This document shows positions 1-64,000 of a stretch of DNA of 64,000 nucleotides, piece by piece. Each line of letters starts with the position of its first letter. Position 1 is the first letter of the stretch. Position numbers and translations under genes: made by a program. Under the pieces are notes generated by a model that had not been told where the DNA came from, ran no database searches, and was given only the letters and a program-made list of their open reading frames with translations. This DNA is from Bacteroides mediterraneensis (GTDB lineage Bacteria > Bacteroidota > Bacteroidia > Bacteroidales > Bacteroidaceae), in the NCBI RefSeq assembly GCF_016900355.1, contig NZ_JACJKA010000005.1, positions 1 through 64,000 on the forward strand, written 5' to 3'.

Positions 1-65
1 ACATCTTCGTTTGTTTATCTAAAGTCTTTCAAAGAACTATCTTTTCTTGAGCTCCCGTTTCAGCG

Positions 66-127
66 GGAAAGCGTTTGCAAAGGTAAGGCGTTTTTTCTTT
101 CCCTCCAAATTTTTCCGAAAGTTTTTT
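66..127. repeat. GCAAAGGTA-type dispersed repeat, copy A
   Basis: This shares with 270-333 the order GGAAAGCG, TTGCAAAGGTA, a T-run with CTTTCC, CAA, then TTTT. A short CCCG/CGGG hairpin precedes it. The type is recalled as common in Bacteroides intergenic or rrn-flanking DNA, but its function is unknown. Confidence 0.55.
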
Positions 128-269
128 CGAAAAAGTTTTTCAGGGTGACCTCCCGGGGCTTATCCTTTTCTCGCTCCCTTGCCGTCTTGCAAGGTAAGAT
201 ACTCGGGTGCAGTGCCTTCAAGTGTCTGCCTCTCTTTGTCAGTCTGTCATTCTCAGCGGCTCTCCCTCT

Positions 270-333
270 CGAAAGCGGTTGCAAAGGTACGCACTTTTTC
301 CTTTCCTGCAACTTTTACGCAATACTTTTTTGT
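270..333. repeat. GCAAAGGTA-type dispersed repeat, copy B
   Basis: This is the second copy of the element at 66-127, in the same orientation. It reads CGAAAGCGG, TTGCAAAGGTA, a T-rich stretch with CTTTCC and GCAACTTTT. A weaker GCAAGGTAAG trace lies between the two copies near 188. Confidence 0.55.
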
Positions 334-358
334 AGATTTTTTGCAGATTTTTTGTAAA
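326..358. repeat. triple 11-nt direct repeat
   Basis: Three perfectly adjacent units: TTTTTTGTAGA (326), TTTTTTGCAGA (337) and TTTTTTGTAAA (348). The 11-nt period is one helical turn, so the T-tracts are phased, a layout expected to bend DNA. Confidence 0.7.
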
Positions 359-507
359 TTGCTGTGAACAAGACGGTTACAGGTGAACATTTTTTGATGC
401 TTCCAAAGATGGGCAGAAAAGGTCCTACATTATGTATTTCGCGCGGGCGCGTACGTGCGCACATATATACTCGCACCGCAGGCACATTTTTTTCAGAGAC
501 TCCCGAC

Positions 508-610
508 TTTTTCTATGTTTTCCTCTCGGGAAACGTAGGTTTCCGCTCTGGAAAACGTACGTTTCTCGGCAGGGAAACATACGTCTCCCCTGACGGAAAC
601 ATAGAAAACT
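508..610. repeat. 22-bp-period palindrome array 1
   Basis: Five units have 8-bp cores starting at 511, 533, 555, 577 and 599, exactly 22 bp apart. The cores read TTCTATGT, ACGTAGGT, ACGTACGT, ACATACGT and ACATAGAA. The inner units are near-palindromes of the form GGAAACGTACGTTTCC, separated by 5-6 bp GC-rich spacers. The two outer cores are exact mirror images, so the whole array is a large imperfect palindrome. Confidence 0.85.
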
Positions 611-833
611 TAAAGGCAACGGAGAATTATCTCACCCGCAAATCATTCATATCTTTATTCATCATAGAATGCCTTCAACACCTTTATTTCACAAACGACA
701 CGGAGGCACCAACTAATTAGATTTTCTATTTCATCCACCCATATCTACAACAAAGAAAGAAACTACCTTAATATAAATATACATGTGCCCACAAATTTAT
801 ACCTACTTTGCCCTAACATAGCACAAAGCGACT

Positions 834-841
834 TATCTTTG
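834..841 (+). promoter_or_regulatory. -7 promoter element of OmpA-like gene
   Basis: TATCTTTG is an exact match to the Bacteroides TAnnTTTG element. It lies 17 bases upstream of the ATG at 859. Confidence 0.6.
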
Positions 842-858
842 CAGAAAAATACAAAACC

Positions 859-1701
859 ATGAAAAAATCCCTCTTACTTCCACTTGCAGGATTACTAATG
901 ATAAGCAGTACATCTTGCGTTACAAAGAAAAAATTTCTGATTGCTGAGAATGGTAGAATCGAAGCCCTTTCCAGAGGAGATAACCTGCAAGGACAGCTGA
1001 ATGAATGCCATAACGAAATGGAAAAAATGCGTGAACAAATAAGCCAGCTGGAGCAAGATACAAACCGACAAGGAAATTCCATCCGACATTACCAGCAGCT
1101 ATTGTCCAGCAACATGAGCGAACAAGAAAAACTAAACACGCTATTAGGAGAAAAGCTGAAAGAGCTAGATGAACGTGAGAAAACCATTCAGGAGCTTCAA
1201 GGAATGATTGACCAGCAGAATGCCAAAGTACAAAATCTACTTAACAGCGTAAAGGATGCATTGCTCGGCTTCAGCAACGACGAATTGACTGTACGCGAGC
1301 AAAACGGGAAAGTATATGTGGCCATGTCCGATAAGCTGTTATTCCAATCCGGAAGCGCCAAACTTGACAAGCGTGGCGAAGAAGCCTTAGGAAAACTGGC
1401 AGAGGTACTAAATAAACAAAACGAAATAGATGTGTATATTGAAGGACATACAGACAACAAACCCATCCATACTGCGCAATTCAAAGACAACTGGGATTTG
1501 AGTGTCATCAGAGCAACCTCCGTGGTCCGCATCCTGATTGAAAAATATCAAGTCAACCCCCTCCAAATACAGCCCTGCGGCCGTGGAGAATTTATGCCAG
1601 TTGCCGATAATGAAAGTGCTGAAGGACGGGCCAAAAACCGCCGGACTGAAATCATCATGGCCCCGAAGCTGGACAAGCTGTTCCAAATGCTGCAAAAATA
1701 A
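859..1701 (+). CDS. OmpA-family peptidoglycan-binding lipoprotein
   Basis: This is a 280-residue envelope protein. The N-terminus is a lipoprotein signal ending at Cys20 (ISSTSC). Residues about 35-120 are Gln/Glu/Lys-rich and predicted coiled coil, which would span the periplasm. The C-terminal half is an OmpA_C domain: a LLFQSGSAKL strand, YIEGHTDNKP, and the closing RAKNRRTEI motif that lines the peptidoglycan diaminopimelate pocket. It probably tethers the outer membrane to the cell wall. It stands alone, with its own promoter at 834 and a strong terminator at 1728-1770. The family is certain; the specific role is inferred. Confidence 0.88.
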   Translation: MKKSLLLPLAGLLMISSTSCVTKKKFLIAENGRIEALSRGDNLQGQLNECHNEMEKMREQISQLEQDTNRQGNSIRHYQQLLSSNMSEQEKLNTLLGEKLKELDEREKTIQELQGMIDQQNAKVQNLLNSVKDALLGFSNDELTVREQNGKVYVAMSDKLLFQSGSAKLDKRGEEALGKLAEVLNKQNEIDVYIEGHTDNKPIHTAQFKDNWDLSVIRATSVVRILIEKYQVNPLQIQPCGRGEFMPVADNESAEGRAKNRRTEIIMAPKLDKLFQMLQK

Positions 1702-1727
1702 AGCTGCCCCATAATAATATGAAATAA

Positions 1728-1770
1728 GAAAGCCGACCTCCCTGCAATATATATGGGAAGTCGGCTTTTC
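1728..1770 (+). terminator. intrinsic terminator after OmpA-like gene
   Basis: GAAAGCCGACCTCCC pairs with GGGAAGTCGGCTTTTC across a 12-nt loop and is followed by a T-rich stretch. Confidence 0.8.
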
Positions 1771-2020
1771 TATTACACATATTTTTATAATAATCTCATA
1801 GCCCCTCCATTTCCTCTCTATGAGCCCAACCACATTCTGCCCTCACTTTTCCACCCTACCCACCAATTCCTGACTGCTATTCAAATTCCACAGACATCAA
1901 TCTCCCTTTTCTAGCCCAATTCAAAACAACAGATTTCTCATTTTTCCGATTTCTCGAATGTTAAAAGCAAAAGAAAGACTAAAAAAACAGGAAAACATGC
2001 TCTAAAACATGGGTTTTTAT

Positions 2021-2039
2021 TAGTGTAATTTTACACTTA
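2021..2039. promoter_or_regulatory. candidate AraR operator 1
   Basis: AGTGTAA-TT-TTACACT has perfect 7-bp arms and lies about 115 bp upstream of the symporter. It resembles the dyads at 2061-2079 and 4035-4052. AraR of this NUDIX-like family is known to bind pseudopalindromes in Bacteroides; assigning this site to it is inference. Confidence 0.65.
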
Positions 2040-2060
2040 TCCGTAATATTGCAGTCGAAT

Positions 2061-2079
2061 TAGTGTTATTCATACACTT
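2061..2079. promoter_or_regulatory. candidate AraR operator 2
   Basis: AGTGT-N7-ACACT. Its right arm overlaps TACACTTTG (2073-2081), a promoter-like sequence with a 3-base instead of 2-base gap in TAnnTTTG. Binding here would block RNA polymerase. Confidence 0.65.
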
Positions 2080-2152
2080 TGAAAAGAAAACACAGAAAAA
2101 CATATTTTGATAACCATGAAATCAATACACAATAATTAAAGTACAAACAATT

Positions 2153-3898
2153 ATGAATTGGAATTCAACTGAATTTATTTGGCTCGACTGGCTGGTCCTC
2201 GCCGTCGGAGTCGTAGCGATTGTATGGGCTGTTTACCGTGCAATTAAAAAGGATAAAGAAAAAATGAAAGGTGCAGACAGTCAGGACTACCTTTTCGGTA
2301 AAGGGGAACCTTGGTACATCATCGGTGCTGCCATCTTTGCAGCCAATATTGGTTCTGAGCACCTTGTAGGATTGGCCGGTACAGGCGCCAAAGACGGTGT
2401 GGGTATGGCACACTGGGAAATGCAAGGCTGGATGATTCTTATTTTGGGATGGTTGTTCGTTCCGTTCTATCAGCTGCTGAATAACAAGATGGGAAAAATC
2501 ATCACCATGCCGGACTTCCTGAAATTCCGTTACACACAACGCACCGGTTCATGGCTGTCCATCATTACCCTGATTGCTTATGTGCTGACTAAAGTATCTG
2601 TAACTGCATTCACTGGTGGTATCTTCTTTGAATATCTACTTGGACTTCCTTTCTGGTGGGGAGCTCTTGGCCTTATTTTTATTACAGCTATTTTCACTGT
2701 TTTTGGTGGTATGAAAGGAGTCATGACACTCTCTGCCATCCAGACACCGATTCTTATTATCGGATCATTCCTTGTTCTGTTTCTTGGATTGAATATCTTG
2801 GGCGATGGCAGCATTTCGGAAGGATGGTCGCAGATGATGGCCGCTTGTAATGCCGCACACGACGGTTTCGGTACGACCCACATGTTCCATACAGATCCTG
2901 CCGACCCGATGTATCCGCAATTCCCTGGTTATGTGGTATTCCTCGGAGCATCCATTATCGGTTTCTGGTACTGGTGTACAGACCAGCACATCGTACAACG
3001 TGTACTTGGCCAGACCAAAGGAGAAGACAACCGCAAAGTCATGACACGTGCACGCCGTGGTACAATTGCAGCCGGCTATTTCAAGTTGCTCCCTGTCTTC
3101 ATGTTCCTGATTCCTGGTATGGTAGCCTTCGCTTTGTCACAAAAGACTGGCAGCAACATCGTGATGGACATCACTAACACACATGACACAGACGGTGCCT
3201 TCGCAATGATGGTAAAAGATATCCTGCCTGCAGGTGTGAAAGGTATTGTAACCGTAGGCTTTATCTGCGCCCTGGTAGCTTCCTTGGCTGCCTTCTTCAA
3301 TAGTTGTGCGACATTGTTTACAGAAGACTTCTATAAACCGATGAAGAAAGGCATGAGCGAAAGCCACTATGTAATGGTAGGACGTATTGCCACTATCGTA
3401 GTCGTAATCTTGGGATTGGCTTGGATGCCTATCATGATGAACATGGGTAACCTGTATTCTTACCTCCAGGATATCCAGTCTCTGATTGCCCCTGCCATGG
3501 TAGCTGTATTTACTCTCGGTATCTTCTCCAAACGTATCACTCCGAAAGCTGGTGAATGGGGTCTGATTGGAGGATTCCTCATCGGTATGCTCAGATTGTT
3601 GACCAACGTACTCACCGAATCAGGTAAAGCCACTATGGAAGGAGCATTTTGGGAACATACCACTTGGTTCTGGCAGACCAACTGGCTGATTTTCGAAGTT
3701 TGGTTACTCGTCTTCATCATCATCATGATGTACGTAGTATCCATGTTCACTGCTAAACCGACAGCTGAGCAAATTGCGGCCATCACCTTCACGAGTGACT
3801 ACAAGAAAGCCATCCGTGAAAGCTGGAATGCATGGGATGTGGTTGCCACATTAGGCGTAGTTGTTCTGTGCGGATTGTTCTATGCATATTTCTGGTAA
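2153..3898 (+). CDS. sodium:solute symporter (SSS family), probable arabinose importer
   Basis: This is a 581-residue inner-membrane protein with about 14 hydrophobic segments, typical of the sodium/glucose SSS (SGLT) family. Family features include YLFGKGEPWYIIGAAIFAAN near the N-terminus and the FWYWCTDQHIVQRVLG stretch around residue 275. It should couple Na+ entry to sugar uptake. It is the first gene of the arabinose locus, preceded by two candidate AraR operators and followed by its own terminator, so it is likely a separate arabinose-inducible transcript. The family is certain. L-arabinose as substrate is inferred from the neighbouring araDA and mutarotase genes; galactose or another pentose cannot be excluded. 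Confidence 0.88.
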   Translation: MNWNSTEFIWLDWLVLAVGVVAIVWAVYRAIKKDKEKMKGADSQDYLFGKGEPWYIIGAAIFAANIGSEHLVGLAGTGAKDGVGMAHWEMQGWMILILGWLFVPFYQLLNNKMGKIITMPDFLKFRYTQRTGSWLSIITLIAYVLTKVSVTAFTGGIFFEYLLGLPFWWGALGLIFITAIFTVFGGMKGVMTLSAIQTPILIIGSFLVLFLGLNILGDGSISEGWSQMMAACNAAHDGFGTTHMFHTDPADPMYPQFPGYVVFLGASIIGFWYWCTDQHIVQRVLGQTKGEDNRKVMTRARRGTIAAGYFKLLPVFMFLIPGMVAFALSQKTGSNIVMDITNTHDTDGAFAMMVKDILPAGVKGIVTVGFICALVASLAAFFNSCATLFTEDFYKPMKKGMSESHYVMVGRIATIVVVILGLAWMPIMMNMGNLYSYLQDIQSLIAPAMVAVFTLGIFSKRITPKAGEWGLIGGFLIGMLRLLTNVLTESGKATMEGAFWEHTTWFWQTNWLIFEVWLLVFIIIMMYVVSMFTAKPTAEQIAAITFTSDYKKAIRESWNAWDVVATLGVVVLCGLFYAYFW

Positions 3899-3927
3899 TC
3901 CGTAAAAAACAAACATCATATAAAGGA

Positions 3928-3964
3928 AGAGGATATGCAGAAAATTTGTATATCCTCTTTTTTT
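3928..3964 (+). terminator. intrinsic terminator after symporter gene
   Basis: AGAGGATAT pairs with ATATCCTCT and is followed by seven T. It separates the symporter transcript from the mutarotase-led operon. Confidence 0.8.
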
Positions 3965-4034
3965 AGAAAAACTATCGAAAAGCATCGATTCTATGTTGAA
4001 AAACATTTGAAGAAAATGAACAAGCAATCATTTT

Positions 4035-4052
4035 AAGTGTTACTTTTACACC
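4035..4052. promoter_or_regulatory. candidate AraR operator 3
   Basis: AGTGT-N7-ACACC lies 27 bp upstream of the mutarotase ATG. It shares the AGTGTTA left half and N7 spacing with the operator at 2061. Confidence 0.55.
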
Positions 4053-4078
4053 ACAAATAAAAACATCAATAATTTCAT

Positions 4079-5233
4079 ATGAAAAGCATGAATAAATCTA
4101 TTTTAGGGGCAAGTATCATTCTTGCAGTATTGAGCGGTTGCGCTTCCAAACAAGCCCAGCAACCTGAACTGACATTATCAGGCTTGAACCCTGCTAACTT
4201 TGAAACTTCAGTGGGAGGGAAACCTGTCAAACTCTATACGTTGAAAAATCATCAAGGCATGGAAGTCTGTGTCACCAACTTTGGAGGACGTCTGGTCTCA
4301 ATCATGGTCCCGGACAAAACCGGCAAGATGACAGATGTAGTCCTTGGCTTCGACAGCATTGCTGATTATCAGAATATCCCCAGTGATTTCGGTGCAGCCA
4401 TCGGACGATATGCTAACCGAATCAACAAAGGAAAAATGACCATTGACGGACAGGAAATCCAACTTCCGACAAACAACTTCGGCCATTGCCTACACGGAGG
4501 TCCTACCGGATGGCAATATCAGGTATATGATGCCAATCAAACCAATGACAGTACCATTGTGCTGACTATGAAATCACCGGATGGAGACAACAATTTCCCG
4601 GGCAACGTCACTGCACATGTCACCTACTCTCTGACTGCTGACAATGCCATCGACATCCAGTATGATGCAACGACTGACAAAACAACCGTCATCAATATGA
4701 CGAACCACTCTTACTTCAACCTGAGCGGCGACCCGTCAAAACCAGCTACCGACCACATCCTTTATGTAGCTTCCGACAGCATCACTCCGGTAGACAGTAC
4801 CTTCATGACCACAGGTGAAATGATGGCAGTGAAAGATACTCCGTTCGACTTTAATACACCGAAAACTATCAGCCCATCAGTGACCGACTTCAGCAACGAG
4901 CAAGTGAAATTCGGCAACGGATTCGACCACAACTGGGTATTGAAAACAAAAGGTGATATCAGCCAAGTAGCAGCTAAACTGACCTGCCCAACCAACGGTA
5001 TCAGTTTGGAAGTCTACACTAACGAACCGGGTATCCAGGTATATACCGGAAACTTCCTCGACGGCACAGTAAAAGGAAAGAAAGGTATTGCCTATCCGCA
5101 GCGGGCTTCTGTTTGCTTGGAAACACAGCACTATCCTGACAGCCCCAACAAACCACAATGGCCTTCTGTTATCCTGACTCCGGGACAAACTTACCAGAGC
5201 CACTGTATCTTCAAGTTTACAGTAGAAAAATAA
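4079..5233 (+). CDS. exported aldose 1-epimerase (mutarotase) lipoprotein
   Basis: This galactose-mutarotase (GalM-type) protein of 384 residues interconverts sugar anomers. It begins with a lipoprotein signal (LSGC, Cys near residue 21), so it should act in the periplasm or at the outer membrane. The conserved residues are present: GAAIGRYANRI, LHGG (first catalytic-region His), NMTNHSYFNL (catalytic His) and the C-terminal CLETQHYPDSPN. The ATG at 4079 is used; an alternative ATG three codons in gives an equally good signal. It leads the mutarotase-araR-araD-araA unit behind a candidate AraR operator. Converting arabinose anomers before uptake is the likely job. Confidence 0.88.
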   Translation: MKSMNKSILGASIILAVLSGCASKQAQQPELTLSGLNPANFETSVGGKPVKLYTLKNHQGMEVCVTNFGGRLVSIMVPDKTGKMTDVVLGFDSIADYQNIPSDFGAAIGRYANRINKGKMTIDGQEIQLPTNNFGHCLHGGPTGWQYQVYDANQTNDSTIVLTMKSPDGDNNFPGNVTAHVTYSLTADNAIDIQYDATTDKTTVINMTNHSYFNLSGDPSKPATDHILYVASDSITPVDSTFMTTGEMMAVKDTPFDFNTPKTISPSVTDFSNEQVKFGNGFDHNWVLKTKGDISQVAAKLTCPTNGISLEVYTNEPGIQVYTGNFLDGTVKGKKGIAYPQRASVCLETQHYPDSPNKPQWPSVILTPGQTYQSHCIFKFTVEK

Positions 5234-5279
5234 GAGAAGTGCAAAGGAACCCAATTGAAAGAACAAAAAGTTAGATTGA

Positions 5280-5957
5280 ATGACCACATACTATACACAT
5301 AATCCCAAATTCTACGTCGGCATCGACTGCATCATCTTCGGATTCGAAAAAGGAGAACTCAACTTACTGCTGCTGAAACGCAATTTCGAACCGGCCATGG
5401 GGCAGTGGTCGTTGATGGGAGGATTCATTCAGGAAAATGAAAGTGCAGACGATGCGGCCAAACGGGTACTAAGCGAACTGACGGGACTGGAAAATGTCTA
5501 TATGGACCAGATTGGAGCCTTCGGTGCCGTTGACCGTGATCCCGGAGAACGGGTCATCTCACTGGCCTATTACGCGCTGATCAACATCAACGAGTACGAC
5601 CGCGAGCTGGTACAACAGCACAATGCCCACTGGGTGAACATCAATGAGATTCCGGACCTGATTTTCGACCACAACGAAATGGTAGAAAAGGCCCGTGCCA
5701 TCATGCGACAGAAGGCATCTAGGGCACCTATCGGCTTCAATCTACTGCCAGAGTTGTTTACTCTGACACAATTGCAGAACCTGTACGAAGCCATTTACGG
5801 AGAACCGATGGACAAGCGCAACTTCCGTAAACGCATTGCTGAAATGGGATTTATTGAGAAAACAGATAAAATAGATAAAACAGGATCCAGAAGAGGAGCT
5901 TCTCTTTACAAATTCAACGACAAGGCTTATCAGAAAGATCCGAAATTTAAACTTTAA
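5280..5957 (+). CDS. araR: NUDIX-like transcriptional regulator of arabinose genes (AraR/NrtR type)
   Basis: The protein has 225 residues. The N-terminal half is a NUDIX fold ([16 protein letters not shown]), but the catalytic Nudix box is degenerate. Where REUxEExGU is expected it reads RVLSELTGL, losing two of the three metal-binding glutamates, so hydrolysis is unlikely. The C-terminal half (about 150-225) is a winged helix-turn-helix with [15 protein letters not shown] and the closing [13 protein letters not shown]. This is the NrtR-like layout of the arabinose repressor known in Bacteroides. It lies 47 nt after the mutarotase and 4 nt before araD. The sensor domain probably binds L-arabinose directly. 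Confidence 0.88.
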
Positions 5958-5961
5958 TCAC

Positions 5962-6654
5962 ATGTTAGAAGCACTAAAAGAAAAAGTATTCCATGCAAAC
6001 CTGGATTTGGTGAAGCACGGATTGGTGATTTTTACGTGGGGAAACGTGTCAGCCATTGACCGTGAAAGTGGTCTGGTAGTCATCAAACCCAGTGGAGTAT
6101 CTTACGATGAAATGAAAGCCGATGATATGGTAGTAGTAGACTTGGAAGGAAATGTGGTAGAAGGCGACTTGCGCCCTTCCAGCGACACTCCGACCCATCT
6201 GGTACTCTATAAAGCTTTCCCTGAAATTGGAGGAGTGGTACATACCCACTCTACATATGCCACTGCATGGGCTCAAGCCGGATGCGACATTCCGAACATC
6301 GGCACTACTCATGCAGACTATTTCCACGAAGCAATTCCCTGCACGGCCGACATGACGGAAGAAGAAGTGAAGGGAGCTTACGAACTGGAAACTGGAAATG
6401 TCATTGTGAAACGCTTTGAAGGCATGAATCCGGTACACACTCCAGGGGTGCTGGTAAAGAATCACGGACCTTTTGCATGGGGTAAGGATGCACACGATGC
6501 TGTACACAATGCCGTTGTCATGGAACAGGTCGCAAAAATGGCCAGCATTGCTTATGCCATCAACCCACGCCTGACTATGAACCCGCTGCTGATTGAGAAA
6601 CACTTCAGCCGCAAGCACGGTCCGAACGCTTACTACGGACAAAAGAAAAAATAA
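5962..6654 (+). CDS. araD: L-ribulose-5-phosphate 4-epimerase
   Basis: AraD is a cytoplasmic class II aldolase-fold enzyme that converts L-ribulose 5-phosphate to D-xylulose 5-phosphate. The 230-residue length is normal for the family. Visible motifs are [23 protein letters not shown], the zinc-binding [12 protein letters not shown], and the third zinc His in [10 protein letters not shown]. It starts 4 nt after araR and ends 46 nt before araA, fitting one transcript. The product enters the pentose phosphate pathway, matching the downstream transketolase. No oddities seen. Confidence 0.95.
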
Positions 6655-6700
6655 ACCTAACTCTATAACGCCAACCAATTAATTATAAAATAAAATCACT

Positions 6701-8227
6701 ATGAACACATTTGACCAATATGAAGTATGGTTCGTAACCGGAGCTCAGCTCCTTTACGGAGGCGATGCAGTCATCGCAGTAGACGCACACAGTAACGAAA
6801 TGGTAGCAGGTTTGAATGCCAGCGGCAAACTGCCTGTGAAAGTGGTATATAAAGGTACAGCCAACTCTTCAAAAGAAGTAGAATCCGTATTCAAAGCAGC
6901 CAATAATGACGAAAAATGTATCGGTGTCATCACTTGGATGCACACTTTCTCTCCAGCCAAGATGTGGATTCACGGCTTGCAGCAGTTGAAGAAACCGTTG
7001 CTCCACCTGCACACTCAGTTCAACAAGGAAATTCCATGGGACACAATGGACATGGACTTCATGAACTTGAACCAGTCTGCTCACGGCGACCGCGAATTCG
7101 GACATATCTGCACTCGTATGCGTATCCGTCGTAAAGTAGTAGTGGGTTACTGGAAAGAAGAATCTACTCAGAAGAAGATCGCTGTCTGGATGCGTGTATG
7201 TGCCGCATGGGCTGACGCTCAGGATATGCTGATCATCCGTTTCGGCGACCAGATGAACAACGTAGCCGTTACCGACGGTGACAAGGTAGAAGCTGAACAG
7301 CGCATGGGATACCATGTAGACTACTGTCCGGTAAGCGAACTGATGGAATATCACAAAGCTGTAAAAGATGAAGATGTAGATGCATTGGTAAAAACTTACT
7401 TCAGCGAATACGACCACGATGCGGAACTGGAAGACAAATCTACTGAAGCATACCAGAAAGTATGGAACTCAGCCAAAGCTGAATTGGCTCTGCGTGCCAT
7501 CCTGAAAGCAAAAGGTGCCAAAGGTTTCACTACTAACTTCGACGACCTGGGCCAAACAGACGGCAGCCACTTCGATCAGATTCCGGGACTGGCTTCACAG
7601 CGCTTGATGGCAGAAGGATACGGTTTCGGTGCAGAAGGTGACTGGAAATCTGCAGCTTTGTACCGTACAGTATGGGTAATGAATCAAGGATTGCCTAACG
7701 GCTGCTCTTTCTTGGAAGACTATACCCTGAACTTCGACGGTGAAAACAGCGCTATCCTGCAGGCACACATGCTGGAAGTTTGCCCGATGATTGCTGCCAA
7801 GAAACCGCGTCTGGAAGTACACTTCCTAGGTATCGGTGTTCGCAAGAGCCAAACTGCACGTCTTGTCTTCACTTCTAAGGTAGGTACAGGATGTACAGCT
7901 ACTGTAGTAGACTTGGGCAACCGCTTCCGTCTGATTGTAAACGACGTAGAATGTATCGAACCGAAACCGCTGCCTAAATTGCCGGTTGCTTCTGCACTCT
8001 GGAAACCGATGCCTAACTTCGAAATCGGTGCAGGTGCATGGATTTTGGCCGGTGGTACTCACCACTCTTGCTTCTCATACGACCTGACTGCAGAATACTG
8101 GGAAGACTATGCTGAAATCGCCGGCATCGAAATGGTACACATCAACAAAGACACTACCATCGGTGAATTCAAGAAAGAACTTCGCATGAACGAAGTTTAC
8201 TATATGCTGAACAAAGCACTCTGCTAA
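6701..8227 (+). CDS. araA: L-arabinose isomerase
   Basis: AraA converts L-arabinose to L-ribulose, the first step of the intracellular pathway. The 508-residue protein carries the family signatures: EVWFVTGAQLLYG at the start, TWMHTFSPAKMWI, LLHLHTQFNKEIPW, and catalytic metal ligands in the region around EGDWKSAAL and the late HHSCFSYDL. It is cytoplasmic and needs a divalent metal, usually Mn2+. It is the last gene before the terminator at 8247-8286, so the mutarotase-araR-araD-araA unit ends here. Confidence 0.96.
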   Translation: MNTFDQYEVWFVTGAQLLYGGDAVIAVDAHSNEMVAGLNASGKLPVKVVYKGTANSSKEVESVFKAANNDEKCIGVITWMHTFSPAKMWIHGLQQLKKPLLHLHTQFNKEIPWDTMDMDFMNLNQSAHGDREFGHICTRMRIRRKVVVGYWKEESTQKKIAVWMRVCAAWADAQDMLIIRFGDQMNNVAVTDGDKVEAEQRMGYHVDYCPVSELMEYHKAVKDEDVDALVKTYFSEYDHDAELEDKSTEAYQKVWNSAKAELALRAILKAKGAKGFTTNFDDLGQTDGSHFDQIPGLASQRLMAEGYGFGAEGDWKSAALYRTVWVMNQGLPNGCSFLEDYTLNFDGENSAILQAHMLEVCPMIAAKKPRLEVHFLGIGVRKSQTARLVFTSKVGTGCTATVVDLGNRFRLIVNDVECIEPKPLPKLPVASALWKPMPNFEIGAGAWILAGGTHHSCFSYDLTAEYWEDYAEIAGIEMVHINKDTTIGEFKKELRMNEVYYMLNKALC

Positions 8228-8246
8228 TACTTTGTCAGTATCCATT

Positions 8247-8290
8247 AAAAGTGCTGGACAGAATACTTCTTTCTGGCAGCACTTTTAATT
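8247..8290 (+). terminator. intrinsic terminator after araA
   Basis: AAAAGTGCTG pairs with CAGCACTTTT, with an additional inner AGAA/TTCT pairing; T-rich sequence follows. Confidence 0.75.
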
Positions 8291-8334
8291 TTTAATATTG
8301 CTTTATTTCTTAACTTTAAATTGTTGATTTTGAT

Positions 8335-9933
8335 ATGAAATCAGATGCTAAGTCAACCATTGAGGCAGGCAAAGCCATTCTGGGCATTGAGTTCGGCTCC
8401 ACCCGAATCAAGGCTGTCTTGATTGACCAGGAAAACAAACCCATCGCACAAGGTAGCCATACTTGGGAAAACCAGTTGGTAGACGGACTTTGGACCTACA
8501 GCATTGAAGCCATCTGGGCTGGACTACAAGATTGCTATGCCGATCTTCGCGCTAACGTAAAAAAACAATATGGCATAGAAATAGAAACACTGGCCGCCAT
8601 CGGTATCAGCGCCATGATGCATGGCTATATGCCTTTCAATGACAAGGCCGAAATTCTGGTACCGTTCCGTACTTGGAGAAACACCAACACCGGAAAAGCA
8701 GCTGCTGAATTATCTGAACTATTTGTCTATAATATTCCATTGAGATGGAGTATTTCTCACCTGTATCAGGCCATTCTGAACAAGGAAGAACACGTAAAAG
8801 ACATTACGTTCCTGACTACCCTGGCAGGCTACGTACACTGGCAGATTACCGGTGAAAAGGTACTGGGTATCGGTGATGCATCCGGTATGCTCCCTATCGA
8901 CCCAGCTACGAAGAACTACTCTGCCGAAATGGTGGCTAAATTCGACAAGCTGGTCGCTCCTTATGGCTTCAGTTGGAAACTTACCGACATCCTGCCTAAA
9001 GTTTTGCTGGCTGGAGAAAATGCCGGCTACCTGACCGAAGAAGGAGCCAAGAAACTGGATGTATCAGGCCACTTGAAAGCAGGTATTCCTGTATGTCCTC
9101 CAGAAGGAGATGCAGGTACAGGTATGGTCGCTACCAATGCCGTAAAACAGCGGACTGGTAACGTATCAGCCGGTACTTCTTCGTTCTCTATGATTGTACT
9201 GGAAAAAGACCTGTCAAAACCGTATGAAATGATTGATATGGTCACCACTCCCGACGGTAGTCTGGTAGCCATGGTACACTGCAACAACTGTACTTCCGAT
9301 TTGAATGCATGGGTCAACCTGTTCAAGGAATACCAGGAACTGATGGGTATGCCGGTCGACATGGATGAGATTTTCGGCAAGCTGTACAACAACGCATTGA
9401 CAGGCGATGCCGACTGCGGCGGACTGATTTCCTACAACTACTTCTCAGGTGAGCCTGTCACAGGACTGACAGAAGGACGCCCGTTGTTCGTACGTACAGC
9501 CAACGACAAATTCAATTTGGCTAACTTTATGCGTGCTCACTTGTATGCTTCTGTAGGCGTATTAAAAATTGGTAATGACATCCTCTTCAATGAAGAAAAG
9601 ATTAAAGTAGACCGCATCACAGGTCATGGTGGTTTGTTCCGCACCAAAGGTGTAGGCCAGCGTGTATTGGCTGCAGCCATCAATTCACCGATTTCCGTTA
9701 TGGAAACAGCCGGTGAAGGTGGTGCATGGGGTATCGCCCTGCTGGGGTCTTATCTGGTAAATAATGACAAGAAGCAGTCTTTAGCCGACTTCCTCGACGA
9801 AAAGGTATTTGCAGGCAATGCCGGTGTAGAAGTATCTCCTACCCCGGAAGACGTGGCCGGATTCAATGCCTACATTGAAAAATATAAGGCTTGTCTGCCC
9901 GTAGAAGAGGCTGCAGTAAAATACAAGAAGTAA
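8335..9933 (+). CDS. araB: FGGY-family carbohydrate kinase, probable ribulokinase
   Basis: This 532-residue sugar kinase has an actin/hexokinase fold. The N-terminal phosphate loop is [17 protein letters not shown], and the second domain carries [22 protein letters not shown] and the late [22 protein letters not shown] region. Such proteins are often auto-named xylulokinase. Lying between araA and transketolase in an arabinose locus, L-ribulose is the expected substrate, as for the known Bacteroides AraB. It is preceded by a terminator and a weak TAACTTTA promoter-like site, so it may be transcribed separately from araA. Family near-certain, substrate inferred. Confidence 0.85.
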
Positions 9934-9964
9934 AAAAGTGTGAAATAAATTAAGTTACTTCCAC

Positions 9965-9996
9965 TTTGTAATTTACATATAAATGTCATACCTTTG
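9965..9996 (+). promoter_or_regulatory. promoter of transketolase-rpiB unit
   Basis: TTTG (9965-9968), a 20-bp gap, then TACCTTTG (9989-9996) match the Bacteroides sigma consensus. The following leader contains a small AAGCAG/CTGCTT hairpin (10010-10037). Confidence 0.75.
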
Positions 9997-10069
9997 CTCA
10001 TAAATTCAAGAAGCAGGCGCCAATAGTAGTGGCTGCTTTATGTAGCATATAAATTAAAAAATTAATAAT

Positions 10070-12085
10070 ATGAACAGTAAACAAGTAATGAACCATGCCG
10101 CTGATAATATTCGTATTTTAGCTGCATCAATGGTTGAAAAAGCAAAATCCGGTCATCCCGGAGGCGCAATGGGTGGAGCCGATTTCATCAATGTACTGTA
10201 CTCTGAGTTCCTGCAATATGATCCTCAAAACCCGAAATGGGAAGGACGTGACCGTTTCTTCCTCGACCCGGGACACATGTCTCCGATGTTGTACTCACAA
10301 TTGGCACTTATCGGAAAATTCACATTGGAAGAATTGCAGCAACTGCGCCAGTGGGGTTCTCCTACTCCGGGACATCCGGAAGTAGACGTAATGCGCGGCA
10401 TTGAAAACACATCTGGTCCGCTCGGACAGGGACATACCTTTGCGGTAGGTGCTGCCATCGCTGCCAAATTCCTGGCTGCCCGCACAGGCAATCCTACTTT
10501 TGCTAAAGAAACAATCTACGCTTATATTTCAGATGGAGGTATCCAGGAAGAAATCTCTCAGGGCAGCGGACGTATTGCCGGATGCCTGGGACTGGACAAC
10601 CTGATTATGTTCTATGACTCCAACGAAATCCAGTTGTCTACTGAAACAAAGGATGTAACTACCGAAGATACAGCCATGAAATACCGTGCATGGGGATGGA
10701 ACGTCATCGAAATCAACGGTAACGACTGCGACGAAATCCGTACTGCTTTGAATGCAGCAAAAGCAGAAAGCAAACGCCCGACCCTGATTATCGGTCACTG
10801 TATCATGGGTAAGGGTGCCCGCAAGGCAGACAACACTTCTTACGAGCACAACTGCAAGACTCACGGAGCTCCTCTGGGTGGCGACGCTTACAAAAATACC
10901 ATCCTGAACTTAGGTGGCGATCCGGAAAATCCGTTCGTTATTTTCGACGACGTAAAAGAACTCTATGCCAAACGTGCAGAAGAATTGAAATCCATCGCAG
11001 CTGCCCGTCATGAAGAAGAAGCTGCATGGGCTGCAGCCAATCCGGAAAAAGCCGCACAGCTGAAAGAATGGTTCAGTGGTGCCGCACCGAAAGTTGACTG
11101 GGCACACATCCAGCAGAAAGCAAACGATGCAACCCGTAATGCTTCAGCTACTGTATTGGGCGCATTGGCACAGCAGGTTCCTAACATGATTTGTGCTTCT
11201 GCCGACTTGTCTAACTCAGATAAGACCGACGGTTTCCTGAAACAGACTCACGCCTTCACCAACGGTGATTTCAGCGGCGCCTTCTTCCAAGCCGGAGTAG
11301 CCGAGCTGACTATGGCTTGCTGCTGCATCGGTATGGCACTGCACGGTGGTGTCATCGCAGCTTGCGGTACTTTCTTCGTATTCTCAGACTACATGAAACC
11401 AGCCGTACGTATGGCTGCCCTCATGCAGTTGCCAGTGAAATTCATCTGGACACACGATGCATTCCGTGTAGGTGAAGATGGACCTACTCACGAACCGGTA
11501 GAACAGGAAGCACAGATTCGTTTGATGGAAAAACTGAAAAACCACCACGGAAAGAACTCTATGTTGGTTCTCCGTCCGGCCGATGCAGAAGAAACAACTG
11601 TTTGCTGGAAACTGGCTATGGAAAATACCGACACTCCGTCGGCTTTGATTCTGTCTCGCCAGAACATCAACATGTTGCCGGAAGGAACAGACTATGCACA
11701 GGCTGCTAAGGGAGCTTACATCGTAGCAGGTTCTGACGAAAATCCGGATGTCATCATGGTAGCTTCTGGTTCTGAAGTTTCTACACTGGTAGCTGGAGCT
11801 GAATTGCTGCACAAAGACGGCATCAAGACACGTATTGTTTCTGTACCGTCAGAAGGCTTGTTCCGCAGCCAGAGCAAGGAATACCAGGAAAGCATCATTC
11901 CTACAGGAGCTAAAGTATTCGGTCTGACCGCCGGTCTGCCAGTGAACTTGCTCGGACTGGTAGGTGCCAACGGCAAGATCTGGGGTCTGGAATCATTCGG
12001 ATTCTCTGCTCCTTACAAAGTGCTGGATGAGAAGCTGGGATTCACTGCCGAAAATGTATATAAACAAGTAAAAGAAATGCTCTGA
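10070..12085 (+). CDS. tkt: transketolase
   Basis: This is a full-length 671-residue transketolase, the thiamine-diphosphate enzyme that moves two-carbon units between pentose and other sugar phosphates. The N-terminal PP domain shows AKSGHPGGAMGGADF, GPLGQGHTFAVGAA and the GDG-like motif altered to ISDGGIQEE. The middle Pyr domain has the HDAFRVGEDGPTHEPVEQ stretch, followed by the C-terminal domain. It removes xylulose 5-phosphate made by the ara enzymes. It has its own promoter and shares a TGATG stop-start overlap with rpiB, so the two are translationally coupled. Confidence 0.96.
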   Translation: MNSKQVMNHAADNIRILAASMVEKAKSGHPGGAMGGADFINVLYSEFLQYDPQNPKWEGRDRFFLDPGHMSPMLYSQLALIGKFTLEELQQLRQWGSPTPGHPEVDVMRGIENTSGPLGQGHTFAVGAAIAAKFLAARTGNPTFAKETIYAYISDGGIQEEISQGSGRIAGCLGLDNLIMFYDSNEIQLSTETKDVTTEDTAMKYRAWGWNVIEINGNDCDEIRTALNAAKAESKRPTLIIGHCIMGKGARKADNTSYEHNCKTHGAPLGGDAYKNTILNLGGDPENPFVIFDDVKELYAKRAEELKSIAAARHEEEAAWAAANPEKAAQLKEWFSGAAPKVDWAHIQQKANDATRNASATVLGALAQQVPNMICASADLSNSDKTDGFLKQTHAFTNGDFSGAFFQAGVAELTMACCCIGMALHGGVIAACGTFFVFSDYMKPAVRMAALMQLPVKFIWTHDAFRVGEDGPTHEPVEQEAQIRLMEKLKNHHGKNSMLVLRPADAEETTVCWKLAMENTDTPSALILSRQNINMLPEGTDYAQAAKGAYIVAGSDENPDVIMVASGSEVSTLVAGAELLHKDGIKTRIVSVPSEGLFRSQSKEYQESIIPTGAKVFGLTAGLPVNLLGLVGANGKIWGLESFGFSAPYKVLDEKLGFTAENVYKQVKEML

Positions 12086-12519
12086 TGAAAACGATAGGAC
12101 TTGCATCCGACCATGCCGGATTTGAATTGAAACAATACGTCAAAAAATGGCTGGAAGCCAAAGGATGGGAATACAAGGACTTCGGCACCTACTCTACCGC
12201 GAGTTGCGACTATCCCGACTATGCACATCCGTTGGCCTTGGCGGTAGAAAACGGAGAATGCTATCCGGGTATCGCCATCTGCGGAAGCGGAGAAGGCATC
12301 AGTATGACGCTGAACAAGCATCAGGGTATCCGTGCGGCACTTTGCTGGATTCCGGAAATTGCCCACCTGGCCCGACAGCACAACGACGCCAACGTATTGG
12401 TCATGCCGGGACGTTTCATCGACGAGAATATGGCCGACAAGATTATGACGGAATTCTTTACGACTGATTTTGAAGGCGGACGTCACCAGGCACGAATTGA
12501 CAAGATGCCGGTTCGGTAA
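12085..12519 (+). CDS. rpiB: ribose-5-phosphate isomerase B
   Basis: RpiB interconverts ribose 5-phosphate and ribulose 5-phosphate, supplying transketolase. The 144-residue protein begins IGLASDHAGFELKQYV and contains the ICGSGEGISMTLNK signature and the ARQHNDANVLVMPGRFI helix. The usual active-site Cys of RpiB lies near ICGSG, present here at about residue 68. Its ATG overlaps the transketolase stop by one base. A shared terminator follows at 12547-12586. Confidence 0.94.
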   Translation: MKTIGLASDHAGFELKQYVKKWLEAKGWEYKDFGTYSTASCDYPDYAHPLALAVENGECYPGIAICGSGEGISMTLNKHQGIRAALCWIPEIAHLARQHNDANVLVMPGRFIDENMADKIMTEFFTTDFEGGRHQARIDKMPVR

Positions 12520-12546
12520 AAAGTCTTATGCATTGAGACGATATAG

Positions 12547-12586
12547 AAAATCCCGTTTCCATCCACGCGATTGGAAACGGGATTTT
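12547..12586. terminator. bidirectional terminator between convergent genes
   Basis: AAAATCCCGTTTCCA pairs with TTGGAAACGGGATTTT, flanked by A on the left and T on the right. It serves rpiB (+) and the arginase-like gene (-). Confidence 0.85.
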
Positions 12587-12587
12587 T

Positions 12588-13361
12588 TTATTCCTGAGGT
12601 CGGTTTCGCCGAAAGAAGTCCAACAACTCCTGATTCGCCCTGCTGTCGAGCGCCACTTCCTGATTTTCCTTGAATATATCCAGTGTAGTGGAGCACTCAC
12701 CACAAATGTCAATGCCGATTACCTGTTCATGATGTAACACCACAGACAACAGCTGCTCCAGCTCTGGAAGCGAAAGCAGTCCCTGGTCCCAGTTGGTAGC
12801 AGCGGAGCGAGCATCCAGCACATCCTTGTCAATCGACAGGTAGACCGGACCTTCTACATGCTGGGCCGAGAAACGTTTCCAAGCCTCTTCATGCGAAAGT
12901 TCGTGCTCACCATAAAAAATCACCCGGTCACGATACGTCTCCGGAATAGCCTCTTTCAATTTCTCCGAAACCCCGACTAAAATAACCTTCCGCAAATAAG
13001 GATTGGTGTCCATCACATCCTTCACCCATCCTCCGCAAGAGATGACACCCTCGAAGAGAGGAGGTTGCATATCCGGATGATGGTCAAATACCACCAAGGA
13101 AAAAGGTTTTTGAAGCTTATCAGTCCAAAACTTCGTCAGATAATGATAATTACCCGAGTCGATGAAATGGATAGCCTCCGCCGGATAATCTGCCATCAAC
13201 TGCTTCAGGGCTTCTGCACTCTCCCTGTCACAATAACATTCCGTACCCTCCAGATGCGTACAATCCAGCCATATATAGTTCCGGTCATGAGAAAAACGCT
13301 CCCACTTGTACACATTCGTAAAATTCATAATTATCACTCGTCCGGTATTTGTCGTACTCAT
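12588..13361 (-). CDS. arginase/ureohydrolase-fold protein
   Basis: A divergent member of the arginase-deacetylase fold. The binuclear metal motifs are recognisable but altered: SGNYHYL in place of GGDHS, VVFDHHPDMQ in place of DAHxD, and LSIDKDVLDA for the SxDxD motif. Canonical arginases are about 300 residues; this is near 257. Start candidates are 13361 (MSTTNTGRVII) and 13328 (MNFTNVYKWE); the former is used. It could hydrolyse a guanidino compound or another amide; the substrate is not evident. It is a single-gene unit, divergent from the DUF4468 gene and sharing the terminator at 12547. Confidence 0.75.
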   Translation of the reverse strand: MSTTNTGRVIIMNFTNVYKWERFSHDRNYIWLDCTHLEGTECYCDRESAEALKQLMADYPAEAIHFIDSGNYHYLTKFWTDKLQKPFSLVVFDHHPDMQPPLFEGVISCGGWVKDVMDTNPYLRKVILVGVSEKLKEAIPETYRDRVIFYGEHELSHEEAWKRFSAQHVEGPVYLSIDKDVLDARSAATNWDQGLLSLPELEQLLSVVLHHEQVIGIDICGECSTTLDIFKENQEVALDSRANQELLDFFRRNRPQE

Positions 13362-13523
13362 ATTATTCACCATTTTTACTCTGTGGAAATTCCACAAATT
13401 TCATACCTTTACCCGCATCCACACTCAAGACTTCGGCTTGCCGACCTATAAATGTCAGAATGACAGATTCCCGTAAAAAAATGATAAGAAACCTGATTCG
13501 TGCATGCAGCAGAAAAAAAAATA

Positions 13524-13531
13524 CCTATCTT
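13524..13531 (+). promoter_or_regulatory. -7-like promoter element of DUF4468 gene
   Basis: TATCTTTA, one base off TAnnTTTG, lies about 65 bases before the ATG at 13596. Confidence 0.4.
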
Positions 13532-13595
13532 TACGAGCAATATGTCAGGAATGACTATATTCACCAAAAATAAAATATAAACCATTATACCAATC

Positions 13596-14636
13596 ATGAA
13601 AAAACTATTATTCATTCTATTGGCCTGTTTGCCTTTATTGGGAATGGCCAAAGATAAAAAAGACAATTCAGATCCCAAGTACTTGGCTGGAGCCATTACA
13701 CTGGAAGACGGGAAAGTAACCTTCACCCATGACATCAAGGCCCCTTCCCTCTCCAAAGAACAACTCTACCAGCAAATGCTCGACTGGGCCAACGAGCGTT
13801 TCAAACCTGAAGACAAACTGCAAAGCCGGGTGGTCTACACCAACGAGCAAGAAGGTGACATTGCCGCTTCAGCTGAAGAATACATTGTATTCTCCTCTTC
13901 TGCCCTTTCGCTGGACCGCACCCGTATTTATTACCAATATCTTATCCATGTAGATAACGGTATTTGCCACATGACCATGACCCGTATCCGTTACTGGTAT
14001 GATGAAAACCGTGACGGAGGACAGAGATACACGGCCGAGGAATGGATTACCGACGACATGGCACTGAACAAAAAGAAAACCAAACTGGCTCCTATCTGTG
14101 GAAAGTTCCGCCGCGAAACCATTGACCTGAAAGACCAGCTTTTCCAATCGGCTACCGACGCATTGGGACAGAAAGTACTGGCCAACGAAACCGCCACACC
14201 CACTGTAGTACCAGCACAAACTCTAACTCCAGCCCAGAATGGCGAACTGAAAGAAGTGAGTGCAACAGACCTTTCTGCCAACTGGAGCAGCCAGCTACAG
14301 AACGGACGCATCACCCTGACCGCCAACGAAGAAGAAATCGAAATCAAACCGGAAAACTGGGGCGGATTCGGAAAACTATTTAATAAGAACGTGGCCTACC
14401 TGCTGATTGCACAAGACCGCATTGCACTCAGTGCCCTGATGGAACAGTGCACCGAATACAAGCTTACCTTCTATGCCCAAGGAAGCACCCAGCCGGCAGC
14501 GGTCATTGAATGCAAGAAGTCCATGAGCCAGAAAATGACGGCCGACGACTTAAAATCACTGAATATCCAGGCAGACAGCAACAAATCGTACACCATGTAT
14601 ACCGGTGAAATCACCCGTACTTTGCTGCGTCAGTAA
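13596..14636 (+). CDS. DUF4468 domain protein, exported
   Basis: A 346-residue secreted protein with a clear signal peptide (MKKLLFILLACLPLLGMA). Residues about 35-130 form a DUF4468 domain: FTHDIKAPSLSKEQLYQQML, a Bacteroidota family with a TBP-like beta-sheet fold. The C-terminal 130 residues are a separate region with SANWSSQLQNGRITLTANEE and may bind a ligand or protein. No catalytic motif is visible. It is a single-gene unit with no informative neighbours. The function is unknown; an envelope location is the only safe inference. Confidence 0.75.
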   Translation: MKKLLFILLACLPLLGMAKDKKDNSDPKYLAGAITLEDGKVTFTHDIKAPSLSKEQLYQQMLDWANERFKPEDKLQSRVVYTNEQEGDIAASAEEYIVFSSSALSLDRTRIYYQYLIHVDNGICHMTMTRIRYWYDENRDGGQRYTAEEWITDDMALNKKKTKLAPICGKFRRETIDLKDQLFQSATDALGQKVLANETATPTVVPAQTLTPAQNGELKEVSATDLSANWSSQLQNGRITLTANEEEIEIKPENWGGFGKLFNKNVAYLLIAQDRIALSALMEQCTEYKLTFYAQGSTQPAAVIECKKSMSQKMTADDLKSLNIQADSNKSYTMYTGEITRTLLRQ

Positions 14637-14644
14637 CCCCATCA

Positions 14645-14777
14645 AAAAACGCCCTTGCGTTTGATCCAAAACACAAGGACGTTTTACTTCAAACGCTTTG
14701 ACGTTTTATCTAAAACGCAAAGGCGTTTAAAAGAAAACGCAAGGACATTTTTTCCCAAACGTCCTTGCGTTTTTTTA
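14645..14777. repeat. 22-bp-period palindrome array 2
   Basis: Six 12-bp units start at 14649, 14671, 14693, 14715, 14737 and 14759, exactly 22 bp apart. They read ACGCCCTTGCGT, ACACAAGGACGT, ACGCTTTGACGT, ACGCAAAGGCGT, ACGCAAGGACAT and ACGTCCTTGCGT, each flanked by A- and T-runs (AAACG..CGTTT). The array fills the gap between convergent genes. The last unit ends in seven T and could double as a terminator. Confidence 0.88.
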
Positions 14778-14798
14778 TGAGCTATTTTTCATGAAATA

Positions 14799-17093
14799 TC
14801 AAGCCTTCTGAAGCTGACGATTCATGGCTGCCGCGGCACGCCGTCCGTCACCCATGGCCAGAATCACGGTAGCTCCACCTCGCACAATATCTCCTCCCGC
14901 ATAGATGGTAGGGATAGACGACTGCATGTCTTCGTTCACCGCAATGGTTCCCTTGCGGCCCAACTCCAGCCCCGGGATGGAATGAGGCACAATCGGATTC
15001 GGCGATACGCCCACACTGACAATGGCCATATCAATGTCCAGTGTCACCGTAGCCCCTGGAATAGGTACCGGACTGCGACGGCCAGATGCATCGGGTTCAC
15101 CCAACTCCATTTTTTGCAATACCACTTGTTTTACACGGCCTTTTTCGTCGGCAATGTATTCAATCGGATTGTGCAAGGTTAGGAATTCCACGCCTTCTTC
15201 CTTGGCATGTTTCACTTCCTCCAGACGGGCCGGCATTTCTGCTTCTGAACGGCGATAAATAATCATTGCCTTTTCTGCTCCTAACCGACGAGCGGTACGC
15301 ACGGAGTCCATGGCGGTGTTTCCACCTCCAATCACAGCTACCCGCTTACCGAAGGTCACCGGAGTATCAGAATCTTCACTGGCCGCATCCATCAGGTTCA
15401 CACGGGTCAGGTACTCGTTAGACGACATGATGTTGATAGAGTTCTCCCCCGGAATATTCATGAAGTTAGGCAATCCTGCACCTGAAGCCACAAAGATTCC
15501 CTTGAAACCTTCGGCCTCCAGTTCTTCCACACTGAGGGTTTTCCCGATGATGCAGTCCTTCACAAAGGTCACTCCCATCTTCGAAAGGTTTTCAATCTCC
15601 ACATCTACAATCTTGTTAGGCAGACGGAATTCCGGAATACCGTATTTCAGCACCCCGCCAATCTCATGCAAGGCCTCGAATACGGTCACATCGTATCCCA
15701 TCTTGGCCATATCGCCTGCGAACGACAAGCCGGCAGGACCTGAACCGACCACCGCCACCTTGATGCCGTTCTTGTCTGCGATTTCAGGCACCGAAATCTG
15801 TCCGCTTTCCCGTTCGTAATCGGCAGCAAAACGTTCCAGATAACCAATGGCCACTGCTTCATGCCCCATCTTCAAATGAATACACTTCGACTCACACTGC
15901 TTTTCCTGTGGGCAGACACGTCCGCACACGGCCGGAAGTGCGCTGGTTTTCTTCAACGTACGGGCCGCTTCTAAAAACTCTCCCCGCTCAATGTTCTTGA
16001 TGAAGCCCGGAATGTCAATACCCACCGGACAACCTTCCATACAGGAAGGATTGGCACAATCGAGGCAGCGTTTGGCTTCCGTGAGTGCCTGTTCCTCGTT
16101 CAGTCCCAAGTTCACTTCCTCCTTGCGGCTGTGTGAACGATACTCCGGGTCGAGTTCGTTCATCTTCACCCGCGGAATCTGCGTACGTTCTTTCGGCTTC
16201 ATCTGTTTGCGCAAGGCCTCACGCCAAGCTGCATCCCGCCCGGAAACCGTCGGTTCCGCCTCACACGTCGCAGGATGCTCGTCCAACTTGTGGATTTCTT
16301 CCCGTTCAATATCTTTGAAAGCCCCCATACGCTTGAGCATCTCGTCAAAATCCACTTGATGGCCGTCGAATTCCGGACCGTCCACACACACGAACTTCGT
16401 CTTTCCTCCCACGGTGATACGGCAGGCACCGCACATGCCTGTTCCATCCACCATAATGGTATTCAGGGATACATCGGTCGGGATATCGTATTTCTTTGTC
16501 AGCAGGCAGACAAACTTCATCATGATAGCCGGACCAATGGCAAAGCACTTGTCCACCTTCTCGCGCTTGATGACCGCTTCCACCCCTTCCGTCACCAGTC
16601 CTTTCTGTCCGTAAGAACCGTCGTCGGTCATGATGATTACTTCGTCGGAACTTTCCCGCATTTCCTTTTCCAGGATAATCAACTCTTTGGTACGTCCAGC
16701 CAGCACGGTGATTACCCGGTTGCCGGCAGCTTTCAAAGCCTGTACGATAGGCAACATCGGAGCTACTCCCACTCCTCCTCCGGCACAGACCACCGTTCCG
16801 AAATTTTCAATGTGAGTGGCCTTTCCCAGCGGACCGACCACATCCGTAATATAATCACCTACATTCAATTCACATAACCGAGTGGACGAAAGTCCTACCT
16901 CCTGCACTACCAGCGTAATAGTACCTTTTACCGGATCAGCCTCCGCAATGGTCAGCGGCATACGCTCCCCTTTTTCCCCCACACGGACAATCACAAAATG
17001 TCCGGCCTTGCGTGATTTGGCAATCAAGGGTGCCTCAACGACCAGCTTAAAGACTTTTTCGGAAAAATGTTCCTTCTGAAGAATTCTGTTCAT
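14799..17093 (-). CDS. fused SudB/SudA-type NADPH:ferredoxin oxidoreductase / glutamate synthase small-chain-like flavoprotein
   Basis: A single 764-residue polypeptide combines two enzymes usually encoded separately. Residues 1-280 are a ferredoxin-NADP reductase module (FAD, NAD, and a 2Fe-2S site with MCGACR and FVCVDGP), like NfnA/SudB/PyrK. Residues about 330-764 are a GltD-like module: CLDCANPSCMEGCP and CGRVCPQEKQCESKC for Fe-S clusters, VVGSGPAGLSFAG for FAD, and VIGGGNTAMDSVRTARRLGA for NADPH. Known relatives perform electron-bifurcating transhydrogenation (NfnAB), sulfide dehydrogenase or glutamate synthase reactions; which applies here is open. A consensus promoter sits at 17148-17178. 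Confidence 0.85.
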   Translation of the reverse strand: MNRILQKEHFSEKVFKLVVEAPLIAKSRKAGHFVIVRVGEKGERMPLTIAEADPVKGTITLVVQEVGLSSTRLCELNVGDYITDVVGPLGKATHIENFGTVVCAGGGVGVAPMLPIVQALKAAGNRVITVLAGRTKELIILEKEMRESSDEVIIMTDDGSYGQKGLVTEGVEAVIKREKVDKCFAIGPAIMMKFVCLLTKKYDIPTDVSLNTIMVDGTGMCGACRITVGGKTKFVCVDGPEFDGHQVDFDEMLKRMGAFKDIEREEIHKLDEHPATCEAEPTVSGRDAAWREALRKQMKPKERTQIPRVKMNELDPEYRSHSRKEEVNLGLNEEQALTEAKRCLDCANPSCMEGCPVGIDIPGFIKNIERGEFLEAARTLKKTSALPAVCGRVCPQEKQCESKCIHLKMGHEAVAIGYLERFAADYERESGQISVPEIADKNGIKVAVVGSGPAGLSFAGDMAKMGYDVTVFEALHEIGGVLKYGIPEFRLPNKIVDVEIENLSKMGVTFVKDCIIGKTLSVEELEAEGFKGIFVASGAGLPNFMNIPGENSINIMSSNEYLTRVNLMDAASEDSDTPVTFGKRVAVIGGGNTAMDSVRTARRLGAEKAMIIYRRSEAEMPARLEEVKHAKEEGVEFLTLHNPIEYIADEKGRVKQVVLQKMELGEPDASGRRSPVPIPGATVTLDIDMAIVSVGVSPNPIVPHSIPGLELGRKGTIAVNEDMQSSIPTIYAGGDIVRGGATVILAMGDGRRAAAAMNRQLQKA

Positions 17094-17147
17094 GGTTTTA
17101 TCTGATAAAGTTAATTATTAGTTGTTCCTTTTATAAATAAATTACCA

Positions 17148-17178
17148 CAAAGTTAAAAGAAATAACAACACTTTCAAA
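17148..17178 (-). promoter_or_regulatory. promoter of SudAB-like gene
   Basis: Read on the minus strand: TTTG (17178-17175), exactly 19 bp, then TAACTTTG (17155-17148). This is a full match to the Bacteroides consensus. Confidence 0.8.
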
Positions 17179-17399
17179 GATTTTCCAAGCTTTCAATAAG
17201 ATTCTGACAAGAAGTCAAAAACACATCTCTATCTGTTCCCAGCCGACAGATAGTTAATTATGCATCTTTTTCAAATGTAACGAAAATAGGAGGCAAATAA
17301 AACAATGATTATCAATTCAATACGATTAATCAAAAAAATTTTTTCCAGAAAAAAATGCTATTTATTCCGCAAAAATGACTCTTGTACAAAATTAAAGAC

Positions 17400-17407
17400 T
17401 ATCTTTG
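17400..17407 (+). promoter_or_regulatory. -7 element of ferredoxin oxidoreductase operon
   Basis: TATCTTTG lies 27 bases before the TPR gene ATG. No well-spaced TTTG is seen upstream. Confidence 0.55.
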
Positions 17408-17434
17408 TAAGGTTACAATATGATATAAAAGCTC

Positions 17435-17713
17435 ATGAATGAACGACTGAATCACATCAGACAACTGATAAATGAAGGAAATGTAGATACCGCTATATCC
17501 TGCCTGAATGATTTAATCCTCACCGCTTCCTCACCCATGCCGGAAGCTTATTATCTTCTGGGGAACGCCTTTCGAAAGAAAGGTGACTGGCAAGGTGCGT
17601 TGAACAATTACCAGGAAGCAATCTCCTTGGATCCGGACAGTCCGGCCGCAGAAGCCCGAAGCATGATGATGGATATACTGAACTTCTATAACAAAGATAT
17701 GTTTAATCAATAA
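17435..17713 (+). CDS. small tetratricopeptide-repeat protein
   Basis: A 92-residue cytoplasmic protein without signal peptide. Residues about 35-70 match one TPR (PEAYYLLGNAFRKKGDWQGALNNYQEAISLDPDSPAAE), with an imperfect helix pair before it. It is the first gene of the oxidoreductase operon, ending 14 nt before the ferredoxin gene. TPR proteins act as protein-protein adaptors, so a role in assembling or docking the complex is plausible but unproven. Confidence 0.8.
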   Translation: MNERLNHIRQLINEGNVDTAISCLNDLILTASSPMPEAYYLLGNAFRKKGDWQGALNNYQEAISLDPDSPAAEARSMMMDILNFYNKDMFNQ

Positions 17714-17727
17714 GAATATAAAGAACT

Positions 17728-17958
17728 ATGGCTAAAATGAAAGGAGTGGTTGTAGTAAACACAGAACGATGCAAGGGATGCAACCTATGCGTGGTGGCTT
17801 GCCCGTTGCACGTACTGTCACTCACCCCAAAAGTTAATCAAAGAGGATATACTTATGTACAGCAGGTAGTGGAAGATACCTGCAACGGATGCTCTTCGTG
17901 CGCCATTGTGTGCCCGGACGGATGTCTTACCGTATATAGAGCTAAATGTGAAGAATAA
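17728..17958 (+). CDS. 2 x [4Fe-4S] ferredoxin subunit of 2-oxoacid oxidoreductase
   Basis: A 76-residue ferredoxin with two complete cluster motifs, CKGCNLCVVACP and CNGCSSCAIVCP. It corresponds to the delta (VorD/KorD) subunit that carries electrons from the thiamine-diphosphate site to external ferredoxin. It is followed after 32 nt by the alpha subunit. It is distinct from free ferredoxins by its position in the operon and its KVNQRGYTYVQ linker, usual for KorD-like chains. Confidence 0.9.
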   Translation: MAKMKGVVVVNTERCKGCNLCVVACPLHVLSLTPKVNQRGYTYVQQVVEDTCNGCSSCAIVCPDGCLTVYRAKCEE

Positions 17959-17990
17959 AAAAATGCCCAACAAGCAAAACCTAAGAAATT

Positions 17991-19073
17991 ATGGCAGAAG
18001 AAGTTGTTCTTATGAAAGGTAACGAAGCTATAGCCCATGCCGCCATCCGTTTCGGCGTGGACGGTTACTTCGGTTACCCCATCACTCCCCAATCTGAAGT
18101 ATTGGAAACGCTTGCCGAACAGAAACCATGGGAAACTACTGGAATGGTCGTACTCCAGGCAGAAAGTGAGGTAGCAGCAATTAATATGGTGTATGGAGGC
18201 GCTGGTAGCGGAAAAATGGTCATGACATCCTCCTCCAGCCCCGGTGTCAGTCTGAAACAGGAAGGTATCTCCTACATTGCAGGAGCAGAACTTCCGTGTC
18301 TGGTGGTCAACGTCATGCGTGGCGGTCCGGGTCTGGGTACTATCCAGCCGAGTCAGGCCGATTATTTTCAGACTACCAAAGGCGGCGGACACGGTGACTA
18401 TCACCTCATCGCACTGGCTCCAGCTTCCGTACAGGAAATGGCCGACTTTGTAGGACTGGCTTTCGAACTGGCCTTCAAATACCGTAATCCGGCCATGATT
18501 CTGGCCGACGGTGTCATTGGACAGATGATGGAGAAAGTGGTTCTCCCGGAATTCCGCCCCAGACGTACCGAAGAGGAAATCCTGGCACAATGCCCGTGGG
18601 CTACCACTGGCTGCAAAGGGCGCAAACCGAACATCATCACTTCACTGGAACTGGATCCGGCAGTAATGGAACAGCGTAACTTGCATTTGCAAGCCAAATA
18701 TGCAGAAATCGAGGAGAAAGAAACCCGCTATGAGGAACTGGATGCAGAAGATGCGGAATACTTGATTGTAGCTTTCGGTTCATGCGCCCGTATCGCACAG
18801 AAAGCCATGGAGCATGCCCGCGAAGAGGGAATCAAGGTCGGTTTGTTCCGCCCGATTACCCTGTGGCCGTTCCCGAGCAAGGCGCTGAAAGAAAGAGCCA
18901 AACAGGTGAAAGGTATCCTGACCGTGGAACTAAACAGCGGACAGATGATTGAAGACGTCCGCCTGGCCGTGGAATGCAAGGTGCCGGTAGAACATTTCGG
19001 CCGTTTGGGAGGTATCGTTCCCGACCCGGACGAAGTAATCGAAGCCATTAAAGAAAAACTGATTCAGAAATAA
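17991..19073 (+). CDS. vorB: 2-oxoacid:ferredoxin oxidoreductase alpha subunit (VorB/KorA type)
   Basis: A 360-residue alpha subunit with the KGNEAIAHAAIRFGVDGYFGYPITPQSE opening, which forms the pyrimidine side of the thiamine-diphosphate site, and a TSSSSPGVSLKQEGISYIAG segment. The C-terminal third (LIVAFGSCARIAQKAME) is the transketolase C-like domain. The enzyme decarboxylates branched-chain 2-oxoacids or 2-oxoglutarate, making acyl-CoA and reduced ferredoxin. In Bacteroides this branch is usually named VorB; sequence alone does not settle the substrate. Confidence 0.88.
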   Translation: MAEEVVLMKGNEAIAHAAIRFGVDGYFGYPITPQSEVLETLAEQKPWETTGMVVLQAESEVAAINMVYGGAGSGKMVMTSSSSPGVSLKQEGISYIAGAELPCLVVNVMRGGPGLGTIQPSQADYFQTTKGGGHGDYHLIALAPASVQEMADFVGLAFELAFKYRNPAMILADGVIGQMMEKVVLPEFRPRRTEEEILAQCPWATTGCKGRKPNIITSLELDPAVMEQRNLHLQAKYAEIEEKETRYEELDAEDAEYLIVAFGSCARIAQKAMEHAREEGIKVGLFRPITLWPFPSKALKERAKQVKGILTVELNSGQMIEDVRLAVECKVPVEHFGRLGGIVPDPDEVIEAIKEKLIQK

Positions 19074-19076
19074 ATT

Positions 19077-19247
19077 ATGGATACCGATAGAATAAGAGCC
19101 GTCTTAAACGTATTGTTTATGATTGGAGCGCTGATTTCCGTAATACTCTACTTCACCTTGGGAGATGACAAAACCGTATTCTTCTACGTATGCGGTGCTT
19201 CTCTCTTTCTGAAGATGATGGAGTTCGTGTTCCGTTTCTTTCTATGA
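19077..19247 (+). CDS. small two-helix membrane protein inside the oxidoreductase operon
   Basis: A 56-residue open frame begins 3 nt after the vorB stop (MDTDRIRAVLNVLFMIGALI) and ends 21 nt before vorA. It has a first membrane segment at about residues 9-27, the polar turn GDDKTV, and a second hydrophobic segment at about 34-55 ending in FRFFL. The tight packing on the same strand and the helix-turn-helix hydropathy support a real gene. The function is unknown. It could anchor the otherwise soluble enzyme to the membrane, which is inference. Confidence 0.75.
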   Translation: MDTDRIRAVLNVLFMIGALISVILYFTLGDDKTVFFYVCGASLFLKMMEFVFRFFL

Positions 19248-19268
19248 TAACCTACAGGAGAACCTATT

Positions 19269-20042
19269 ATGACAAAAGAAGATATAATCAAACCTGAAAA
19301 TCTGGTTTATCAGAAGCCTCGGTTGCTGAACGATAACCCGATGCACTACTGTCCGGGATGCAGCCACGGAGTAGTCCACAAACTGATTGCCGAAGTCATC
19401 GACGAAATGGGTATGGCCGAGAAAGCCGTCGGAGTAAGTCCGGTGGGATGTGCCGTATTCATGTATAACTACCTGGACATCGACTGCCAGGAAGCCGCAC
19501 ACGGACGTGCGCCTGCCTTGGCTACGGCCATCAAGCGCCTTTGGCCCGACCGTCTGGTATTCACCTATCAAGGCGACGGTGACCTGGCCTGCATTGGTAC
19601 GGCAGAAACCATCCATGCATTGAATCGTGGTGAACACATTGCCATTATTTTCATCAACAACGCCATCTACGGTATGACCGGCGGACAGATGGCTCCGACC
19701 ACACTGGTGGGCATGAAAACTTCTACCTGTCCTTACGGCCGTGTACCGGAAATCCACGGTTATCCACTGAAAATGACTGAAATCGCGGCCACTTTGGAAG
19801 GAACAGCCTACGTGACCCGCCAGTCCGTACAGTCAGTTGCCGCTATCCGTAAGGCCAAGAAAGCCATCCGCAAAGCTTTTGAATGCTCCATGCAGAAAAA
19901 AGGCTCCAGCCTGGTAGAAATCGTATCTACCTGCAACTCCGGATGGAAGATGTCACCCGCCGATGCCAACAAATGGATGGAAGAACATATGTTCCCGTTC
20001 TACCCACTGGGCGACCTGAAAGATACTACAGATATTAAATAA
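19269..20042 (+). CDS. vorA: 2-oxoacid:ferredoxin oxidoreductase beta subunit (VorA/KorB type)
   Basis: This 257-residue subunit holds the thiamine-diphosphate pyrophosphate-binding site. The HYCPGCSHGVVHKLI opening supplies a cluster or cofactor Cys pair. The GDG motif in FTYQGDGDLACIGTAE and the Mg-binding NNAIYGMTGGQMAPTT stretch follow. It pairs with the VorB alpha chain upstream and the gamma chain 14 nt downstream. The length agrees with KorB/VorA families, which are shorter than pyruvate oxidoreductase beta chains. Confidence 0.9.
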   Translation: MTKEDIIKPENLVYQKPRLLNDNPMHYCPGCSHGVVHKLIAEVIDEMGMAEKAVGVSPVGCAVFMYNYLDIDCQEAAHGRAPALATAIKRLWPDRLVFTYQGDGDLACIGTAETIHALNRGEHIAIIFINNAIYGMTGGQMAPTTLVGMKTSTCPYGRVPEIHGYPLKMTEIAATLEGTAYVTRQSVQSVAAIRKAKKAIRKAFECSMQKKGSSLVEIVSTCNSGWKMSPADANKWMEEHMFPFYPLGDLKDTTDIK

Positions 20043-20056
20043 TCACTCGCATACCT

Positions 20057-20599
20057 ATGAAAGAAGAAATTATCATCGCAGGATTTGGAGGACAAGGGGT
20101 ACTTTCCATGGGAAAAATCCTGGCATACTCCGGGCTGATGGAAAACAAGGAAGTGACCTGGATGCCTGCCTACGGTCCCGAACAGCGCGGAGGTACGGCC
20201 AACGTCACCGTCATCGTCAGCGACGAACGTATCTCTTCCCCGATTCTCAGCAAATACGATACGGCCATCATACTGAACCAGCCTTCGCTTGCCAAGTTTG
20301 AAAACAAAGTAAAACCAGGCGGCGTACTGATTTACGACGGCTATGGCATCATCAATCCTCCGACTCGTAAGGACATCCACGTATACCGCATCGATGCCAT
20401 GGATGAAGCCAACGAACGGAAAATGGCCAAGACCTTCAACATGATTGTGTTGGGCGGTCTGCTCAAGATACGCCCCATCGTATCTATCGACAGTGTGATC
20501 AAGGCACTCCGCAAGACCTTGCCCGAACGCCATCATCACCTCATTCCGATGAACGAAGAGGCTATCAAAATCGGCATGGAAATCATCAAGGAAGTCTGA
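20057..20599 (+). CDS. vorC: 2-oxoacid:ferredoxin oxidoreductase gamma subunit
   Basis: A 180-residue gamma subunit with the diagnostic IIIAGFGGQGVLSMGKILAYSG nucleotide-type loop (CoA side) and YGPEQRGGTANVTVIVSD. It completes the four-part enzyme (alpha, beta, gamma, delta) encoded from 17728. It ends at a strong terminator at 20633-20678, closing the operon. Confidence 0.9.
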   Translation: MKEEIIIAGFGGQGVLSMGKILAYSGLMENKEVTWMPAYGPEQRGGTANVTVIVSDERISSPILSKYDTAIILNQPSLAKFENKVKPGGVLIYDGYGIINPPTRKDIHVYRIDAMDEANERKMAKTFNMIVLGGLLKIRPIVSIDSVIKALRKTLPERHHHLIPMNEEAIKIGMEIIKEV

Positions 20600-20632
20600 T
20601 TCTCATCGGAAACTGATATAACTTAAAAACGG

Positions 20633-20678
20633 AAAGGCTGCAAGGAAATTTATCAATCGAATTTCCATGCAGCCTTTT
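20633..20678 (+). terminator. intrinsic terminator of vor operon
   Basis: AAAGGCTGCAAGGAAATT pairs with AATTTCCATGCAGCCTTTT, an 18-bp stem with one mismatch. Confidence 0.85.
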
Positions 20679-20757
20679 GTTTGCCATACACTTTCCGAAT
20701 CCACCAAACTTCCCTACTTTTTGAAAGGCACAACCGCCCGTTTTCGCTTTTTTATTG

Positions 20758-20765
20758 TATCTTTG
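20758..20765 (+). promoter_or_regulatory. -7 element immediately before porin start
   Basis: TATCTTTG lies only 7 bases upstream of the porin ATG at 20773. It implies a near-leaderless transcript if used. Confidence 0.45.
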
Positions 20766-20772
20766 CCCCATT

Positions 20773-22860
20773 ATGAAGAAAGTACTTTTTACAGCCATAC
20801 TCCTGTTTCTGTGCGGCACATTATTTGCTCAGAACACCATTTCACAATACGGACAAGGAATGTCTGCCACCGGAATGGATAATAACAGGTATGACCGGAA
20901 TGGAAACCCGATAGATACAACTGCCGTCATCGATGCCAGCACCGTACCGGTAGGACTGAGTGCCTGGAAAATTGACACTCGCTTCGGCGAAATGACCCCG
21001 GTTCCCATAGATACTCTACAACACGGATTCCAGAACTCCAACGACACGGGAGGTCCAACCGGACACTATACATACTTAGGAAACCTCGGCGCACCGCGTA
21101 TTTCGCATGTGTTTTTCGAACGGAAAGAGAGCAGCCAGTTCTTCTTTACCGATCCGTACGACTTCACCGTGAGAAAACCGGAGGACGTGATTTATACCAA
21201 CACCAAATCACCGTTTACCAACCTGACTTATTTCAAACAAGGTGGCGGACGCAACGGAGAGGAACGCTTCAAGGCCTATTTCGCCGTCAACGTGAACAAA
21301 CGACTGGGATTCGGTTTCGATATCGACTATACCTACGGGCGTGGTAAGTACGACAGCCAGTCTACTGCCTTGTTCAACGGCAACCTTTTCGCTTATTACC
21401 ATGGCGACAAGTACGACATGCATTTCAGCTTCATCAACGACAATCTGAAAGTGGCCGAGAACGGAGGTATCACGGACGACCGTTACATTACCAACCCGCT
21501 GGAAATGGCTGAAGGAAACCGTACGTATGAAACCTACTCCATTCCGACCAACCTATCGGACATTTGGAACCATAACACGGGATATCACGCCTTCCTGACC
21601 CATCGCTACAATTTAGGGTTCTATCGTGACGTGACGACCGAAAACGATACCATTACCAAAACAGAGTTTGTACCGGTCACCAGTTTTATCCATACGGTCA
21701 ACATGGACATCAACCGGAGAAAATATATTTCTTACAATACAGACCAGAACGAGGAATATTTTGAACACAACTACTTAGGAAAAGACTCGCTGGATGTCAC
21801 CAAGAACTTCTCCATCAAGAATACGGTGGGTATCGCCCTGCGGGAAGGTTTCAACAAGTGGGCCAAAGCTGGACTGACGGTGTTTGCCAGCTTCGAACAC
21901 CGTAACTTTACCCTGACGGATACCATTACGGGAACAGCGGGCCGACGTATTCCTACCAGCCACAAGGAAAATGTGGTATCCATTGGCGGTCAGCTCATCA
22001 AATCGCAGGGAAAGACCTTGCACTACAATGTGCTGGGTGAAATCGCCATGATTGGAGAAGATGCAGGACAATTCAGTGTAGAAGGACAAGGTGACCTAAA
22101 CTTCCGCCTGTTCAATGATACAGTGCGCTTAGAAGCCAATGCCTACATCAAGAACCTGAACCCGACTTTCTACTATCGGCATTTCCATTCCAAGCACTAT
22201 TGGTGGGACAATGACCTGAGCAAAATCATGCGTACCCGTATTGAAGGAAAACTGAGCATCGACCGCTGGCGGACACAACTGAAGGCAGGAGTGGAAAACA
22301 TCACCAATTACACCTATCTTGACAATACGTCGGTAAAATACACGAACTCCAATGATGTGACCAGCTATAAGAATAACATGGCCGTCAGTCAGTATTCCGG
22401 AAGTATCCAGGTATTCAGTGCTACCTTACGGCAGGACTTCAAATTAGGAATCCTGCACCTGGATAATGAAATCACCTACCAGAAGACCAGCAACGAAACC
22501 GTATTGCCCTTACCGGAACTGGTGCTTTACCATGATTTGTATATCCGGTTCGGACTGGCCAAGAAGGTACTCCAAATTGAAATGGGAGCCGATATGCGTT
22601 ACTTCACACAATATTATGCTCCCGATTATGCACCGGCCATCGGACAGTTCTATCTGCAGAATCCAGATACTCGCTACAAAGTGGGTGGCTATCCGCTTAT
22701 CAACGGATACATCAACCTGCATCTGAAACGTACCCGTATCTTCGTGCAGATGTACAATCTGCTGCAACGTACCGGCGAGAAGAGTTACTTCCTCGCTCCC
22801 CACTACCCGCTCAATCCGCGTATCTTGAAAATCGGTATTTCATGGAACTTCTTTGATTAA
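20773..22860 (+). CDS. putative outer-membrane porin (Porin_10 family)
   Basis: A Bacteroidota-specific beta-barrel protein of 695 residues. The start at 20773 gives a clean signal peptide (MKKVLFTAILLFLCGTLFAQ); an upstream in-frame codon would add six non-signal residues. The body is rich in alternating aromatic/polar strands (YNLGFYRDVT, RIFVQMYNLLQRTGEKSYF) and ends in Phe-Asp (ISWNFFD) after a typical final strand. The family is annotated as putative porin; transport substrates are unknown. It starts a four-gene unit with the solute-binding protein 6 nt downstream. Confidence 0.82.
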   Translation: MKKVLFTAILLFLCGTLFAQNTISQYGQGMSATGMDNNRYDRNGNPIDTTAVIDASTVPVGLSAWKIDTRFGEMTPVPIDTLQHGFQNSNDTGGPTGHYTYLGNLGAPRISHVFFERKESSQFFFTDPYDFTVRKPEDVIYTNTKSPFTNLTYFKQGGGRNGEERFKAYFAVNVNKRLGFGFDIDYTYGRGKYDSQSTALFNGNLFAYYHGDKYDMHFSFINDNLKVAENGGITDDRYITNPLEMAEGNRTYETYSIPTNLSDIWNHNTGYHAFLTHRYNLGFYRDVTTENDTITKTEFVPVTSFIHTVNMDINRRKYISYNTDQNEEYFEHNYLGKDSLDVTKNFSIKNTVGIALREGFNKWAKAGLTVFASFEHRNFTLTDTITGTAGRRIPTSHKENVVSIGGQLIKSQGKTLHYNVLGEIAMIGEDAGQFSVEGQGDLNFRLFNDTVRLEANAYIKNLNPTFYYRHFHSKHYWWDNDLSKIMRTRIEGKLSIDRWRTQLKAGVENITNYTYLDNTSVKYTNSNDVTSYKNNMAVSQYSGSIQVFSATLRQDFKLGILHLDNEITYQKTSNETVLPLPELVLYHDLYIRFGLAKKVLQIEMGADMRYFTQYYAPDYAPAIGQFYLQNPDTRYKVGGYPLINGYINLHLKRTRIFVQMYNLLQRTGEKSYFLAPHYPLNPRILKIGISWNFFD

Positions 22861-22865
22861 CGGCC

Positions 22866-23684
22866 ATGAAAAAGAACAAGACTTATTATCTGCTGGGCGG
22901 CTTTATCCTTCTGCTGGTAGTCATCCGCCTCTGCTCCCATTCAGAGCCTCGTCCGGAATTCACACCACGTGACTATCCCGACATCCTCCGTTCAGGAGTC
23001 TTGCGGGCAGTCACGGAGTATAACACCCTCAGTTACCATGCCGACAAGGACAGCGTCTCCGGGTTTGATTATGAATTGCTGAGTGCCTTTGCCCAAGCCA
23101 AACACCTGCAGTTGGAAGTCACTCCCGAAATGAGCTTTGAAAAACGGCTGAAAGGTATTGCCGAAGGAAAATACGATTTGATTGCCACGGGGACTGTGAT
23201 TACTACCCGCTCCAAAGATACCCTGCTTTTCACCCATCCGTTGTGGCTGAGCAAGCAAATCTTAGTACAGCGCAAACCGGAAAAAGGAAAAGACAGCCTT
23301 TATATCCACAACCAGCTGGAATTGGGAGGGAAGACCTTGCACGTAGTCAAAGGTTCACCGGCTTTGCTGCGCCTGCACAACCTTATCAATGAAATAGCCG
23401 ATACCATCTATCTGCAGGAAGTAGACCAGTATGGCCCCGAACAACTCATGGCCATGGTTTCCGGAGGTGACATCGACTATGCCGTCTGCGACGAAAACAT
23501 CGCCAAAGGCAACATCGCATTGTATCCCAATCTGGACATTGATACCGATATCAGTTTCACTCAGTTTTATGCATGGGGAGCGCCTAAATATGCCCCTATC
23601 CTGCTCGACAGCCTGAACAGCTGGCTCGACCAGTATATGAAGAGTGAAGACTATCGGAATTTATATAAAAAATACTTTCATTAA
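22866..23684 (+). CDS. periplasmic solute-binding domain protein (SBP_bac_3, MltF N-domain-like)
   Basis: A 272-residue protein anchored by one N-terminal membrane helix (residues 7-24). The rest is an extracytoplasmic amino-acid-type binding domain: LRSGVLRAVTEYNTLSYH, GFDYELLSAFAQ, GKYDLIATGTVITTRSKDT, and the closing helix SEDYRNLYKKYFH. It resembles the sensor domain of the lytic transglycosylase MltF but has no transglycosylase domain. No ABC permease or ATPase is nearby, so it is more likely a sensor or scavenger than a transport subunit. Confidence 0.8.
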   Translation: MKKNKTYYLLGGFILLLVVIRLCSHSEPRPEFTPRDYPDILRSGVLRAVTEYNTLSYHADKDSVSGFDYELLSAFAQAKHLQLEVTPEMSFEKRLKGIAEGKYDLIATGTVITTRSKDTLLFTHPLWLSKQILVQRKPEKGKDSLYIHNQLELGGKTLHVVKGSPALLRLHNLINEIADTIYLQEVDQYGPEQLMAMVSGGDIDYAVCDENIAKGNIALYPNLDIDTDISFTQFYAWGAPKYAPILLDSLNSWLDQYMKSEDYRNLYKKYFH

Positions 23685-23696
23685 AACCACTCATCT

Positions 23697-24686
23697 ATGA
23701 TCAAACTAGATAAAGTAAACTGGGGATTCATCGGATGCGGTGAAGTCACCGAAAAGAAAAGCGGTCCGGCTTTCAACATGATTGAAGGCTCCAAAGTGGT
23801 AGCGGTCATGAGCCGTGAAGAAGAAAAAGTCAAATCCTACGCCATACGCCACCAGATTCCCCGGTGGTACACCGACGCGCAAGAACTGATTGGCGACGAA
23901 GATGTGAATGCCATCTACATCGCTACCCCTCCGTCCTCACATGCCACCTTTGCCATCATGGCCATGAAAGCCGGGAAACCGGTCTACATCGAAAAACCGA
24001 TGGCTGCCAGCTATGAGGATTGCGCCCGTATCAACCGTATCTCCAAAGAAACGGGAGTGCCTTGCTTTGTAGCTTATTACCGCCGCTACCTGCCCTATTT
24101 CCAAAAAGTACGGCAACTGGTCGACGAAGGAGAAATCGGTAACGTCATCAACGTACAGATCCGTTTCGCACAACCCCCTCGGGCCTTGGACTACAACAGC
24201 AAGAATTTACCGTGGCGCGTGCAACCCGATATTGCCGGAGGAGGTTATTTCTACGACCTGGCTCCACACCAGCTGGATTTATTGCAGGACATGTTCGGCT
24301 GTATCCTCGAAGCGGAAGGATACAAGAGCAACCGCGGCGGACTCTATGAAGCAGAAGATACCATCAGTGCCTGCTTCAAGTTCGATTCCGGCCTGCCGGG
24401 TTCAGGTTCTTGGTGCTTCGTGGCACATGAATCGGCCAAGGAAGACCGTATCGAAATCATCGGTGATAAAGGCATGATCTGTTTCTCCGTCTTTACCTAC
24501 GACCCGATAGCCCTGCACACCGAACGCGGACGCGAAGAGATTCTTCCGCCCAATCCGCCTCACGTACAGCTACCGCTGATTAAGGCCGTGGTGGAACACC
24601 TGCAAGGAAAAGCAGTATGTACCTGCGACGGCATCAGTGCCACACCCACCAACTGGGTCATGGACCGTATTCTGAACAAACTATAA
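23697..24686 (+). CDS. Gfo/Idh/MocA-family oxidoreductase
   Basis: A 329-residue NAD(P)-dependent sugar or inositol dehydrogenase-like protein. The Rossmann domain opens with WGFIGCGEVTEKKSGPAF. The conserved EKPM Lys-Pro motif (VYIEKPMAAS) sits near residue 100, followed by VPCFVAYYRRYLPYF; the C-terminal sheet includes GGGYFYDLAPHQLDLL with the catalytic-region His. No signal peptide, so cytoplasmic. It lies 12 nt after the binding-protein gene. Substrate unknown. Confidence 0.88.
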   Translation: MIKLDKVNWGFIGCGEVTEKKSGPAFNMIEGSKVVAVMSREEEKVKSYAIRHQIPRWYTDAQELIGDEDVNAIYIATPPSSHATFAIMAMKAGKPVYIEKPMAASYEDCARINRISKETGVPCFVAYYRRYLPYFQKVRQLVDEGEIGNVINVQIRFAQPPRALDYNSKNLPWRVQPDIAGGGYFYDLAPHQLDLLQDMFGCILEAEGYKSNRGGLYEAEDTISACFKFDSGLPGSGSWCFVAHESAKEDRIEIIGDKGMICFSVFTYDPIALHTERGREEILPPNPPHVQLPLIKAVVEHLQGKAVCTCDGISATPTNWVMDRILNKL

Positions 24687-24700
24687 ACTTCTTTCATAAG

Positions 24701-25861
24701 GTGAAATACCTTTCCTTGTTGACCATACTGCCTTCGTTTCTTCTCTATCCCGCCTATGGAAAGGCACAAGTAGAGAAGCGAGACAGTGTGGCCAATACGG
24801 AACCTGCTCCCGTTCCATCTTCGCGTCCCTTATTGGGCAGTCTGACCCATGACATTGTACGCTCTATCAAGTTCACCGGACAAGAAATCAAGAAAGTCGG
24901 CGTCAAGCTGAACACGGTAGATACCACCTACATCTCTCCCAACAAATATAACCTGGCTTTCATGTTGGAACAAAGTTCCTGGTATGAGCACTACCGCCTG
25001 GGAAGCAACGACGGACAAAGCCTGAGCTTCGCACCCAACATCAATACCAAGTTAGGCGTGTATTTCGGATGGAGATGGATTTTCTTAGGAGTCTCTTTCG
25101 ACATCAGAGACTTGCTTGGAAAAGGGAAGAACAAGGCTCCCCGAAAAGAATTTGTGTTCAACTTGTACAGTGCCAAATTCGGTGTCGATCTCTATTACCG
25201 AAAAACGGGAAGTGACTTCAAGATCTCTTCCTACGAGAAGTTCAATCTGAGCAAGGACTACACGAACACCCCGTTCAACGGCTTCCAAAGCGACATCAAG
25301 GGACTGAATGCCTACTGGATTTTCAACCACAAGCGTTTCTCCTATCCGGCCGCTTACAGTCAGTCGACCAATCAACGGAAAAGCTGCGGCTCTTTACTGG
25401 CAGGATTCTCCTACTCACAGCACAACATTTCGTTCGACCATACTCAACTGCCTGATGAAATAAAACAGCAGTTGAATCCCTCCCTGCAATTCCACAGCCT
25501 GCGTTATACCGACTACAATCTTAGCGTGGGCTACGGCTACAACTGGGTATTCGCGAAAAACTGTCTGCTGAATGTATCCCTACTCCCGGCCATTGCCTAT
25601 AAGAAATCACGTATCAACGACCAACCTACCCAAAGCGGTACCAGCTGGGCACAATGGATCAGAGACATCAATTTCGATCTGATTACGCGGGCCGGTATTA
25701 CCTGGAACAACAGCAAATACTATGTGGGAGCTTCGCTGGTGCTCCACACCTACAACTACCGCAAGCCCACCTTCTCCATCACCAATTCCTTCGGAAGTCT
25801 GCGCGTTTACATGGGATTCAATTTCTGGAAAAAGAAAGAGTACCGTGAAAAAAAAGAATAA
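24701..25861 (+). CDS. DUF4421 domain protein, exported beta-barrel-like
   Basis: The GTG at 24701 is preferred because it gives a good signal peptide (KYLSLLTILPSFLLYPAYGKAQ) just after the preceding stop; the open frame extends further upstream but overlaps the oxidoreductase gene. The 386-residue product matches DUF4421: NTVDTTYISPNKYNLAFML, APNINTKLGVYFGWRWIFLG, and a final strand with VYMGFNFWKKK. The strand pattern suggests an outer-membrane or periplasmic beta protein. Function unknown. It is the last gene of the porin-led unit. Confidence 0.78.
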   Translation: MKYLSLLTILPSFLLYPAYGKAQVEKRDSVANTEPAPVPSSRPLLGSLTHDIVRSIKFTGQEIKKVGVKLNTVDTTYISPNKYNLAFMLEQSSWYEHYRLGSNDGQSLSFAPNINTKLGVYFGWRWIFLGVSFDIRDLLGKGKNKAPRKEFVFNLYSAKFGVDLYYRKTGSDFKISSYEKFNLSKDYTNTPFNGFQSDIKGLNAYWIFNHKRFSYPAAYSQSTNQRKSCGSLLAGFSYSQHNISFDHTQLPDEIKQQLNPSLQFHSLRYTDYNLSVGYGYNWVFAKNCLLNVSLLPAIAYKKSRINDQPTQSGTSWAQWIRDINFDLITRAGITWNNSKYYVGASLVLHTYNYRKPTFSITNSFGSLRVYMGFNFWKKKEYREKKE

Positions 25862-25925
25862 AAAAAGGAGCCGCCCCTCAAATTAAAGCAACTCCTCTAT
25901 TAAATAAAACAAACACAATGAACGC

Positions 25926-27539
25926 TTAGAAATGAACGCCCAGTGTCAGCAACACCTGGTGACGTTCGTTGGTGACCTTAGTGGCTGGCAAAGCCTCATC
26001 ACTGAACGCATAAAAATCAGACTTGTACACGTTGTATTTGTAAGCCAGGTCCGTATAAAACCATTTTCCTCTATAACCTAAACCTGCGGTCACCGTATTG
26101 CGTGACAAATCATTCATATATTCCGTATCTGTACGCATATCGTTTGCATTCAACGATTTATATGCTCCATCTTTGAAAGCCGATGTAGAATAATTGTAAC
26201 CGGCCCGTACGCTGAAAGCTGAAGAAATGCGTGCCTCCAGTCCCACACGTACCGTGTGCTGTCCTTTCAGAATAGACTTGGTGTACTCATTCTGGTTCTC
26301 CATCGGAGTCCCGTCGTTATAGTACATCCGGCAAGCGTTATAACCGGCATATTCATATTCTGCCCCCATAGCCAAGAAACTGCCTACCGTAGTTCCGGCA
26401 CTTACATTGAATTTCCACGGGGTCACCAAACGATAATCCTGAACTGATTCTCCTGCATAATCAATCGTCCGCTCGTCTGCTTTGAACTGCGTATTATCAG
26501 CTTCATTGGCAAACTTGTAATTCAGTTCCGAATAAAGTTCAGCAGAATAGGTATCAGTCAGCGAGTACCAGGTGGGTGTATGAATGGCCAGACCAAAACG
26601 GAATGGAGAATCTTCTATCGGACGGAAAATGGCCCCAAACTTCAGATTCAGTCCGGTCCCTTCTGTACGATACGCATTCCGCAACTCATAATATCCTGAA
26701 TGATTGCCATCATATACATCCTCTGTATAATACGTACTGCGCGTATAGTTCACATCGTTCACACCCAAGGTGATTCCGAAATACATCCGGTCTTCCACAT
26801 TAAAGGCCACATTAAAATCGTACTGGTTGATACCACCTTCTTCCCGACTGCGGAATCCGTTAGCATTTCCGTTCCATCCCATCGGCATTTGAACAGTACC
26901 TCCTTTTCCATCCTCGAAGGTACCCACTCCAACCAGTTCCGACCGGACACCCATCACTCCCAAATACGGATAATTGGTATTATAATAAGGGTTCGAAAGA
27001 CCGCTGTGTCCTTCTACTCCATAATTATAAATATCATCCATCTCACTGATGGAGTAAATAGAGCCTGCTACCATATTGGCCAGCTGCTGCGTCTGGGATA
27101 AACCATTCAACATACCTCCTGCCGCAAACTGACGGTTAAAATTCTGACTCTTATGATAGTTGAATCCAAAGTTCAGGTAACGGAGCGTCGTGCGGTTACC
27201 AATCTTTGTAGAGTACACAAAACCAATCTGGTCAAACGAAGCCTTATTCCGTTTGTCATTCATCACACTTCCATTAAAGTCACTCTCTGCCTTTGTGGCA
27301 TTCATGCCAAATGACGTAGCCACCTCATGGCCTCTGAACAAACCGATACCCGCCGGGTTGGTGCCGATCACTGAAATATCTGCACCCAGCGCACTCATGG
27401 CTCCACCCATTCCGACAAAACGGGCCGTTCCGTTCAACTCATCCCCCGCATAGCGGGCCGCATCATAAGCAGTCTGTGCCATGGCCTGTGCACCGCACAA
27501 TAATGAACAGGCCACTGCATACATGTATTTCTTTTTCAT
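25926..27539 (-). CDS. outer membrane protein of OmpP1/FadL-like type
   Basis: The start at 27539 gives the signal MKKKYMYAVACSLLCGAQAMAQ; the frame is open further upstream but without coding character. The mature N-terminus TAYDAARYAGDELNGTARFVGMGGAMSALGAD and the NPAGIGLFRG motif match the Bacteroidota branch of the FadL/OmpP1 hydrophobic-compound transporters. Length is 537 residues, and the final strand LLTLGVHF ends in Phe as for barrels. It lies 25 nt after the W/G/Y-rich protein gene, forming a two-gene unit. Substrate unknown. Confidence 0.85.
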   Translation of the reverse strand: MKKKYMYAVACSLLCGAQAMAQTAYDAARYAGDELNGTARFVGMGGAMSALGADISVIGTNPAGIGLFRGHEVATSFGMNATKAESDFNGSVMNDKRNKASFDQIGFVYSTKIGNRTTLRYLNFGFNYHKSQNFNRQFAAGGMLNGLSQTQQLANMVAGSIYSISEMDDIYNYGVEGHSGLSNPYYNTNYPYLGVMGVRSELVGVGTFEDGKGGTVQMPMGWNGNANGFRSREEGGINQYDFNVAFNVEDRMYFGITLGVNDVNYTRSTYYTEDVYDGNHSGYYELRNAYRTEGTGLNLKFGAIFRPIEDSPFRFGLAIHTPTWYSLTDTYSAELYSELNYKFANEADNTQFKADERTIDYAGESVQDYRLVTPWKFNVSAGTTVGSFLAMGAEYEYAGYNACRMYYNDGTPMENQNEYTKSILKGQHTVRVGLEARISSAFSVRAGYNYSTSAFKDGAYKSLNANDMRTDTEYMNDLSRNTVTAGLGYRGKWFYTDLAYKYNVYKSDFYAFSDEALPATKVTNERHQVLLTLGVHF

Positions 27540-27564
27540 CTTCAATCTCCTTTTAGTTACACAT

Positions 27565-28788
27565 TTATCTTCTGCGTGCGCCGCCACCGCCGCCCGTACT
27601 TATTCCTCTGGATCCGCCGCCACCCGTAGTAGAACGGTAGCTACCGCCTCCAAAGTTACTATAACTTCTGACAGAAGAATTGGTACGTGAATTATTGAAT
27701 CCATTATTCATCCGGTTGCTGTTGTTCTGGTTCATCCGGTTAAACACATCCGTATTACGATAAGAATTCGGGCGTGTACTGCTGGGACGAGAATAAGTAG
27801 ATTCACCCAAACCTTGTGACGGACGGGTATATCTTGTGCCTGTACTGCGCACTCTGGAAGCACCATCCGGACGGATAGAACGTATTCCATCGGTACCAGT
27901 CACAACACGACCACCCGTTCTACTATTACGGTCCAGTCCACCCATTACACGACCGCCCGTTCTGCCGTTACGGTCAAACACAGAACCCACGGTACCTCTC
28001 CGTACCACCTGCTCTGCACGACGGTTATTGTAGGTATAGGAATGTCCTTGATAAGCACCTCCTCCCCATCCATAATACGGGTAATGGTGATGCCATCCGG
28101 GGCCCCAATAACCACCCCAGTAACCTCCCCAATAGCCACCCCAGTAGCCACCGTACCAGTAAGGAGAATACCATGGAGAGTACCAACTATAATACCATGG
28201 AGAATACCATCCCCAGCCCCAACTTGGTCCGGCAATGCTCCAGTTCCATCTCCAGTCCCACCACATCGGGTTGCTGTAAGTCGGGAAAATGTATGCATAC
28301 AAGCCATCGTCATACACGTTCCAATCCCAAGATGGGAAGGCACCGTACACCACGTCCCAATACAACGGACTGCTTACCGGAATGGCGTAGCGCGGACTCC
28401 GGAAACGGACAATTCGCATGGCGTACTCATAATCATCCTGTGAACCTTCAAATCCGTTCACCCATTCTCCCCGCTCTCCATACGGTTTTTCCTGTATGTA
28501 AAGTGTATCGTTCTGCATGGAGAACGTATTCTCCCGTGAAGTATACCGACGGTTGTACTCATCTACATCACGTGTATTTCCAGCTGCATCTTTCACCACC
28601 ACTGGAGTGGAAGAAGACAATGTGGAATATGCCGTTGTCCCCTGATTCTGCTTCGGGGCCACTACGGTCTCCTTCTTCGTTTCTGCCTTTTTCTTGGGCA
28701 CGAAGTAAAGGTCGTCGTTACTCTGGGCCGCCATAAAAAGCGGTAAACTTGCCCATATCAACGAAGCAAATACTTTCAACTTCCTCAT
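27565..28788 (-). CDS. exported W/G/Y-rich low-complexity protein
   Basis: 407 residues from the start at 28788 (MRKLKVFASLIWASLPLFMAAQ signal). The mature N-terminus is DDLYFVPKKK, a motif I recall from Bacteroidales secreted proteins. Residues about 150-240 are extraordinarily aromatic, including four WGGY repeats encoded by near-identical 12-nt units (28100-28155), then HHHYPYYGWGGG. The C-terminal 150 residues are Arg/Ser/Gly/Asn-rich and end in GGGGGARRR. It has no recognisable enzyme domain. A structural or surface role with the downstream FadL-like protein is possible. Its promoter lies near 28828-28835. Confidence 0.75.
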   Translation of the reverse strand: MRKLKVFASLIWASLPLFMAAQSNDDLYFVPKKKAETKKETVVAPKQNQGTTAYSTLSSSTPVVVKDAAGNTRDVDEYNRRYTSRENTFSMQNDTLYIQEKPYGERGEWVNGFEGSQDDYEYAMRIVRFRSPRYAIPVSSPLYWDVVYGAFPSWDWNVYDDGLYAYIFPTYSNPMWWDWRWNWSIAGPSWGWGWYSPWYYSWYSPWYSPYWYGGYWGGYWGGYWGGYWGPGWHHHYPYYGWGGGAYQGHSYTYNNRRAEQVVRRGTVGSVFDRNGRTGGRVMGGLDRNSRTGGRVVTGTDGIRSIRPDGASRVRSTGTRYTRPSQGLGESTYSRPSSTRPNSYRNTDVFNRMNQNNSNRMNNGFNNSRTNSSVRSYSNFGGGSYRSTTGGGGSRGISTGGGGGARRR

Positions 28789-28827
28789 AGTTCTATCTTT
28801 TAACGGTTTTACCTTTTTATTCTGGTA

Positions 28828-28835
28828 CAAAAATA
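28828..28835 (-). promoter_or_regulatory. -7 element of W/G/Y-rich protein gene
   Basis: On the minus strand TATTTTTG, 40 bases upstream of the ATG at 28788. The perfect dyad at 28861-28890 lies just upstream. Confidence 0.5.
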
Positions 28836-28860
28836 GGAAGATATTTCTCCCCGTCAAGCA

Positions 28861-28890
28861 GGAAATCCCTATTTTGAGATAGGGATTTCC
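28861..28890. promoter_or_regulatory. perfect 12-bp inverted repeat
   Basis: GGAAATCCCTAT, 6-nt loop, ATAGGGATTTCC. It sits 28 bases past the EamA stop and upstream of the next gene's promoter. No T-run follows on the minus strand, so it may be a factor-binding dyad, a transcript-end stabiliser, or both. Confidence 0.65.
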
Positions 28891-28917
28891 CTAAACTTGT
28901 CGGTTGAGCAAAAAAAT

Positions 28918-29790
28918 TCAATGTTTCTTTTCCGCCCAATAGACTCCGCACAAAATGCAGGCAGCCCCCACAATCGCACAAAGGCTCAGTTTCTCTCCCA
29001 GAATACACATGGAAGCAACCAGCGTGACCAGCGGTCCCAAGTAGATGTAGTTGGAAGTCCGCACCACTCCGATTTTTTTGAGTGCCACGTTCCAGACGAC
29101 AAAGCAGACCAGCGAGGCCACCAAAGCCAGGAACAACAGGTTCATCCAAACCGGCGGCTGCACCAGAATCTCTGCGTTCAGCCGGAAATGATAAACCGCG
29201 AACAGCGGCAGGATGGTGATAATTCCATAGAAAAACACTTTCCGGGTGATGAACGACACCGGATAACGCCCCGAAAGCTGACGAATCACCAGGCTGTAGC
29301 ACGCCCACGAAAACGCCGCACACAAGGTCAGCAAGTCGCCCCACGGAGAGACCTGTACCCCGTGCTGCCCCTCGAACACAATCAGGGCCACGCCGCACAA
29401 GGCCAGTGCCGAACCGCCAAGCAATCGTCGGGTAAGCCGTTCCCCTTTATAAAGCGCCGACGAAAGCAACGCCGTCATCAGAGGAGCCGTACACAACAGA
29501 AAGGCCACATTCGATACCTGTGTGATGCCCAATGCCGTATTCTCCGTATAAAAATACAGCGCACCTCCAAAGAAGCCGCCCAAAAGCAGCAGACCTTCAT
29601 CCCTCCAGCTATCAGCCAGCAACCGACGGGGGGAAATCACCCAGACACCCGCATACGCAATCAGGAAACGATAGAAAAAAATCTCGTGCGGATGCAGTCC
29701 ATGCTGAATCAACACCTTGGTGGAGATATACGTCAATCCCCATACTGCGACCACCAAAATGGCCAGCAGGTGATAATATCCCAGTTTCAC
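28918..29790 (-). CDS. EamA/DMT-family transporter, last gene of the biotin operon
   Basis: A 290-residue membrane protein with about ten helices in two EamA repeats (AVWGLTYISTKVLI at the start, SWACYSLVIRQLSGRYP beginning repeat 2). It lies 9 nt after bioD with no gap for a terminator. The DMT superfamily includes YigM, the E. coli biotin importer, and many metabolite exporters. Its place in the bio operon suggests transport of biotin, pimeloyl precursor or an intermediate. Family certain, substrate inferred. Confidence 0.85.
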   Translation of the reverse strand: MKLGYYHLLAILVVAVWGLTYISTKVLIQHGLHPHEIFFYRFLIAYAGVWVISPRRLLADSWRDEGLLLLGGFFGGALYFYTENTALGITQVSNVAFLLCTAPLMTALLSSALYKGERLTRRLLGGSALALCGVALIVFEGQHGVQVSPWGDLLTLCAAFSWACYSLVIRQLSGRYPVSFITRKVFFYGIITILPLFAVYHFRLNAEILVQPPVWMNLLFLALVASLVCFVVWNVALKKIGVVRTSNYIYLGPLVTLVASMCILGEKLSLCAIVGAACILCGVYWAEKKH

Positions 29791-29799
29791 TATTTCCCG

Positions 29800-30450
29800 T
29801 TATTTGTCACCCAGAAAAGGAACCACTACAAACTCTGCCTCCGGATAGTCCCGTTTCAGCAAGTCACGCATATACGCTTCGGTATCGCGGCGGATAATCT
29901 CATCATCTTCCTCCGGAAAGAGGTTGTAGGCCAGCGTGTGCAGACGGATGCCCCGGCGGCTCATCGCCTCCAGGCTCAACAACGTATGGTTAATGCTTCC
30001 CAGCCGTCCGGAAGTCACGAACACCAACGGATACTGTTTCTGCGCCACGTAGTCAATGGTCAACAAGTCGCGCGTCAAGGGAACCATCAGTCCCCCGGCC
30101 CCTTCCAGCAGCACCGCATCGTAGCGTTCGCTCAGGGTTTCCGTCGCCCGTTCAATCTTGCCGAAGTCAATCGGACGCTTATCAATCTCTGCAGCCAGAT
30201 GCGGAGAGCAGGGATAAGAATAAATCTCCGGCATCGTCAGCCGTTCCTTGTCCTCCGGCAGCAAACCGGTACCCATAATCCGACGGTGCAGCTCGATGTC
30301 CTCCGACAAGTCCATGTTACCCGTCTGAATCAGTTTTTCCGTAATGGTGCGGATGCCCCGCTCGTTCCATGTCTTAGCCAGATAAGCCGTAGCATAACTC
30401 TTTCCGATGTTCGTATCGATGCCACTCACAAAATATACATTCTTTTTCAT
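29800..30450 (-). CDS. bioD: dethiobiotin synthetase
   Basis: BioD closes the ureido ring of 7,8-diaminopelargonate using CO2 and ATP, giving dethiobiotin. The 216-residue protein opens with the P-loop VSGIDTNIGKSYATAYLAK (GxxTxxGKS form). LLEGAGGLMVPL is the expected second motif and FVTSGRLGSINHTLL binds substrate. It starts 18 nt after bioC. Length and motifs are normal. Confidence 0.94.
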   Translation of the reverse strand: MKKNVYFVSGIDTNIGKSYATAYLAKTWNERGIRTITEKLIQTGNMDLSEDIELHRRIMGTGLLPEDKERLTMPEIYSYPCSPHLAAEIDKRPIDFGKIERATETLSERYDAVLLEGAGGLMVPLTRDLLTIDYVAQKQYPLVFVTSGRLGSINHTLLSLEAMSRRGIRLHTLAYNLFPEEDDEIIRRDTEAYMRDLLKRDYPEAEFVVVPFLGDK

Positions 30451-30468
30451 TCTCGTATAGTTATTATT

Positions 30469-31218
30469 CTATTTTCTACATATCATATAAATGGGATGAA
30501 AAGTCAGGTACACCCTGCCCCGTTCATCCGAAAACTGCCGGGTATATTCCCGGCAAAACTCCTGCAGCCTGCCCCGTGTCCAGGCCTGTGCCGCCGTGCC
30601 CGTCACTCCCGTCTCTTTCAGGTGCCGCAACACCTCCAGCGGGGAAGCGAACGACAGGCGCAACTGCTCCTCGTGGGCATACACTACCTCGTAACGGGCG
30701 GCCAGCATCTCCCGCAGTGCCTCCAGCGACGGATACGATAGCCCAGCCGAAGCCAACGTCGCCACCTCCTCCGTGTTGTGAGGGCCGAAAGTACTGAAAG
30801 CCAGGTAGCCCCCCTCGTGCAGCAGCCTTCGGCATCCCGAAAAGAAACGCGGCAAATCGTCGAACCACTGCACCGCCGAGCACGACACAATCAGGTCCTG
30901 TCCTGACGGAAAAGCCAGTGTCTCCGCATCCTTCGCCATGAAATGCACCTTTTCACCCAACACATCCGCCAGATAAGGTTCCACTTCCGGACAAAGGTCG
31001 TTCAGCCACATTTCTTCCGGTGCAGCCTGCTGCAAGTACATCCGCGTGAACATGCCCGTGCCACAGCCTATTTCCAGCACCCGTTCCTGTATGTCCGAAG
31101 GAATGTAACGACTGGTCAGTTCCGCCATCCGGGATGCCACGTAACGCTGCACGTCAGCCTTGTCCAGGTAAGTGCCCACGGCCTTCGCAAAACGCCGACT
31201 AATCAGGGTCTTGTCCAT
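30469..31218 (-). CDS. bioC: malonyl-ACP O-methyltransferase
   Basis: BioC methylates malonyl-ACP so that fatty acid synthesis can build pimeloyl-ACP methyl ester. The 249-residue protein begins DKTLISRRFAKAVGTYLDKA, a family hallmark. It carries the SAM-binding VLEIGCGTGMFTRMYLQQ, then MWLNDLCPEV and LIVSCSAVQWFDDLPRFF. Its start overlaps the bioG end by 16 bp, so translation is coupled. Confidence 0.93.
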   Translation of the reverse strand: MDKTLISRRFAKAVGTYLDKADVQRYVASRMAELTSRYIPSDIQERVLEIGCGTGMFTRMYLQQAAPEEMWLNDLCPEVEPYLADVLGEKVHFMAKDAETLAFPSGQDLIVSCSAVQWFDDLPRFFSGCRRLLHEGGYLAFSTFGPHNTEEVATLASAGLSYPSLEALREMLAARYEVVYAHEEQLRLSFASPLEVLRHLKETGVTGTAAQAWTRGRLQEFCREYTRQFSDERGRVYLTFHPIYMICRK

Positions 31219-31871
31219 AAACTACTTTCTCCGCTCAGCAACTGCCGGAACAGCTCCTCGTCATAGTGTTCCACGTCTTTCTCTTCCACCGGTACGCCCT
31301 GCCACGCTTCCCGCTGGTTCTGCGGTGGAAAAATCTTATCCGAGGTCCCGACAATCGCCTTGTCCCAGTCCCACTTCCACGCCGGACGGGCCTTCACCAT
31401 TGTCCATTCGTCTGCCAGTTCCTGATGCAAGTCGTCCAACGTCCGGTAAGGGTGATGTGCCAGAAAAGCTTTCACCTGCGCCGCCGACCCGCAAATGCGC
31501 CGACGGAAACGCACCAGCACCGGTTCCGAGAAATTCTCCAGCGTTCCCCGGAAGATGGCTTCCGGAATTCCTTTGGTATCATGGATAGGATAAGGTGTCC
31601 CGTTCACAGCCAGCCTCATTCCATAAGGATAATCTTTCCCAGTCAACGTCTGGCAGGCCACCCATACGCCCATGGACCAAGCCAGGACCCGTATCTCCTG
31701 ATAACCGTCCAACAGGCTGTAGTCAAAGTCCATATTCTTGTAATCAAAACACAGCAAGTAATCGCACCCTTCCGGGACCGGACTGCCAAACAGGTTTTCG
31801 TCTGACCCCCAGCCCGCAAAGAAAAGCAGCAACACCGGGTTTCCTTCTTTCTTGATAAACAGTTGTTTCAT
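31203..31871 (-). CDS. bioG: pimeloyl-ACP methyl ester esterase (BioG type)
   Basis: BioG removes the methyl group from pimeloyl-ACP methyl ester, ending the BioC-started cycle. This 222-residue alpha/beta-hydrolase (DUF452 family) shows LLLFFAGWGSDENLF, the nucleophile elbow in VLAWSMGVWVACQ, and a C-terminal His in DVEHYDEELFRQLL. It replaces the BioH of E. coli. The gene is embedded between bioF and bioC, the usual Bacteroides arrangement. Confidence 0.92.
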   Translation of the reverse strand: MKQLFIKKEGNPVLLLFFAGWGSDENLFGSPVPEGCDYLLCFDYKNMDFDYSLLDGYQEIRVLAWSMGVWVACQTLTGKDYPYGMRLAVNGTPYPIHDTKGIPEAIFRGTLENFSEPVLVRFRRRICGSAAQVKAFLAHHPYRTLDDLHQELADEWTMVKARPAWKWDWDKAIVGTSDKIFPPQNQREAWQGVPVEEKDVEHYDEELFRQLLSGESSLWTRP

Positions 31872-31890
31872 TCCTTCAATTCTTTCCGAT

Positions 31891-33066
31891 TCATTCCTTC
31901 AATTCGTGACACAAACGCGCCACTTCGTCCTCTTCAATCAGCGCAGTCAGCGAGAAACGCAACCGTGCCGTCCCTTCGGGCACCGTAGGCGGACGTACGG
32001 GCAACACATAGAAGCCGTGTTCCTGCATCTGCATAGCCTTCCAGATAGCCTTCTCGTTGGCCCCTACCACCAAAGGGATGATGTGGCTTTCCGACGGACA
32101 ATCAGCCCCACTTTCATGGACAGCCGCCCGCAAACGTGCTGAAATCCGTGCCAGGTGCTCCCGCCGTGCCTGCATCTCCTCCAACCGCGACAAGACGAAG
32201 CGCGTCCAGGCCACGTTGATGGGAGGCAAGGCCGTGGTGAAAATCAATGTCCGCATCCGGTTCACCAGATAATCCCGAATCACCTTCCGGCACACCACAT
32301 ACGCCCCGACAGAAGCCATCGCCTTACCGAAGGTGCCGCACAGGAAATCAATGTCCTTCAGGCAGCCTTGTTCCTCGGCCACCCCCAGTCCGTGCGCCCC
32401 CCGCACCGCAATGCCGTGCGCCTCATCCACATACAGCATCACGTGGTCATACCGGCGCTTCAGTGCCACCAGTCGATCGAGCGAAGCCACGTCACCGTCC
32501 ATGCTGAACACACTTTCCGTCACGATGATAATCCGGTGATACGCCCCGTGATACTTGGCCAGCAAATTCTCCAGCTGTGCATAGTCCTGGTGGCGGTAGC
32601 GGATGCACTTGGCCGCCGACAGGCGGATGCCATCAATCAAGCTCGCATGCACCAGCTTGTCGGCCAGAATCAGGGTATTCGCATCGGTCACCGCCGGCAG
32701 AATCCCCGTGTTCATGTGATACCCGCTGCTGAACACCAGCGCACTCTCCGCCCCGAACAGCGAAGCCAACAGCGTTTCCAGTTCCCGATAAGCCGGGAAG
32801 TTGCCCGTCAGCAACCGTGAGGACGAAGAAGAAAAGTACAAGTCCCTCTCCTTCACCGTCCGCAGAAACTCCTCGCGCAACGCCTTGTCCGAAGCCAGTC
32901 CTAAGTAATCGTTCGACGATAGATTCAGCATCCGCCGTCCACCGGCTTCAATCCATCTCCCGTCACAGCAGGTTTCCGGCAACACGCGCAGGTTGCCGCA
33001 CGCCTCCAGCTTGTCCAGCTCCAGCTGGAAATCCCTGTCCGGTCCGGGTTGTATTTCATTTTCCAT
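31891..33066 (-). CDS. bioF: 8-amino-7-oxononanoate synthase
   Basis: BioF is a PLP enzyme that condenses pimeloyl-ACP with alanine. The 391-residue protein shows LNLSSNDYLGLASDKALREEF, SGYHMNTGILPAV, the DEAHGIAVRGAHGLGV motif and the PLP lysine in CGTFGKAMASVGAYV. It lies 18 nt after bioA and 19 nt before bioG. It is full length with no unusual features. Confidence 0.95.
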   Translation of the reverse strand: MENEIQPGPDRDFQLELDKLEACGNLRVLPETCCDGRWIEAGGRRMLNLSSNDYLGLASDKALREEFLRTVKERDLYFSSSSSRLLTGNFPAYRELETLLASLFGAESALVFSSGYHMNTGILPAVTDANTLILADKLVHASLIDGIRLSAAKCIRYRHQDYAQLENLLAKYHGAYHRIIIVTESVFSMDGDVASLDRLVALKRRYDHVMLYVDEAHGIAVRGAHGLGVAEEQGCLKDIDFLCGTFGKAMASVGAYVVCRKVIRDYLVNRMRTLIFTTALPPINVAWTRFVLSRLEEMQARREHLARISARLRAAVHESGADCPSESHIIPLVVGANEKAIWKAMQMQEHGFYVLPVRPPTVPEGTARLRFSLTALIEEDEVARLCHELKE

Positions 33067-33084
33067 GATGTTCCTCCTTTGTTT

Positions 33085-34374
33085 TTATTCCGGCATTTCG
33101 CCCACAATTTTACACAAACCGCTCGTCAGCTTGGTCAGCTGTTCCGGACGGATGATGAAAGGCGGCATAATGTAAGCCAGCCGTCCGAACGGACGTACCC
33201 AGATACCTTCTTCCACAAACCGCCGCTGCATCCAGCCCATGTCGACCGGCTTCTTGGTTTCAATCACCCCGATGGCCCCCAGCACCCGGACATCGGCCAC
33301 CTGCGGCAACGAAGCCGCCGGCGCCAGTTCCTCTTTCAACTGTGCCTCGATACGATGTACCTTCTCCTGCCAGCCCGACGACAACAACAGCCGGACGGAA
33401 GCCAGTGCCACGGCACACGCCAGCGGATTACCCATGAACGTAGGCCCGTGCATGAAGGCACGCGGTTCCTTGGAAGAAATGCAGTCGGCCACCTTCGCCG
33501 AAGCCAGCACCGCCGAGAAGGTCATGTACCCTCCGGTCAGTGCCTTACCGATGCACATGATGTCCGGTTCCACCTGCGCATGTTCCCACGCAAAGAGCTT
33601 GCCCGTACGCCCGAAGCCCGTGGCAATTTCGTCAAAAATCAGAAGCATGCCGTGTTCCCGGCAGAGGCGTGCCGCCTCCCGTAAATACTGCGGATGGTAG
33701 AAACGCATTCCGCCGGCTCCCTGTACGATCGGCTCTAAAATCAGGGCCGCCAGCTCGTCGTGGTGCTGCATGATGACTTCCCGCAACGGCTCGATGTCTT
33801 TTTCGTCCCATTCCGCACCGAAACGGCACTGCGGAGCAGGCACGAAATAGCGCACCGGAAGGGCCGAACCGAACAGACTGTGCATGCCCGTCACCGGATC
33901 GCACACTGACATGGCGTTCCACGTGTCGCCGTGGTATCCAGAGCGGATAGTCACGAAATTGTTCTTCTCCGAATAACCGGCCGCAAACTGATACTGCACC
34001 GCCATCTTCAAGGCCACCTCCACGGCCACCGACCCACTGTCGGCATAAAAAATATACTCCATGCTGGGAGGCACGATTTTCAGCAATTCCTTTCCCAGTT
34101 CGATGGCCGGTTCATGGGTCAGTCCCCCGAACATCACGTGCGACATCCGGTGGACCTGTTCCTCCACCGCCCGGTTCAATACCGGATGATTGTATCCATG
34201 CACGGCACACCACCACGACGACATGCCGTCAATCAGTTCCGTGCCGTCGGCCAAGGTCAACGTACAGCCCTCTGCCCGTTCCACCTTGTAAGTAGGCAAC
34301 GGATTTGAGGTCGAAGTGTACGGGTGCCACAGGTGGTCCCGGTCAAATTCGTCAAACAGTTTCTCACAATTCAT
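33085..34374 (-). CDS. bioA: adenosylmethionine-8-amino-7-oxononanoate aminotransferase
   Basis: BioA transfers an amino group from S-adenosylmethionine to 8-amino-7-oxononanoate. The 429-residue class III aminotransferase shows [55 protein letters not shown] and the PLP lysine in [18 protein letters not shown]. It starts 11 bp inside the bioB end and ends 18 nt before bioF. Confidence 0.95.
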
Positions 34375-35326
34375 ATCCTGCTCCTTTTATACGTTCTTTG
34401 TCTTTTGATACTTTGGAACCGAGAGTAGTCAGCAAATCGCCCACAATGGCCGAATTGATGCCCACATACAGGGCACGGTCTACCGTCTCCTCACTCAACT
34501 GCGAACGTCCTCCAGCAAAACGGAGGAAAGCCGTCGGGTTCACCATGCGGAACATGGCCACCGTGCGCAACACCTCTTCCGCCGTCAGCGGTTTCGCGTG
34601 TTCCAGCGGCGTTCCCTTGATGGGCTGCAACAAGTTCAGCGGGATGGACTGCACCTCCAGTTCCCGCAAGGTCAGCGCCAGTTCCACCCGCTGAGCAGGT
34701 GTTTCTCCCATGCCGATAATGCCTCCGCTGCACACGTCCATGCCTGCCCGGCGAGCCGCCTGCAACGTATCTATCTTCTGGGATTGGGTATGCGTGGAAC
34801 ACAGGTTCGGGAAGAACGACGGTGCCGTTTCCAGATTGCAATGATAACGGCTCACCCCCGCACGGTGCAGGGCCACGAGCTGTTCCTCCGTGGCCAGTCC
34901 CAAGGATGCACATAACTTGATGCCGCTGTGTGCCCGCAGATATTCAACGTGCTGGCACAACTTTTCTATTTCTCCCGCCGAAGGCCGGCGTCCGCTGGTC
35001 ACCAGCGAGAAGCGCGATACTCCTTGGCTTTCGTTCATCTGTGCCTGACGCAAACATTCTTCTTCGCTCACCAGTCCGTACTCCTCCACGCCCGTGTGAT
35101 GATGTACCGACTGGGCACACCACTTGCAGTTTTCCGGGCAACGTCCCGACTTGGCGTTGATGATGGAACACATGTCAAACTTCCGCGAAGCATATGCCTC
35201 GGTGATGCGATGGGCCGTTTCACACAATGCGTCAAAAGGCGCTTCTTCCAACAGCCACAAAGCTTCTTCGGCGGTCAGCACCTGTCCTTCTTTTATTTTC
35301 TCTTCTAATTTCTGTAATCTTTCCAT
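34364..35326 (-). CDS. bioB: biotin synthase
   Basis: BioB is a radical SAM enzyme that inserts sulfur into dethiobiotin, the last biotin step. The ATG at 35326 ([14 protein letters not shown]) is used; codons further upstream run through a hairpin. The radical SAM triad is in [14 protein letters not shown]. Later motifs are [12 protein letters not shown] and GGIIGMGET, and the closing segment [11 protein letters not shown] carries none of the cluster Cys. It is 320 residues, normal. It is the first enzyme gene of the operon but sits behind a terminator-like hairpin (35350-35409). Confidence 0.95.
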
Positions 35327-35349
35327 ACGTATTGTATTAAATAAAAAAG

Positions 35350-35409
35350 AAGGGATGTATCCGCTTCGGTTAAGTCTGTCAGACTTTACCTGAAACGGGT
35401 ACACCCCTT
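35350..35409 (-). promoter_or_regulatory. long hairpin between leader gene and bioB (possible attenuator)
   Basis: The outer stem AAGGGATGTATCCG (35350) pairs with CGGGTACACCCCTT (35396). The inner dyad GGTTAAGTCTG/CAGACTTTACC is a near-perfect 23-bp palindrome centred at 35379. On the minus strand it is followed by CTTTTTTATTT, so it looks like an intrinsic terminator just before bioB. It overlaps the last codons of the small gene at 35386. Confidence 0.75.
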
Positions 35410-35769
35410 TCGGTTATTTATTATCTTATTTATTCTGTTTACAAGCGTCGCAGACACTTCTTCCTTTTGCGGCACCACCAGACACCACAATCCTTTCTGG
35501 TCTATCTCGAATAGATTTCCTCCAAGTCCCGGTCCTCCGCTTCCAAAGAGTACATCCTCCTCTGAGAGGATATTCCATGATGCAACCTCAGTCTTCTTCC
35601 CTTTGCACACCGCCGTTTTCTGCTTGCCCAATGAAGCATCTGCAATTCCCCGCCCCACCTGTCCGATGGTAACATGGCGATGCAGGCTCACGAACGCAGC
35701 ATATTCCTTCCGGCTCCAGCGACGGAACCGAAGCATGACTTTGCGCGAATAGGAAGCGATACGATGCAT
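35386..35769 (-). CDS. small basic protein preceding bioB (RFRRWSRK family)
   Basis: 127 residues with a strongly basic N-terminus: [20 protein letters not shown], then [22 protein letters not shown]. The remainder is less ordered with a Gly-rich stretch ([11 protein letters not shown]). I recall short Bacteroidales proteins with nearly the same RFRRWSRK...ITIG...SLxKQ block, but know no function. It has its own promoter (35802-35809) and ends in the hairpin before bioB. It may be a leader gene of the biotin operon or an independent unit. No membrane or signal segments are seen. Confidence 0.65.
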
Positions 35770-35793
35770 CTGTTTTTTCTCTTTGTTTAAATG

Positions 35794-35835
35794 TACGGCT
35801 GCAAATGTATAGAAAAATCTACAGAAAATGCAAGG
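35794..35835 (-). repeat. 42-bp promoter-containing repeat, copy 1
   Basis: 41 of 42 bases match 37902-37943 (one G/A difference). On the minus strand it includes a TTG, about 21 bp, then TACATTTG (35809-35802), i.e. a whole promoter for the small basic protein. Confidence 0.85.
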
Positions 35836-35979
35836 ATTTTTCCTTTCTTGCGCAATATTCCACTATGTCTTCCGGTTAGCTTGGGTTTCCTGTATATGGT
35901 TCCAAGTTTCAAAAAACGGGAAAATCGGCATGGCATCCGGATGGCTATAATCGGCAAGTTGTCTGTAAGCCTGAAGTGT

Positions 35980-37872
35980 TTATTTCAGATGCTTGTCAAG
36001 GAATTTCTCCATGGCACGGTAGAAGTCGAACTTGTTCTCTTCATTATAGAATCCGTGTCCTTCATTTTCTTTTACCATGTATTCCACTTCCACACCTCGT
36101 TTTTTCAAGGCTTCTACCATCTGGTCAGATTCGGCTTTGTTGACGCGCGGGTCGTTTGCACCCTGGGCGATGAACAACGGAGCCTTGATCTGGTCTACAT
36201 GGAATACAGGCGAGTATTTTTCCATCATTTCTTTGTCGGTTGCGGGGTCGCCCACCATTTCGTGCATCATGTCGAGCAACGGTTTCCAGTAGGGAGGAAT
36301 CGTATTCATGAACGAGAGCAGGTTGGACACTCCTACGTAATCGACGGCGCAGGCATACAGGTCGGGAGTAAAAGTCACTCCTGCCAGGGTAGCGTAACCT
36401 CCATAGCTTGCTCCATAGATGGCCACCCGCTTCGGGTCGGCTATACCTTCCTTGATCAGCCATTCTACTCCGTCGGTAATGTCATTCTGCATGGCCTGTC
36501 CCCATTGTTTGTAGCCCAGCTCGGTAAACTTGCGTCCATATCCGGTTGAGGCGCGGAAATTCATCTGCAGTACGGCATAGCCACGGCTGGCAAGGAACTG
36601 TACTTCCGGATTGTATCCCCAGGTGTCGCGGGCCCACGGTCCTCCATGCGGATTGACTACAACCGGTAGGTTCTTTGCATTTTCCATGGTATAACCTTTC
36701 GGCAGAGTCAGGTAACCTTCTATGGTCAGTCCGTCACGGCTGGTATAGGTAATCGGGTTCATAGCGCACATTTCCTCTTCTTTGATCCAGGGCGCTATGT
36801 CGGCCACCTTGGTGAGCTTGTTTTCCTTCACATTATAGAGGTAGTAAGATCCGTATGTACGGTCATTGCCGGCATGGATCAGGCGGATATTCTCGTCTCG
36901 GCTCTGGCTGGTGATACTGACGTTATAGCCCGGAAGCTGGGCTTCCAGTTTCTTACGTATCCCTTCTTCTTCTTTGTCGAAATAGTGGCGGATCATGTCC
37001 TTGTGCCCTTCACAGGCTACTACTGTCAGCCGGTTCTTCTTTTCGGAGTAGCCGAAATCCGAGATGTCGTACTTGTCGTTCATGTACAGGACCTCCTTCT
37101 CTTCGCAGGTTTTCGGATCCATCAAAACCAGTGCGGTCTTGTCGCGTCCGATGTTGGTCAGTGCGTAGACCATCTTGTTGTCGGGCGTAAAGACGGCAAA
37201 ACCGACGGTTTCCTTAAAGTTGGTGGTCAATACCGGTTGGAACGGCTGGTCTTCCGTTTCACGGTATAGTATCTGCTTATTGACGCCGTCTACTATAGCA
37301 TGGGCTACACGCAGCTTGCCGTCGTGATCGGTCATCCATCCCTGTATATTGCCCGGGTTCTCGGCCAGCAGAGTCAGTTCTCCTGTGTTCAGGTTCAAGC
37401 GATACGGGTCGAATACCTGAGGGTTACGCTTGTTCATGCCGATGATGACCAGTGAATCGATTTTTTCCAGCGGGTCGATAATATGGGTTCTGACTTTCGG
37501 AAAATTGGTGTACGATTTCAGGTCAGAACCGTCGATGTTCACGCCATAGAGCTGGTAATTCTCGTCGCCTCCCGTATCCTTGACGAAAAGGATGCGATTA
37601 TTGCCGGCCCACATGCTTGCGGCGATGTCACGTTCCGTTTCAGAGGTGATACGGATGGTCGTATCCAATCCGATTTTCTGTACAAAAAGGTTCATGCGGT
37701 TCTCATAGGGAGCCATGAATGAGAAGTAGGTCCCGTCGGGCGATACCTGATAGTTTATCTTTTCCGGGTTCTTGAAAAAGTTTTCCAGCGGAATCTGTGT
37801 CTGTGCGCTGGCGGTAAAGCAAATTCCAGCCATGAACAGACCGGCTGCCAGCATGTTTCTTAAATTTTTCAT
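35980..37872 (-). CDS. S9-family (prolyl oligopeptidase-type) peptidase, exported
   Basis: A 630-residue secreted serine peptidase. Signal peptide residues 1-24 (AGICFTASAQ). Residues 30-370 form a beta-propeller (repeats such as YQVSPDGTYFSFMAPYENRM). The C-terminal alpha/beta-hydrolase carries Ser489 in YGASYGGYATL, Asp574 in GANDPRV and His606 in EGHGFYN, a complete triad. It probably trims oligopeptides in the periplasm. It is transcribed alone from the repeated promoter at 37902-37943. It lies between two copies of that repeat. Confidence 0.92.
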   Translation of the reverse strand: MKNLRNMLAAGLFMAGICFTASAQTQIPLENFFKNPEKINYQVSPDGTYFSFMAPYENRMNLFVQKIGLDTTIRITSETERDIAASMWAGNNRILFVKDTGGDENYQLYGVNIDGSDLKSYTNFPKVRTHIIDPLEKIDSLVIIGMNKRNPQVFDPYRLNLNTGELTLLAENPGNIQGWMTDHDGKLRVAHAIVDGVNKQILYRETEDQPFQPVLTTNFKETVGFAVFTPDNKMVYALTNIGRDKTALVLMDPKTCEEKEVLYMNDKYDISDFGYSEKKNRLTVVACEGHKDMIRHYFDKEEEGIRKKLEAQLPGYNVSITSQSRDENIRLIHAGNDRTYGSYYLYNVKENKLTKVADIAPWIKEEEMCAMNPITYTSRDGLTIEGYLTLPKGYTMENAKNLPVVVNPHGGPWARDTWGYNPEVQFLASRGYAVLQMNFRASTGYGRKFTELGYKQWGQAMQNDITDGVEWLIKEGIADPKRVAIYGASYGGYATLAGVTFTPDLYACAVDYVGVSNLLSFMNTIPPYWKPLLDMMHEMVGDPATDKEMMEKYSPVFHVDQIKAPLFIAQGANDPRVNKAESDQMVEALKKRGVEVEYMVKENEGHGFYNEENKFDFYRAMEKFLDKHLK

Positions 37873-37901
37873 TGTGTCTTATTTTTGTTTATATATAAAT
37901 A

Positions 37902-37943
37902 TACGGCTGCAAATGTATAGAAAAATCTACAGAAAATACAAGG
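37902..37943 (-). repeat. 42-bp promoter-containing repeat, copy 2
   Basis: This copy drives the S9 peptidase. TACATTTG (minus strand, 37917-37910) lies 37 bases upstream of the ATG at 37872. It is the same sequence as 35794-35835 in the same orientation. Confidence 0.85.
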
Positions 37944-38017
37944 TACTGGAAGAATACATTTTTTCGGTCTACAAGTTTGCCATTACCTACTTTCCTATAG
38001 TCTGGAAAAAATAACGA

Positions 38018-39208
38018 CTATTTCACAAATTCTGCCATTTTCTCTTTCAAGATATGCTTACGATACCCCATCCAGCTATGTATCACCTTGCGTTCCGGTG
38101 AAATCAGCACATAATGAGGCACTCCCTTTACACCATAAACCGCTGCAAGTCTGTCATTCACCTCACGAAGTTCATTCCATTGATGGCCGGTCAGTTTCTT
38201 TTCTGCCACAAACTTCTTCCACCTGTTCTTCGCAGCCCCACAAATGCTAACCAGTTCCAGCTTGCCTTTATACATACGACTCACTTCTTCCATTTCCGGC
38301 AGTGCCTCCATGCAAGGCTGGCAACCGAGGTTCCAGAAATCAAGCAGAATGTATTTACCCTCAAATTCAGAGAGATGATGCTTATTCCCCTCCGTATCAT
38401 ACAGTGTGCCGTCTACCATGTGGTCGCCTTCTTTTACTGGTTCCACCATCTTGATATAAGTTGCTATTTCACGTCCTACCAGCGACTTGCGGTCAGCCTC
38501 AGACAAACGTGCATACAACGGATAAACCAATTCTTTATGGGAATATTGAGAGTCGGGGTTCCAATTGAGGAAAGACAACTGATCACAATACTTTTCCAGC
38601 CAGACTTTTGTGACCGGAGCCGTTTTCATGTATTCCAATTCCCGTAACCGAACTTTGTCTTGCAGAGGATATATATGATTCCGACGGATAGAATCAATCT
38701 TGTTTCGGATGGAAATATCATTTATGCTCTTGTCAAACATTTCATAGACTATCATCTCTTGCTTAAAGGCTTCCACCATTTCCGGCATTCCCAGCTTGGT
38801 AAATTCAGCCTCCGCCTGCTGCTCCGGTACCTCACTTTCTACCGTCCAGAACGGACAGAGCATGCCTTCACCCTGGATCCGGATTTTTGCCCCAGAAACT
38901 ACCCATAGAGAAAGCGGCCACACTGAAAATGTCTTCTTATAGATTACTAATAGCAACAGCTGCCAAGATTCCTTTGAAGTAATGGTATCCCTTAACACAA
39001 ACCTGCCATCTGTAACCGTATCAGATAGCATAGCGGCCGCATACTTTCTGTTTTCAAACTGAAAGAGGGAAACAATTGAACTGTCGGGCAGGTTCTTCAC
39101 AAATCCTTCTATCAGGAATTCACCTTCCGGAACCTTCTGCCCAGAATGGCACCCCCCTATCACCATCCCCAATAACATGGAAAAGAATAATATTGTAGTG
39201 ATTTTCAT
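38018..39208 (-). CDS. thioredoxin-like (TlpA/AhpC-TSA) lipoprotein with N-terminal DUF4369
   Basis: 396 residues with a lipoprotein signal (VIGGCHSG, Cys near 20). Residues about 25-130 resemble DUF4369 (EGEFLIEGFVKNLPDSSIVSLF). A helical linker follows, then a C-terminal thioredoxin fold from about 265 with the redox motif LDFWNLGCQPCMEALPE (CxxC = CQPC) and cis-Pro GVPHYVLISPE. It should reduce or isomerise disulfides at the outer membrane or periplasm. It lies 119 nt after the M56-TonB gene, separated by a large inverted repeat. Confidence 0.88.
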   Translation of the reverse strand: MKITTILFFSMLLGMVIGGCHSGQKVPEGEFLIEGFVKNLPDSSIVSLFQFENRKYAAAMLSDTVTDGRFVLRDTITSKESWQLLLLVIYKKTFSVWPLSLWVVSGAKIRIQGEGMLCPFWTVESEVPEQQAEAEFTKLGMPEMVEAFKQEMIVYEMFDKSINDISIRNKIDSIRRNHIYPLQDKVRLRELEYMKTAPVTKVWLEKYCDQLSFLNWNPDSQYSHKELVYPLYARLSEADRKSLVGREIATYIKMVEPVKEGDHMVDGTLYDTEGNKHHLSEFEGKYILLDFWNLGCQPCMEALPEMEEVSRMYKGKLELVSICGAAKNRWKKFVAEKKLTGHQWNELREVNDRLAAVYGVKGVPHYVLISPERKVIHSWMGYRKHILKEKMAEFVK

Positions 39209-39230
39209 GGTATTATATTTTTATAAAAAT

Positions 39231-39317
39231 GAGTCCGCTTTCAAATGCGGTTTCTTCCTTTCAACTTCTCTCAGAAGCATATAAAACATGCGTAGAAACC
39301 GATTTGAAAGCGGACTC
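39231..39317. repeat. 24-bp-arm inverted repeat between genes
   Basis: The left arm (39231-39255) and right arm (39294-39317) match at 24 positions, with one extra base in the left arm; they begin GAGTCCGCTTTCAAAT. The loop is 38 nt. It fills the gap between the M56-TonB gene and the thioredoxin lipoprotein gene. A T-rich run follows on the minus strand, so it can act as a terminator or partial read-through element. Confidence 0.85.
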
Positions 39318-39327
39318 AAAAAACTGA

Positions 39328-40596
39328 TTACTGAAGTCTGAACGTAACAGGCACGGTGTATTTCACTCTCACGACCTCTCCCTTCTGCATGCCCGGTTTC
39401 CACTTAGGCATGGTCTTCAGCACGCGCAAAGCTTCTGCATCCAAATCCGGATCCACCGCACGAACCACATTGAACTCGGTAGGAGTTCCGTCTTTTTCCA
39501 CTACAAACTGCACGATTACCCGTCCCTGCACATTGTTCTTCTTGGCACTTTCCGGATATTTCAGGTTGTCTTGAAGGAATTTGAACAACTCCTTCATCCC
39601 TCCTGGATATTCAGGCATCTGTTCCGCTACCATAAACACTTCGTCCTTTGCCACACTGTCAGTAGGAGCCGCTACTGAATCCGGTGCGACGGTTTCTTCT
39701 TTGGCATCCTGTTTTTCGGATGCTCCCTGCGAGCAGGAGGTGTTTCCGGCAACGAGTAGAGCAAAGGCCGGAAGCATGAACAGTGCATATTTAATACGCC
39801 CTGTTCCGTTTGATTTTTTCTTGTTCATCATAATGATACGTTTTTTAAGATGAGAGAAATTGAAATTATTGGATAATCCATACTTGTGGCTATAAGCCAA
39901 CCCAAGCAGGTGATATTGATAACTCTTGGTGGCGAATCCCGCTTCCACGACTCTCTTGTCGGCCAGGAACTCCAGATTGAGCCGGACTTCCCGTTTCAGC
40001 AGCCAGGCAAAAGGATTCATCCAGCAGCAGATGCTGACCATCTCGGCAAGCAGCACATCGCCGGAATGTCGCTGCTTTACGTGTGCCATCTCGTGCGTCA
40101 GGATTTCGTCCAGCTCGTCTTCCTTCACCGTCGCCGGATTCAGGAAAATCCACCCGAAGAAAGAGAAGGGTCCGGACGAGCCATTCAGGCATTTCACACG
40201 GATGCCATTTATCGTCTTCTCCGGCGTACGCAAGATCAGGTGCCACAAACTGCACGCTTGCACGAGGAACCGGACAGACAGCACCAGCATACCGGCAAGA
40301 TACAGGTATTCCATCCAATCGGACAACACCCACACGCCGTTTCCCGCTTCCGCCGTTTCACTTCCCACCACTATTTCCGGCAACACCACCGAATAGTCAA
40401 AATGCGTGAGCATGATCAGGCTGTCACGACTTTCCAGCCATTCCCGCACGTCGACCAGCGGCAATACGAAAGGCAGCACCAGCGCCAGCAGCAGAATGAA
40501 TCTTCTGGAACGGAAAAATGTGTCCCGCGTACATACCAGCTTGTACAAGGCGTAAAACAGGACCAGCCCGAGATTGACTTGAAGAAGATATAGCAT
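39328..40596 (-). CDS. M56 (BlaR1-like) membrane peptidase fused to TonB C-terminal domain
   Basis: 422 residues from ATG 40596; the frame also opens at a TTG four codons earlier. Residues 1-260 form a BlaR1-type module with membrane helices and the zinc motif LTHEMAHVKQRHSGD (HExxH) near residue 173. A membrane segment (YALFMLPAFALLVAGNTSC) follows, then a C-terminal TonB domain (MPEYPGGMKELFKFLQDNL...VIVQFVVEKDGTP). There is no penicillin-binding sensor domain. It pairs with the BlaI-type repressor upstream. The likely role is signal transduction at the envelope, with the TonB domain possibly contacting an outer-membrane receptor. Confidence 0.87.
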   Translation of the reverse strand: MLYLLQVNLGLVLFYALYKLVCTRDTFFRSRRFILLLALVLPFVLPLVDVREWLESRDSLIMLTHFDYSVVLPEIVVGSETAEAGNGVWVLSDWMEYLYLAGMLVLSVRFLVQACSLWHLILRTPEKTINGIRVKCLNGSSGPFSFFGWIFLNPATVKEDELDEILTHEMAHVKQRHSGDVLLAEMVSICCWMNPFAWLLKREVRLNLEFLADKRVVEAGFATKSYQYHLLGLAYSHKYGLSNNFNFSHLKKRIIMMNKKKSNGTGRIKYALFMLPAFALLVAGNTSCSQGASEKQDAKEETVAPDSVAAPTDSVAKDEVFMVAEQMPEYPGGMKELFKFLQDNLKYPESAKKNNVQGRVIVQFVVEKDGTPTEFNVVRAVDPDLDAEALRVLKTMPKWKPGMQKGEVVRVKYTVPVTFRLQ

Positions 40597-40636
40597 AGTA
40601 AAAAACAATTTAAAAGGTAAGTAAATCTAAAATATT

Positions 40637-41002
40637 CTATTTGTCTTCCCGCTTCTCAATCAGGTCGATAATCTCGTTCAGCTCGTCCTTGGAGATTTTC
40701 TGCTCCTTGGCGAAGAACGACACCATCTCCTTGTAAGAGTTGGCGAAATAGTTGCGCACAAGGTTGCCCACCGAATTGCGGGTATATTCCTCCTGCGCTA
40801 CCAGCGGCGTATAGCGGTAAGTGTTCCCAAACTTTTCGGCCTTCAGGTAGCCTTTCCGCTTCAGGTTGTTCACAATCGAGGCCACCGTGGTGTAAGGCGG
40901 CTTCGGCTCGTCATAACATGCCACGATTTCTTTCACGAAACACGGTCCCAAATGCCAGATGAAACGCATGGTCTCTTCTTCCTGATAAGTTAGCTTTTCC
41001 AT
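40637..41002 (-). CDS. BlaI/MecI/CopY-family transcriptional repressor
   Basis: A 121-residue winged-helix protein: LTYQEEETMRFIWHLGPCFVKEIV and the recognition helix PPYTTVASIVNNLKRKGYL, with C-terminal dimerisation helices. Relatives repress genes until cleaved by a BlaR1-type peptidase. The partner peptidase gene follows 40 nt downstream. A dyad overlapping its own promoter (41038-41052) suggests autorepression. No beta-lactamase gene is nearby, so antibiotic sensing is not implied. Confidence 0.9.
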   Translation of the reverse strand: MEKLTYQEEETMRFIWHLGPCFVKEIVACYDEPKPPYTTVASIVNNLKRKGYLKAEKFGNTYRYTPLVAQEEYTRNSVGNLVRNYFANSYKEMVSFFAKEQKISKDELNEIIDLIEKREDK

Positions 41003-41031
41003 ATCGAATTAGGTTTTCTACGAACTTTTCG

Positions 41032-41052
41032 CAAATCTACGAAGTTGTCGTA
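41032..41052 (-). promoter_or_regulatory. BlaI-pair promoter with overlapping operator dyad
   Basis: TAGATTTG (minus strand) overlaps the dyad TACGA-agttg-TCGTA (41038-41052). A further CTACGAAC half-site lies at 41019-41026. The placement fits autorepression by the adjacent BlaI-type protein. Confidence 0.6.
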
Positions 41053-41222
41053 ATAGTCATTCAAACAAACAGTTAATTAATTTAAAAGGAAAGATTATTT
41101 TTTCTTATCTCACCCATACACACCCAAAATCGCAGCGCAGATTCAGATTATACACAGACAATCATATCAAACACCCCGATTTGTTTCCGGCAATGCGCCC
41201 ACATTTTGAGCAAAGTGCCTTA

Positions 41223-41327
41223 TCGTTTTTTACGTTTCTCTGTCCAGAAACGTACGTCTTTCCTGGCGGAAACGTAGGTTTCCCTGCCACGAAACGTACG
41301 TTTCCAGTAAGGAAAACGTAAAAAAGG
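41223..41327. repeat. 22-bp-period palindrome array 3
   Basis: Five cores start at 41228, 41250, 41272, 41294 and 41316, exactly 22 bp apart: TTTTACGT, ACGTACGT, ACGTAGGT, ACGTACGT and ACGTAAAA. The outer cores are mirror images, as in array 1, and inner units again read GGAAACGTAGGTTTCC-like. Arrays 1 and 3 are clearly the same element type, about 41 kb apart. Confidence 0.88.
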
Positions 41328-41463
41328 CCTTGACAGGTGGTTGTTTGTTCAAAGAGATTTTCCTCAAAATCAAGTGATTATCATCTCCTCAGCATCCGAT
41401 ATACGATGTGCCTAAAAACTTGGAAAGATTTCCCATTCCATTTGGAGAATCGAAAAATCTCCG

Positions 41464-41471
41464 TATCTTTA
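41464..41471 (+). promoter_or_regulatory. -7-like element of thiol peroxidase gene
   Basis: TATCTTTA, one base off consensus, 26 bases before the ATG at 41498. Confidence 0.45.
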
Positions 41472-41497
41472 GAGCCCTAGCCCTTAATTATTTTGAT

Positions 41498-42103
41498 ATG
41501 AAAAAAATCAGTAGAATCTTAGGAATGACGGCGGCGTGCCTGCTCTGTCTGTCACTGAATGTGACAGCCAACCCATCCGCCAGCCACCTGTCACAGAAAA
41601 ATGGAGAAACCGTTATCTGCCGGGGAGTAGAAGCACACACTTCCGGACCGATGGTCAAAGTGGGAAAAACAGCCCCCGACTTTCGGGCGGTCAATGCGAA
41701 AATGGAAGAGGTCAGTTTGTCGGACTACAAAGGGAAGAAAGTGATTCTGAATATTTTCCCCAGCTTGGACACGCCGACATGTGCGCTGTCTGTCCGACAG
41801 TTTAATGCCAAGGCAGCAGGACTGGAAAATACCGTAGTTTTATGCCTTTCCATGGATCTGCCTTTCGCGCAATCACGTTTCTGTTCTACCGAAGGACTCG
41901 ACAACGTAGTGCCGCTGTCGGTGTTCCGCAGCCGGGATTTTGTCACGAACTACGGTCTGCAATTAGCTGATGGTCCGCTGGAAGGACTGATGGCACGGGC
42001 GGTCATCGTGGTGGATGAAAATGGGAAGGTATGCTACACGCAGCTGGTGAAGAACATCTCCAATGAGCCTGATTATAAAGCCGCACTGAAAGCCGTGCAA
42101 TAA
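41498..42103 (+). CDS. tpx: thiol peroxidase with export signal
   Basis: The 201-residue product from ATG 41498 has a signal peptide ([20 protein letters not shown]), unusual because well-known Tpx proteins lack one. The Tpx core follows: [14 protein letters not shown], the peroxidatic Cys in [16 protein letters not shown], and the resolving Cys in [13 protein letters not shown]. It reduces peroxides using thioredoxin-type electrons, here probably in the periplasm. It is divergent from the BlaI/M56 pair and near the thioredoxin lipoprotein, a plausible electron donor. Confidence 0.92.
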
Positions 42104-42127
42104 TCTGCCCCAAAGTGAAGGGATACG

Positions 42128-43348
42128 CTATTCCCTTCCTTTGGCATTGAAACGGAACCCCACTCCCAGCATCAGGTTGTTGGGGTCCTTGAAATCATGC
42201 AGCTGGTAGCCCACATGCAGGAAGAGGTTCTTGGTGATATCCGTCTTCAAGGCCAATACCTGATAAAAGGCGTCGGTGTCGGCTCCCTGACAGATGAGGT
42301 TTCGTCCGACTCCCAGATTGATGGAGAAAATGGGCATCACAATTTCAGCACGCAACGAAAGTCCGACGGCAAACTGTTCCCGGAACGGAGGGCGATAAAA
42401 CTTGATGGTCTCCGCATCGGGAGGTGTCGCACTGTTGGCGATATGATGGGAAATATTCGCACTCTCATCATACTGGGCATCCAACGATATTCCGGCACGG
42501 AAATAGCGGCTGAAATTATACATCGGCGTAAAATTCAATCCTAGAATACCAAAGGAGCCGGGCACCAGAATGGGAGTGCCGTCTTCCAGAAACACGCCTT
42601 TCTTCCGGGTGGAACCATACACAATCAAATCATAACTGAGATAGGGTTTGAAAGCCGGACGCCGGAAGGTGCAGGCAGATGCCGCTTTTTCACTCCCTCC
42701 AAAATAACGGGTAATGCCGATAGTGGCTCCTACCGTATTCACACCCGCATTGGGATAGCCCGTATTCCCGTTTGAAAAATGGGAAGCGACAACCCCGGCC
42801 CGCAGACTGGTCTGTGCATCCAGCTGCCAGTTCAACAGAAATCCCAGATGCAGATAAGCGTTCACCTTGGAACCGACCACCCGGTTGTAGGGATTCGATT
42901 CTGCATCAAACTTTTTCCACCCGAAAGAGGCTCCAAAGTTCCATTCATAATCAAAAGACAAACGGGGAGTGATACTCGCAATACGGGAAGTCTGGAACAC
43001 ATAAACAGACCAGGGATTTCCCAGCTCGGCCGAATTGAAAAACGAGTGGTACCCCACTCCGATACCTTGCACGGCATGAGGATACATCCGGCCGAAATAT
43101 GAATCGGGGGCAAACTTGAATCCGTATTTCAGGTTGACCGACAGGTTTTTCCGGATGGGCGCAAAAACCGCATTGTTTCCGGCAAAAAACTCATGGGTGG
43201 GGAACACATAGGCCGGCTTCAGGTCAAAGCCTACCGCATGCACCATCTTATGGGAAAGGCTGTCACGGCCGCCTGCATACAACAACAGGGCGCAAGTGCA
43301 CAAGACTGCACCTACGTACATCCTGACTATGAATCTATTCATCTTCAT
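42128..43348 (-). CDS. acyloxyacyl hydrolase (PagL-like lipid A deacylase family)
   Basis: An outer-membrane beta-barrel of about 407 residues with an N-terminal signal (RMYVGAVLCTCALLLYAGG). The PagL catalytic His and Ser are recognisable in VVASHFSNGNTGYPNAGVN near residue 195, and the last strand is NLMLGVGFRFN. It is much longer than the 150-190-residue enterobacterial PagL, as is usual in Bacteroidota. It would remove acyl chains from lipid A or related lipids. The start may be 43348 or 43342; it overlaps the upstream lipoprotein gene end by about 10 bp. Confidence 0.75.
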   Translation of the reverse strand: MKMNRFIVRMYVGAVLCTCALLLYAGGRDSLSHKMVHAVGFDLKPAYVFPTHEFFAGNNAVFAPIRKNLSVNLKYGFKFAPDSYFGRMYPHAVQGIGVGYHSFFNSAELGNPWSVYVFQTSRIASITPRLSFDYEWNFGASFGWKKFDAESNPYNRVVGSKVNAYLHLGFLLNWQLDAQTSLRAGVVASHFSNGNTGYPNAGVNTVGATIGITRYFGGSEKAASACTFRRPAFKPYLSYDLIVYGSTRKKGVFLEDGTPILVPGSFGILGLNFTPMYNFSRYFRAGISLDAQYDESANISHHIANSATPPDAETIKFYRPPFREQFAVGLSLRAEIVMPIFSINLGVGRNLICQGADTDAFYQVLALKTDITKNLFLHVGYQLHDFKDPNNLMLGVGFRFNAKGRE

Positions 43349-44321
43349 TGGTAATGTCAAAAGGTACTATCAAATAATCGAATGGAGTTGAACTGGAAAG
43401 CGTCCCGGAAAATATCATTCTCTTTCCGGTAAACGAATTGGAGAGATAAACCTTATAAGGTATATTATACATCTTCATTCCAGTAAAGACTTCCAAGCGT
43501 ACTTTCCTGCCGGGTTCCAGTTTCTTTTCCACCCCCAGGTTTTTGTCCAGCCCCGCATCCAGCCTTTGCTCCTGAACACAGAAAGGCACCTTCGTGCCAT
43601 ATAATCCCGGCACGCCATTCACCACATCCGGAATCTCAACCTGAGAAAGAGAATCTTCCAACAATTGCTGTACATCCTCTCTCCCTATATTTCCGCTGCT
43701 ACCCAACATGGAAAATTCTACTGTACGGGCTGAATTGCGGTAGGGATAAAAACACACTGTCACGGGCTGGGTACTGTTCAGGGTATTCACTACCATTTCG
43801 TCTACCGGCTCCAACATATTGTCATAAAAAGAGAACTGACTCCAGTCGTATGCTACACTGTCTACCTGATATTTCCTGGTCGGTGCAAAAGAAATTTGAA
43901 TCATCTTTTCTTCGTAACGGTTGCCTACCCTGATTGCGGCCTCAAACGGCCTGTCATAAAGATTTTCTCCGGCAATCAGATGCAATTCGCGACTAGTCCT
44001 TTTTTCCACCTGAAAATCCAGAAAGGTATTTCGGCAATGCACAATACCGGTTTCGCCTTCTTCAAACGGAAGCGATTTTCCGTTCTTCCCTTCCAGGTCG
44101 GTGGCAAACACGGACATATCCGACCGCAAATAATTTATATCTATAATGCTCCAATTGTCGGTATCAAAACGAACCGTAACCTCGTTTTCTGTCTCCGAAA
44201 GGGAAACAGTCGGACAATCCGTCAAAAATTCATCAATAAAGACCTCGCTGTTGCATCCAGCCAACACCGACATCAAACTTAGGATACTGCATTGCAGCAT
44301 ACAAAACGTGCTTTTCATCAT
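43335..44321 (-). CDS. lipoprotein of unknown function
   Basis: 328 residues from 44321 with a lipoprotein signal (SLMSVLAGCNSE). The body is beta-rich and polar with no motif I recognise; HRN-type or catalytic patterns are absent. Features include EVTVRFDTDNWSIIDI and a late DKNLGVEKKLEPGRKVRLEVF. Its stop overlaps the start of the PagL-like deacylase, so the two are probably co-translated. It may assist that enzyme or bind an envelope ligand. Confidence 0.7.
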   Translation of the reverse strand: MMKSTFCMLQCSILSLMSVLAGCNSEVFIDEFLTDCPTVSLSETENEVTVRFDTDNWSIIDINYLRSDMSVFATDLEGKNGKSLPFEEGETGIVHCRNTFLDFQVEKRTSRELHLIAGENLYDRPFEAAIRVGNRYEEKMIQISFAPTRKYQVDSVAYDWSQFSFYDNMLEPVDEMVVNTLNSTQPVTVCFYPYRNSARTVEFSMLGSSGNIGREDVQQLLEDSLSQVEIPDVVNGVPGLYGTKVPFCVQEQRLDAGLDKNLGVEKKLEPGRKVRLEVFTGMKMYNIPYKVYLSNSFTGKRMIFSGTLSSSTPFDYLIVPFDITNEDE

Positions 44322-44423
44322 ACCTGTAATTTCATTCAAACGTGAATCTTTTGCCGACAAACAGACTGACAGCTTTGGTCGCGTAAAATTAGAGTTTTTT
44401 TCAATATGACAAATAGATTCTCA

Positions 44424-44465
44424 TAAAAAAGCCCGCCATTGAACTATTTTTAGCAATGACGGGCT
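44424..44465 (-). terminator. terminator of the SusCD/imelysin operon
   Basis: AGCCCGCCATTG (44430) pairs with CAATGACGGGCT (44454). Six A on the left are a T-run on the minus strand. It separates the nine-gene operon from the lipoprotein/deacylase pair. Confidence 0.85.
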
Positions 44466-44486
44466 CTTACCAATCTTCCTCTTTAC

Positions 44487-45464
44487 TTACATACGATGTT
44501 TCCGGCAACCTGAGTTTCGGAAAATGCTGACACATCCCTTGAAAGGAGAAAGCAAATTTCCGGCTATGGTATTCGAAGCATGAAGTCCCCGCCCCGGCAG
44601 ACCGAAGTGCAGGTCTTTTTCCGGACAATCGACGAAACGTACCCACGTGTGGCACCAATAATCCCAAATAGCCAGGCGGGAACCGAAGTTGCTGTGGCAG
44701 AACCGGGCTTCGTCACTGTGATGAATCTGGTGCTGATAAGGACTCATCAACACTACTTCCAGCCACCGCGGATATTTCAAAGGCACAGAAGAATGGCGGA
44801 GATTGGCCCCAGCCATGAAGAACAGAAAGCTGAACGAGTTGACGCCCCAAATCGTGGCGCGGGCCACCAAGTGATTGTTGAAGTAGAAGAAAAGGCCGGT
44901 CACCAGCACAAAAGCCGCCATACCTTGTAAGTTCTGCAACAGGATTTCCACGGGATGCATACGATAGAGCGTAAACGGGTTCATGACCGTGGCCGAATGA
45001 TGCACCTTGTGAAACTCCCACAGATAACGGTTGCGGTGCAAGTAGTAATGCGTGACAAAGACAAAAAAGTCTTTCACGAGAAACAAAACCACGGGATAGC
45101 AAAAAGCCACCCACAGACTGGAAGAAGCGTCCGGACGAGGTCCCAGCCAATTGGTCAGTTGTATGGACAAGGCGTAGGCCAGCATGGAACCGACCGACAA
45201 ATAGGGCACGATGCATACCGCCTTGAAACACAAACCGATGAAGAACAGACCATAGTCTGTACGGGCAGAACTGCTCCACCAGTTACGCTTGGCAAACAAT
45301 TCCCGCCAGCTTTCCGCCAACGATTTTCTATGTACAAAATACAAAAGACAGAGCCCTATCAGTCCGGACATCAGAAGATAACCGATAAAGACTCTCCGTG
45401 CAGGGTCGAACAAATACGCCACTGGCAACCAGACTGCTTCTTTAAATAATTCCATCCAATTCAT
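44487..45464 (-). CDS. sterol desaturase / fatty acid hydroxylase superfamily membrane protein
   Basis: A 325-residue protein with four or more membrane helices. It carries the di-iron His clusters of the superfamily: HYYLH (HxxxH), HKVHH (HxxHH) and HQIHH (HxxHH). Relatives use O2 to hydroxylate or desaturate lipids, carotenoids or sterols. It lies 14 nt after the FecA-like receptor, as the last gene of an iron-related operon. The iron requirement fits that context. An O2-dependent enzyme in an anaerobe is notable; the substrate is unknown. Confidence 0.85.
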   Translation of the reverse strand: MNWMELFKEAVWLPVAYLFDPARRVFIGYLLMSGLIGLCLLYFVHRKSLAESWRELFAKRNWWSSSARTDYGLFFIGLCFKAVCIVPYLSVGSMLAYALSIQLTNWLGPRPDASSSLWVAFCYPVVLFLVKDFFVFVTHYYLHRNRYLWEFHKVHHSATVMNPFTLYRMHPVEILLQNLQGMAAFVLVTGLFFYFNNHLVARATIWGVNSFSFLFFMAGANLRHSSVPLKYPRWLEVVLMSPYQHQIHHSDEARFCHSNFGSRLAIWDYWCHTWVRFVDCPEKDLHFGLPGRGLHASNTIAGNLLSPFKGCVSIFRNSGCRKHRM

Positions 45465-45478
45465 TTTTCTGCGTTGAT

Positions 45479-47992
45479 TTAGAAATGTAATTCCAGGGTC
45501 AGCATCATGTTGAACGGAGCCGAGGGAATGATGCCTGGCCCCGGATAGCCTGTAGCCCTGCGGGTCATATAAATCTCGTTTCCGATGTTCTGCAAAGAGA
45601 GTACCAGCCCCGCATAACGGGTGGCTTGGTAGCTGACACTCGCATCCACCACACAGAAACCGGGAATGGCTCCATAGATACCATACACTCCGTCGTTAGG
45701 GTCCATCGGTTCATTGGAAGCGTCGGTGTACTGGAAAGAGGTACCGCTCACCTGCACGGCTGCCGAGAAGCGCCGGAAACTCAAATTGAGTCCTCCTTTC
45801 AGGTTATACAACGGCACAAACTCTATCTGCTTCCGGGACTGCCCCAGGTAACGGGAACCGGTCACAGCCACACTGGCATAGACTTCCGGCTTCAGATCCT
45901 CGTGAATCACCCGGGCAAAGGAAGACAAGTCGACTGAACAAGTACCTTCCATCCCATAACTGATACCGTTCCCCACATTGTCGCGGTAACGGTGGTAGGT
46001 GCCCTTCATCTCCGGATTCTCCCGATAGTATTCTCCGATGCGGTTACCGTAGTAGAGGAAGAAAGCACTGACATCATAACTGAGCAGACTCTTCCCGCGG
46101 GAACGGACTCCCACATCACTGGAATAGCCCGACTCATCCTTCAAGTCGGGATTGACGGCCAGTCCAGGGGATACGGTACGCATGTCATTGAACGTAATGG
46201 CCCGGTAATTCCGGGTGGCGTTGGCATAGAATTCAGCACGGGGCAACTTGCACGAAGCCGCAATTCCGGCCAAGAGGATGGTCCGGTTCTTATGCACCCG
46301 GTCTTTCAGCACATCGTTTTGCAGTTGGGGTGTCCCGTCGGTGTAGGCCACACGGTAGTGTGACAACTCACCCAAGATTCCGGTACGGATAATCTCGAAA
46401 CGCAGACCCGGCACCACGGTCCACTTCTCTCCCAAACGGATGGAAGCCTCACTGAAGCAGGCCAGGTTCAGGTTGGGATAACGGTAGAAAGAATGTAGTC
46501 CGACCCTGCCGTTCATGTCCGACAAATCCGTGGTCCGCTCCACTGGCGTGAAATCGGGGCCTTTTCCCCGGCTGCCCGGAGCCTGTTCCCCCGTATTCCG
46601 TCCCTGATAGTATTTCATGCCGACCACCCACGAGGATTTCACTTCTGAAAAAGGAAGATGGAATCGTTTCAAGTAGCGGGCCTCCAGGCTCCAGTTGACA
46701 AAGATGCCGCGCTGCAAATCCCGATCTACATTCTGCGGGTCGGGTGACCCCACCCGCTTGGTGTGGTATCCCACCGTAAAGCGACGAGCATACAAACCGA
46801 CCGCATGGAAATTCACCTCATCCCCACTCTCCTCAAAGGTTTTCCGGTACTTGAACGACAGAATGTTCCAGTCCACCATGAACCAGTTGCGTTCCCGGTT
46901 GCTTTGGTAGGGATTCTCTGCAAACATCTTGTCGGTCAGTCCGCCGGGCTGGTGTTCCAGATAATGGTATTTCAGCACATCCAGCTTGTAAAGTTCATAG
47001 GTACTGGGCCGGTAGAAAAACTGACCTAACACGCTGTATCCTTTGAAGTCGGCATTGGGACGACACCCGTTTCCCTTCTTGACCGTCCCCGACAGGTAGT
47101 AGGCGAATTTGCCCAACGTACCCGACAGTCGGGTATAGGAACTCAAAAAACCGTAACTGCCATACGACACGTGCTGCCTTACCTCCACTTTCTTGTCGGC
47201 CGGAGGCTCCGAAAGTTTGAAGTTCACCATCCCCCCAAACTGTGAACCGTACTGCAAGGCCGAAGCCCCGCGAAACACCTGCACCTCCTTGATGTCATTG
47301 GCATTGGGGGTGTAATAACTTTCCGGATAGCCCAAAGGGTCGGCACTGATGTCGTAGCCGTTCTGCCGCATATTGAAATTGGAAGAACGGTTGGGGTTCA
47401 GTCCCCGGGTACCGATGTTCAGTTGCAGCCCGCCCTCACTTCCTTCCTGAATCGTGATGCCGGGCACGTTCCGGAACAACTGACGGGTATTGTTGGCTGC
47501 CTTGTTGAACAGCATATTTTCCGTCAAAGTCACGTTACTTTTCTTGCCGGCGAAAATCATGGCTTCCTCCACATCGCGCATAAAGCGCTGTCCCTGTTCC
47601 TTGCGGGAAGCACTGCCCTTCACCTGTACCTCACCTAACATATACTCCTGGGGGCGGAACGACAGGTCGCACCGCACGGAATCACGCTCCGTCAGCTGCA
47701 CGTTGACGTAGGTCACCTTGTCGGGCTGTCCGCAGCGACGGAACATCAGGGACAGGAAGGTGTAATCAGGACGTTTCACGGTAAGCGCATACCCAGTTCC
47801 TTTGTCATTGGTCTGCACCTGTACCGACTGATTACCCGCCAGACCGAAAATCTCCAGGCAAACGGGTCCCTTCACCTGCTTTTCTTCCCATTGAATATCG
47901 CCGTAAAGATGCAGCAGTGACTGAGAAAATCCCGGCACTGCCCACCCGATGCTTCCACCGCATAAAATGATACACAATAAAATCTTTTTCAT
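45479..47992 (-). CDS. TonB-dependent outer-membrane receptor, FecA-like
   Basis: An 837-residue receptor. Signal peptide to about residue 23, then a carboxypeptidase-regulatory-like beta domain (25-115). The plug follows with NTRQLFRNVPGITIQEGSEG, IGTRGLNPNRSSNFNMRQNG and EVQVFRGASALQYGSQFGG, the strongest FecA-like signature. A 22-strand barrel ends in LTLELHF. It imports iron chelates or similar ligands using TonB energy. It is gene 8 of the operon, 13 nt after the imelysin-like gene, which supports an iron role. Confidence 0.92.
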   Translation of the reverse strand: MKKILLCIILCGGSIGWAVPGFSQSLLHLYGDIQWEEKQVKGPVCLEIFGLAGNQSVQVQTNDKGTGYALTVKRPDYTFLSLMFRRCGQPDKVTYVNVQLTERDSVRCDLSFRPQEYMLGEVQVKGSASRKEQGQRFMRDVEEAMIFAGKKSNVTLTENMLFNKAANNTRQLFRNVPGITIQEGSEGGLQLNIGTRGLNPNRSSNFNMRQNGYDISADPLGYPESYYTPNANDIKEVQVFRGASALQYGSQFGGMVNFKLSEPPADKKVEVRQHVSYGSYGFLSSYTRLSGTLGKFAYYLSGTVKKGNGCRPNADFKGYSVLGQFFYRPSTYELYKLDVLKYHYLEHQPGGLTDKMFAENPYQSNRERNWFMVDWNILSFKYRKTFEESGDEVNFHAVGLYARRFTVGYHTKRVGSPDPQNVDRDLQRGIFVNWSLEARYLKRFHLPFSEVKSSWVVGMKYYQGRNTGEQAPGSRGKGPDFTPVERTTDLSDMNGRVGLHSFYRYPNLNLACFSEASIRLGEKWTVVPGLRFEIIRTGILGELSHYRVAYTDGTPQLQNDVLKDRVHKNRTILLAGIAASCKLPRAEFYANATRNYRAITFNDMRTVSPGLAVNPDLKDESGYSSDVGVRSRGKSLLSYDVSAFFLYYGNRIGEYYRENPEMKGTYHRYRDNVGNGISYGMEGTCSVDLSSFARVIHEDLKPEVYASVAVTGSRYLGQSRKQIEFVPLYNLKGGLNLSFRRFSAAVQVSGTSFQYTDASNEPMDPNDGVYGIYGAIPGFCVVDASVSYQATRYAGLVLSLQNIGNEIYMTRRATGYPGPGIIPSAPFNMMLTLELHF

Positions 47993-48005
47993 CGGTCCTC
48001 CGTTT

Positions 48006-49151
48006 TTAATCGCCCTCTTCGCCGTCGCTGTACGTCACCGTAAGCCCCAACGCCGACACCACTTCCGTTTTCAAGATTCCAACCACTTTCTGCAGTTCCG
48101 CATACACCCGCTTCAGCTTCTCCGTTCCTTCCGGAGTTGCAGCCAGCCGGGCCAGGTCGGTCGTCTCCTTATCCAGTTCGGCATGCAGCGCCGTGAACAC
48201 CTGTTCCATTTTTTGCAGAATCTCCGTTCTCTTGGCAGGAGGAAGGTATTCTCCCAACATCGTGGCAAAAGAAAGCGCCCCATTCTTGACCGAGGACTCC
48301 CCATACGGATAACCGTCATAGAAGCGTTGGAAAGCCTGAACAGACCGAACCAACAAGCGGGTGGAAAGTCCCTCTCCATGGTAATAAGCCTCCACCGTCA
48401 TCGGCTCCGGCTGATGGACTGAAACGCCATAAATGCCCACCGGAATGCCGACCTTGGCTGTCCGGATATGGGCCTCAAAGTTACTCATCAGCAGGTTGAG
48501 CACCACGTTCAGACTACCGCCCACGGAGAAATCATCGTTACGCACAAAATTGTCGCCACCTTTCTCATAAGAGGCATACACCGCCTCAGCCTGCTTCACT
48601 AACAACCGGGTCAATACCGGAAAGAAAGACAGATACTCTCGTCCCGTTTCTCCCGTTAAATCCACCCGGCCGGAATACAGCAAATAATCGAGTGCCGCAT
48701 AGCCCAAGGCATTGGGAGACAACACCCCACGGTCCAACCGCTCCGACAAAGCCTCTGCCGAATACCGATTCCGCACAGCATCTTCCAACTGGGCCTTATT
48801 GACCGGAAAACGGGCCGATACCGGGTACAGACCATAAAGCTCTCCCACGAAATAAGGCTGGTCGAAAATAATCAGGTCTTGCAAGGACAGGAAAGCGGTC
48901 TCATACTGCTGCTTCAGCTCTACTAATTTTTCAGGATATTTCTCCAGTTCTCCAGCGATTTCATCCAAACGCCGCACCTGAGCCAAATAGCCAGCATAGG
49001 CAGGTAATATCTGTTGCCGATACCAGAAATCCAGGTATTGCGGATCAATCTTGGAGTTTCCATTGTATCCTTTGATGGGGGTGTACACACACGAGGTAAA
49101 ACCCACCATGCTACCCAGCAAAAGCAGGCCTATCCACACATAGTTCTTCAT
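48006..49151 (-). CDS. imelysin-like (M75 family) lipoprotein with altered GxHxxE
   Basis: A 381-residue lipoprotein (Cys near 21 in FTSCVYTPI). The fold signatures of imelysin/EfeO-like iron-uptake proteins are visible: DFWYRQQILPAYAGYLAQVR and a helix with SLQDLIIFDQPYFVGELY. The family GxHxxE motif reads GYAALD (residues about 150-155), missing the His and with Asp for Glu. It probably binds a metal complex or partner rather than acting as a peptidase. It lies 17 nt after the DUF4856 gene. Confidence 0.78.
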   Translation of the reverse strand: MKNYVWIGLLLLGSMVGFTSCVYTPIKGYNGNSKIDPQYLDFWYRQQILPAYAGYLAQVRRLDEIAGELEKYPEKLVELKQQYETAFLSLQDLIIFDQPYFVGELYGLYPVSARFPVNKAQLEDAVRNRYSAEALSERLDRGVLSPNALGYAALDYLLYSGRVDLTGETGREYLSFFPVLTRLLVKQAEAVYASYEKGGDNFVRNDDFSVGGSLNVVLNLLMSNFEAHIRTAKVGIPVGIYGVSVHQPEPMTVEAYYHGEGLSTRLLVRSVQAFQRFYDGYPYGESSVKNGALSFATMLGEYLPPAKRTEILQKMEQVFTALHAELDKETTDLARLAATPEGTEKLKRVYAELQKVVGILKTEVVSALGLTVTYSDGEEGD

Positions 49152-49168
49152 GTTTGGTCAATGCTTTT

Positions 49169-50296
49169 TTAGTGAAAATACTGATGTACTTTTTCAATAG
49201 CCGCGCTGATGGAACCTTCCTGTACCCCGGTGAGTCGGTCTTTCTCCCACACGCCTGTCTCGCCTTGCGTCAGTCCGTTGTAAAGGGCGACCGCCTGCTC
49301 CCACGTGATCCGGGATTTCCCAGCCTCATCCTTCACAAACGGAAGGGCCAGGATAAACCCAAGCGCCTCTCCCATGGAATGGAAATAGCCTTCGCTCGGC
49401 ACCGAAACTGTCCGTTCCAGGAAGGTCTGGCTTTCCCGCAAATAATAGACCGTACGCAAGGAAAACAATTGGGCCATCTGCCCGCGAAGGAAAGCCACCT
49501 GCTTCCGCACTTCCTCCAGATTGTGGTCCCCAATGGCCTTCCGTCCCTTGTAAAAAGCCTGATAGACCGAGGTATTGATGCCGCTCAGTCCCTGCATGCC
49601 CACCGCCTCTTTTTCAATATAGTTAGCCAAGAACAAAGGAGCCAGCCGATTCGGGTCTACGTCCAACGTACCCAAATAGCCATAAGCAATGTCCCAGCAA
49701 TGCGCCATCTCCGTATAGTTCTTACCGGCCACCAGCGATGCATTGTCCGCCTTCAGGGCCTTTTCCAGGAAATAATCGACCTTGTCGAGCGTCAAAGCCC
49801 CCATCAGGGCTTTCTGGATGACCTGCCCTAATTCCACCCCTTTTTCGTCCAGCATCCGAGATTCTTCATTCGACACCGCCACCGTACCCGACACGCCTAG
49901 CTGTGCTTTCCGGCTGACTGCCTCACTATTCACCAGTGCATACAGCTGGTCTGCCAGTCCGGAAATACGGTCGGCTACCGGCTTTCTGAGTGCTTCATTC
50001 GTCGGAGACAAGGCACTCGCAATGACCTTCCGGTAGTTCTCCAGCTGTTTGGAAAAATTGCTCTGCGTCTTGCTGTTGATGGCATTGTTGAAATGGCGGA
50101 AAGCCAGAATCATGTCTCTCGATTCTCCAATGTCCACCGTAGAAATTCCGTTTTGAGTAAACTTATATTCCATCAGGAGCTCCTCTTTCTTCTCTTCGGT
50201 TGAATCGGTCATTCTTTCCAATTCTTTTTTCGCACAACCGGAGAGCAGACAAGCTGCACTTCCCAAATACATCATCCATAAAGTGATTTTTTTCAT
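49169..50296 (-). CDS. DUF4856-like lipoprotein
   Basis: 375 residues with a lipoprotein signal (CLLSGCAKKE). It is mostly helical. The AHCWDIAYGYLG stretch near residue 205 matches the HWDEAFGY-type core of DUF4856, a Bacteroidota family usually found beside imelysins. Function unestablished; a substrate-binding or receptor-associated role in metal uptake is plausible. It lies 18 nt after the preceding lipoprotein gene. Confidence 0.72.
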   Translation of the reverse strand: MKKITLWMMYLGSAACLLSGCAKKELERMTDSTEEKKEELLMEYKFTQNGISTVDIGESRDMILAFRHFNNAINSKTQSNFSKQLENYRKVIASALSPTNEALRKPVADRISGLADQLYALVNSEAVSRKAQLGVSGTVAVSNEESRMLDEKGVELGQVIQKALMGALTLDKVDYFLEKALKADNASLVAGKNYTEMAHCWDIAYGYLGTLDVDPNRLAPLFLANYIEKEAVGMQGLSGINTSVYQAFYKGRKAIGDHNLEEVRKQVAFLRGQMAQLFSLRTVYYLRESQTFLERTVSVPSEGYFHSMGEALGFILALPFVKDEAGKSRITWEQAVALYNGLTQGETGVWEKDRLTGVQEGSISAAIEKVHQYFH

Positions 50297-50313
50297 TTGA
50301 TAAATTATTTAAG

Positions 50314-50964
50314 TTAAGGTAAATACATAGCTTTTGAATAAATCAGGTAGTCCACCCCATAATCGGTGATATGGAAAGATTCCGCGTTCCGGCTATACTC
50401 ATACTGCATTCCGTAGAACGTATCATCGGCATCTCCATTGACATAGAATTCCGAAGAGACATCCACCCGGCCATACGGACTGAGGAACACGGCAAAATAG
50501 AAGAGGTCGCCACTTCTCTTTTCAATCGTGTATTTCCGGTCCACTTGCTTGCCGGAAAAAGACAATACTCCGTTACGTACCTTGGAAGCAATGCAGTTCT
50601 TCCCGTCGTACAAGGTGTCGACCACCAACCGGTTATCGGTGTCCAAGTACTGAATCACCATGGCCGTCAGATTGGTCGGGTCCTGCCGGTTGTGAATGTC
50701 TGCCCGCGCATAGAAATTCAACTCTATCGAATAAGTATTGTGATCCTCTCTCTGAAACTCGTCCGACGGAGTAATCCCCCAGTCGCCCGGATGCTTCGGG
50801 AAACAGTTGAAAGGTACTCCCAACTCCAGCGGCAACTTGTCGGCTTCCTTCAAGGAAATAAACTTGCTGTAATCTTCGGGTGGCATCTCCACCGTTTCTT
50901 CCTGACAACCAACCAGCAGCACGGCCATTCCTACCCATACATAATATTTCATACATTTCTTCAT
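50314..50964 (-). CDS. operon lipoprotein of unknown family
   Basis: 216 residues with a lipoprotein signal (VLLVGCQEETVEM). The body is beta-rich (YSIELNFYARADIHNR, YTIEKRSGDLFYFAVFLSPYG) without a family I can name. It begins 3 nt after the DUF4302 gene ends and is followed 17 nt later by DUF4856. Surface exposure as part of a receptor complex is likely, but this rests on context only. Confidence 0.7.
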   Translation of the reverse strand: MKKCMKYYVWVGMAVLLVGCQEETVEMPPEDYSKFISLKEADKLPLELGVPFNCFPKHPGDWGITPSDEFQREDHNTYSIELNFYARADIHNRQDPTNLTAMVIQYLDTDNRLVVDTLYDGKNCIASKVRNGVLSFSGKQVDRKYTIEKRSGDLFYFAVFLSPYGRVDVSSEFYVNGDADDTFYGMQYEYSRNAESFHITDYGVDYLIYSKAMYLP

Positions 50965-50967
50965 TTA

Positions 50968-52062
50968 TCAATTCAATTTTATTCGGGCGGTATAAGGTCC
51001 TGCCACTCCTTCCCACTCGCGGTTTCCTTTTTCTACAAACTCCTGAAATACGACCTCCTCGTTGAACTTCAGTCCGGGCAAGAAAAAAACGCCCTCTTCA
51101 GTAGCCATATATCCCGACCCCAACGCCGTGTAATACGTGCTGCCATCGTAGCCTTCCACCGTCTTTTCCGGCTGCTCGTTCTTGTAGAACAGCTCATACT
51201 GCAAACGGTCGTAACGGGCCACCCGTTCTCCATTCTCCCGCGTATGTCCATAATGATAAGTCATACGGTCGTCCATCAGCGTATACCCAAAATCCATGGT
51301 ACTCTGATACACCACCTCTCCGGTGGCCGTCAACAACACCTGTAAAACACAGGGACGTTGAGATTTCTGGCTGCCTGCGACAAAAGAGCGTTTCCGAAAC
51401 CGTTCTTTCCGGTCAATCCGCCGTTGCATCCGTTCCTTCCATTCCTCCATCGAGAAATCGAGAGGAGTCAGTTCAATCCATTCGGAACCTTCCCCCAGAT
51501 AGTTTGCTGTACGCAACACGATTTTGTCTTTCTCCACACGTACCGGAGAAAATCGGTTTTCCACATTGACTTCAAATCCTTTTAGCTGATCGAGCATAGT
51601 AGGCGTCGTCAAAATCAGGTTCAATCCCTCCGCCACCTTTATCTCATAGTTTGCCTCCATCACCTCCAGATTGAATTCCGGAGCATAATAGGTTTTTCGC
51701 TCCATTTCCGTTTGGTCAGCGTCCGACTGCCGGTAAGCGATATCCGTCAGCATCTTCAAAGTACCGTCGGGTTGGAACTTCACAAACAGATTGTAGCCAC
51801 CCACGCCCAGACGGCGGGATAAGATTTCAGGATACAACGAGTTGTAATTTGTCTTTATATTTTCGGTGATATTCGTATTCAAATAATTGTCCACTTGCGG
51901 GAAATAACGCACCAGCCATCCGTTTTCGGCTTGACACAAGCGTTCCCGGAAATCCTTTGCCGCCGGCAAGTCCTCAATATTACTCACCGATACAGGTTCC
52001 TGCTTGCTGCACCCCATACCTAATCCGCAAACCATCACTATGCAAAACATCAATTTTTTCAT
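50968..52062 (-). CDS. DUF4302 lipoprotein
   Basis: From the internal ATG at 52062 (MKKLMFCIVMVCGLGMGCSKQ) this is a 364-residue lipoprotein; the frame is open at 52080, which would overlap the preceding gene by 4 bp. The AKDFRERLCQAENGWLVRYFPQ opening and GGYNLFVKFQPDGTLKM core fit DUF4302, a Bacteroidota family found near SusD-like genes. Function unknown, presumably a surface-exposed binding protein. Confidence 0.75.
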   Translation of the reverse strand: MKKLMFCIVMVCGLGMGCSKQEPVSVSNIEDLPAAKDFRERLCQAENGWLVRYFPQVDNYLNTNITENIKTNYNSLYPEILSRRLGVGGYNLFVKFQPDGTLKMLTDIAYRQSDADQTEMERKTYYAPEFNLEVMEANYEIKVAEGLNLILTTPTMLDQLKGFEVNVENRFSPVRVEKDKIVLRTANYLGEGSEWIELTPLDFSMEEWKERMQRRIDRKERFRKRSFVAGSQKSQRPCVLQVLLTATGEVVYQSTMDFGYTLMDDRMTYHYGHTRENGERVARYDRLQYELFYKNEQPEKTVEGYDGSTYYTALGSGYMATEEGVFFLPGLKFNEEVVFQEFVEKGNREWEGVAGPYTARIKLN

Positions 52063-52076
52063 CACACTGTTTTTTA

Positions 52077-52997
52077 TCACGAGGCCGGAGCATCGTGTGG
52101 TTGTTGATTATAATGCTTGAGAGAAGCTGAAATGACCCGGGTCAGCTGCGCTTCCCTGCGAATCTTAAAGTTCTCCCACAAAAACTCATCGACAAAAGCC
52201 ATTTTACGCTGCAATATCGCCTTGGCTCCTTCACCTCCCAGCTCTTGTGCCGTATTCAGGCATTCGTTGATTTCACTGACAGACAAGCTCACGAGCATGC
52301 TCAATGTCTCGGCAAAATCGCAAAGGGAAGATTCCATCGCCCCATTGCTGAAGAAACCTTTCTTCCAACTGTAAGGTGTACCCTGAAACTGATACTCCCC
52401 TTTGGGTATGTCCGCACTTTTCGACCACTCATAATAAAGAGAAGACGGATTGAGCGCTGCAAACTTGTCGAGTAAGGAAGGTCGTCCTTGTACCAGCCGT
52501 TTGGCAAAAGCAAAAGTCGCCATCCGCACATACGGGAACAACTTTTCTGCCGTTTCCGCCGAAAAACGATTGGCCCCAAACACCGGAAGAACAGCTTCCC
52601 CCAAAGAGGTATTAATTTCACCTATCTGCAAGGAATTCAAATTGACCTCTCCCAGCAGAAGGATTTGCCGGGGGGCATATTCCTTCACGAAAGGCGTACC
52701 ACCGGCCTGTTCAAAAGGTACTATCCACAAAGCCTTCAAGGCCTCCAGCAACGGACGAATTTTCTCCCGATTGGGCGGCAGGTTGTCAGGCCAGTCTGTT
52801 TCTCTATAAGGCGTCCGGATGTACCCTACCTCTATATTATAGGGACGAGTAAATTCCTCCGACAGCCATTGGTCCAGTTCGGTTTGTGGTCCAGGTTCCG
52901 AAGCAAAAGGATACTGTACGGCCCCCTCTTCCTTCCGGCATCCCCCTCCCAAGCAAACGATTCCTACCAAAAGCAATAAATAAATCTGTTTTCGCAT
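52077..52997 (-). CDS. Mx1-type putative metallopeptidase lipoprotein lacking HExxH
   Basis: 306 residues with a lipoprotein signal (VCLGGGCRKEE). The architecture matches the zinc-binding metallopeptidase (Peptidase_Mx1-like) lipoproteins usual after SusD. These carry HEFxHxxH, GFxSxYA and EDFAE. Here the first motif is absent; the corresponding helix reads MATFAFAKRLVQ. The later GFFSNGAMESSLCDFAETLS is recognisable, with Glu-Asp reduced to Cys-Asp. The protein is therefore probably non-catalytic, a binding or structural relative. It begins 12 nt after the SusD gene. Confidence 0.65.
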   Translation of the reverse strand: MRKQIYLLLLVGIVCLGGGCRKEEGAVQYPFASEPGPQTELDQWLSEEFTRPYNIEVGYIRTPYRETDWPDNLPPNREKIRPLLEALKALWIVPFEQAGGTPFVKEYAPRQILLLGEVNLNSLQIGEINTSLGEAVLPVFGANRFSAETAEKLFPYVRMATFAFAKRLVQGRPSLLDKFAALNPSSLYYEWSKSADIPKGEYQFQGTPYSWKKGFFSNGAMESSLCDFAETLSMLVSLSVSEINECLNTAQELGGEGAKAILQRKMAFVDEFLWENFKIRREAQLTRVISASLKHYNQQPHDAPAS

Positions 52998-53009
52998 ATC
53001 ATTATAAGT

Positions 53010-54505
53010 TTACGGATTAATAAGAGTTACCCCCTCGGGCAAAGAGAGCGTTTTGCGGGAATCCTCCGGCTGTAACACATAGCGTGCCTTCTTAGCCTCT
53101 CCCACCCGGTTACGGTCTACACTGATATTGAAGCGACGCAAATCGAACCAGCGGAGTCCTTCGTGAATGAACTGCTGCCGGGCCACCTCACTAACATAGT
53201 ACAGAATACCCGTCTGTTCCTGCGTAAGCGGACGATAGAAAGGCTGTATCCGTTCCCGGTCGGACGGTTTCACATTCTCGATTTCAGTACCCGACAACTC
53301 ACTCCCGATGCCATCCGCAATATGCTTCTGGTTGATGAACGTAATCAGGTCGTCTTTGGCCAAATCAGCGCGGCCCGTCATGGCGTAAGCTTCAATACGG
53401 TGCAGAAAAACTTCTTCGGTGGTCAGCAAGACATTCTTTGTGTACTGTCCGCGACGTTCGTTCAGCAATCCGTCGGCCGACTGGAAATGGGTAAACTTCG
53501 GCCAGTAGGCACGGGTCCGGTCGAGTCTGCGCACCGCCTTGAAATAACCTTCTATCTGCCGGATACTTTTGGACGAGAAACGCTGGAAAACCTCCTCATA
53601 CGATACGCTTCCCAGTCCGTAGCGGTCGGTCTTGTAGTTCTCTTCCCAAAGACTCTCCACCGTAGTAATCAGCAGATTGCTGGGATTATCTTCCGAAGCA
53701 TACCCCTCCACCATCTCCTCCACCGATTTTTCCTTATACTCCTGATAAGGCAAGATGGATTTCTTGACATCGTTTCCCAGCACATACGTGGCATAGTCGA
53801 TGACTTTCTGCCACTGCCCCGTGTAAGCAAAAAAGCGGACGGCCAATGCATAAGCCGCTTTTTTATGGAAATGAAATTTTTTCTTCTCATAATACTCGTC
53901 CCGCACCCAAGCCAGACCGTAAGAAAGGTCTCTTTCAATCTTCCGGTAAGTGTCCTGCAAGTTCTCTTTCGGATAAGACACCCACGCATTCTTCTCGGAT
54001 TTCTCCACATAAGGGATGCCGGGCAGGCCTTTGTTGGTTTCCTCGTCGGCAAAAGGCGGCGCCCAGATATTGGCCACCATGAAATGCAGGTAAGCACGAA
54101 CCAAAAACGCCTCGGCATAAAGGGCCTGCAACTGCGGGTCTTCCTTGTCCGGATAAGCGGCCAGCAATTCCAGCACCTGATTGGCCTGGGCGATTCCCCG
54201 GTAACAATCCAGCCAATACAGCTTGGGAGAATCCAACTCTTCCTCGTGGTAATCGTTCCAATAAAACATGGCCTCGTTCAACCGTGAAGCCGGCAGTTGC
54301 ACGCTCCGGTCGTCTACATTGTCCGTCCGCAACTCCAGGAAACGGAAATAACTGGCTTCCGGATAAGCAGCCGTCAGCAGTTGGGCAATCTTCTCTTTGG
54401 AGTCGACTTCCAATCGGGATACTGTTCCAGAAAATCATTGCAGGCAGATAGTACGAGGCAAACCGCTCCCAAAAGGGAGGAAACATATCTATTTATCTTT
54501 CTCAT
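53010..54505 (-). pseudogene. SusD/RagB-like outer-membrane lipoprotein gene, frameshifted near the signal peptide
   Basis: The true start is the ATG at 54505: MRKINRYVSSLLGAV, lipobox LSAC, then CNDFLEQYP. That frame ends after 43 codons at 54374. The SusD body (from a TTG at 54413: LEVDSKEKIAQLLTAAYP..., to the stop at 53010) is in the next frame. One base is missing near 54415-54418, within or beside CCC. Restoring one C gives CNDFLEQYPRLEVDSKEKIA, an uninterrupted SusD of about 499 residues. The remaining body looks normal, including RQQFIHEGLRWFDLRRF. Either a recent mutation, a phase-variable site or an assembly error. Confidence 0.8.
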
Positions 54506-54517
54506 ATTTTCTATTCA

Positions 54518-57500
54518 TTAAAAACTTAACTGTACCGACATACTGTACGTCCTGGGAGTGGGAGAAGAAACCCCTCCGGAATTGATGAACTCCGGATCTC
54601 TTCCCTGCAGTTTCTTATCCGCATAAATCAAAAAAGGATTGGTCACCTGGGCGTACAGACTGAGGCCTTTCATCTTCATTTTCTCACAAACCGCGCGAGG
54701 GAAAGTATATCCCAGTGAAAGACTCTTCAAGCGCACAAAACTTCCGTCGGCCACATTCACCTGCGAATAGTTGTAGGTATTGTAAGCCCGCTCCACATTC
54801 TCTTTTCCCATCAAGCTGTAAATGTCATATCCCGGAATGACCGGAATGTGCTTGGTCTGTTCATCCCCCTTTACCAGCCAACGGTCGCGATACCGGGTGG
54901 TGAACACATTCAGGTCGTTGTATTCCGGGTCAAATGTCGGACTGGTTCGCACTTTATTGCCTATCCGGGAAGTCAGGAACACGGAGAGGCTCCAGCCTTT
55001 GTAGCGGAAAGTGTTTTCCAAACTGGTGGTGATAAACGGATCGGAAGGGCCCTCATACAACAGATAAGACCGGTTATAAGTCGTATCATAAAAATTGGCC
55101 CCCGCAATCTGCGAATAGCCGTTGGACGACAATGGCAGATTGCCAAAATAAAACTGGGGTAATCCTCTATCCGTCAGTCCCCGGAGGTCGAAAGAATACA
55201 ATCCTCCCCGAGGAAACCTTTCGATGTTCCCTCGCCCGTTGCCTGCCACCATGTCGAAAGTGGTAGGTCGATTCAGCAGACGGGTTATCTCCTGGTGATA
55301 GAACGAAAATCCCCAGACCGTATTCCAGCTGAAATCTTTCTGCCGGATGTTCTGCGTATTCAACAGAAAATCAAGGCCCACGGTCTTCATATCCCCAAAG
55401 TTCATCCATTTCTTGTACTCCCCCCCGATACCGGAAGTCTGTACCCAGTCAATCAAATCGAATGAACGGCGCGAATACACATCCAGCGAACAGCTGATCC
55501 GGTCGTTCCAAAAAGACAGGTCGGTCCCCACATTGAACTCATACATTTTTTCCCAAGTGAGGTCACGGTTTTCCAAGTGCTGGATGTAAATGGCATATTC
55601 CCGGTCGGAGATATCCTTGCGGAAGGTCAGACGACTGTCGTACACCGGCAAGGAATTGATGGCTTCACTATTCATCTTGGCCACCAACCCATAACTCATG
55701 CGCAGGGAAAACTGGTTCCAGAAACGACGGAAAGGCGCAAAGAACGACTCGGCATCCACATTCCATTTCACCCCCACATTCCAAGTGGGCAACCATCTGA
55801 CCCGACAACCAATTCCGGCCGCATTGGAACCCTCGTAATTTCCTACCAGATTCAAAATGTACCGATCCCGGTAGTCATAGGTGAAAGAGCCGGAAAAAAC
55901 GACGTCACGCTCATGGTGGTCGCGCAAGGAAAAATAGTCCTCCCCTTCATTCAGTGTCTTTTCAAACACCAGCGGTGAAGTCATGACACTGTTGGCCCGG
56001 TTAAACCCAATACCGTATCCCTTGAAAGTATCGGACGACAAGTCTTTCATCTTCACCTCGGCAAAAGAGAACCACTTGATCCGGTGTCCGCCCCATTCGT
56101 GAGCATAATCCAATGAGGCACGTCCCAGATAACTATTCATCGTCTGTGACGATTTCTGGTAAACCCCATCCATGGGCAGAATCACCTGCGGCTCCCCCTT
56201 CTCTGGACGGTAAAGGTAAATGTTGTGCTGTCTTTCCCACAATCCCCGGTCGGCCCGGTACGCCCACAACACATTGGAGTTTTCTCCCAAAAAATGCGCC
56301 ATCCCCGTCACCGCCATACGGGTATTCAACAAAAGCGACAGACGCAGTTTCTTGACAGGCTCCCATTCCCCGCTCAGCGAGAAACGGAAATCAGACACGC
56401 GGATACGCATGTAATTTTCTTGATACTCTTGAAGAATATTAAATGGTGCCCAATCGTTCCGGTAATATTCATAATTTCCTGCCTCATCGTAAGGACGCAA
56501 CGTACGGGACGTATTCAACGCATAATTGAACGGGTTGATGTCAAAATCACGCTTATAAGCTCCTGCCTCCAGATTCCGGATACGTGGAAACGTTCCCGGG
56601 GCACGCTGTTCCCGGAAGTTGGCCTGCAGATTGGCAGATACTTTCAGACGGGGAGACAGAAAGAAACTCGAATTCAAGAAACCCGTAAAGCGTTTCACCT
56701 TCTCCGCTACCGTTTCACCCGGATCATTGTAAAAACTCACGGAGGCATAAGTGGCCGATTTCTCTCCCCCATAACTCAAGGACAAAGAATGATTTCGTGT
56801 CAGCGACTGGGTATAGATGTGCTTGAACCAATCGGTATTATGCGTGGATGCCTTGTGTAAAAACGCCCTTCTGGCTTCCAACGTATTGGGTAAACCGAAT
56901 CCGTCTTGCTGAAAGGAATCGATAAGCTGATACATTTGAGAATATACCCCTCCCCTTCGCCCATAAAGGGCGCGGTTCATCGTAAAATAGCCTTTATTCT
57001 CCATCTCGTGATAAACCTGCATCGTTTCGGCACTGTTCATCATGTCAAACTGCGTATACGACGGTCTGAGCCGCAAAGAGGTCGTCAGATTATATGTCAA
57101 CATTGAGTCCTTTTCCGCGTTTGCCAGCCTTGGACTCCACGACGATGACTCCGTTCATCCCTCCGGCTCCGTATAAGGAAGTGGCCGAAGCATCTTTCAA
57201 CACCTCCACGCTTTCAATGTCTGCCGGATTCAGTCCGGCCAGTGTAGAACTGACCAACGTAATGGCATCCCCGGAAGCCAGCTGTTCCTCGTTCAAAGCG
57301 ACCATATCCTCTACTACTGCTCCATCCACCACCCATAAAGGCTGCACATTTCCATGAATGGAACTGCCTCCTCGAATGTTGACCTTCGGAGCCGCCCCGA
57401 AAGTGCTGGAAACCGCAGAGACATTTAACCCCGGCGCTTTTCCTTCCAACAGGCGACTGAAATCGGCTTGGGGGGTTGAAAGGAAGTCCTGGGTAGAAAC

Positions 57501-57908
57501 TTTGGTGACAGCCCCTACAAACAGTCGGGAATTCACCTTACTATATCCCGTCACGACCACCTCCGCCAAGGCCTGCACATCGGATTCCAACACGATGTGC
57601 AATTTCTTTTCCGACTTGACAACAAACTCATAGGGTTTCATCCCAATATAACTGACCGTCCATTTTTCACCCACAGAAGTACGGGTTTCAAACTGACCGT
57701 TCAAATCTGTGACGACACCGCTTTTCTTCCGTACATTCTGTACAGCGGCCCCGATTAACGGCTCTCCACCGCCATCGGTCACGACTCCCCTCACCACAAT
57801 CTGTGGCATCGCCTCTCGGGTGCCATGAGAAGAGCTTGCATATAAAGCGCTTATATGCAACAGGAAAGATAGAGCCAAGAAGAGCCCTACGTTGTGATTT
57901 TTATCCAT
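54518..57908 (-). pseudogene. SusC-like TonB-dependent receptor gene, frameshifted
   Basis: The N-terminal part (57908-57090) encodes the signal peptide, carboxypeptidase-like domain (IVVRGVVTDGGGEPLIGAA), and the SusC plug ending VVESKAGKRGKGLNVDI then stop. The C-terminal part (57103-54518, 861 residues) encodes the barrel, beginning TYNLTTSLRLRPSYTQFD and ending SVQLSF. Deleting one base in GTTG (57098-57101) joins them as GLNVTYNLTTS, as in intact SusC proteins of about 1,130 residues. As read it should make no functional receptor. The downstream SusD is also frameshifted. Confidence 0.85.
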
Positions 57909-57954
57909 AAAATAGTTCGGTTAAGGTTTTTTACACAAGTAAAAATTTTCTTTG

Positions 57955-57962
57955 CAAAAATA
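57955..57962 (-). promoter_or_regulatory. -7 element of SusC-led operon
   Basis: TATTTTTG on the minus strand, 47 bases upstream of the SusC ATG at 57908. No well-placed TTTG is seen. Confidence 0.5.
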
Positions 57963-58088
57963 CGACAAGCCTATTCCATGGGAAATCGCCAAAAATGGTT
58001 ATTTTACGTATCCACAAACGATAGAATATCCCCACATATAGTGATTGTTTTTCATATCAGATAAATCCACTATGTCAAGGATTTTCCG

Positions 58089-58096
58089 TACATTTG
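58089..58096 (+). promoter_or_regulatory. -7 element of prmA
   Basis: TACATTTG, 31 bases before the ATG at 58128. Confidence 0.55.
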
Positions 58097-58127
58097 TCTA
58101 AAATTCTATTTTAAACCGCACAAACGT

Positions 58128-58976
58128 ATGAAATATTTTGAAGTGACCTTTACCGCACAGCCGTGCAATGAGATCATCACCGACGTACTCTCGGGACTGA
58201 CTGCCGACATCGGCTTTGAAAGTTTCGTGGAATGTGAAAACGGTATGCAGGCCTATATCCAGCAAAGCCAGTTTGATGAAGAGGCCCTCAAACAGGTAGT
58301 GGAAAATTTCCCAATACCTGATACAGCCATTACTTACTCCATCACGGAGCCGGAAGACAAAAACTGGAACGAGGAATGGGAAAAGAATTTCTTCCAGCCC
58401 ATCGTCATCGACAACCGCTGCGTGATTCACAGTACTTTCCATAAAGATTACCCAAAGGCGGAATACGACATCGTGATCAATCCGCAGATGGCGTTCGGTA
58501 CGGGACACCATGAAACCACCAGTTCCATTTTGGGTGAATTGCTGGAAGCCGATTTAAAAGGCAAATCGGTACTCGATATGGGATGCGGAACGTCCATCCT
58601 GGCTATCCTGGCCAGCATGAGAGGAGCAGAAAAGGTGACTGCCATCGACATTGACGACTGGTGCGTGAACAATTCACGCGACAACATTGCCCTGAACGGC
58701 ATCTCCAACATCACCGTGGAACTGGGCGACGCTTCCCTGCTGAAAGGACACGAACCGTTTGATGTCATCATTGCTAACATCAACCGCAACATTCTGTTAC
58801 AAGATATGCCGGCTTATGCAGCCTGTATGAAAAAAGGTTCAGAATTGTACATTAGTGGTTTTTATACACAAGATATTCCGGTATTACGTGAAAAGGCAGA
58901 AAGCTTGGGCATGGAATATGTACACCACCGAGAAAAACACAATTGGGCAGCTGTAAAATTCATCATGAAAAAATAA
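58128..58976 (+). CDS. prmA: ribosomal protein L11 methyltransferase
   Basis: PrmA trimethylates ribosomal protein L11. The 282-residue protein has an N-terminal L11-recognition region and a SAM domain with INPQMAFGTGHHETTS, VLDMGCGTSILAILAS, and VIIANINRNILLQDMP (family NPPY-like motif). It is cytoplasmic, alone in its unit, with the terminator at 58999 beyond it. Confidence 0.94.
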   Translation: MKYFEVTFTAQPCNEIITDVLSGLTADIGFESFVECENGMQAYIQQSQFDEEALKQVVENFPIPDTAITYSITEPEDKNWNEEWEKNFFQPIVIDNRCVIHSTFHKDYPKAEYDIVINPQMAFGTGHHETTSSILGELLEADLKGKSVLDMGCGTSILAILASMRGAEKVTAIDIDDWCVNNSRDNIALNGISNITVELGDASLLKGHEPFDVIIANINRNILLQDMPAYAACMKKGSELYISGFYTQDIPVLREKAESLGMEYVHHREKHNWAAVKFIMKK

Positions 58977-58998
58977 GATTCTCCAATAAGAAAACAGC

Positions 58999-59036
58999 AA
59001 AGGCTGTCAGCGCTTCAATGCTTTGACAGCCTTTTT
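58999..59036. terminator. shared terminator overlapping the AlkD-like 3' end
   Basis: AAAGGCTGTCA pairs with TGACAGCCTTTTT. It serves prmA (+). The left arm and loop overlap the last codons of the minus-strand AlkD-like gene (stop at 59007). Confidence 0.8.
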
Positions 59037-59717
59037 CATTTCTTCACTTACCCGATAAGATTCACCAATCTTCTGAAGGGTCTTGCGGAAGGTGAAATCA
59101 TCCAAGTGACAGTTTTGAAGGAAAGCCAAAGTCTTTTCCGGGAATTTCACCAAACATACTGAAAGGGCCCATGACACAGCCATGCGTACGTAATATCCTT
59201 CATGCCGGATACCATCGAGCAAGGAAAGTAATTCATCCACATGATTCGCATCCAAGAAATAACTCATGCCCATCACCACCCCGAAGCGAACTTCATACTC
59301 GCCCGATGCCTTCATCCATTCCTTCAGGTAATTCCAAAGACGGGCTGAATGCTGACAGACAAACGCCGGACCACCCCCAAACTTAAACGTATCGCACACC
59401 GACCAACTGTTGATGTTCCATACAAAACAGGTGACACGGTGAAGGTAGACCTCTATATCTTCATCGGGCTTGATGCATCCCAATACCATCCCCTGCAACA
59501 TACGTTCTTCCATGTAATACCCGTCGGCTGTTTCAAGATACTTTTCCCAGTCGCTCTTGGCAATCCTGGCAGCCAGTTTCCGCAGTGCCGGCAAACGAAT
59601 GCCCAACACATGTTCTACACCCGGGTGAAGCCCTTCCGTAAACTTGCGGTTCCCATCTTCCGCCAATATCAGCAGATGTTCTTTGACGGTCAAACCGTCC
59701 AGTCTGAATTCCTCCAT
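59007..59717 (-). CDS. DNA alkylation repair protein, AlkD-like
   Basis: 236 residues from ATG 59717 (MEEFRLDGLTVKEHLLIL); the open frame extends upstream without coding character. It is helical with HEAT-like repeats: LGIRLPALRKLAARI, YMEERMLQGMVLGCI, VRMAVSWALSVCLVKFP. AlkD-type glycosylases remove N3- and N7-alkylated bases by trapping the backbone rather than flipping. The catalytic residue positions are not confirmed here. It is a single-gene unit, convergent with prmA. Confidence 0.8.
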   Translation of the reverse strand: MEEFRLDGLTVKEHLLILAEDGNRKFTEGLHPGVEHVLGIRLPALRKLAARIAKSDWEKYLETADGYYMEERMLQGMVLGCIKPDEDIEVYLHRVTCFVWNINSWSVCDTFKFGGGPAFVCQHSARLWNYLKEWMKASGEYEVRFGVVMGMSYFLDANHVDELLSLLDGIRHEGYYVRMAVSWALSVCLVKFPEKTLAFLQNCHLDDFTFRKTLQKIGESYRVSEEMKKAVKALKR

Positions 59718-59788
59718 GACCTTATTATATACGCATTTTTTAAATTCCGGGCAAAGATAGGAAAAACTGAAAAAATTATGCATTTTTG

Positions 59789-59819
59789 TTTGGATATTTC
59801 ATCCGATTCGCTACCTTTG
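59789..59819 (+). promoter_or_regulatory. trp operon promoter
   Basis: TTTG (59789-59792), exactly 19 bp, TACCTTTG (59812-59819). Full Bacteroides consensus. The leader peptide begins 37 bases further on. Confidence 0.85.
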
Positions 59820-59855
59820 TAGCCGAAACAAAGAAAGAACAAGAAAAATAACATT

Positions 59856-59909
59856 ATGAAACATTCTATGGTAAATACATTCTTCTGGTGGCGCCGCTTA
59901 CAACTCTAA
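59856..59909 (+). CDS. trpL: trp leader peptide with tandem Trp codons
   Basis: A 17-residue peptide, [17 protein letters not shown]. The tandem TGG TGG codons are at 59886-59891, followed by Arg-Arg. The reading frame, the following terminator (59966) and an antiterminator complement (59912-59919) are the layout of ribosome-stalling attenuation. Low Trp-tRNA would stall the ribosome and allow trpBEGD transcription. Confidence 0.85.
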
Positions 59910-59911
59910 TA

Positions 59912-59996
59912 GTCGTAAGGGAACTCAGTCGCGCGTATATACCTCAAAAAGATATAACCATACAGAAAGGCTGTCGTACTTACGACAGCCTTTTTT
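59912..59996 (+). promoter_or_regulatory. trp attenuator (antiterminator and terminator)
   Basis: Terminator: AAAGGCTGTCGT pairs with ACGACAGCCTTTTTT (59966-59996). Antiterminator: GTCGTAAG at 59912-59919 is exactly complementary to CTTACGAC at 59979-59986, which overlaps the terminator loop and right arm, so the two folds exclude each other. Confidence 0.8.
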
Positions 59997-60027
59997 GTTT
60001 TTACCCCTAAAAAATACAAATACACTC

Positions 60028-61224
60028 ATGAAAAGTTATCAAGTCAATCAAGAAGGATTTTATGGAGATTTTGGTGGAGCCTACATCCCGGAAATTCTCC
60101 ATCGCTGTGTGGAAGAATTACGAAACGCTTATCTCCAGGTACTGGAAGATGAAAGTTTCCAAAAAGAATATCAAGCTTTACTCAAAGACTATGTAGGACG
60201 CCCCTCTCCGCTTTACCTCGCCAAACGGTTGTCGGAAAAATACGGATGCAAAATCTATCTGAAAAGAGAGGACCTGAACCATACGGGAGCCCATAAAATC
60301 AACAATGCCATCGGGCAGGTACTGCTGGCCCGAAGAATGGGAAAGAAACGAATCATTGCCGAGACAGGAGCCGGACAGCACGGTGTGGCAACCGCTACGG
60401 TATGTGCCCTGATGGGAATGGAATGCGTGGTCTACATGGGAAAGACCGATGTGGAACGCCAGCGGGTGAACGTGGAACGCATGCAAATGCTGGGAGCCAG
60501 AGTGGAAGCCGTCACCTCCGGCAACATGACCCTGAAAGATGCCACCAACGAAGCCATACGCGACTGGTGCTGCCACCCGGAAGACACGTACTATGTAATT
60601 GGTTCTACGGTAGGGCCTCATCCTTATCCGGACATGGTGGCCCGTCTGCAATCGGTCATCAGCGAGGAAATCAAGAAACAACTGATGGAACACGAAGGAC
60701 GTGACTATCCGGATTACCTGATGGCCTGCGTAGGGGGCGGAAGCAATGCTGCCGGCACCATCTATCATTATCTGGACGACGACCGGGTGAAAATCATTCT
60801 GGCAGAAGCCGGAGGAAAGGGTATCCACAGTGGATTCTCGGCTGCTACCATCCAGTTGGGACGCTTGGGTATCATCCACGGCTCAAAGACTCTGGTGATG
60901 CAAAATGAAGACGGACAAATTCTGGAACCTTACTCCGTATCCGCCGGACTGGATTATCCGGGCATCGGTCCTATGCACGCTAACTTAGCCGCTCAGAAAC
61001 GAGCTACCGTATTGGCCATCAACGACGATGAAGCCTTGCGGGCCGCCTTCGAACTGACCCGCTTGGAAGGTATCATTCCGGCATTGGAATCAGCTCACGC
61101 CTTAGGAGCACTGGAGAAAGTTAAATTCCAACCTTCTGACATCGTAGTTCTGACCGTATCAGGAAGAGGAGACAAAGACATCGAAACTTATTTGAGATAC
61201 AAAAATCACCCTGAACAATTTTAA
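60028..61224 (+). CDS. trpB: tryptophan synthase beta chain
   Basis: TrpB condenses indole with serine using PLP. Start at ATG 60028 ([24 protein letters not shown]); the frame opens earlier, inside the attenuator, which is not coding. The PLP lysine is in [14 protein letters not shown], phosphate-binding [14 protein letters not shown] follows, and the length of 398 residues is normal. It is first in the operon, the Bacteroides order with trpB leading. trpE starts 11 nt later. Confidence 0.96.
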
Positions 61225-61235
61225 ACGAGAAAACA

Positions 61236-62636
61236 ATGAAAACTTTTGCTTATACAACCAGCTATAAAACACTTCCCGGCGATTTGCATACTCCCGTAAG
61301 CACGTACCTGACAGTACGCGACCTGTTTCCGCAGAGCATCTTGCTGGAAAGTTCAGATTACCACGGAGTGGAAAACAACCGCTCCTTTATCGGACTGAAC
61401 CCTATCGCCAGTTTTTCAGTAAACCACGGAATAGTCACTACCGTCTTCCCTGACAAAAGCCGCGAAGAACGTCCTTTGTCTCCTAACTTCCAAGTGGAAG
61501 ATGCTTTCAAGGATTTTCTGAAACATTTCGAGGTAAAAGGAGAATATGCCCGCTACACCGGTGTCTATGGTTACACCACCTTCAATGCGGTCCGTTATTT
61601 TGAACCGATTCCGGTGAAAGACAGCAGTGACCCGAAAAACGATGCACCGGATATTCTGTACATCCTCTACAAATACCTGATTGTATTCAACGACTTCCAA
61701 AGCGAAATGGTCTTGGTGGAACTGCAAGCTGACAACGAACCGAGCCACATCGAGGAAATTGAAAAGGCAGTCCAGAACCGGAACTATACGACCTACGACT
61801 TCCGGGTAATCGGTGAAACTACCAGCACCCTGACCGATGAAGAGCACAAAGCCAACATCCGTAAAGGTATCGCTCACTGTAAAAGAGGAGATGTATTCCA
61901 AATTGTACTTTCCCGTCGTTTCATCCAACGCTACGAAGGCGATGACTTCACCCTCTACCGTGCCTTGAGAAGCATCAATCCTTCTCCTTACTTGTTCTAC
62001 TTTGATTTCGGTGGATTCCGTATTTTCGGTTCTTCTCCCGAGACTCACTGCAAAATTGAAGATCGAAAAGCGACCATCGACCCGATTGCCGGTACTACTC
62101 GCAGAAGCGGAGACAAGAAAACCGATGAAGCCTTGACCGAAGCTTTGCTGGCTGATCCGAAAGAAAATGCAGAACACGTGATGCTGGTCGATTTGGCTCG
62201 CAACGATTTGAGCCGGAACTGCCACAATACGCACGTGGAATTCTACAAGCAACCGCAGTACTACAGTCACGTCATCCATCTGGTAAGCCGAGTAAGCGGT
62301 ACCTTGGATGAAGGAGCCGACCCCATCAAGACGTTCATTGATACGTTCCCAGCCGGCACGCTAAGTGGAGCTCCAAAGGTGAAAGCCATGCAGCTGATTA
62401 GTGAAATTGAACCGCACAACCGAGGTGCTTACGGAGGCTGCATCGGTTTCATCGGATTCAACGGCGACTTGAATCAAGCCATCACCATCCGCACCTTCGT
62501 AAGCCGCAACAACGAACTCTGGTTCCAAGCTGGAGGCGGCATCGTAGCCAAGAGTAACGAGAACAATGAACTGCAAGAAGTAAACAACAAGCTGGGAGCC
62601 TTGAAGAAAGCCATTCTCCTGGCCGAAAAAAGATAA
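61236..62636 (+). CDS. trpE: anthranilate synthase component I
   Basis: TrpE makes anthranilate from chorismate with ammonia from TrpG. The 466-residue protein has an N-terminal regulatory region (LLESSDYHGVENNRSFIGL, feedback Trp site of the LLES type) and the chorismate-binding core: ALRSINPSPYLFYFDFGGFRIFGSSPE, IDPIAGTTRRSGDKKTDEAL and AGTLSGAPKVKAMQLI. It is followed 6 nt later by trpG. Confidence 0.95.
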   Translation: MKTFAYTTSYKTLPGDLHTPVSTYLTVRDLFPQSILLESSDYHGVENNRSFIGLNPIASFSVNHGIVTTVFPDKSREERPLSPNFQVEDAFKDFLKHFEVKGEYARYTGVYGYTTFNAVRYFEPIPVKDSSDPKNDAPDILYILYKYLIVFNDFQSEMVLVELQADNEPSHIEEIEKAVQNRNYTTYDFRVIGETTSTLTDEEHKANIRKGIAHCKRGDVFQIVLSRRFIQRYEGDDFTLYRALRSINPSPYLFYFDFGGFRIFGSSPETHCKIEDRKATIDPIAGTTRRSGDKKTDEALTEALLADPKENAEHVMLVDLARNDLSRNCHNTHVEFYKQPQYYSHVIHLVSRVSGTLDEGADPIKTFIDTFPAGTLSGAPKVKAMQLISEIEPHNRGAYGGCIGFIGFNGDLNQAITIRTFVSRNNELWFQAGGGIVAKSNENNELQEVNNKLGALKKAILLAEKR

Positions 62637-62642
62637 CACCCT

Positions 62643-63209
62643 ATGAAAATTGTCATCATCGATAACTATGACTCATTTGTATACAACCTGAGTCACCTAC
62701 TGAAAGAACTGGGAGCTGAGGTCACTGTAAAACGTAACGACCAATTCAAACTGGAAGAACTGGAAGAGTTCGACAAAATCCTTCTCTCCCCGGGACCTGG
62801 TATTCCGGAAGAAGCCGGACTTCTGTTGGATGTCATCCGTACGTATGCCGGAAAGAAGCCCATTCTTGGTGTCTGCCTGGGCGAACAGGCCATCGGCGAA
62901 GTGTATGGAGGCAAACTGACCAACCTGGATGAAGTGTTCCACGGCATACAGAGCCCCATCACCCTGACCACCCCGGATTATCTGTTTGAAGGACTTCCCT
63001 CACAGATCCAAGTCGGAAGATACCACTCCTGGGTAGTGGACCAAAAAGGACTTCCCGATTGTCTGGAAGTCACTGCGGTCAGCAAAGAAGGGTATATCAT
63101 GGCGCTCCGTCACAAGACACTCGATGTACGCGGCGTACAGTTCCATCCCGAATCCGTGCTGACTCCCGACGGAAAGCAAATACTGGCTAATTGGATACAG
63201 CACCAATAA
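62643..63209 (+). CDS. trpG: anthranilate synthase component II (glutamine amidotransferase)
   Basis: TrpG hydrolyses glutamine and passes ammonia to TrpE. The 188-residue class I amidotransferase opens MKIVIIDNYDSFVYNLSHLL. The nucleophile Cys is in ILGVCLGEQAIGEVYGG; most relatives have His where this has Glu (GVCLGHQ). The catalytic His-Glu is in GVQFHPESVLTPDG. Its neighbours trpE and trpD favour TrpG over the related PabA, though it may serve both. Confidence 0.92.
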   Translation: MKIVIIDNYDSFVYNLSHLLKELGAEVTVKRNDQFKLEELEEFDKILLSPGPGIPEEAGLLLDVIRTYAGKKPILGVCLGEQAIGEVYGGKLTNLDEVFHGIQSPITLTTPDYLFEGLPSQIQVGRYHSWVVDQKGLPDCLEVTAVSKEGYIMALRHKTLDVRGVQFHPESVLTPDGKQILANWIQHQ

Positions 63210-63258
63210 GCCTCTAAAAGAAACTCATTTTATAACTGATAAAATTTAGAAATACAAT

Positions 63259-64000
63259 ATGAAACAAATACTGAAACGGATATTCCACCACGAAGAGCTG
63301 ACCCGTGAAGAGGCCTGCTCATTGATGCACAAAATGACCAGTGGTGAAATGAACGAAGCCCAAACAGCTGCCTTGCTGGCGGCTTTTCAGATGCGGGGCG
63401 TTACGGTAGACGAACTGATTGGTTTCCGGGATGCCTTGCTGGAGGCCTGTGTCCCCATCGACCTGCATGAATTTCATCCGATTGACATCGTAGGAACCGG
63501 AGGAGACGGAAAAAACACCTTCAACATTTCTACCTGTGCCTGCTTTGTAGTGGCGGGAGCCGGCTATCGGGTAGCCAAACACGGCAACTATGGAGCGACC
63601 TCCGTAAGTGGAGCCAGCAACGTCATGGAACATTACGGAGTGAAGTTCACCAACAATCCGGACAAACTGAAACGCTCTATCGAACAGTGTGGCATGGCCT
63701 ATCTGCATGCACCCTTCTTCCATCCGGCCCTGAAAACCGTGGCTCCTGTCCGCAAAGCACTGGGCGTACGTACCTTGTTCAACTTGCTGGGGCCGCTGGT
63801 CAACCCTTGTCATCCGGCCTGCCAGCTGTTGGGAGTAGCCGACCTGCCGCAAATGCGACTTTACACCAACACACTTCAGAAGCTCGGCCTTCAGTTTGCG
63901 GTGGTCAACAACCTGGATGGATACGACGAAATTTCGCTGACCGACGAATTCAAGGTAATGACCAATCGCTACGAGACCATTTACCGTCCATCGGATTTGG
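63259..64000 (+). CDS. trpD: anthranilate phosphoribosyltransferase (partial, runs off the window)
   Basis: TrpD joins anthranilate to phosphoribosyl pyrophosphate. The visible 247 codons carry MSGGEM-type helix ALLAAFQMRGVTVDELIG, the PRPP-binding IVGTGGDGKNTFNIST, and KHGNYGATSVSGASNVMEHYG. The frame is open at the right edge, about 80-90 codons short of a normal end. It starts 49 nt after trpG. Confidence 0.95.
   Translation, partial: MKQILKRIFHHEELTREEACSLMHKMTSGEMNEAQTAALLAAFQMRGVTVDELIGFRDALLEACVPIDLHEFHPIDIVGTGGDGKNTFNISTCACFVVAGAGYRVAKHGNYGATSVSGASNVMEHYGVKFTNNPDKLKRSIEQCGMAYLHAPFFHPALKTVAPVRKALGVRTLFNLLGPLVNPCHPACQLLGVADLPQMRLYTNTLQKLGLQFAVVNNLDGYDEISLTDEFKVMTNRYETIYRPSDL

Follow-up and report, generated by a model that had tools for sequence, protein, structure and literature searches.

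Dispersed arrays of four 22-bp dyads in Bacteroides mediterraneensis and their linkage to genes for predicted HU-winged-helix proteins

Repeats of the REPIN and BIME type, with their RAYT transposases, are dispersed, palindromic and intergenic elements that are lineage-specific and tied to one gene. The sites of MatP (matS), Noc, SlmA and ParB (parS) are dispersed and palindromic as well; each set serves one dimeric protein, is not confined to promoters and consists of single sites. CRISPR arrays are repeats parted by unique spacers of tens of bases. In Porphyromonas gingivalis, the BrickBuilt MITE is an intergenic, dispersed element of 19 copies, in which a 23-nt unit is present in 1 to 22.8 copies together with a leader and a tail with IS5-type ends (PMC4596501). 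The same paper mentions tandem repeats of 41, 23 and 22 nt described earlier in strain W83 without exact locations (PMC4596501).

Here we analyze a 64,000-nucleotide stretch of Bacteroides mediterraneensis DNA (the window) and, within it, an array of palindromes that a sequence-only reading had presented as one of two unlinked copies of the same design. The features concerned are as follows.

41226..41325, strand., array 3, a family-1 element of 100 bp composed of T6, four 22-bp dyads and A6 (read directly)
41232..41253, strand., array 3 dyad unit 1, ACGTTTCTCTGTCCAGAAACGT (read directly)
41254..41275, strand., array 3 dyad unit 2, ACGTCTTTCCTGGCGGAAACGT (read directly)
41276..41297, strand., array 3 dyad unit 3, AGGTTTCCCTGCCACGAAACGT (read directly)
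41298..41319, strand., array 3 dyad unit 4, ACGTTTCCAGTAAGGAAAACGT (read directly)
40637..41002, strand -, penicillinase-repressor (BlaI-type, PF03965) gene, left neighbor of array 3 (profile match)
41498..42103, strand +, redoxin (PF08534) gene, right neighbor of array 3 (profile match)
509..608 with flanks, dyads 515-602, strand., array 1, the second family-1 element of the window (same design as array 3)
14655 to about 14790 (end approximate), strand., third array of the window, of another family, with 22-bp units RCGTTT-N6-AAACGY-N4
Contig C33 50838-51527, outside the window, P0002 gene, encoding an HU-HIG protein with a predicted C-terminal winged helix, 230 aa (proposed partner)

Array 3 is bounded by a T-run on the left (41226-41231) and an A-run on the right (41320-41325), and its four abutting dyads take the form ACGTTTCC-N6-GGAAACGT with changes. 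The five 8-mer cores named in the sequence-only reading lie exactly where it placed them, and correspond to the junctions of the dyads: one half, three full and one half. As it had also stated, arrays 1 and 3 have the same design with different spacers on direct reading, but the likeness was slightly overdrawn in two respects. The mirrored end units said to be common to both are present in array 3, whereas array 1 ends in TTCTATGT and ACATAGAA; and the supposedly common core sequence does not extend to the third core of array 1, which reads ACATACGT. The placement of array 3 between a BlaI-type gene (minus strand) and a redoxin gene (plus strand) is borne out at the level of domains by the PF03965 and PF08534 matches.

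On an architecture score that combines the 22-bp period with dyad symmetry, arrays 1 and 3 each reach 1.42; when the window was simulated 40 times by a first-order Markov model, the highest value was 1.00. Judging from the sequence, array 1 probably lies upstream of an rRNA operon that runs off the start of the contig, and the leader beside it (window 1-500) resembles that at two other loci, L024 and L033, both of which carry a 16S rRNA start. The third array of the window does not belong to family 1; it has an A-run on its left and a T-run on its right and lies between two convergent genes.

The count of two copies was an underestimate. A search of the whole genome (3.53 Mb in 107 contigs; labeled G000) with GGAAACGTACGTTTCC, allowing up to 3 mismatches, gave 121 matches versus 19 for the reversed control, and a sequence model built from 31 arrays identifies 33 family-1 arrays (66 matches on both strands), 31 of them by construction. 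Array 3, itself included in the model, is matched at 41227-41324 on both strands with E values of 7.1e-22 and 1.4e-19. The first 31 arrays fetched comprise four units each and align over 100 columns without a gap. The dinucleotide TA is invariant at all three internal junctions of this alignment, the GTTT/AAAC arms are nearly invariant, and the middle of the spacer is close to random. The units abut, the variable part of ~6 bp lies inside each dyad and there are no spacers of tens of bases, which sets these elements apart from a CRISPR array.

By mechanical ORF calling the family-1 arrays are intergenic, yet 10 of the 31 overlap an unrelated frame longer than 80 codons (226 at most), which we take to be spurious. 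With two arrays at contig ends left out, the orientation of neighbors could be classified at 29 loci, giving 14 divergent, 12 codirectional and 3 convergent arrangements; these counts are rough, because the neighboring ORFs were called mechanically. The neighbors, with names such as nadA, cmk and uvrA read from translations alone, look unrelated, and since other family-1 arrays adjoin unrelated genes, the BlaI-type and redoxin neighbors of array 3 look incidental. DNA resembling an rRNA leader is present at 6 of the 31 loci, and an Rfam search of 15 loci (seven from this genome) found 16S rRNA starting in two loci of this genome. In the same search, FopS small-RNA genes (RF04319) were found within a few hundred bases of family-1 arrays at nine loci, five in this genome (L022, L024, L028, L031 and L033) and the remainder in a near relative, G007 (L074, L077, L093 and L101); at most of these, rRNA or rRNA-leader DNA lies on the opposite side.

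G007 has counterparts at matching places for 28 of the 33 family-1 arrays, comprising 27 pairs and an additional pair (L023/L313) found on inspection. For array 3 (L009) and for L012, L021 and L032, one flank alone aligned between the two genomes. Over the 27 pairs, identity is 99.5% at the TA centers, 93.6% in GTTT/AAAC, 73.8% in the spacers and 71.6% in the six outside bases; 5 of these pairs are rRNA-linked and could be mispaired paralogs, and the other 22 give similar values. In the four most diverged pairs, array 3 included, the corresponding identities are 97% for TA centers, 89% for GTTT/AAAC and 47% for spacers, the core identities being in part ascertainment because the arrays were found by their cores. 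Occupation of the same places in both genomes is not ascertainment. One array of G007 (L091) has five units where its ortholog here (L039) has four, indicating gain or loss of a unit.

The gene type that recurs beside arrays across species encodes an HU-HIG protein with a predicted winged helix (HU-wHTH). In this genome, a family-1 array (C33, model match 51552-51649) lies ~23 bp upstream of the P0002 gene, and the distance from the gene of this type to its local array is ~23 bp in G007 and ~45 bp in G001, G017 and G021 (the G021 gene match being partial). P0002 is a member of PF18291 (HU-HIG) by score, with 92.5 bits over residues 1-126 against a cut-off of 26.2, for a profile that picks up plain HU proteins as well, in 9 of 14 control genomes; against HU_rel (TIGR01201) it remains below the cut-off, with 56.2 bits versus 68.6. 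The AlphaFold model comprises an HU fold and a winged helix with a local pLDDT of about 90 and a pTM of only 0.56. The predicted winged helix is formed by helices 142-155, 161-168 and 172-184 and strands 188-191 and 198-201, also at a pLDDT of about 90. The HU part matches HU structures by sequence, and fold matches of the model are weak, those in the PDB beyond 4FMR having E above 0.001. P0002 is thereby predicted to be an HU domain fused to a winged helix. Homologs are present in 55 of 60 genomes of the genus, which is probably Phocaeicola: among the matches listed for the NadA-like protein beside one array, the best reach 81-90% and come from Phocaeicola and Bacteroides genomes. The homolog in G082 is 76% identical and its own upstream array scores only 1.02; G082 has 18 places similar to the array stretch of one family-1 locus.

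We scored the 300 bp upstream of sampled genes and counted an array at a score of at least 1.15. HU-wHTH genes have one in 33 of 49 cases within the genus and in 7 of 15 beyond it, compared with 1 of 20 for HU-HIG genes lacking a winged helix, 1 of 12 for plain HU genes and 8 of 441 for other genes (Fisher: 33/49 versus 8/441, p 1e-31; 40/64 versus 1/20, p 4e-6). The sampled HU-wHTH genes are related, not independent, and 20 of the 49 genus genes, as well as 20 of the order-level regions, were hand-picked from listings. At this threshold no upstream array was found for 16 of the 49 genus and 8 of the 15 outside-genus genes. Genes with and without the winged helix were sorted by length (190 aa or more) and by a reading of the C terminus. 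An initial threshold of 1.05 gave way to 1.15 once a first set had been scored, in which 28 of 30 loci were parsed and 22 of the 28 had an array at 1.05 and 19 at 1.15. L242 was parsed later, without an array; L246 was left out; L296 and L301 have too little upstream DNA; and L277, at a rounded 1.15, is not counted among the 33. In this genome, an HU-HIG gene without a winged helix (L345) has no upstream array.

In 36 gene/array pairs, protein similarity follows half-site similarity (Mantel r 0.52, p 0.0005), about equally for the HU part and the C terminus (Spearman 0.35 versus 0.38), a correlation that may arise from shared descent of the gene and its upstream DNA. The predicted third helix of the same pairs carries [KR]x[KR]A with a 22-bp period in 15 of 18 and xTTA with a 21-bp period in 12 of 13, an association noticed by eye among related sequences, with relatedness uncontrolled. 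Between paralogs, both the letters of the unit and the period (21 or 22 bp) vary, and the design is constant.

At least two further HU-wHTH genes are present in this genome. Each is closely preceded by an array of a type of its own, and copies of both types are scattered over the genome. Family 2, with 21-bp units around CACASTGTG, gave 66 pattern matches versus 2 in the control, with 22 places among the matches listed; it consists of whole elements of ~97 bp, near-identical at 20 fetched loci and at its own gene, most of them bounded by the inverted ends ATTCTCTG/CAGAGAAT. Family 3 (CACGWWCGTG core, 22 bp) gave 25 matches versus 1 in the control, 24 of the 25 falling in 8 four-unit arrays. 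Family 4, the type of the third window array, gave the most matches of the patterns tried, with 222 unit pairs versus 0 in the reversed control, and 19 of its 20 fetched loci could be classified, as 9 codirectional, 8 convergent and 2 divergent. None of the three HU-wHTH genes found in the genome goes with family 4, so not every 22-bp array need have an HU-wHTH partner.

At two intergenic places (L343/L073 and L338/L089), the array is of family 2 here and of family 1 in G007; L337/L098 may be a further such place, though less clearly. At the L338/L089 place, G001 bears its own array type (L111). Replacement and independent arrival are indistinguishable at these places, because the surrounding intergenic DNA aligns poorly. 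At the G082 site matching L023 (C2, about 554999-557204), an open frame of ~640 codons that is absent from G000 and G007 lies beside the array.

The family-1 model matches 11 of 60 relatives, this genome included. The matches are strong in G000 and G007 and weaker in G001, G017, G024 and G034, because the arrays of these relatives carry other unit sequences. In G001, G017, G024, G002, G021 and G027 the arrays have about four or five units, built from other sequences such as ACGGTTTTGGGACGGAAACCGT or ACGGTTTCCATATCAAGAACGT, and many of those in G001 and G017 have similar inverted flanks just beyond the T and A runs. Palindromy is kept between species while the letters change. We also surveyed 80 nadA loci from named genomes, mostly Bacteroidales, taking one 4-9 kb stretch each and periods of 16 to 30. 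The score reached 1.15 at 15 loci for period 22, at 5 for period 21, at 3 for period 23, at 1 each for periods 16 and 26 and at 0 for the other ten periods, versus 0 at every period in Markov-simulated copies; these counts are upper bounds for true arrays, because at least one or two look like coding repeats. Four-unit 22-bp palindromic arrays with other units lie within ~2 kb of nadA in L177 (Parabacteroides sp. RGIG9024, 4980-5067), L212 (Bacteroides finegoldii, 2777), L203 (B. oleiciplenus, 3441) and L162 (Bacteroidaceae RGIG6315, 5784). A search for shared neighbors across species returned mostly SusC-like and sigma/anti-sigma-like loci, and also the HU gene. G000 and G017 share array sites at BlaI, nadA and HU genes, with a similar place and a different unit, the BlaI site being a weak case (proteins 44% identical, flanks not alignable).

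From arrays 1 and 3 the sequence-only reading had argued for selection on spacing and symmetry, not recent duplication. Selection gains support from the gap-free fit of 31 of the 33 arrays to 100 columns, from the matching arrays of the near relative, in which TA centers and GTTT/AAAC arms are kept and spacers drift, and from the recurrence of the design with quite different units in other species. Arrays 1 and 3 share no spacers. The exclusion of duplication is worded too strongly for such elements, given that another family of this genome, a sister of family 1, is made up of complete copies that are nearly identical.

Array 3 is probably one of 33 dispersed binding platforms for P0002. The sequences themselves provide the architecture, copy number, conservation of place, gene linkage, paralog-specific array types and predicted fold, and this reading is supported by the linkage, the paralog specificity, the dyad symmetry, the two-turn spacing and the fold. 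We infer that P0002 binds as an HU-type dimer, whose two winged helices would read the GTTTCC/GGAAAC arms of one 22-bp dyad and whose HU body would bend the DNA, either close to the variable spacer or close to the invariant TA junction. Because 22 bp is about two turns, four P0002 dimers would lie side by side on one helix face and form one complex of fixed size. On the array before its own gene, P0002 would be autoregulatory. At the other sites its main role may be that of a nucleoid or insulator protein recruited to specific sites, possibly with effects on local transcription. We favor such a role over an ordinary regulon, given that some of the sites are convergent and the neighbors are mixed.

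A broader scheme can be put forward tentatively, at somewhat less than even likelihood. Several HU-wHTH paralogs in each Bacteroidales cell would each have a private, dispersed family of four-unit arrays (8 to 33 sites here) and autoregulate through one of them, with recognition sequence and period changing fast and geometry fixed. They would constitute a set of orthogonal nucleoid proteins, each addressed by sequence, which divide the chromosome or bookmark it, their arrays copying themselves to new intergenic sites and their families interchangeable by place between relatives.

The arrays could instead be a self-spreading, MITE-like repeat, with the HU-wHTH gene beside the founder copy either aiding spread or captured as a repressor, and the dispersed copies without host function. 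We consider this less likely than not, but it has to be taken seriously, as the spread of family 2 is evidently one of complete copies. Much of what we observe would also be expected of a purely selfish repeat. In favor of this reading, the ~97-bp family-2 elements are near-identical and mostly have inverted ends, unit types differ by species, and the flanks outside the T and A runs of many G001 and G017 arrays are similar and inverted. Such a repeat is harder to reconcile with the persistence of family-1 arrays at matching places (28 pairs), and with diverged pairs that keep 97% of TA and 89% of GTTT/AAAC versus 47% of spacers, subject to the ascertainment described above. Moreover, no target-site duplication is evident by eye in family 2, the Y1 transposase profile (PF01797) has no match in this genome, and at the one site where an empty counterpart was sought, the L023 position, an array is present in G007 and in G082. 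It is unlikely that the arrays are operators of an ordinary transcription factor with a regulon of ~33 genes or operons. The array just upstream of the proposed regulator gene and the 14 of 29 classified arrays between divergent genes would suit operators; against this, 12 of the 29 are codirectional and 3 convergent (all rough counts), the neighbors look unrelated and 6 of 31 loci have rRNA-leader-like DNA.

Each unit could also fold into a stem with a 6-base loop, and the palindromy kept between species despite changes of letter would be expected of RNA or single-stranded DNA hairpins acting as terminators, cruciforms or REP-like processing sites. RNAalifold proposes 20 long-range pairs, 4 of which show a compensated change in one or more sequences; its covariation term is, however, unfavorable (+0.48 kcal/mol). 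Over the 31 arrays, Watson-Crick partners are not in excess, whether across cores or from arm to arm, several pairs have fewer of them than expected, and pairing and mutual-information tests against shuffling detect no arm covariation within the genome; the sole pairing excess, at the innermost positions 11-12 of unit 3, has p 0.005 among many tests and 0.047 without paralogs. A terminator scan yields one loose site in array 3 (41231-41254), versus 0.6 expected by chance, and a T-run before and an A-run after have the wrong polarity for a terminator. The lack of arm covariation within the genome thus disfavors hairpins for family 1, which we regard as very improbable, and favors a dimer that reads the sequence of duplex DNA. 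REPIN- or BIME-type repeats driven by a RAYT transposase would likewise be dispersed, palindromic, intergenic and lineage-specific in sequence. However, PF01797 matched in G017 and G002 alone among 15 genomes searched, and had no match in G000, G007, G001, G024, G034, G021 or G027, all of which bear arrays. With the search negative in G000 itself, a RAYT-driven system is scarcely credible.

If P0002 and its paralogs do bind these arrays, the pairing gives every HU-wHTH paralog a directly testable set of sites and offers a naturally occurring series of protein/DNA specificity pairs, at 21 and 22 bp, that might help to decipher a recognition code. A sizeable class of intergenic repeats in these genomes, including some beside rRNA operons, may be accounted for in this way, and the pairing bears on chromosome organization, or on a repressor-like gene spreading its own operators. 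The winged-helix fusion is already contained in the PF18291 description ('HU domain fused to wHTH, Ig, or Glycine-rich motif'), which is silent on DNA targets; what is new is the link to dispersed arrays. In searches of open-access literature, outside which most subscription papers lie, we found no report of the arrays or of their pairing with HU-wHTH genes, and no described DNA target for HU-HIG winged-helix proteins. HU clades were reportedly surveyed by Burroughs and colleagues in about 2017.

Compared with the available part of the BrickBuilt description (PMC4596501), family-1 arrays are similarly intergenic and dispersed, with a short tandem unit, in a bacterium of the same order. They differ in having a palindromic 22-bp unit, a fixed number of four and a link to HU-wHTH genes, none of which that part of the source describes for BrickBuilt. 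Their ends, which are T and A runs, appear to differ as well from the IS5-type ends of BrickBuilt. The arrays do not match BrickBuilt: the unit is 22 bp in four copies in the 31 aligned arrays, with one five-unit array in a relative (L091), and not 23 nt in variable number. Like REPIN and BIME repeats, the arrays are dispersed, palindromic, intergenic, lineage-specific and tied to one gene; unlike them, they consist of four abutting dyads at fixed spacing, and the product of the gene linked to them is predicted to be a DNA-binding protein and is not a transposase. They also resemble the sites of MatP/matS, Noc, SlmA and ParB/parS, as dispersed palindromic sites, not confined to promoters, for what would here, too, be one dimeric protein. 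In contrast to those systems, each site is a fixed array, several protein/array pairs would coexist in one genome, and the sequences change fast from species to species.
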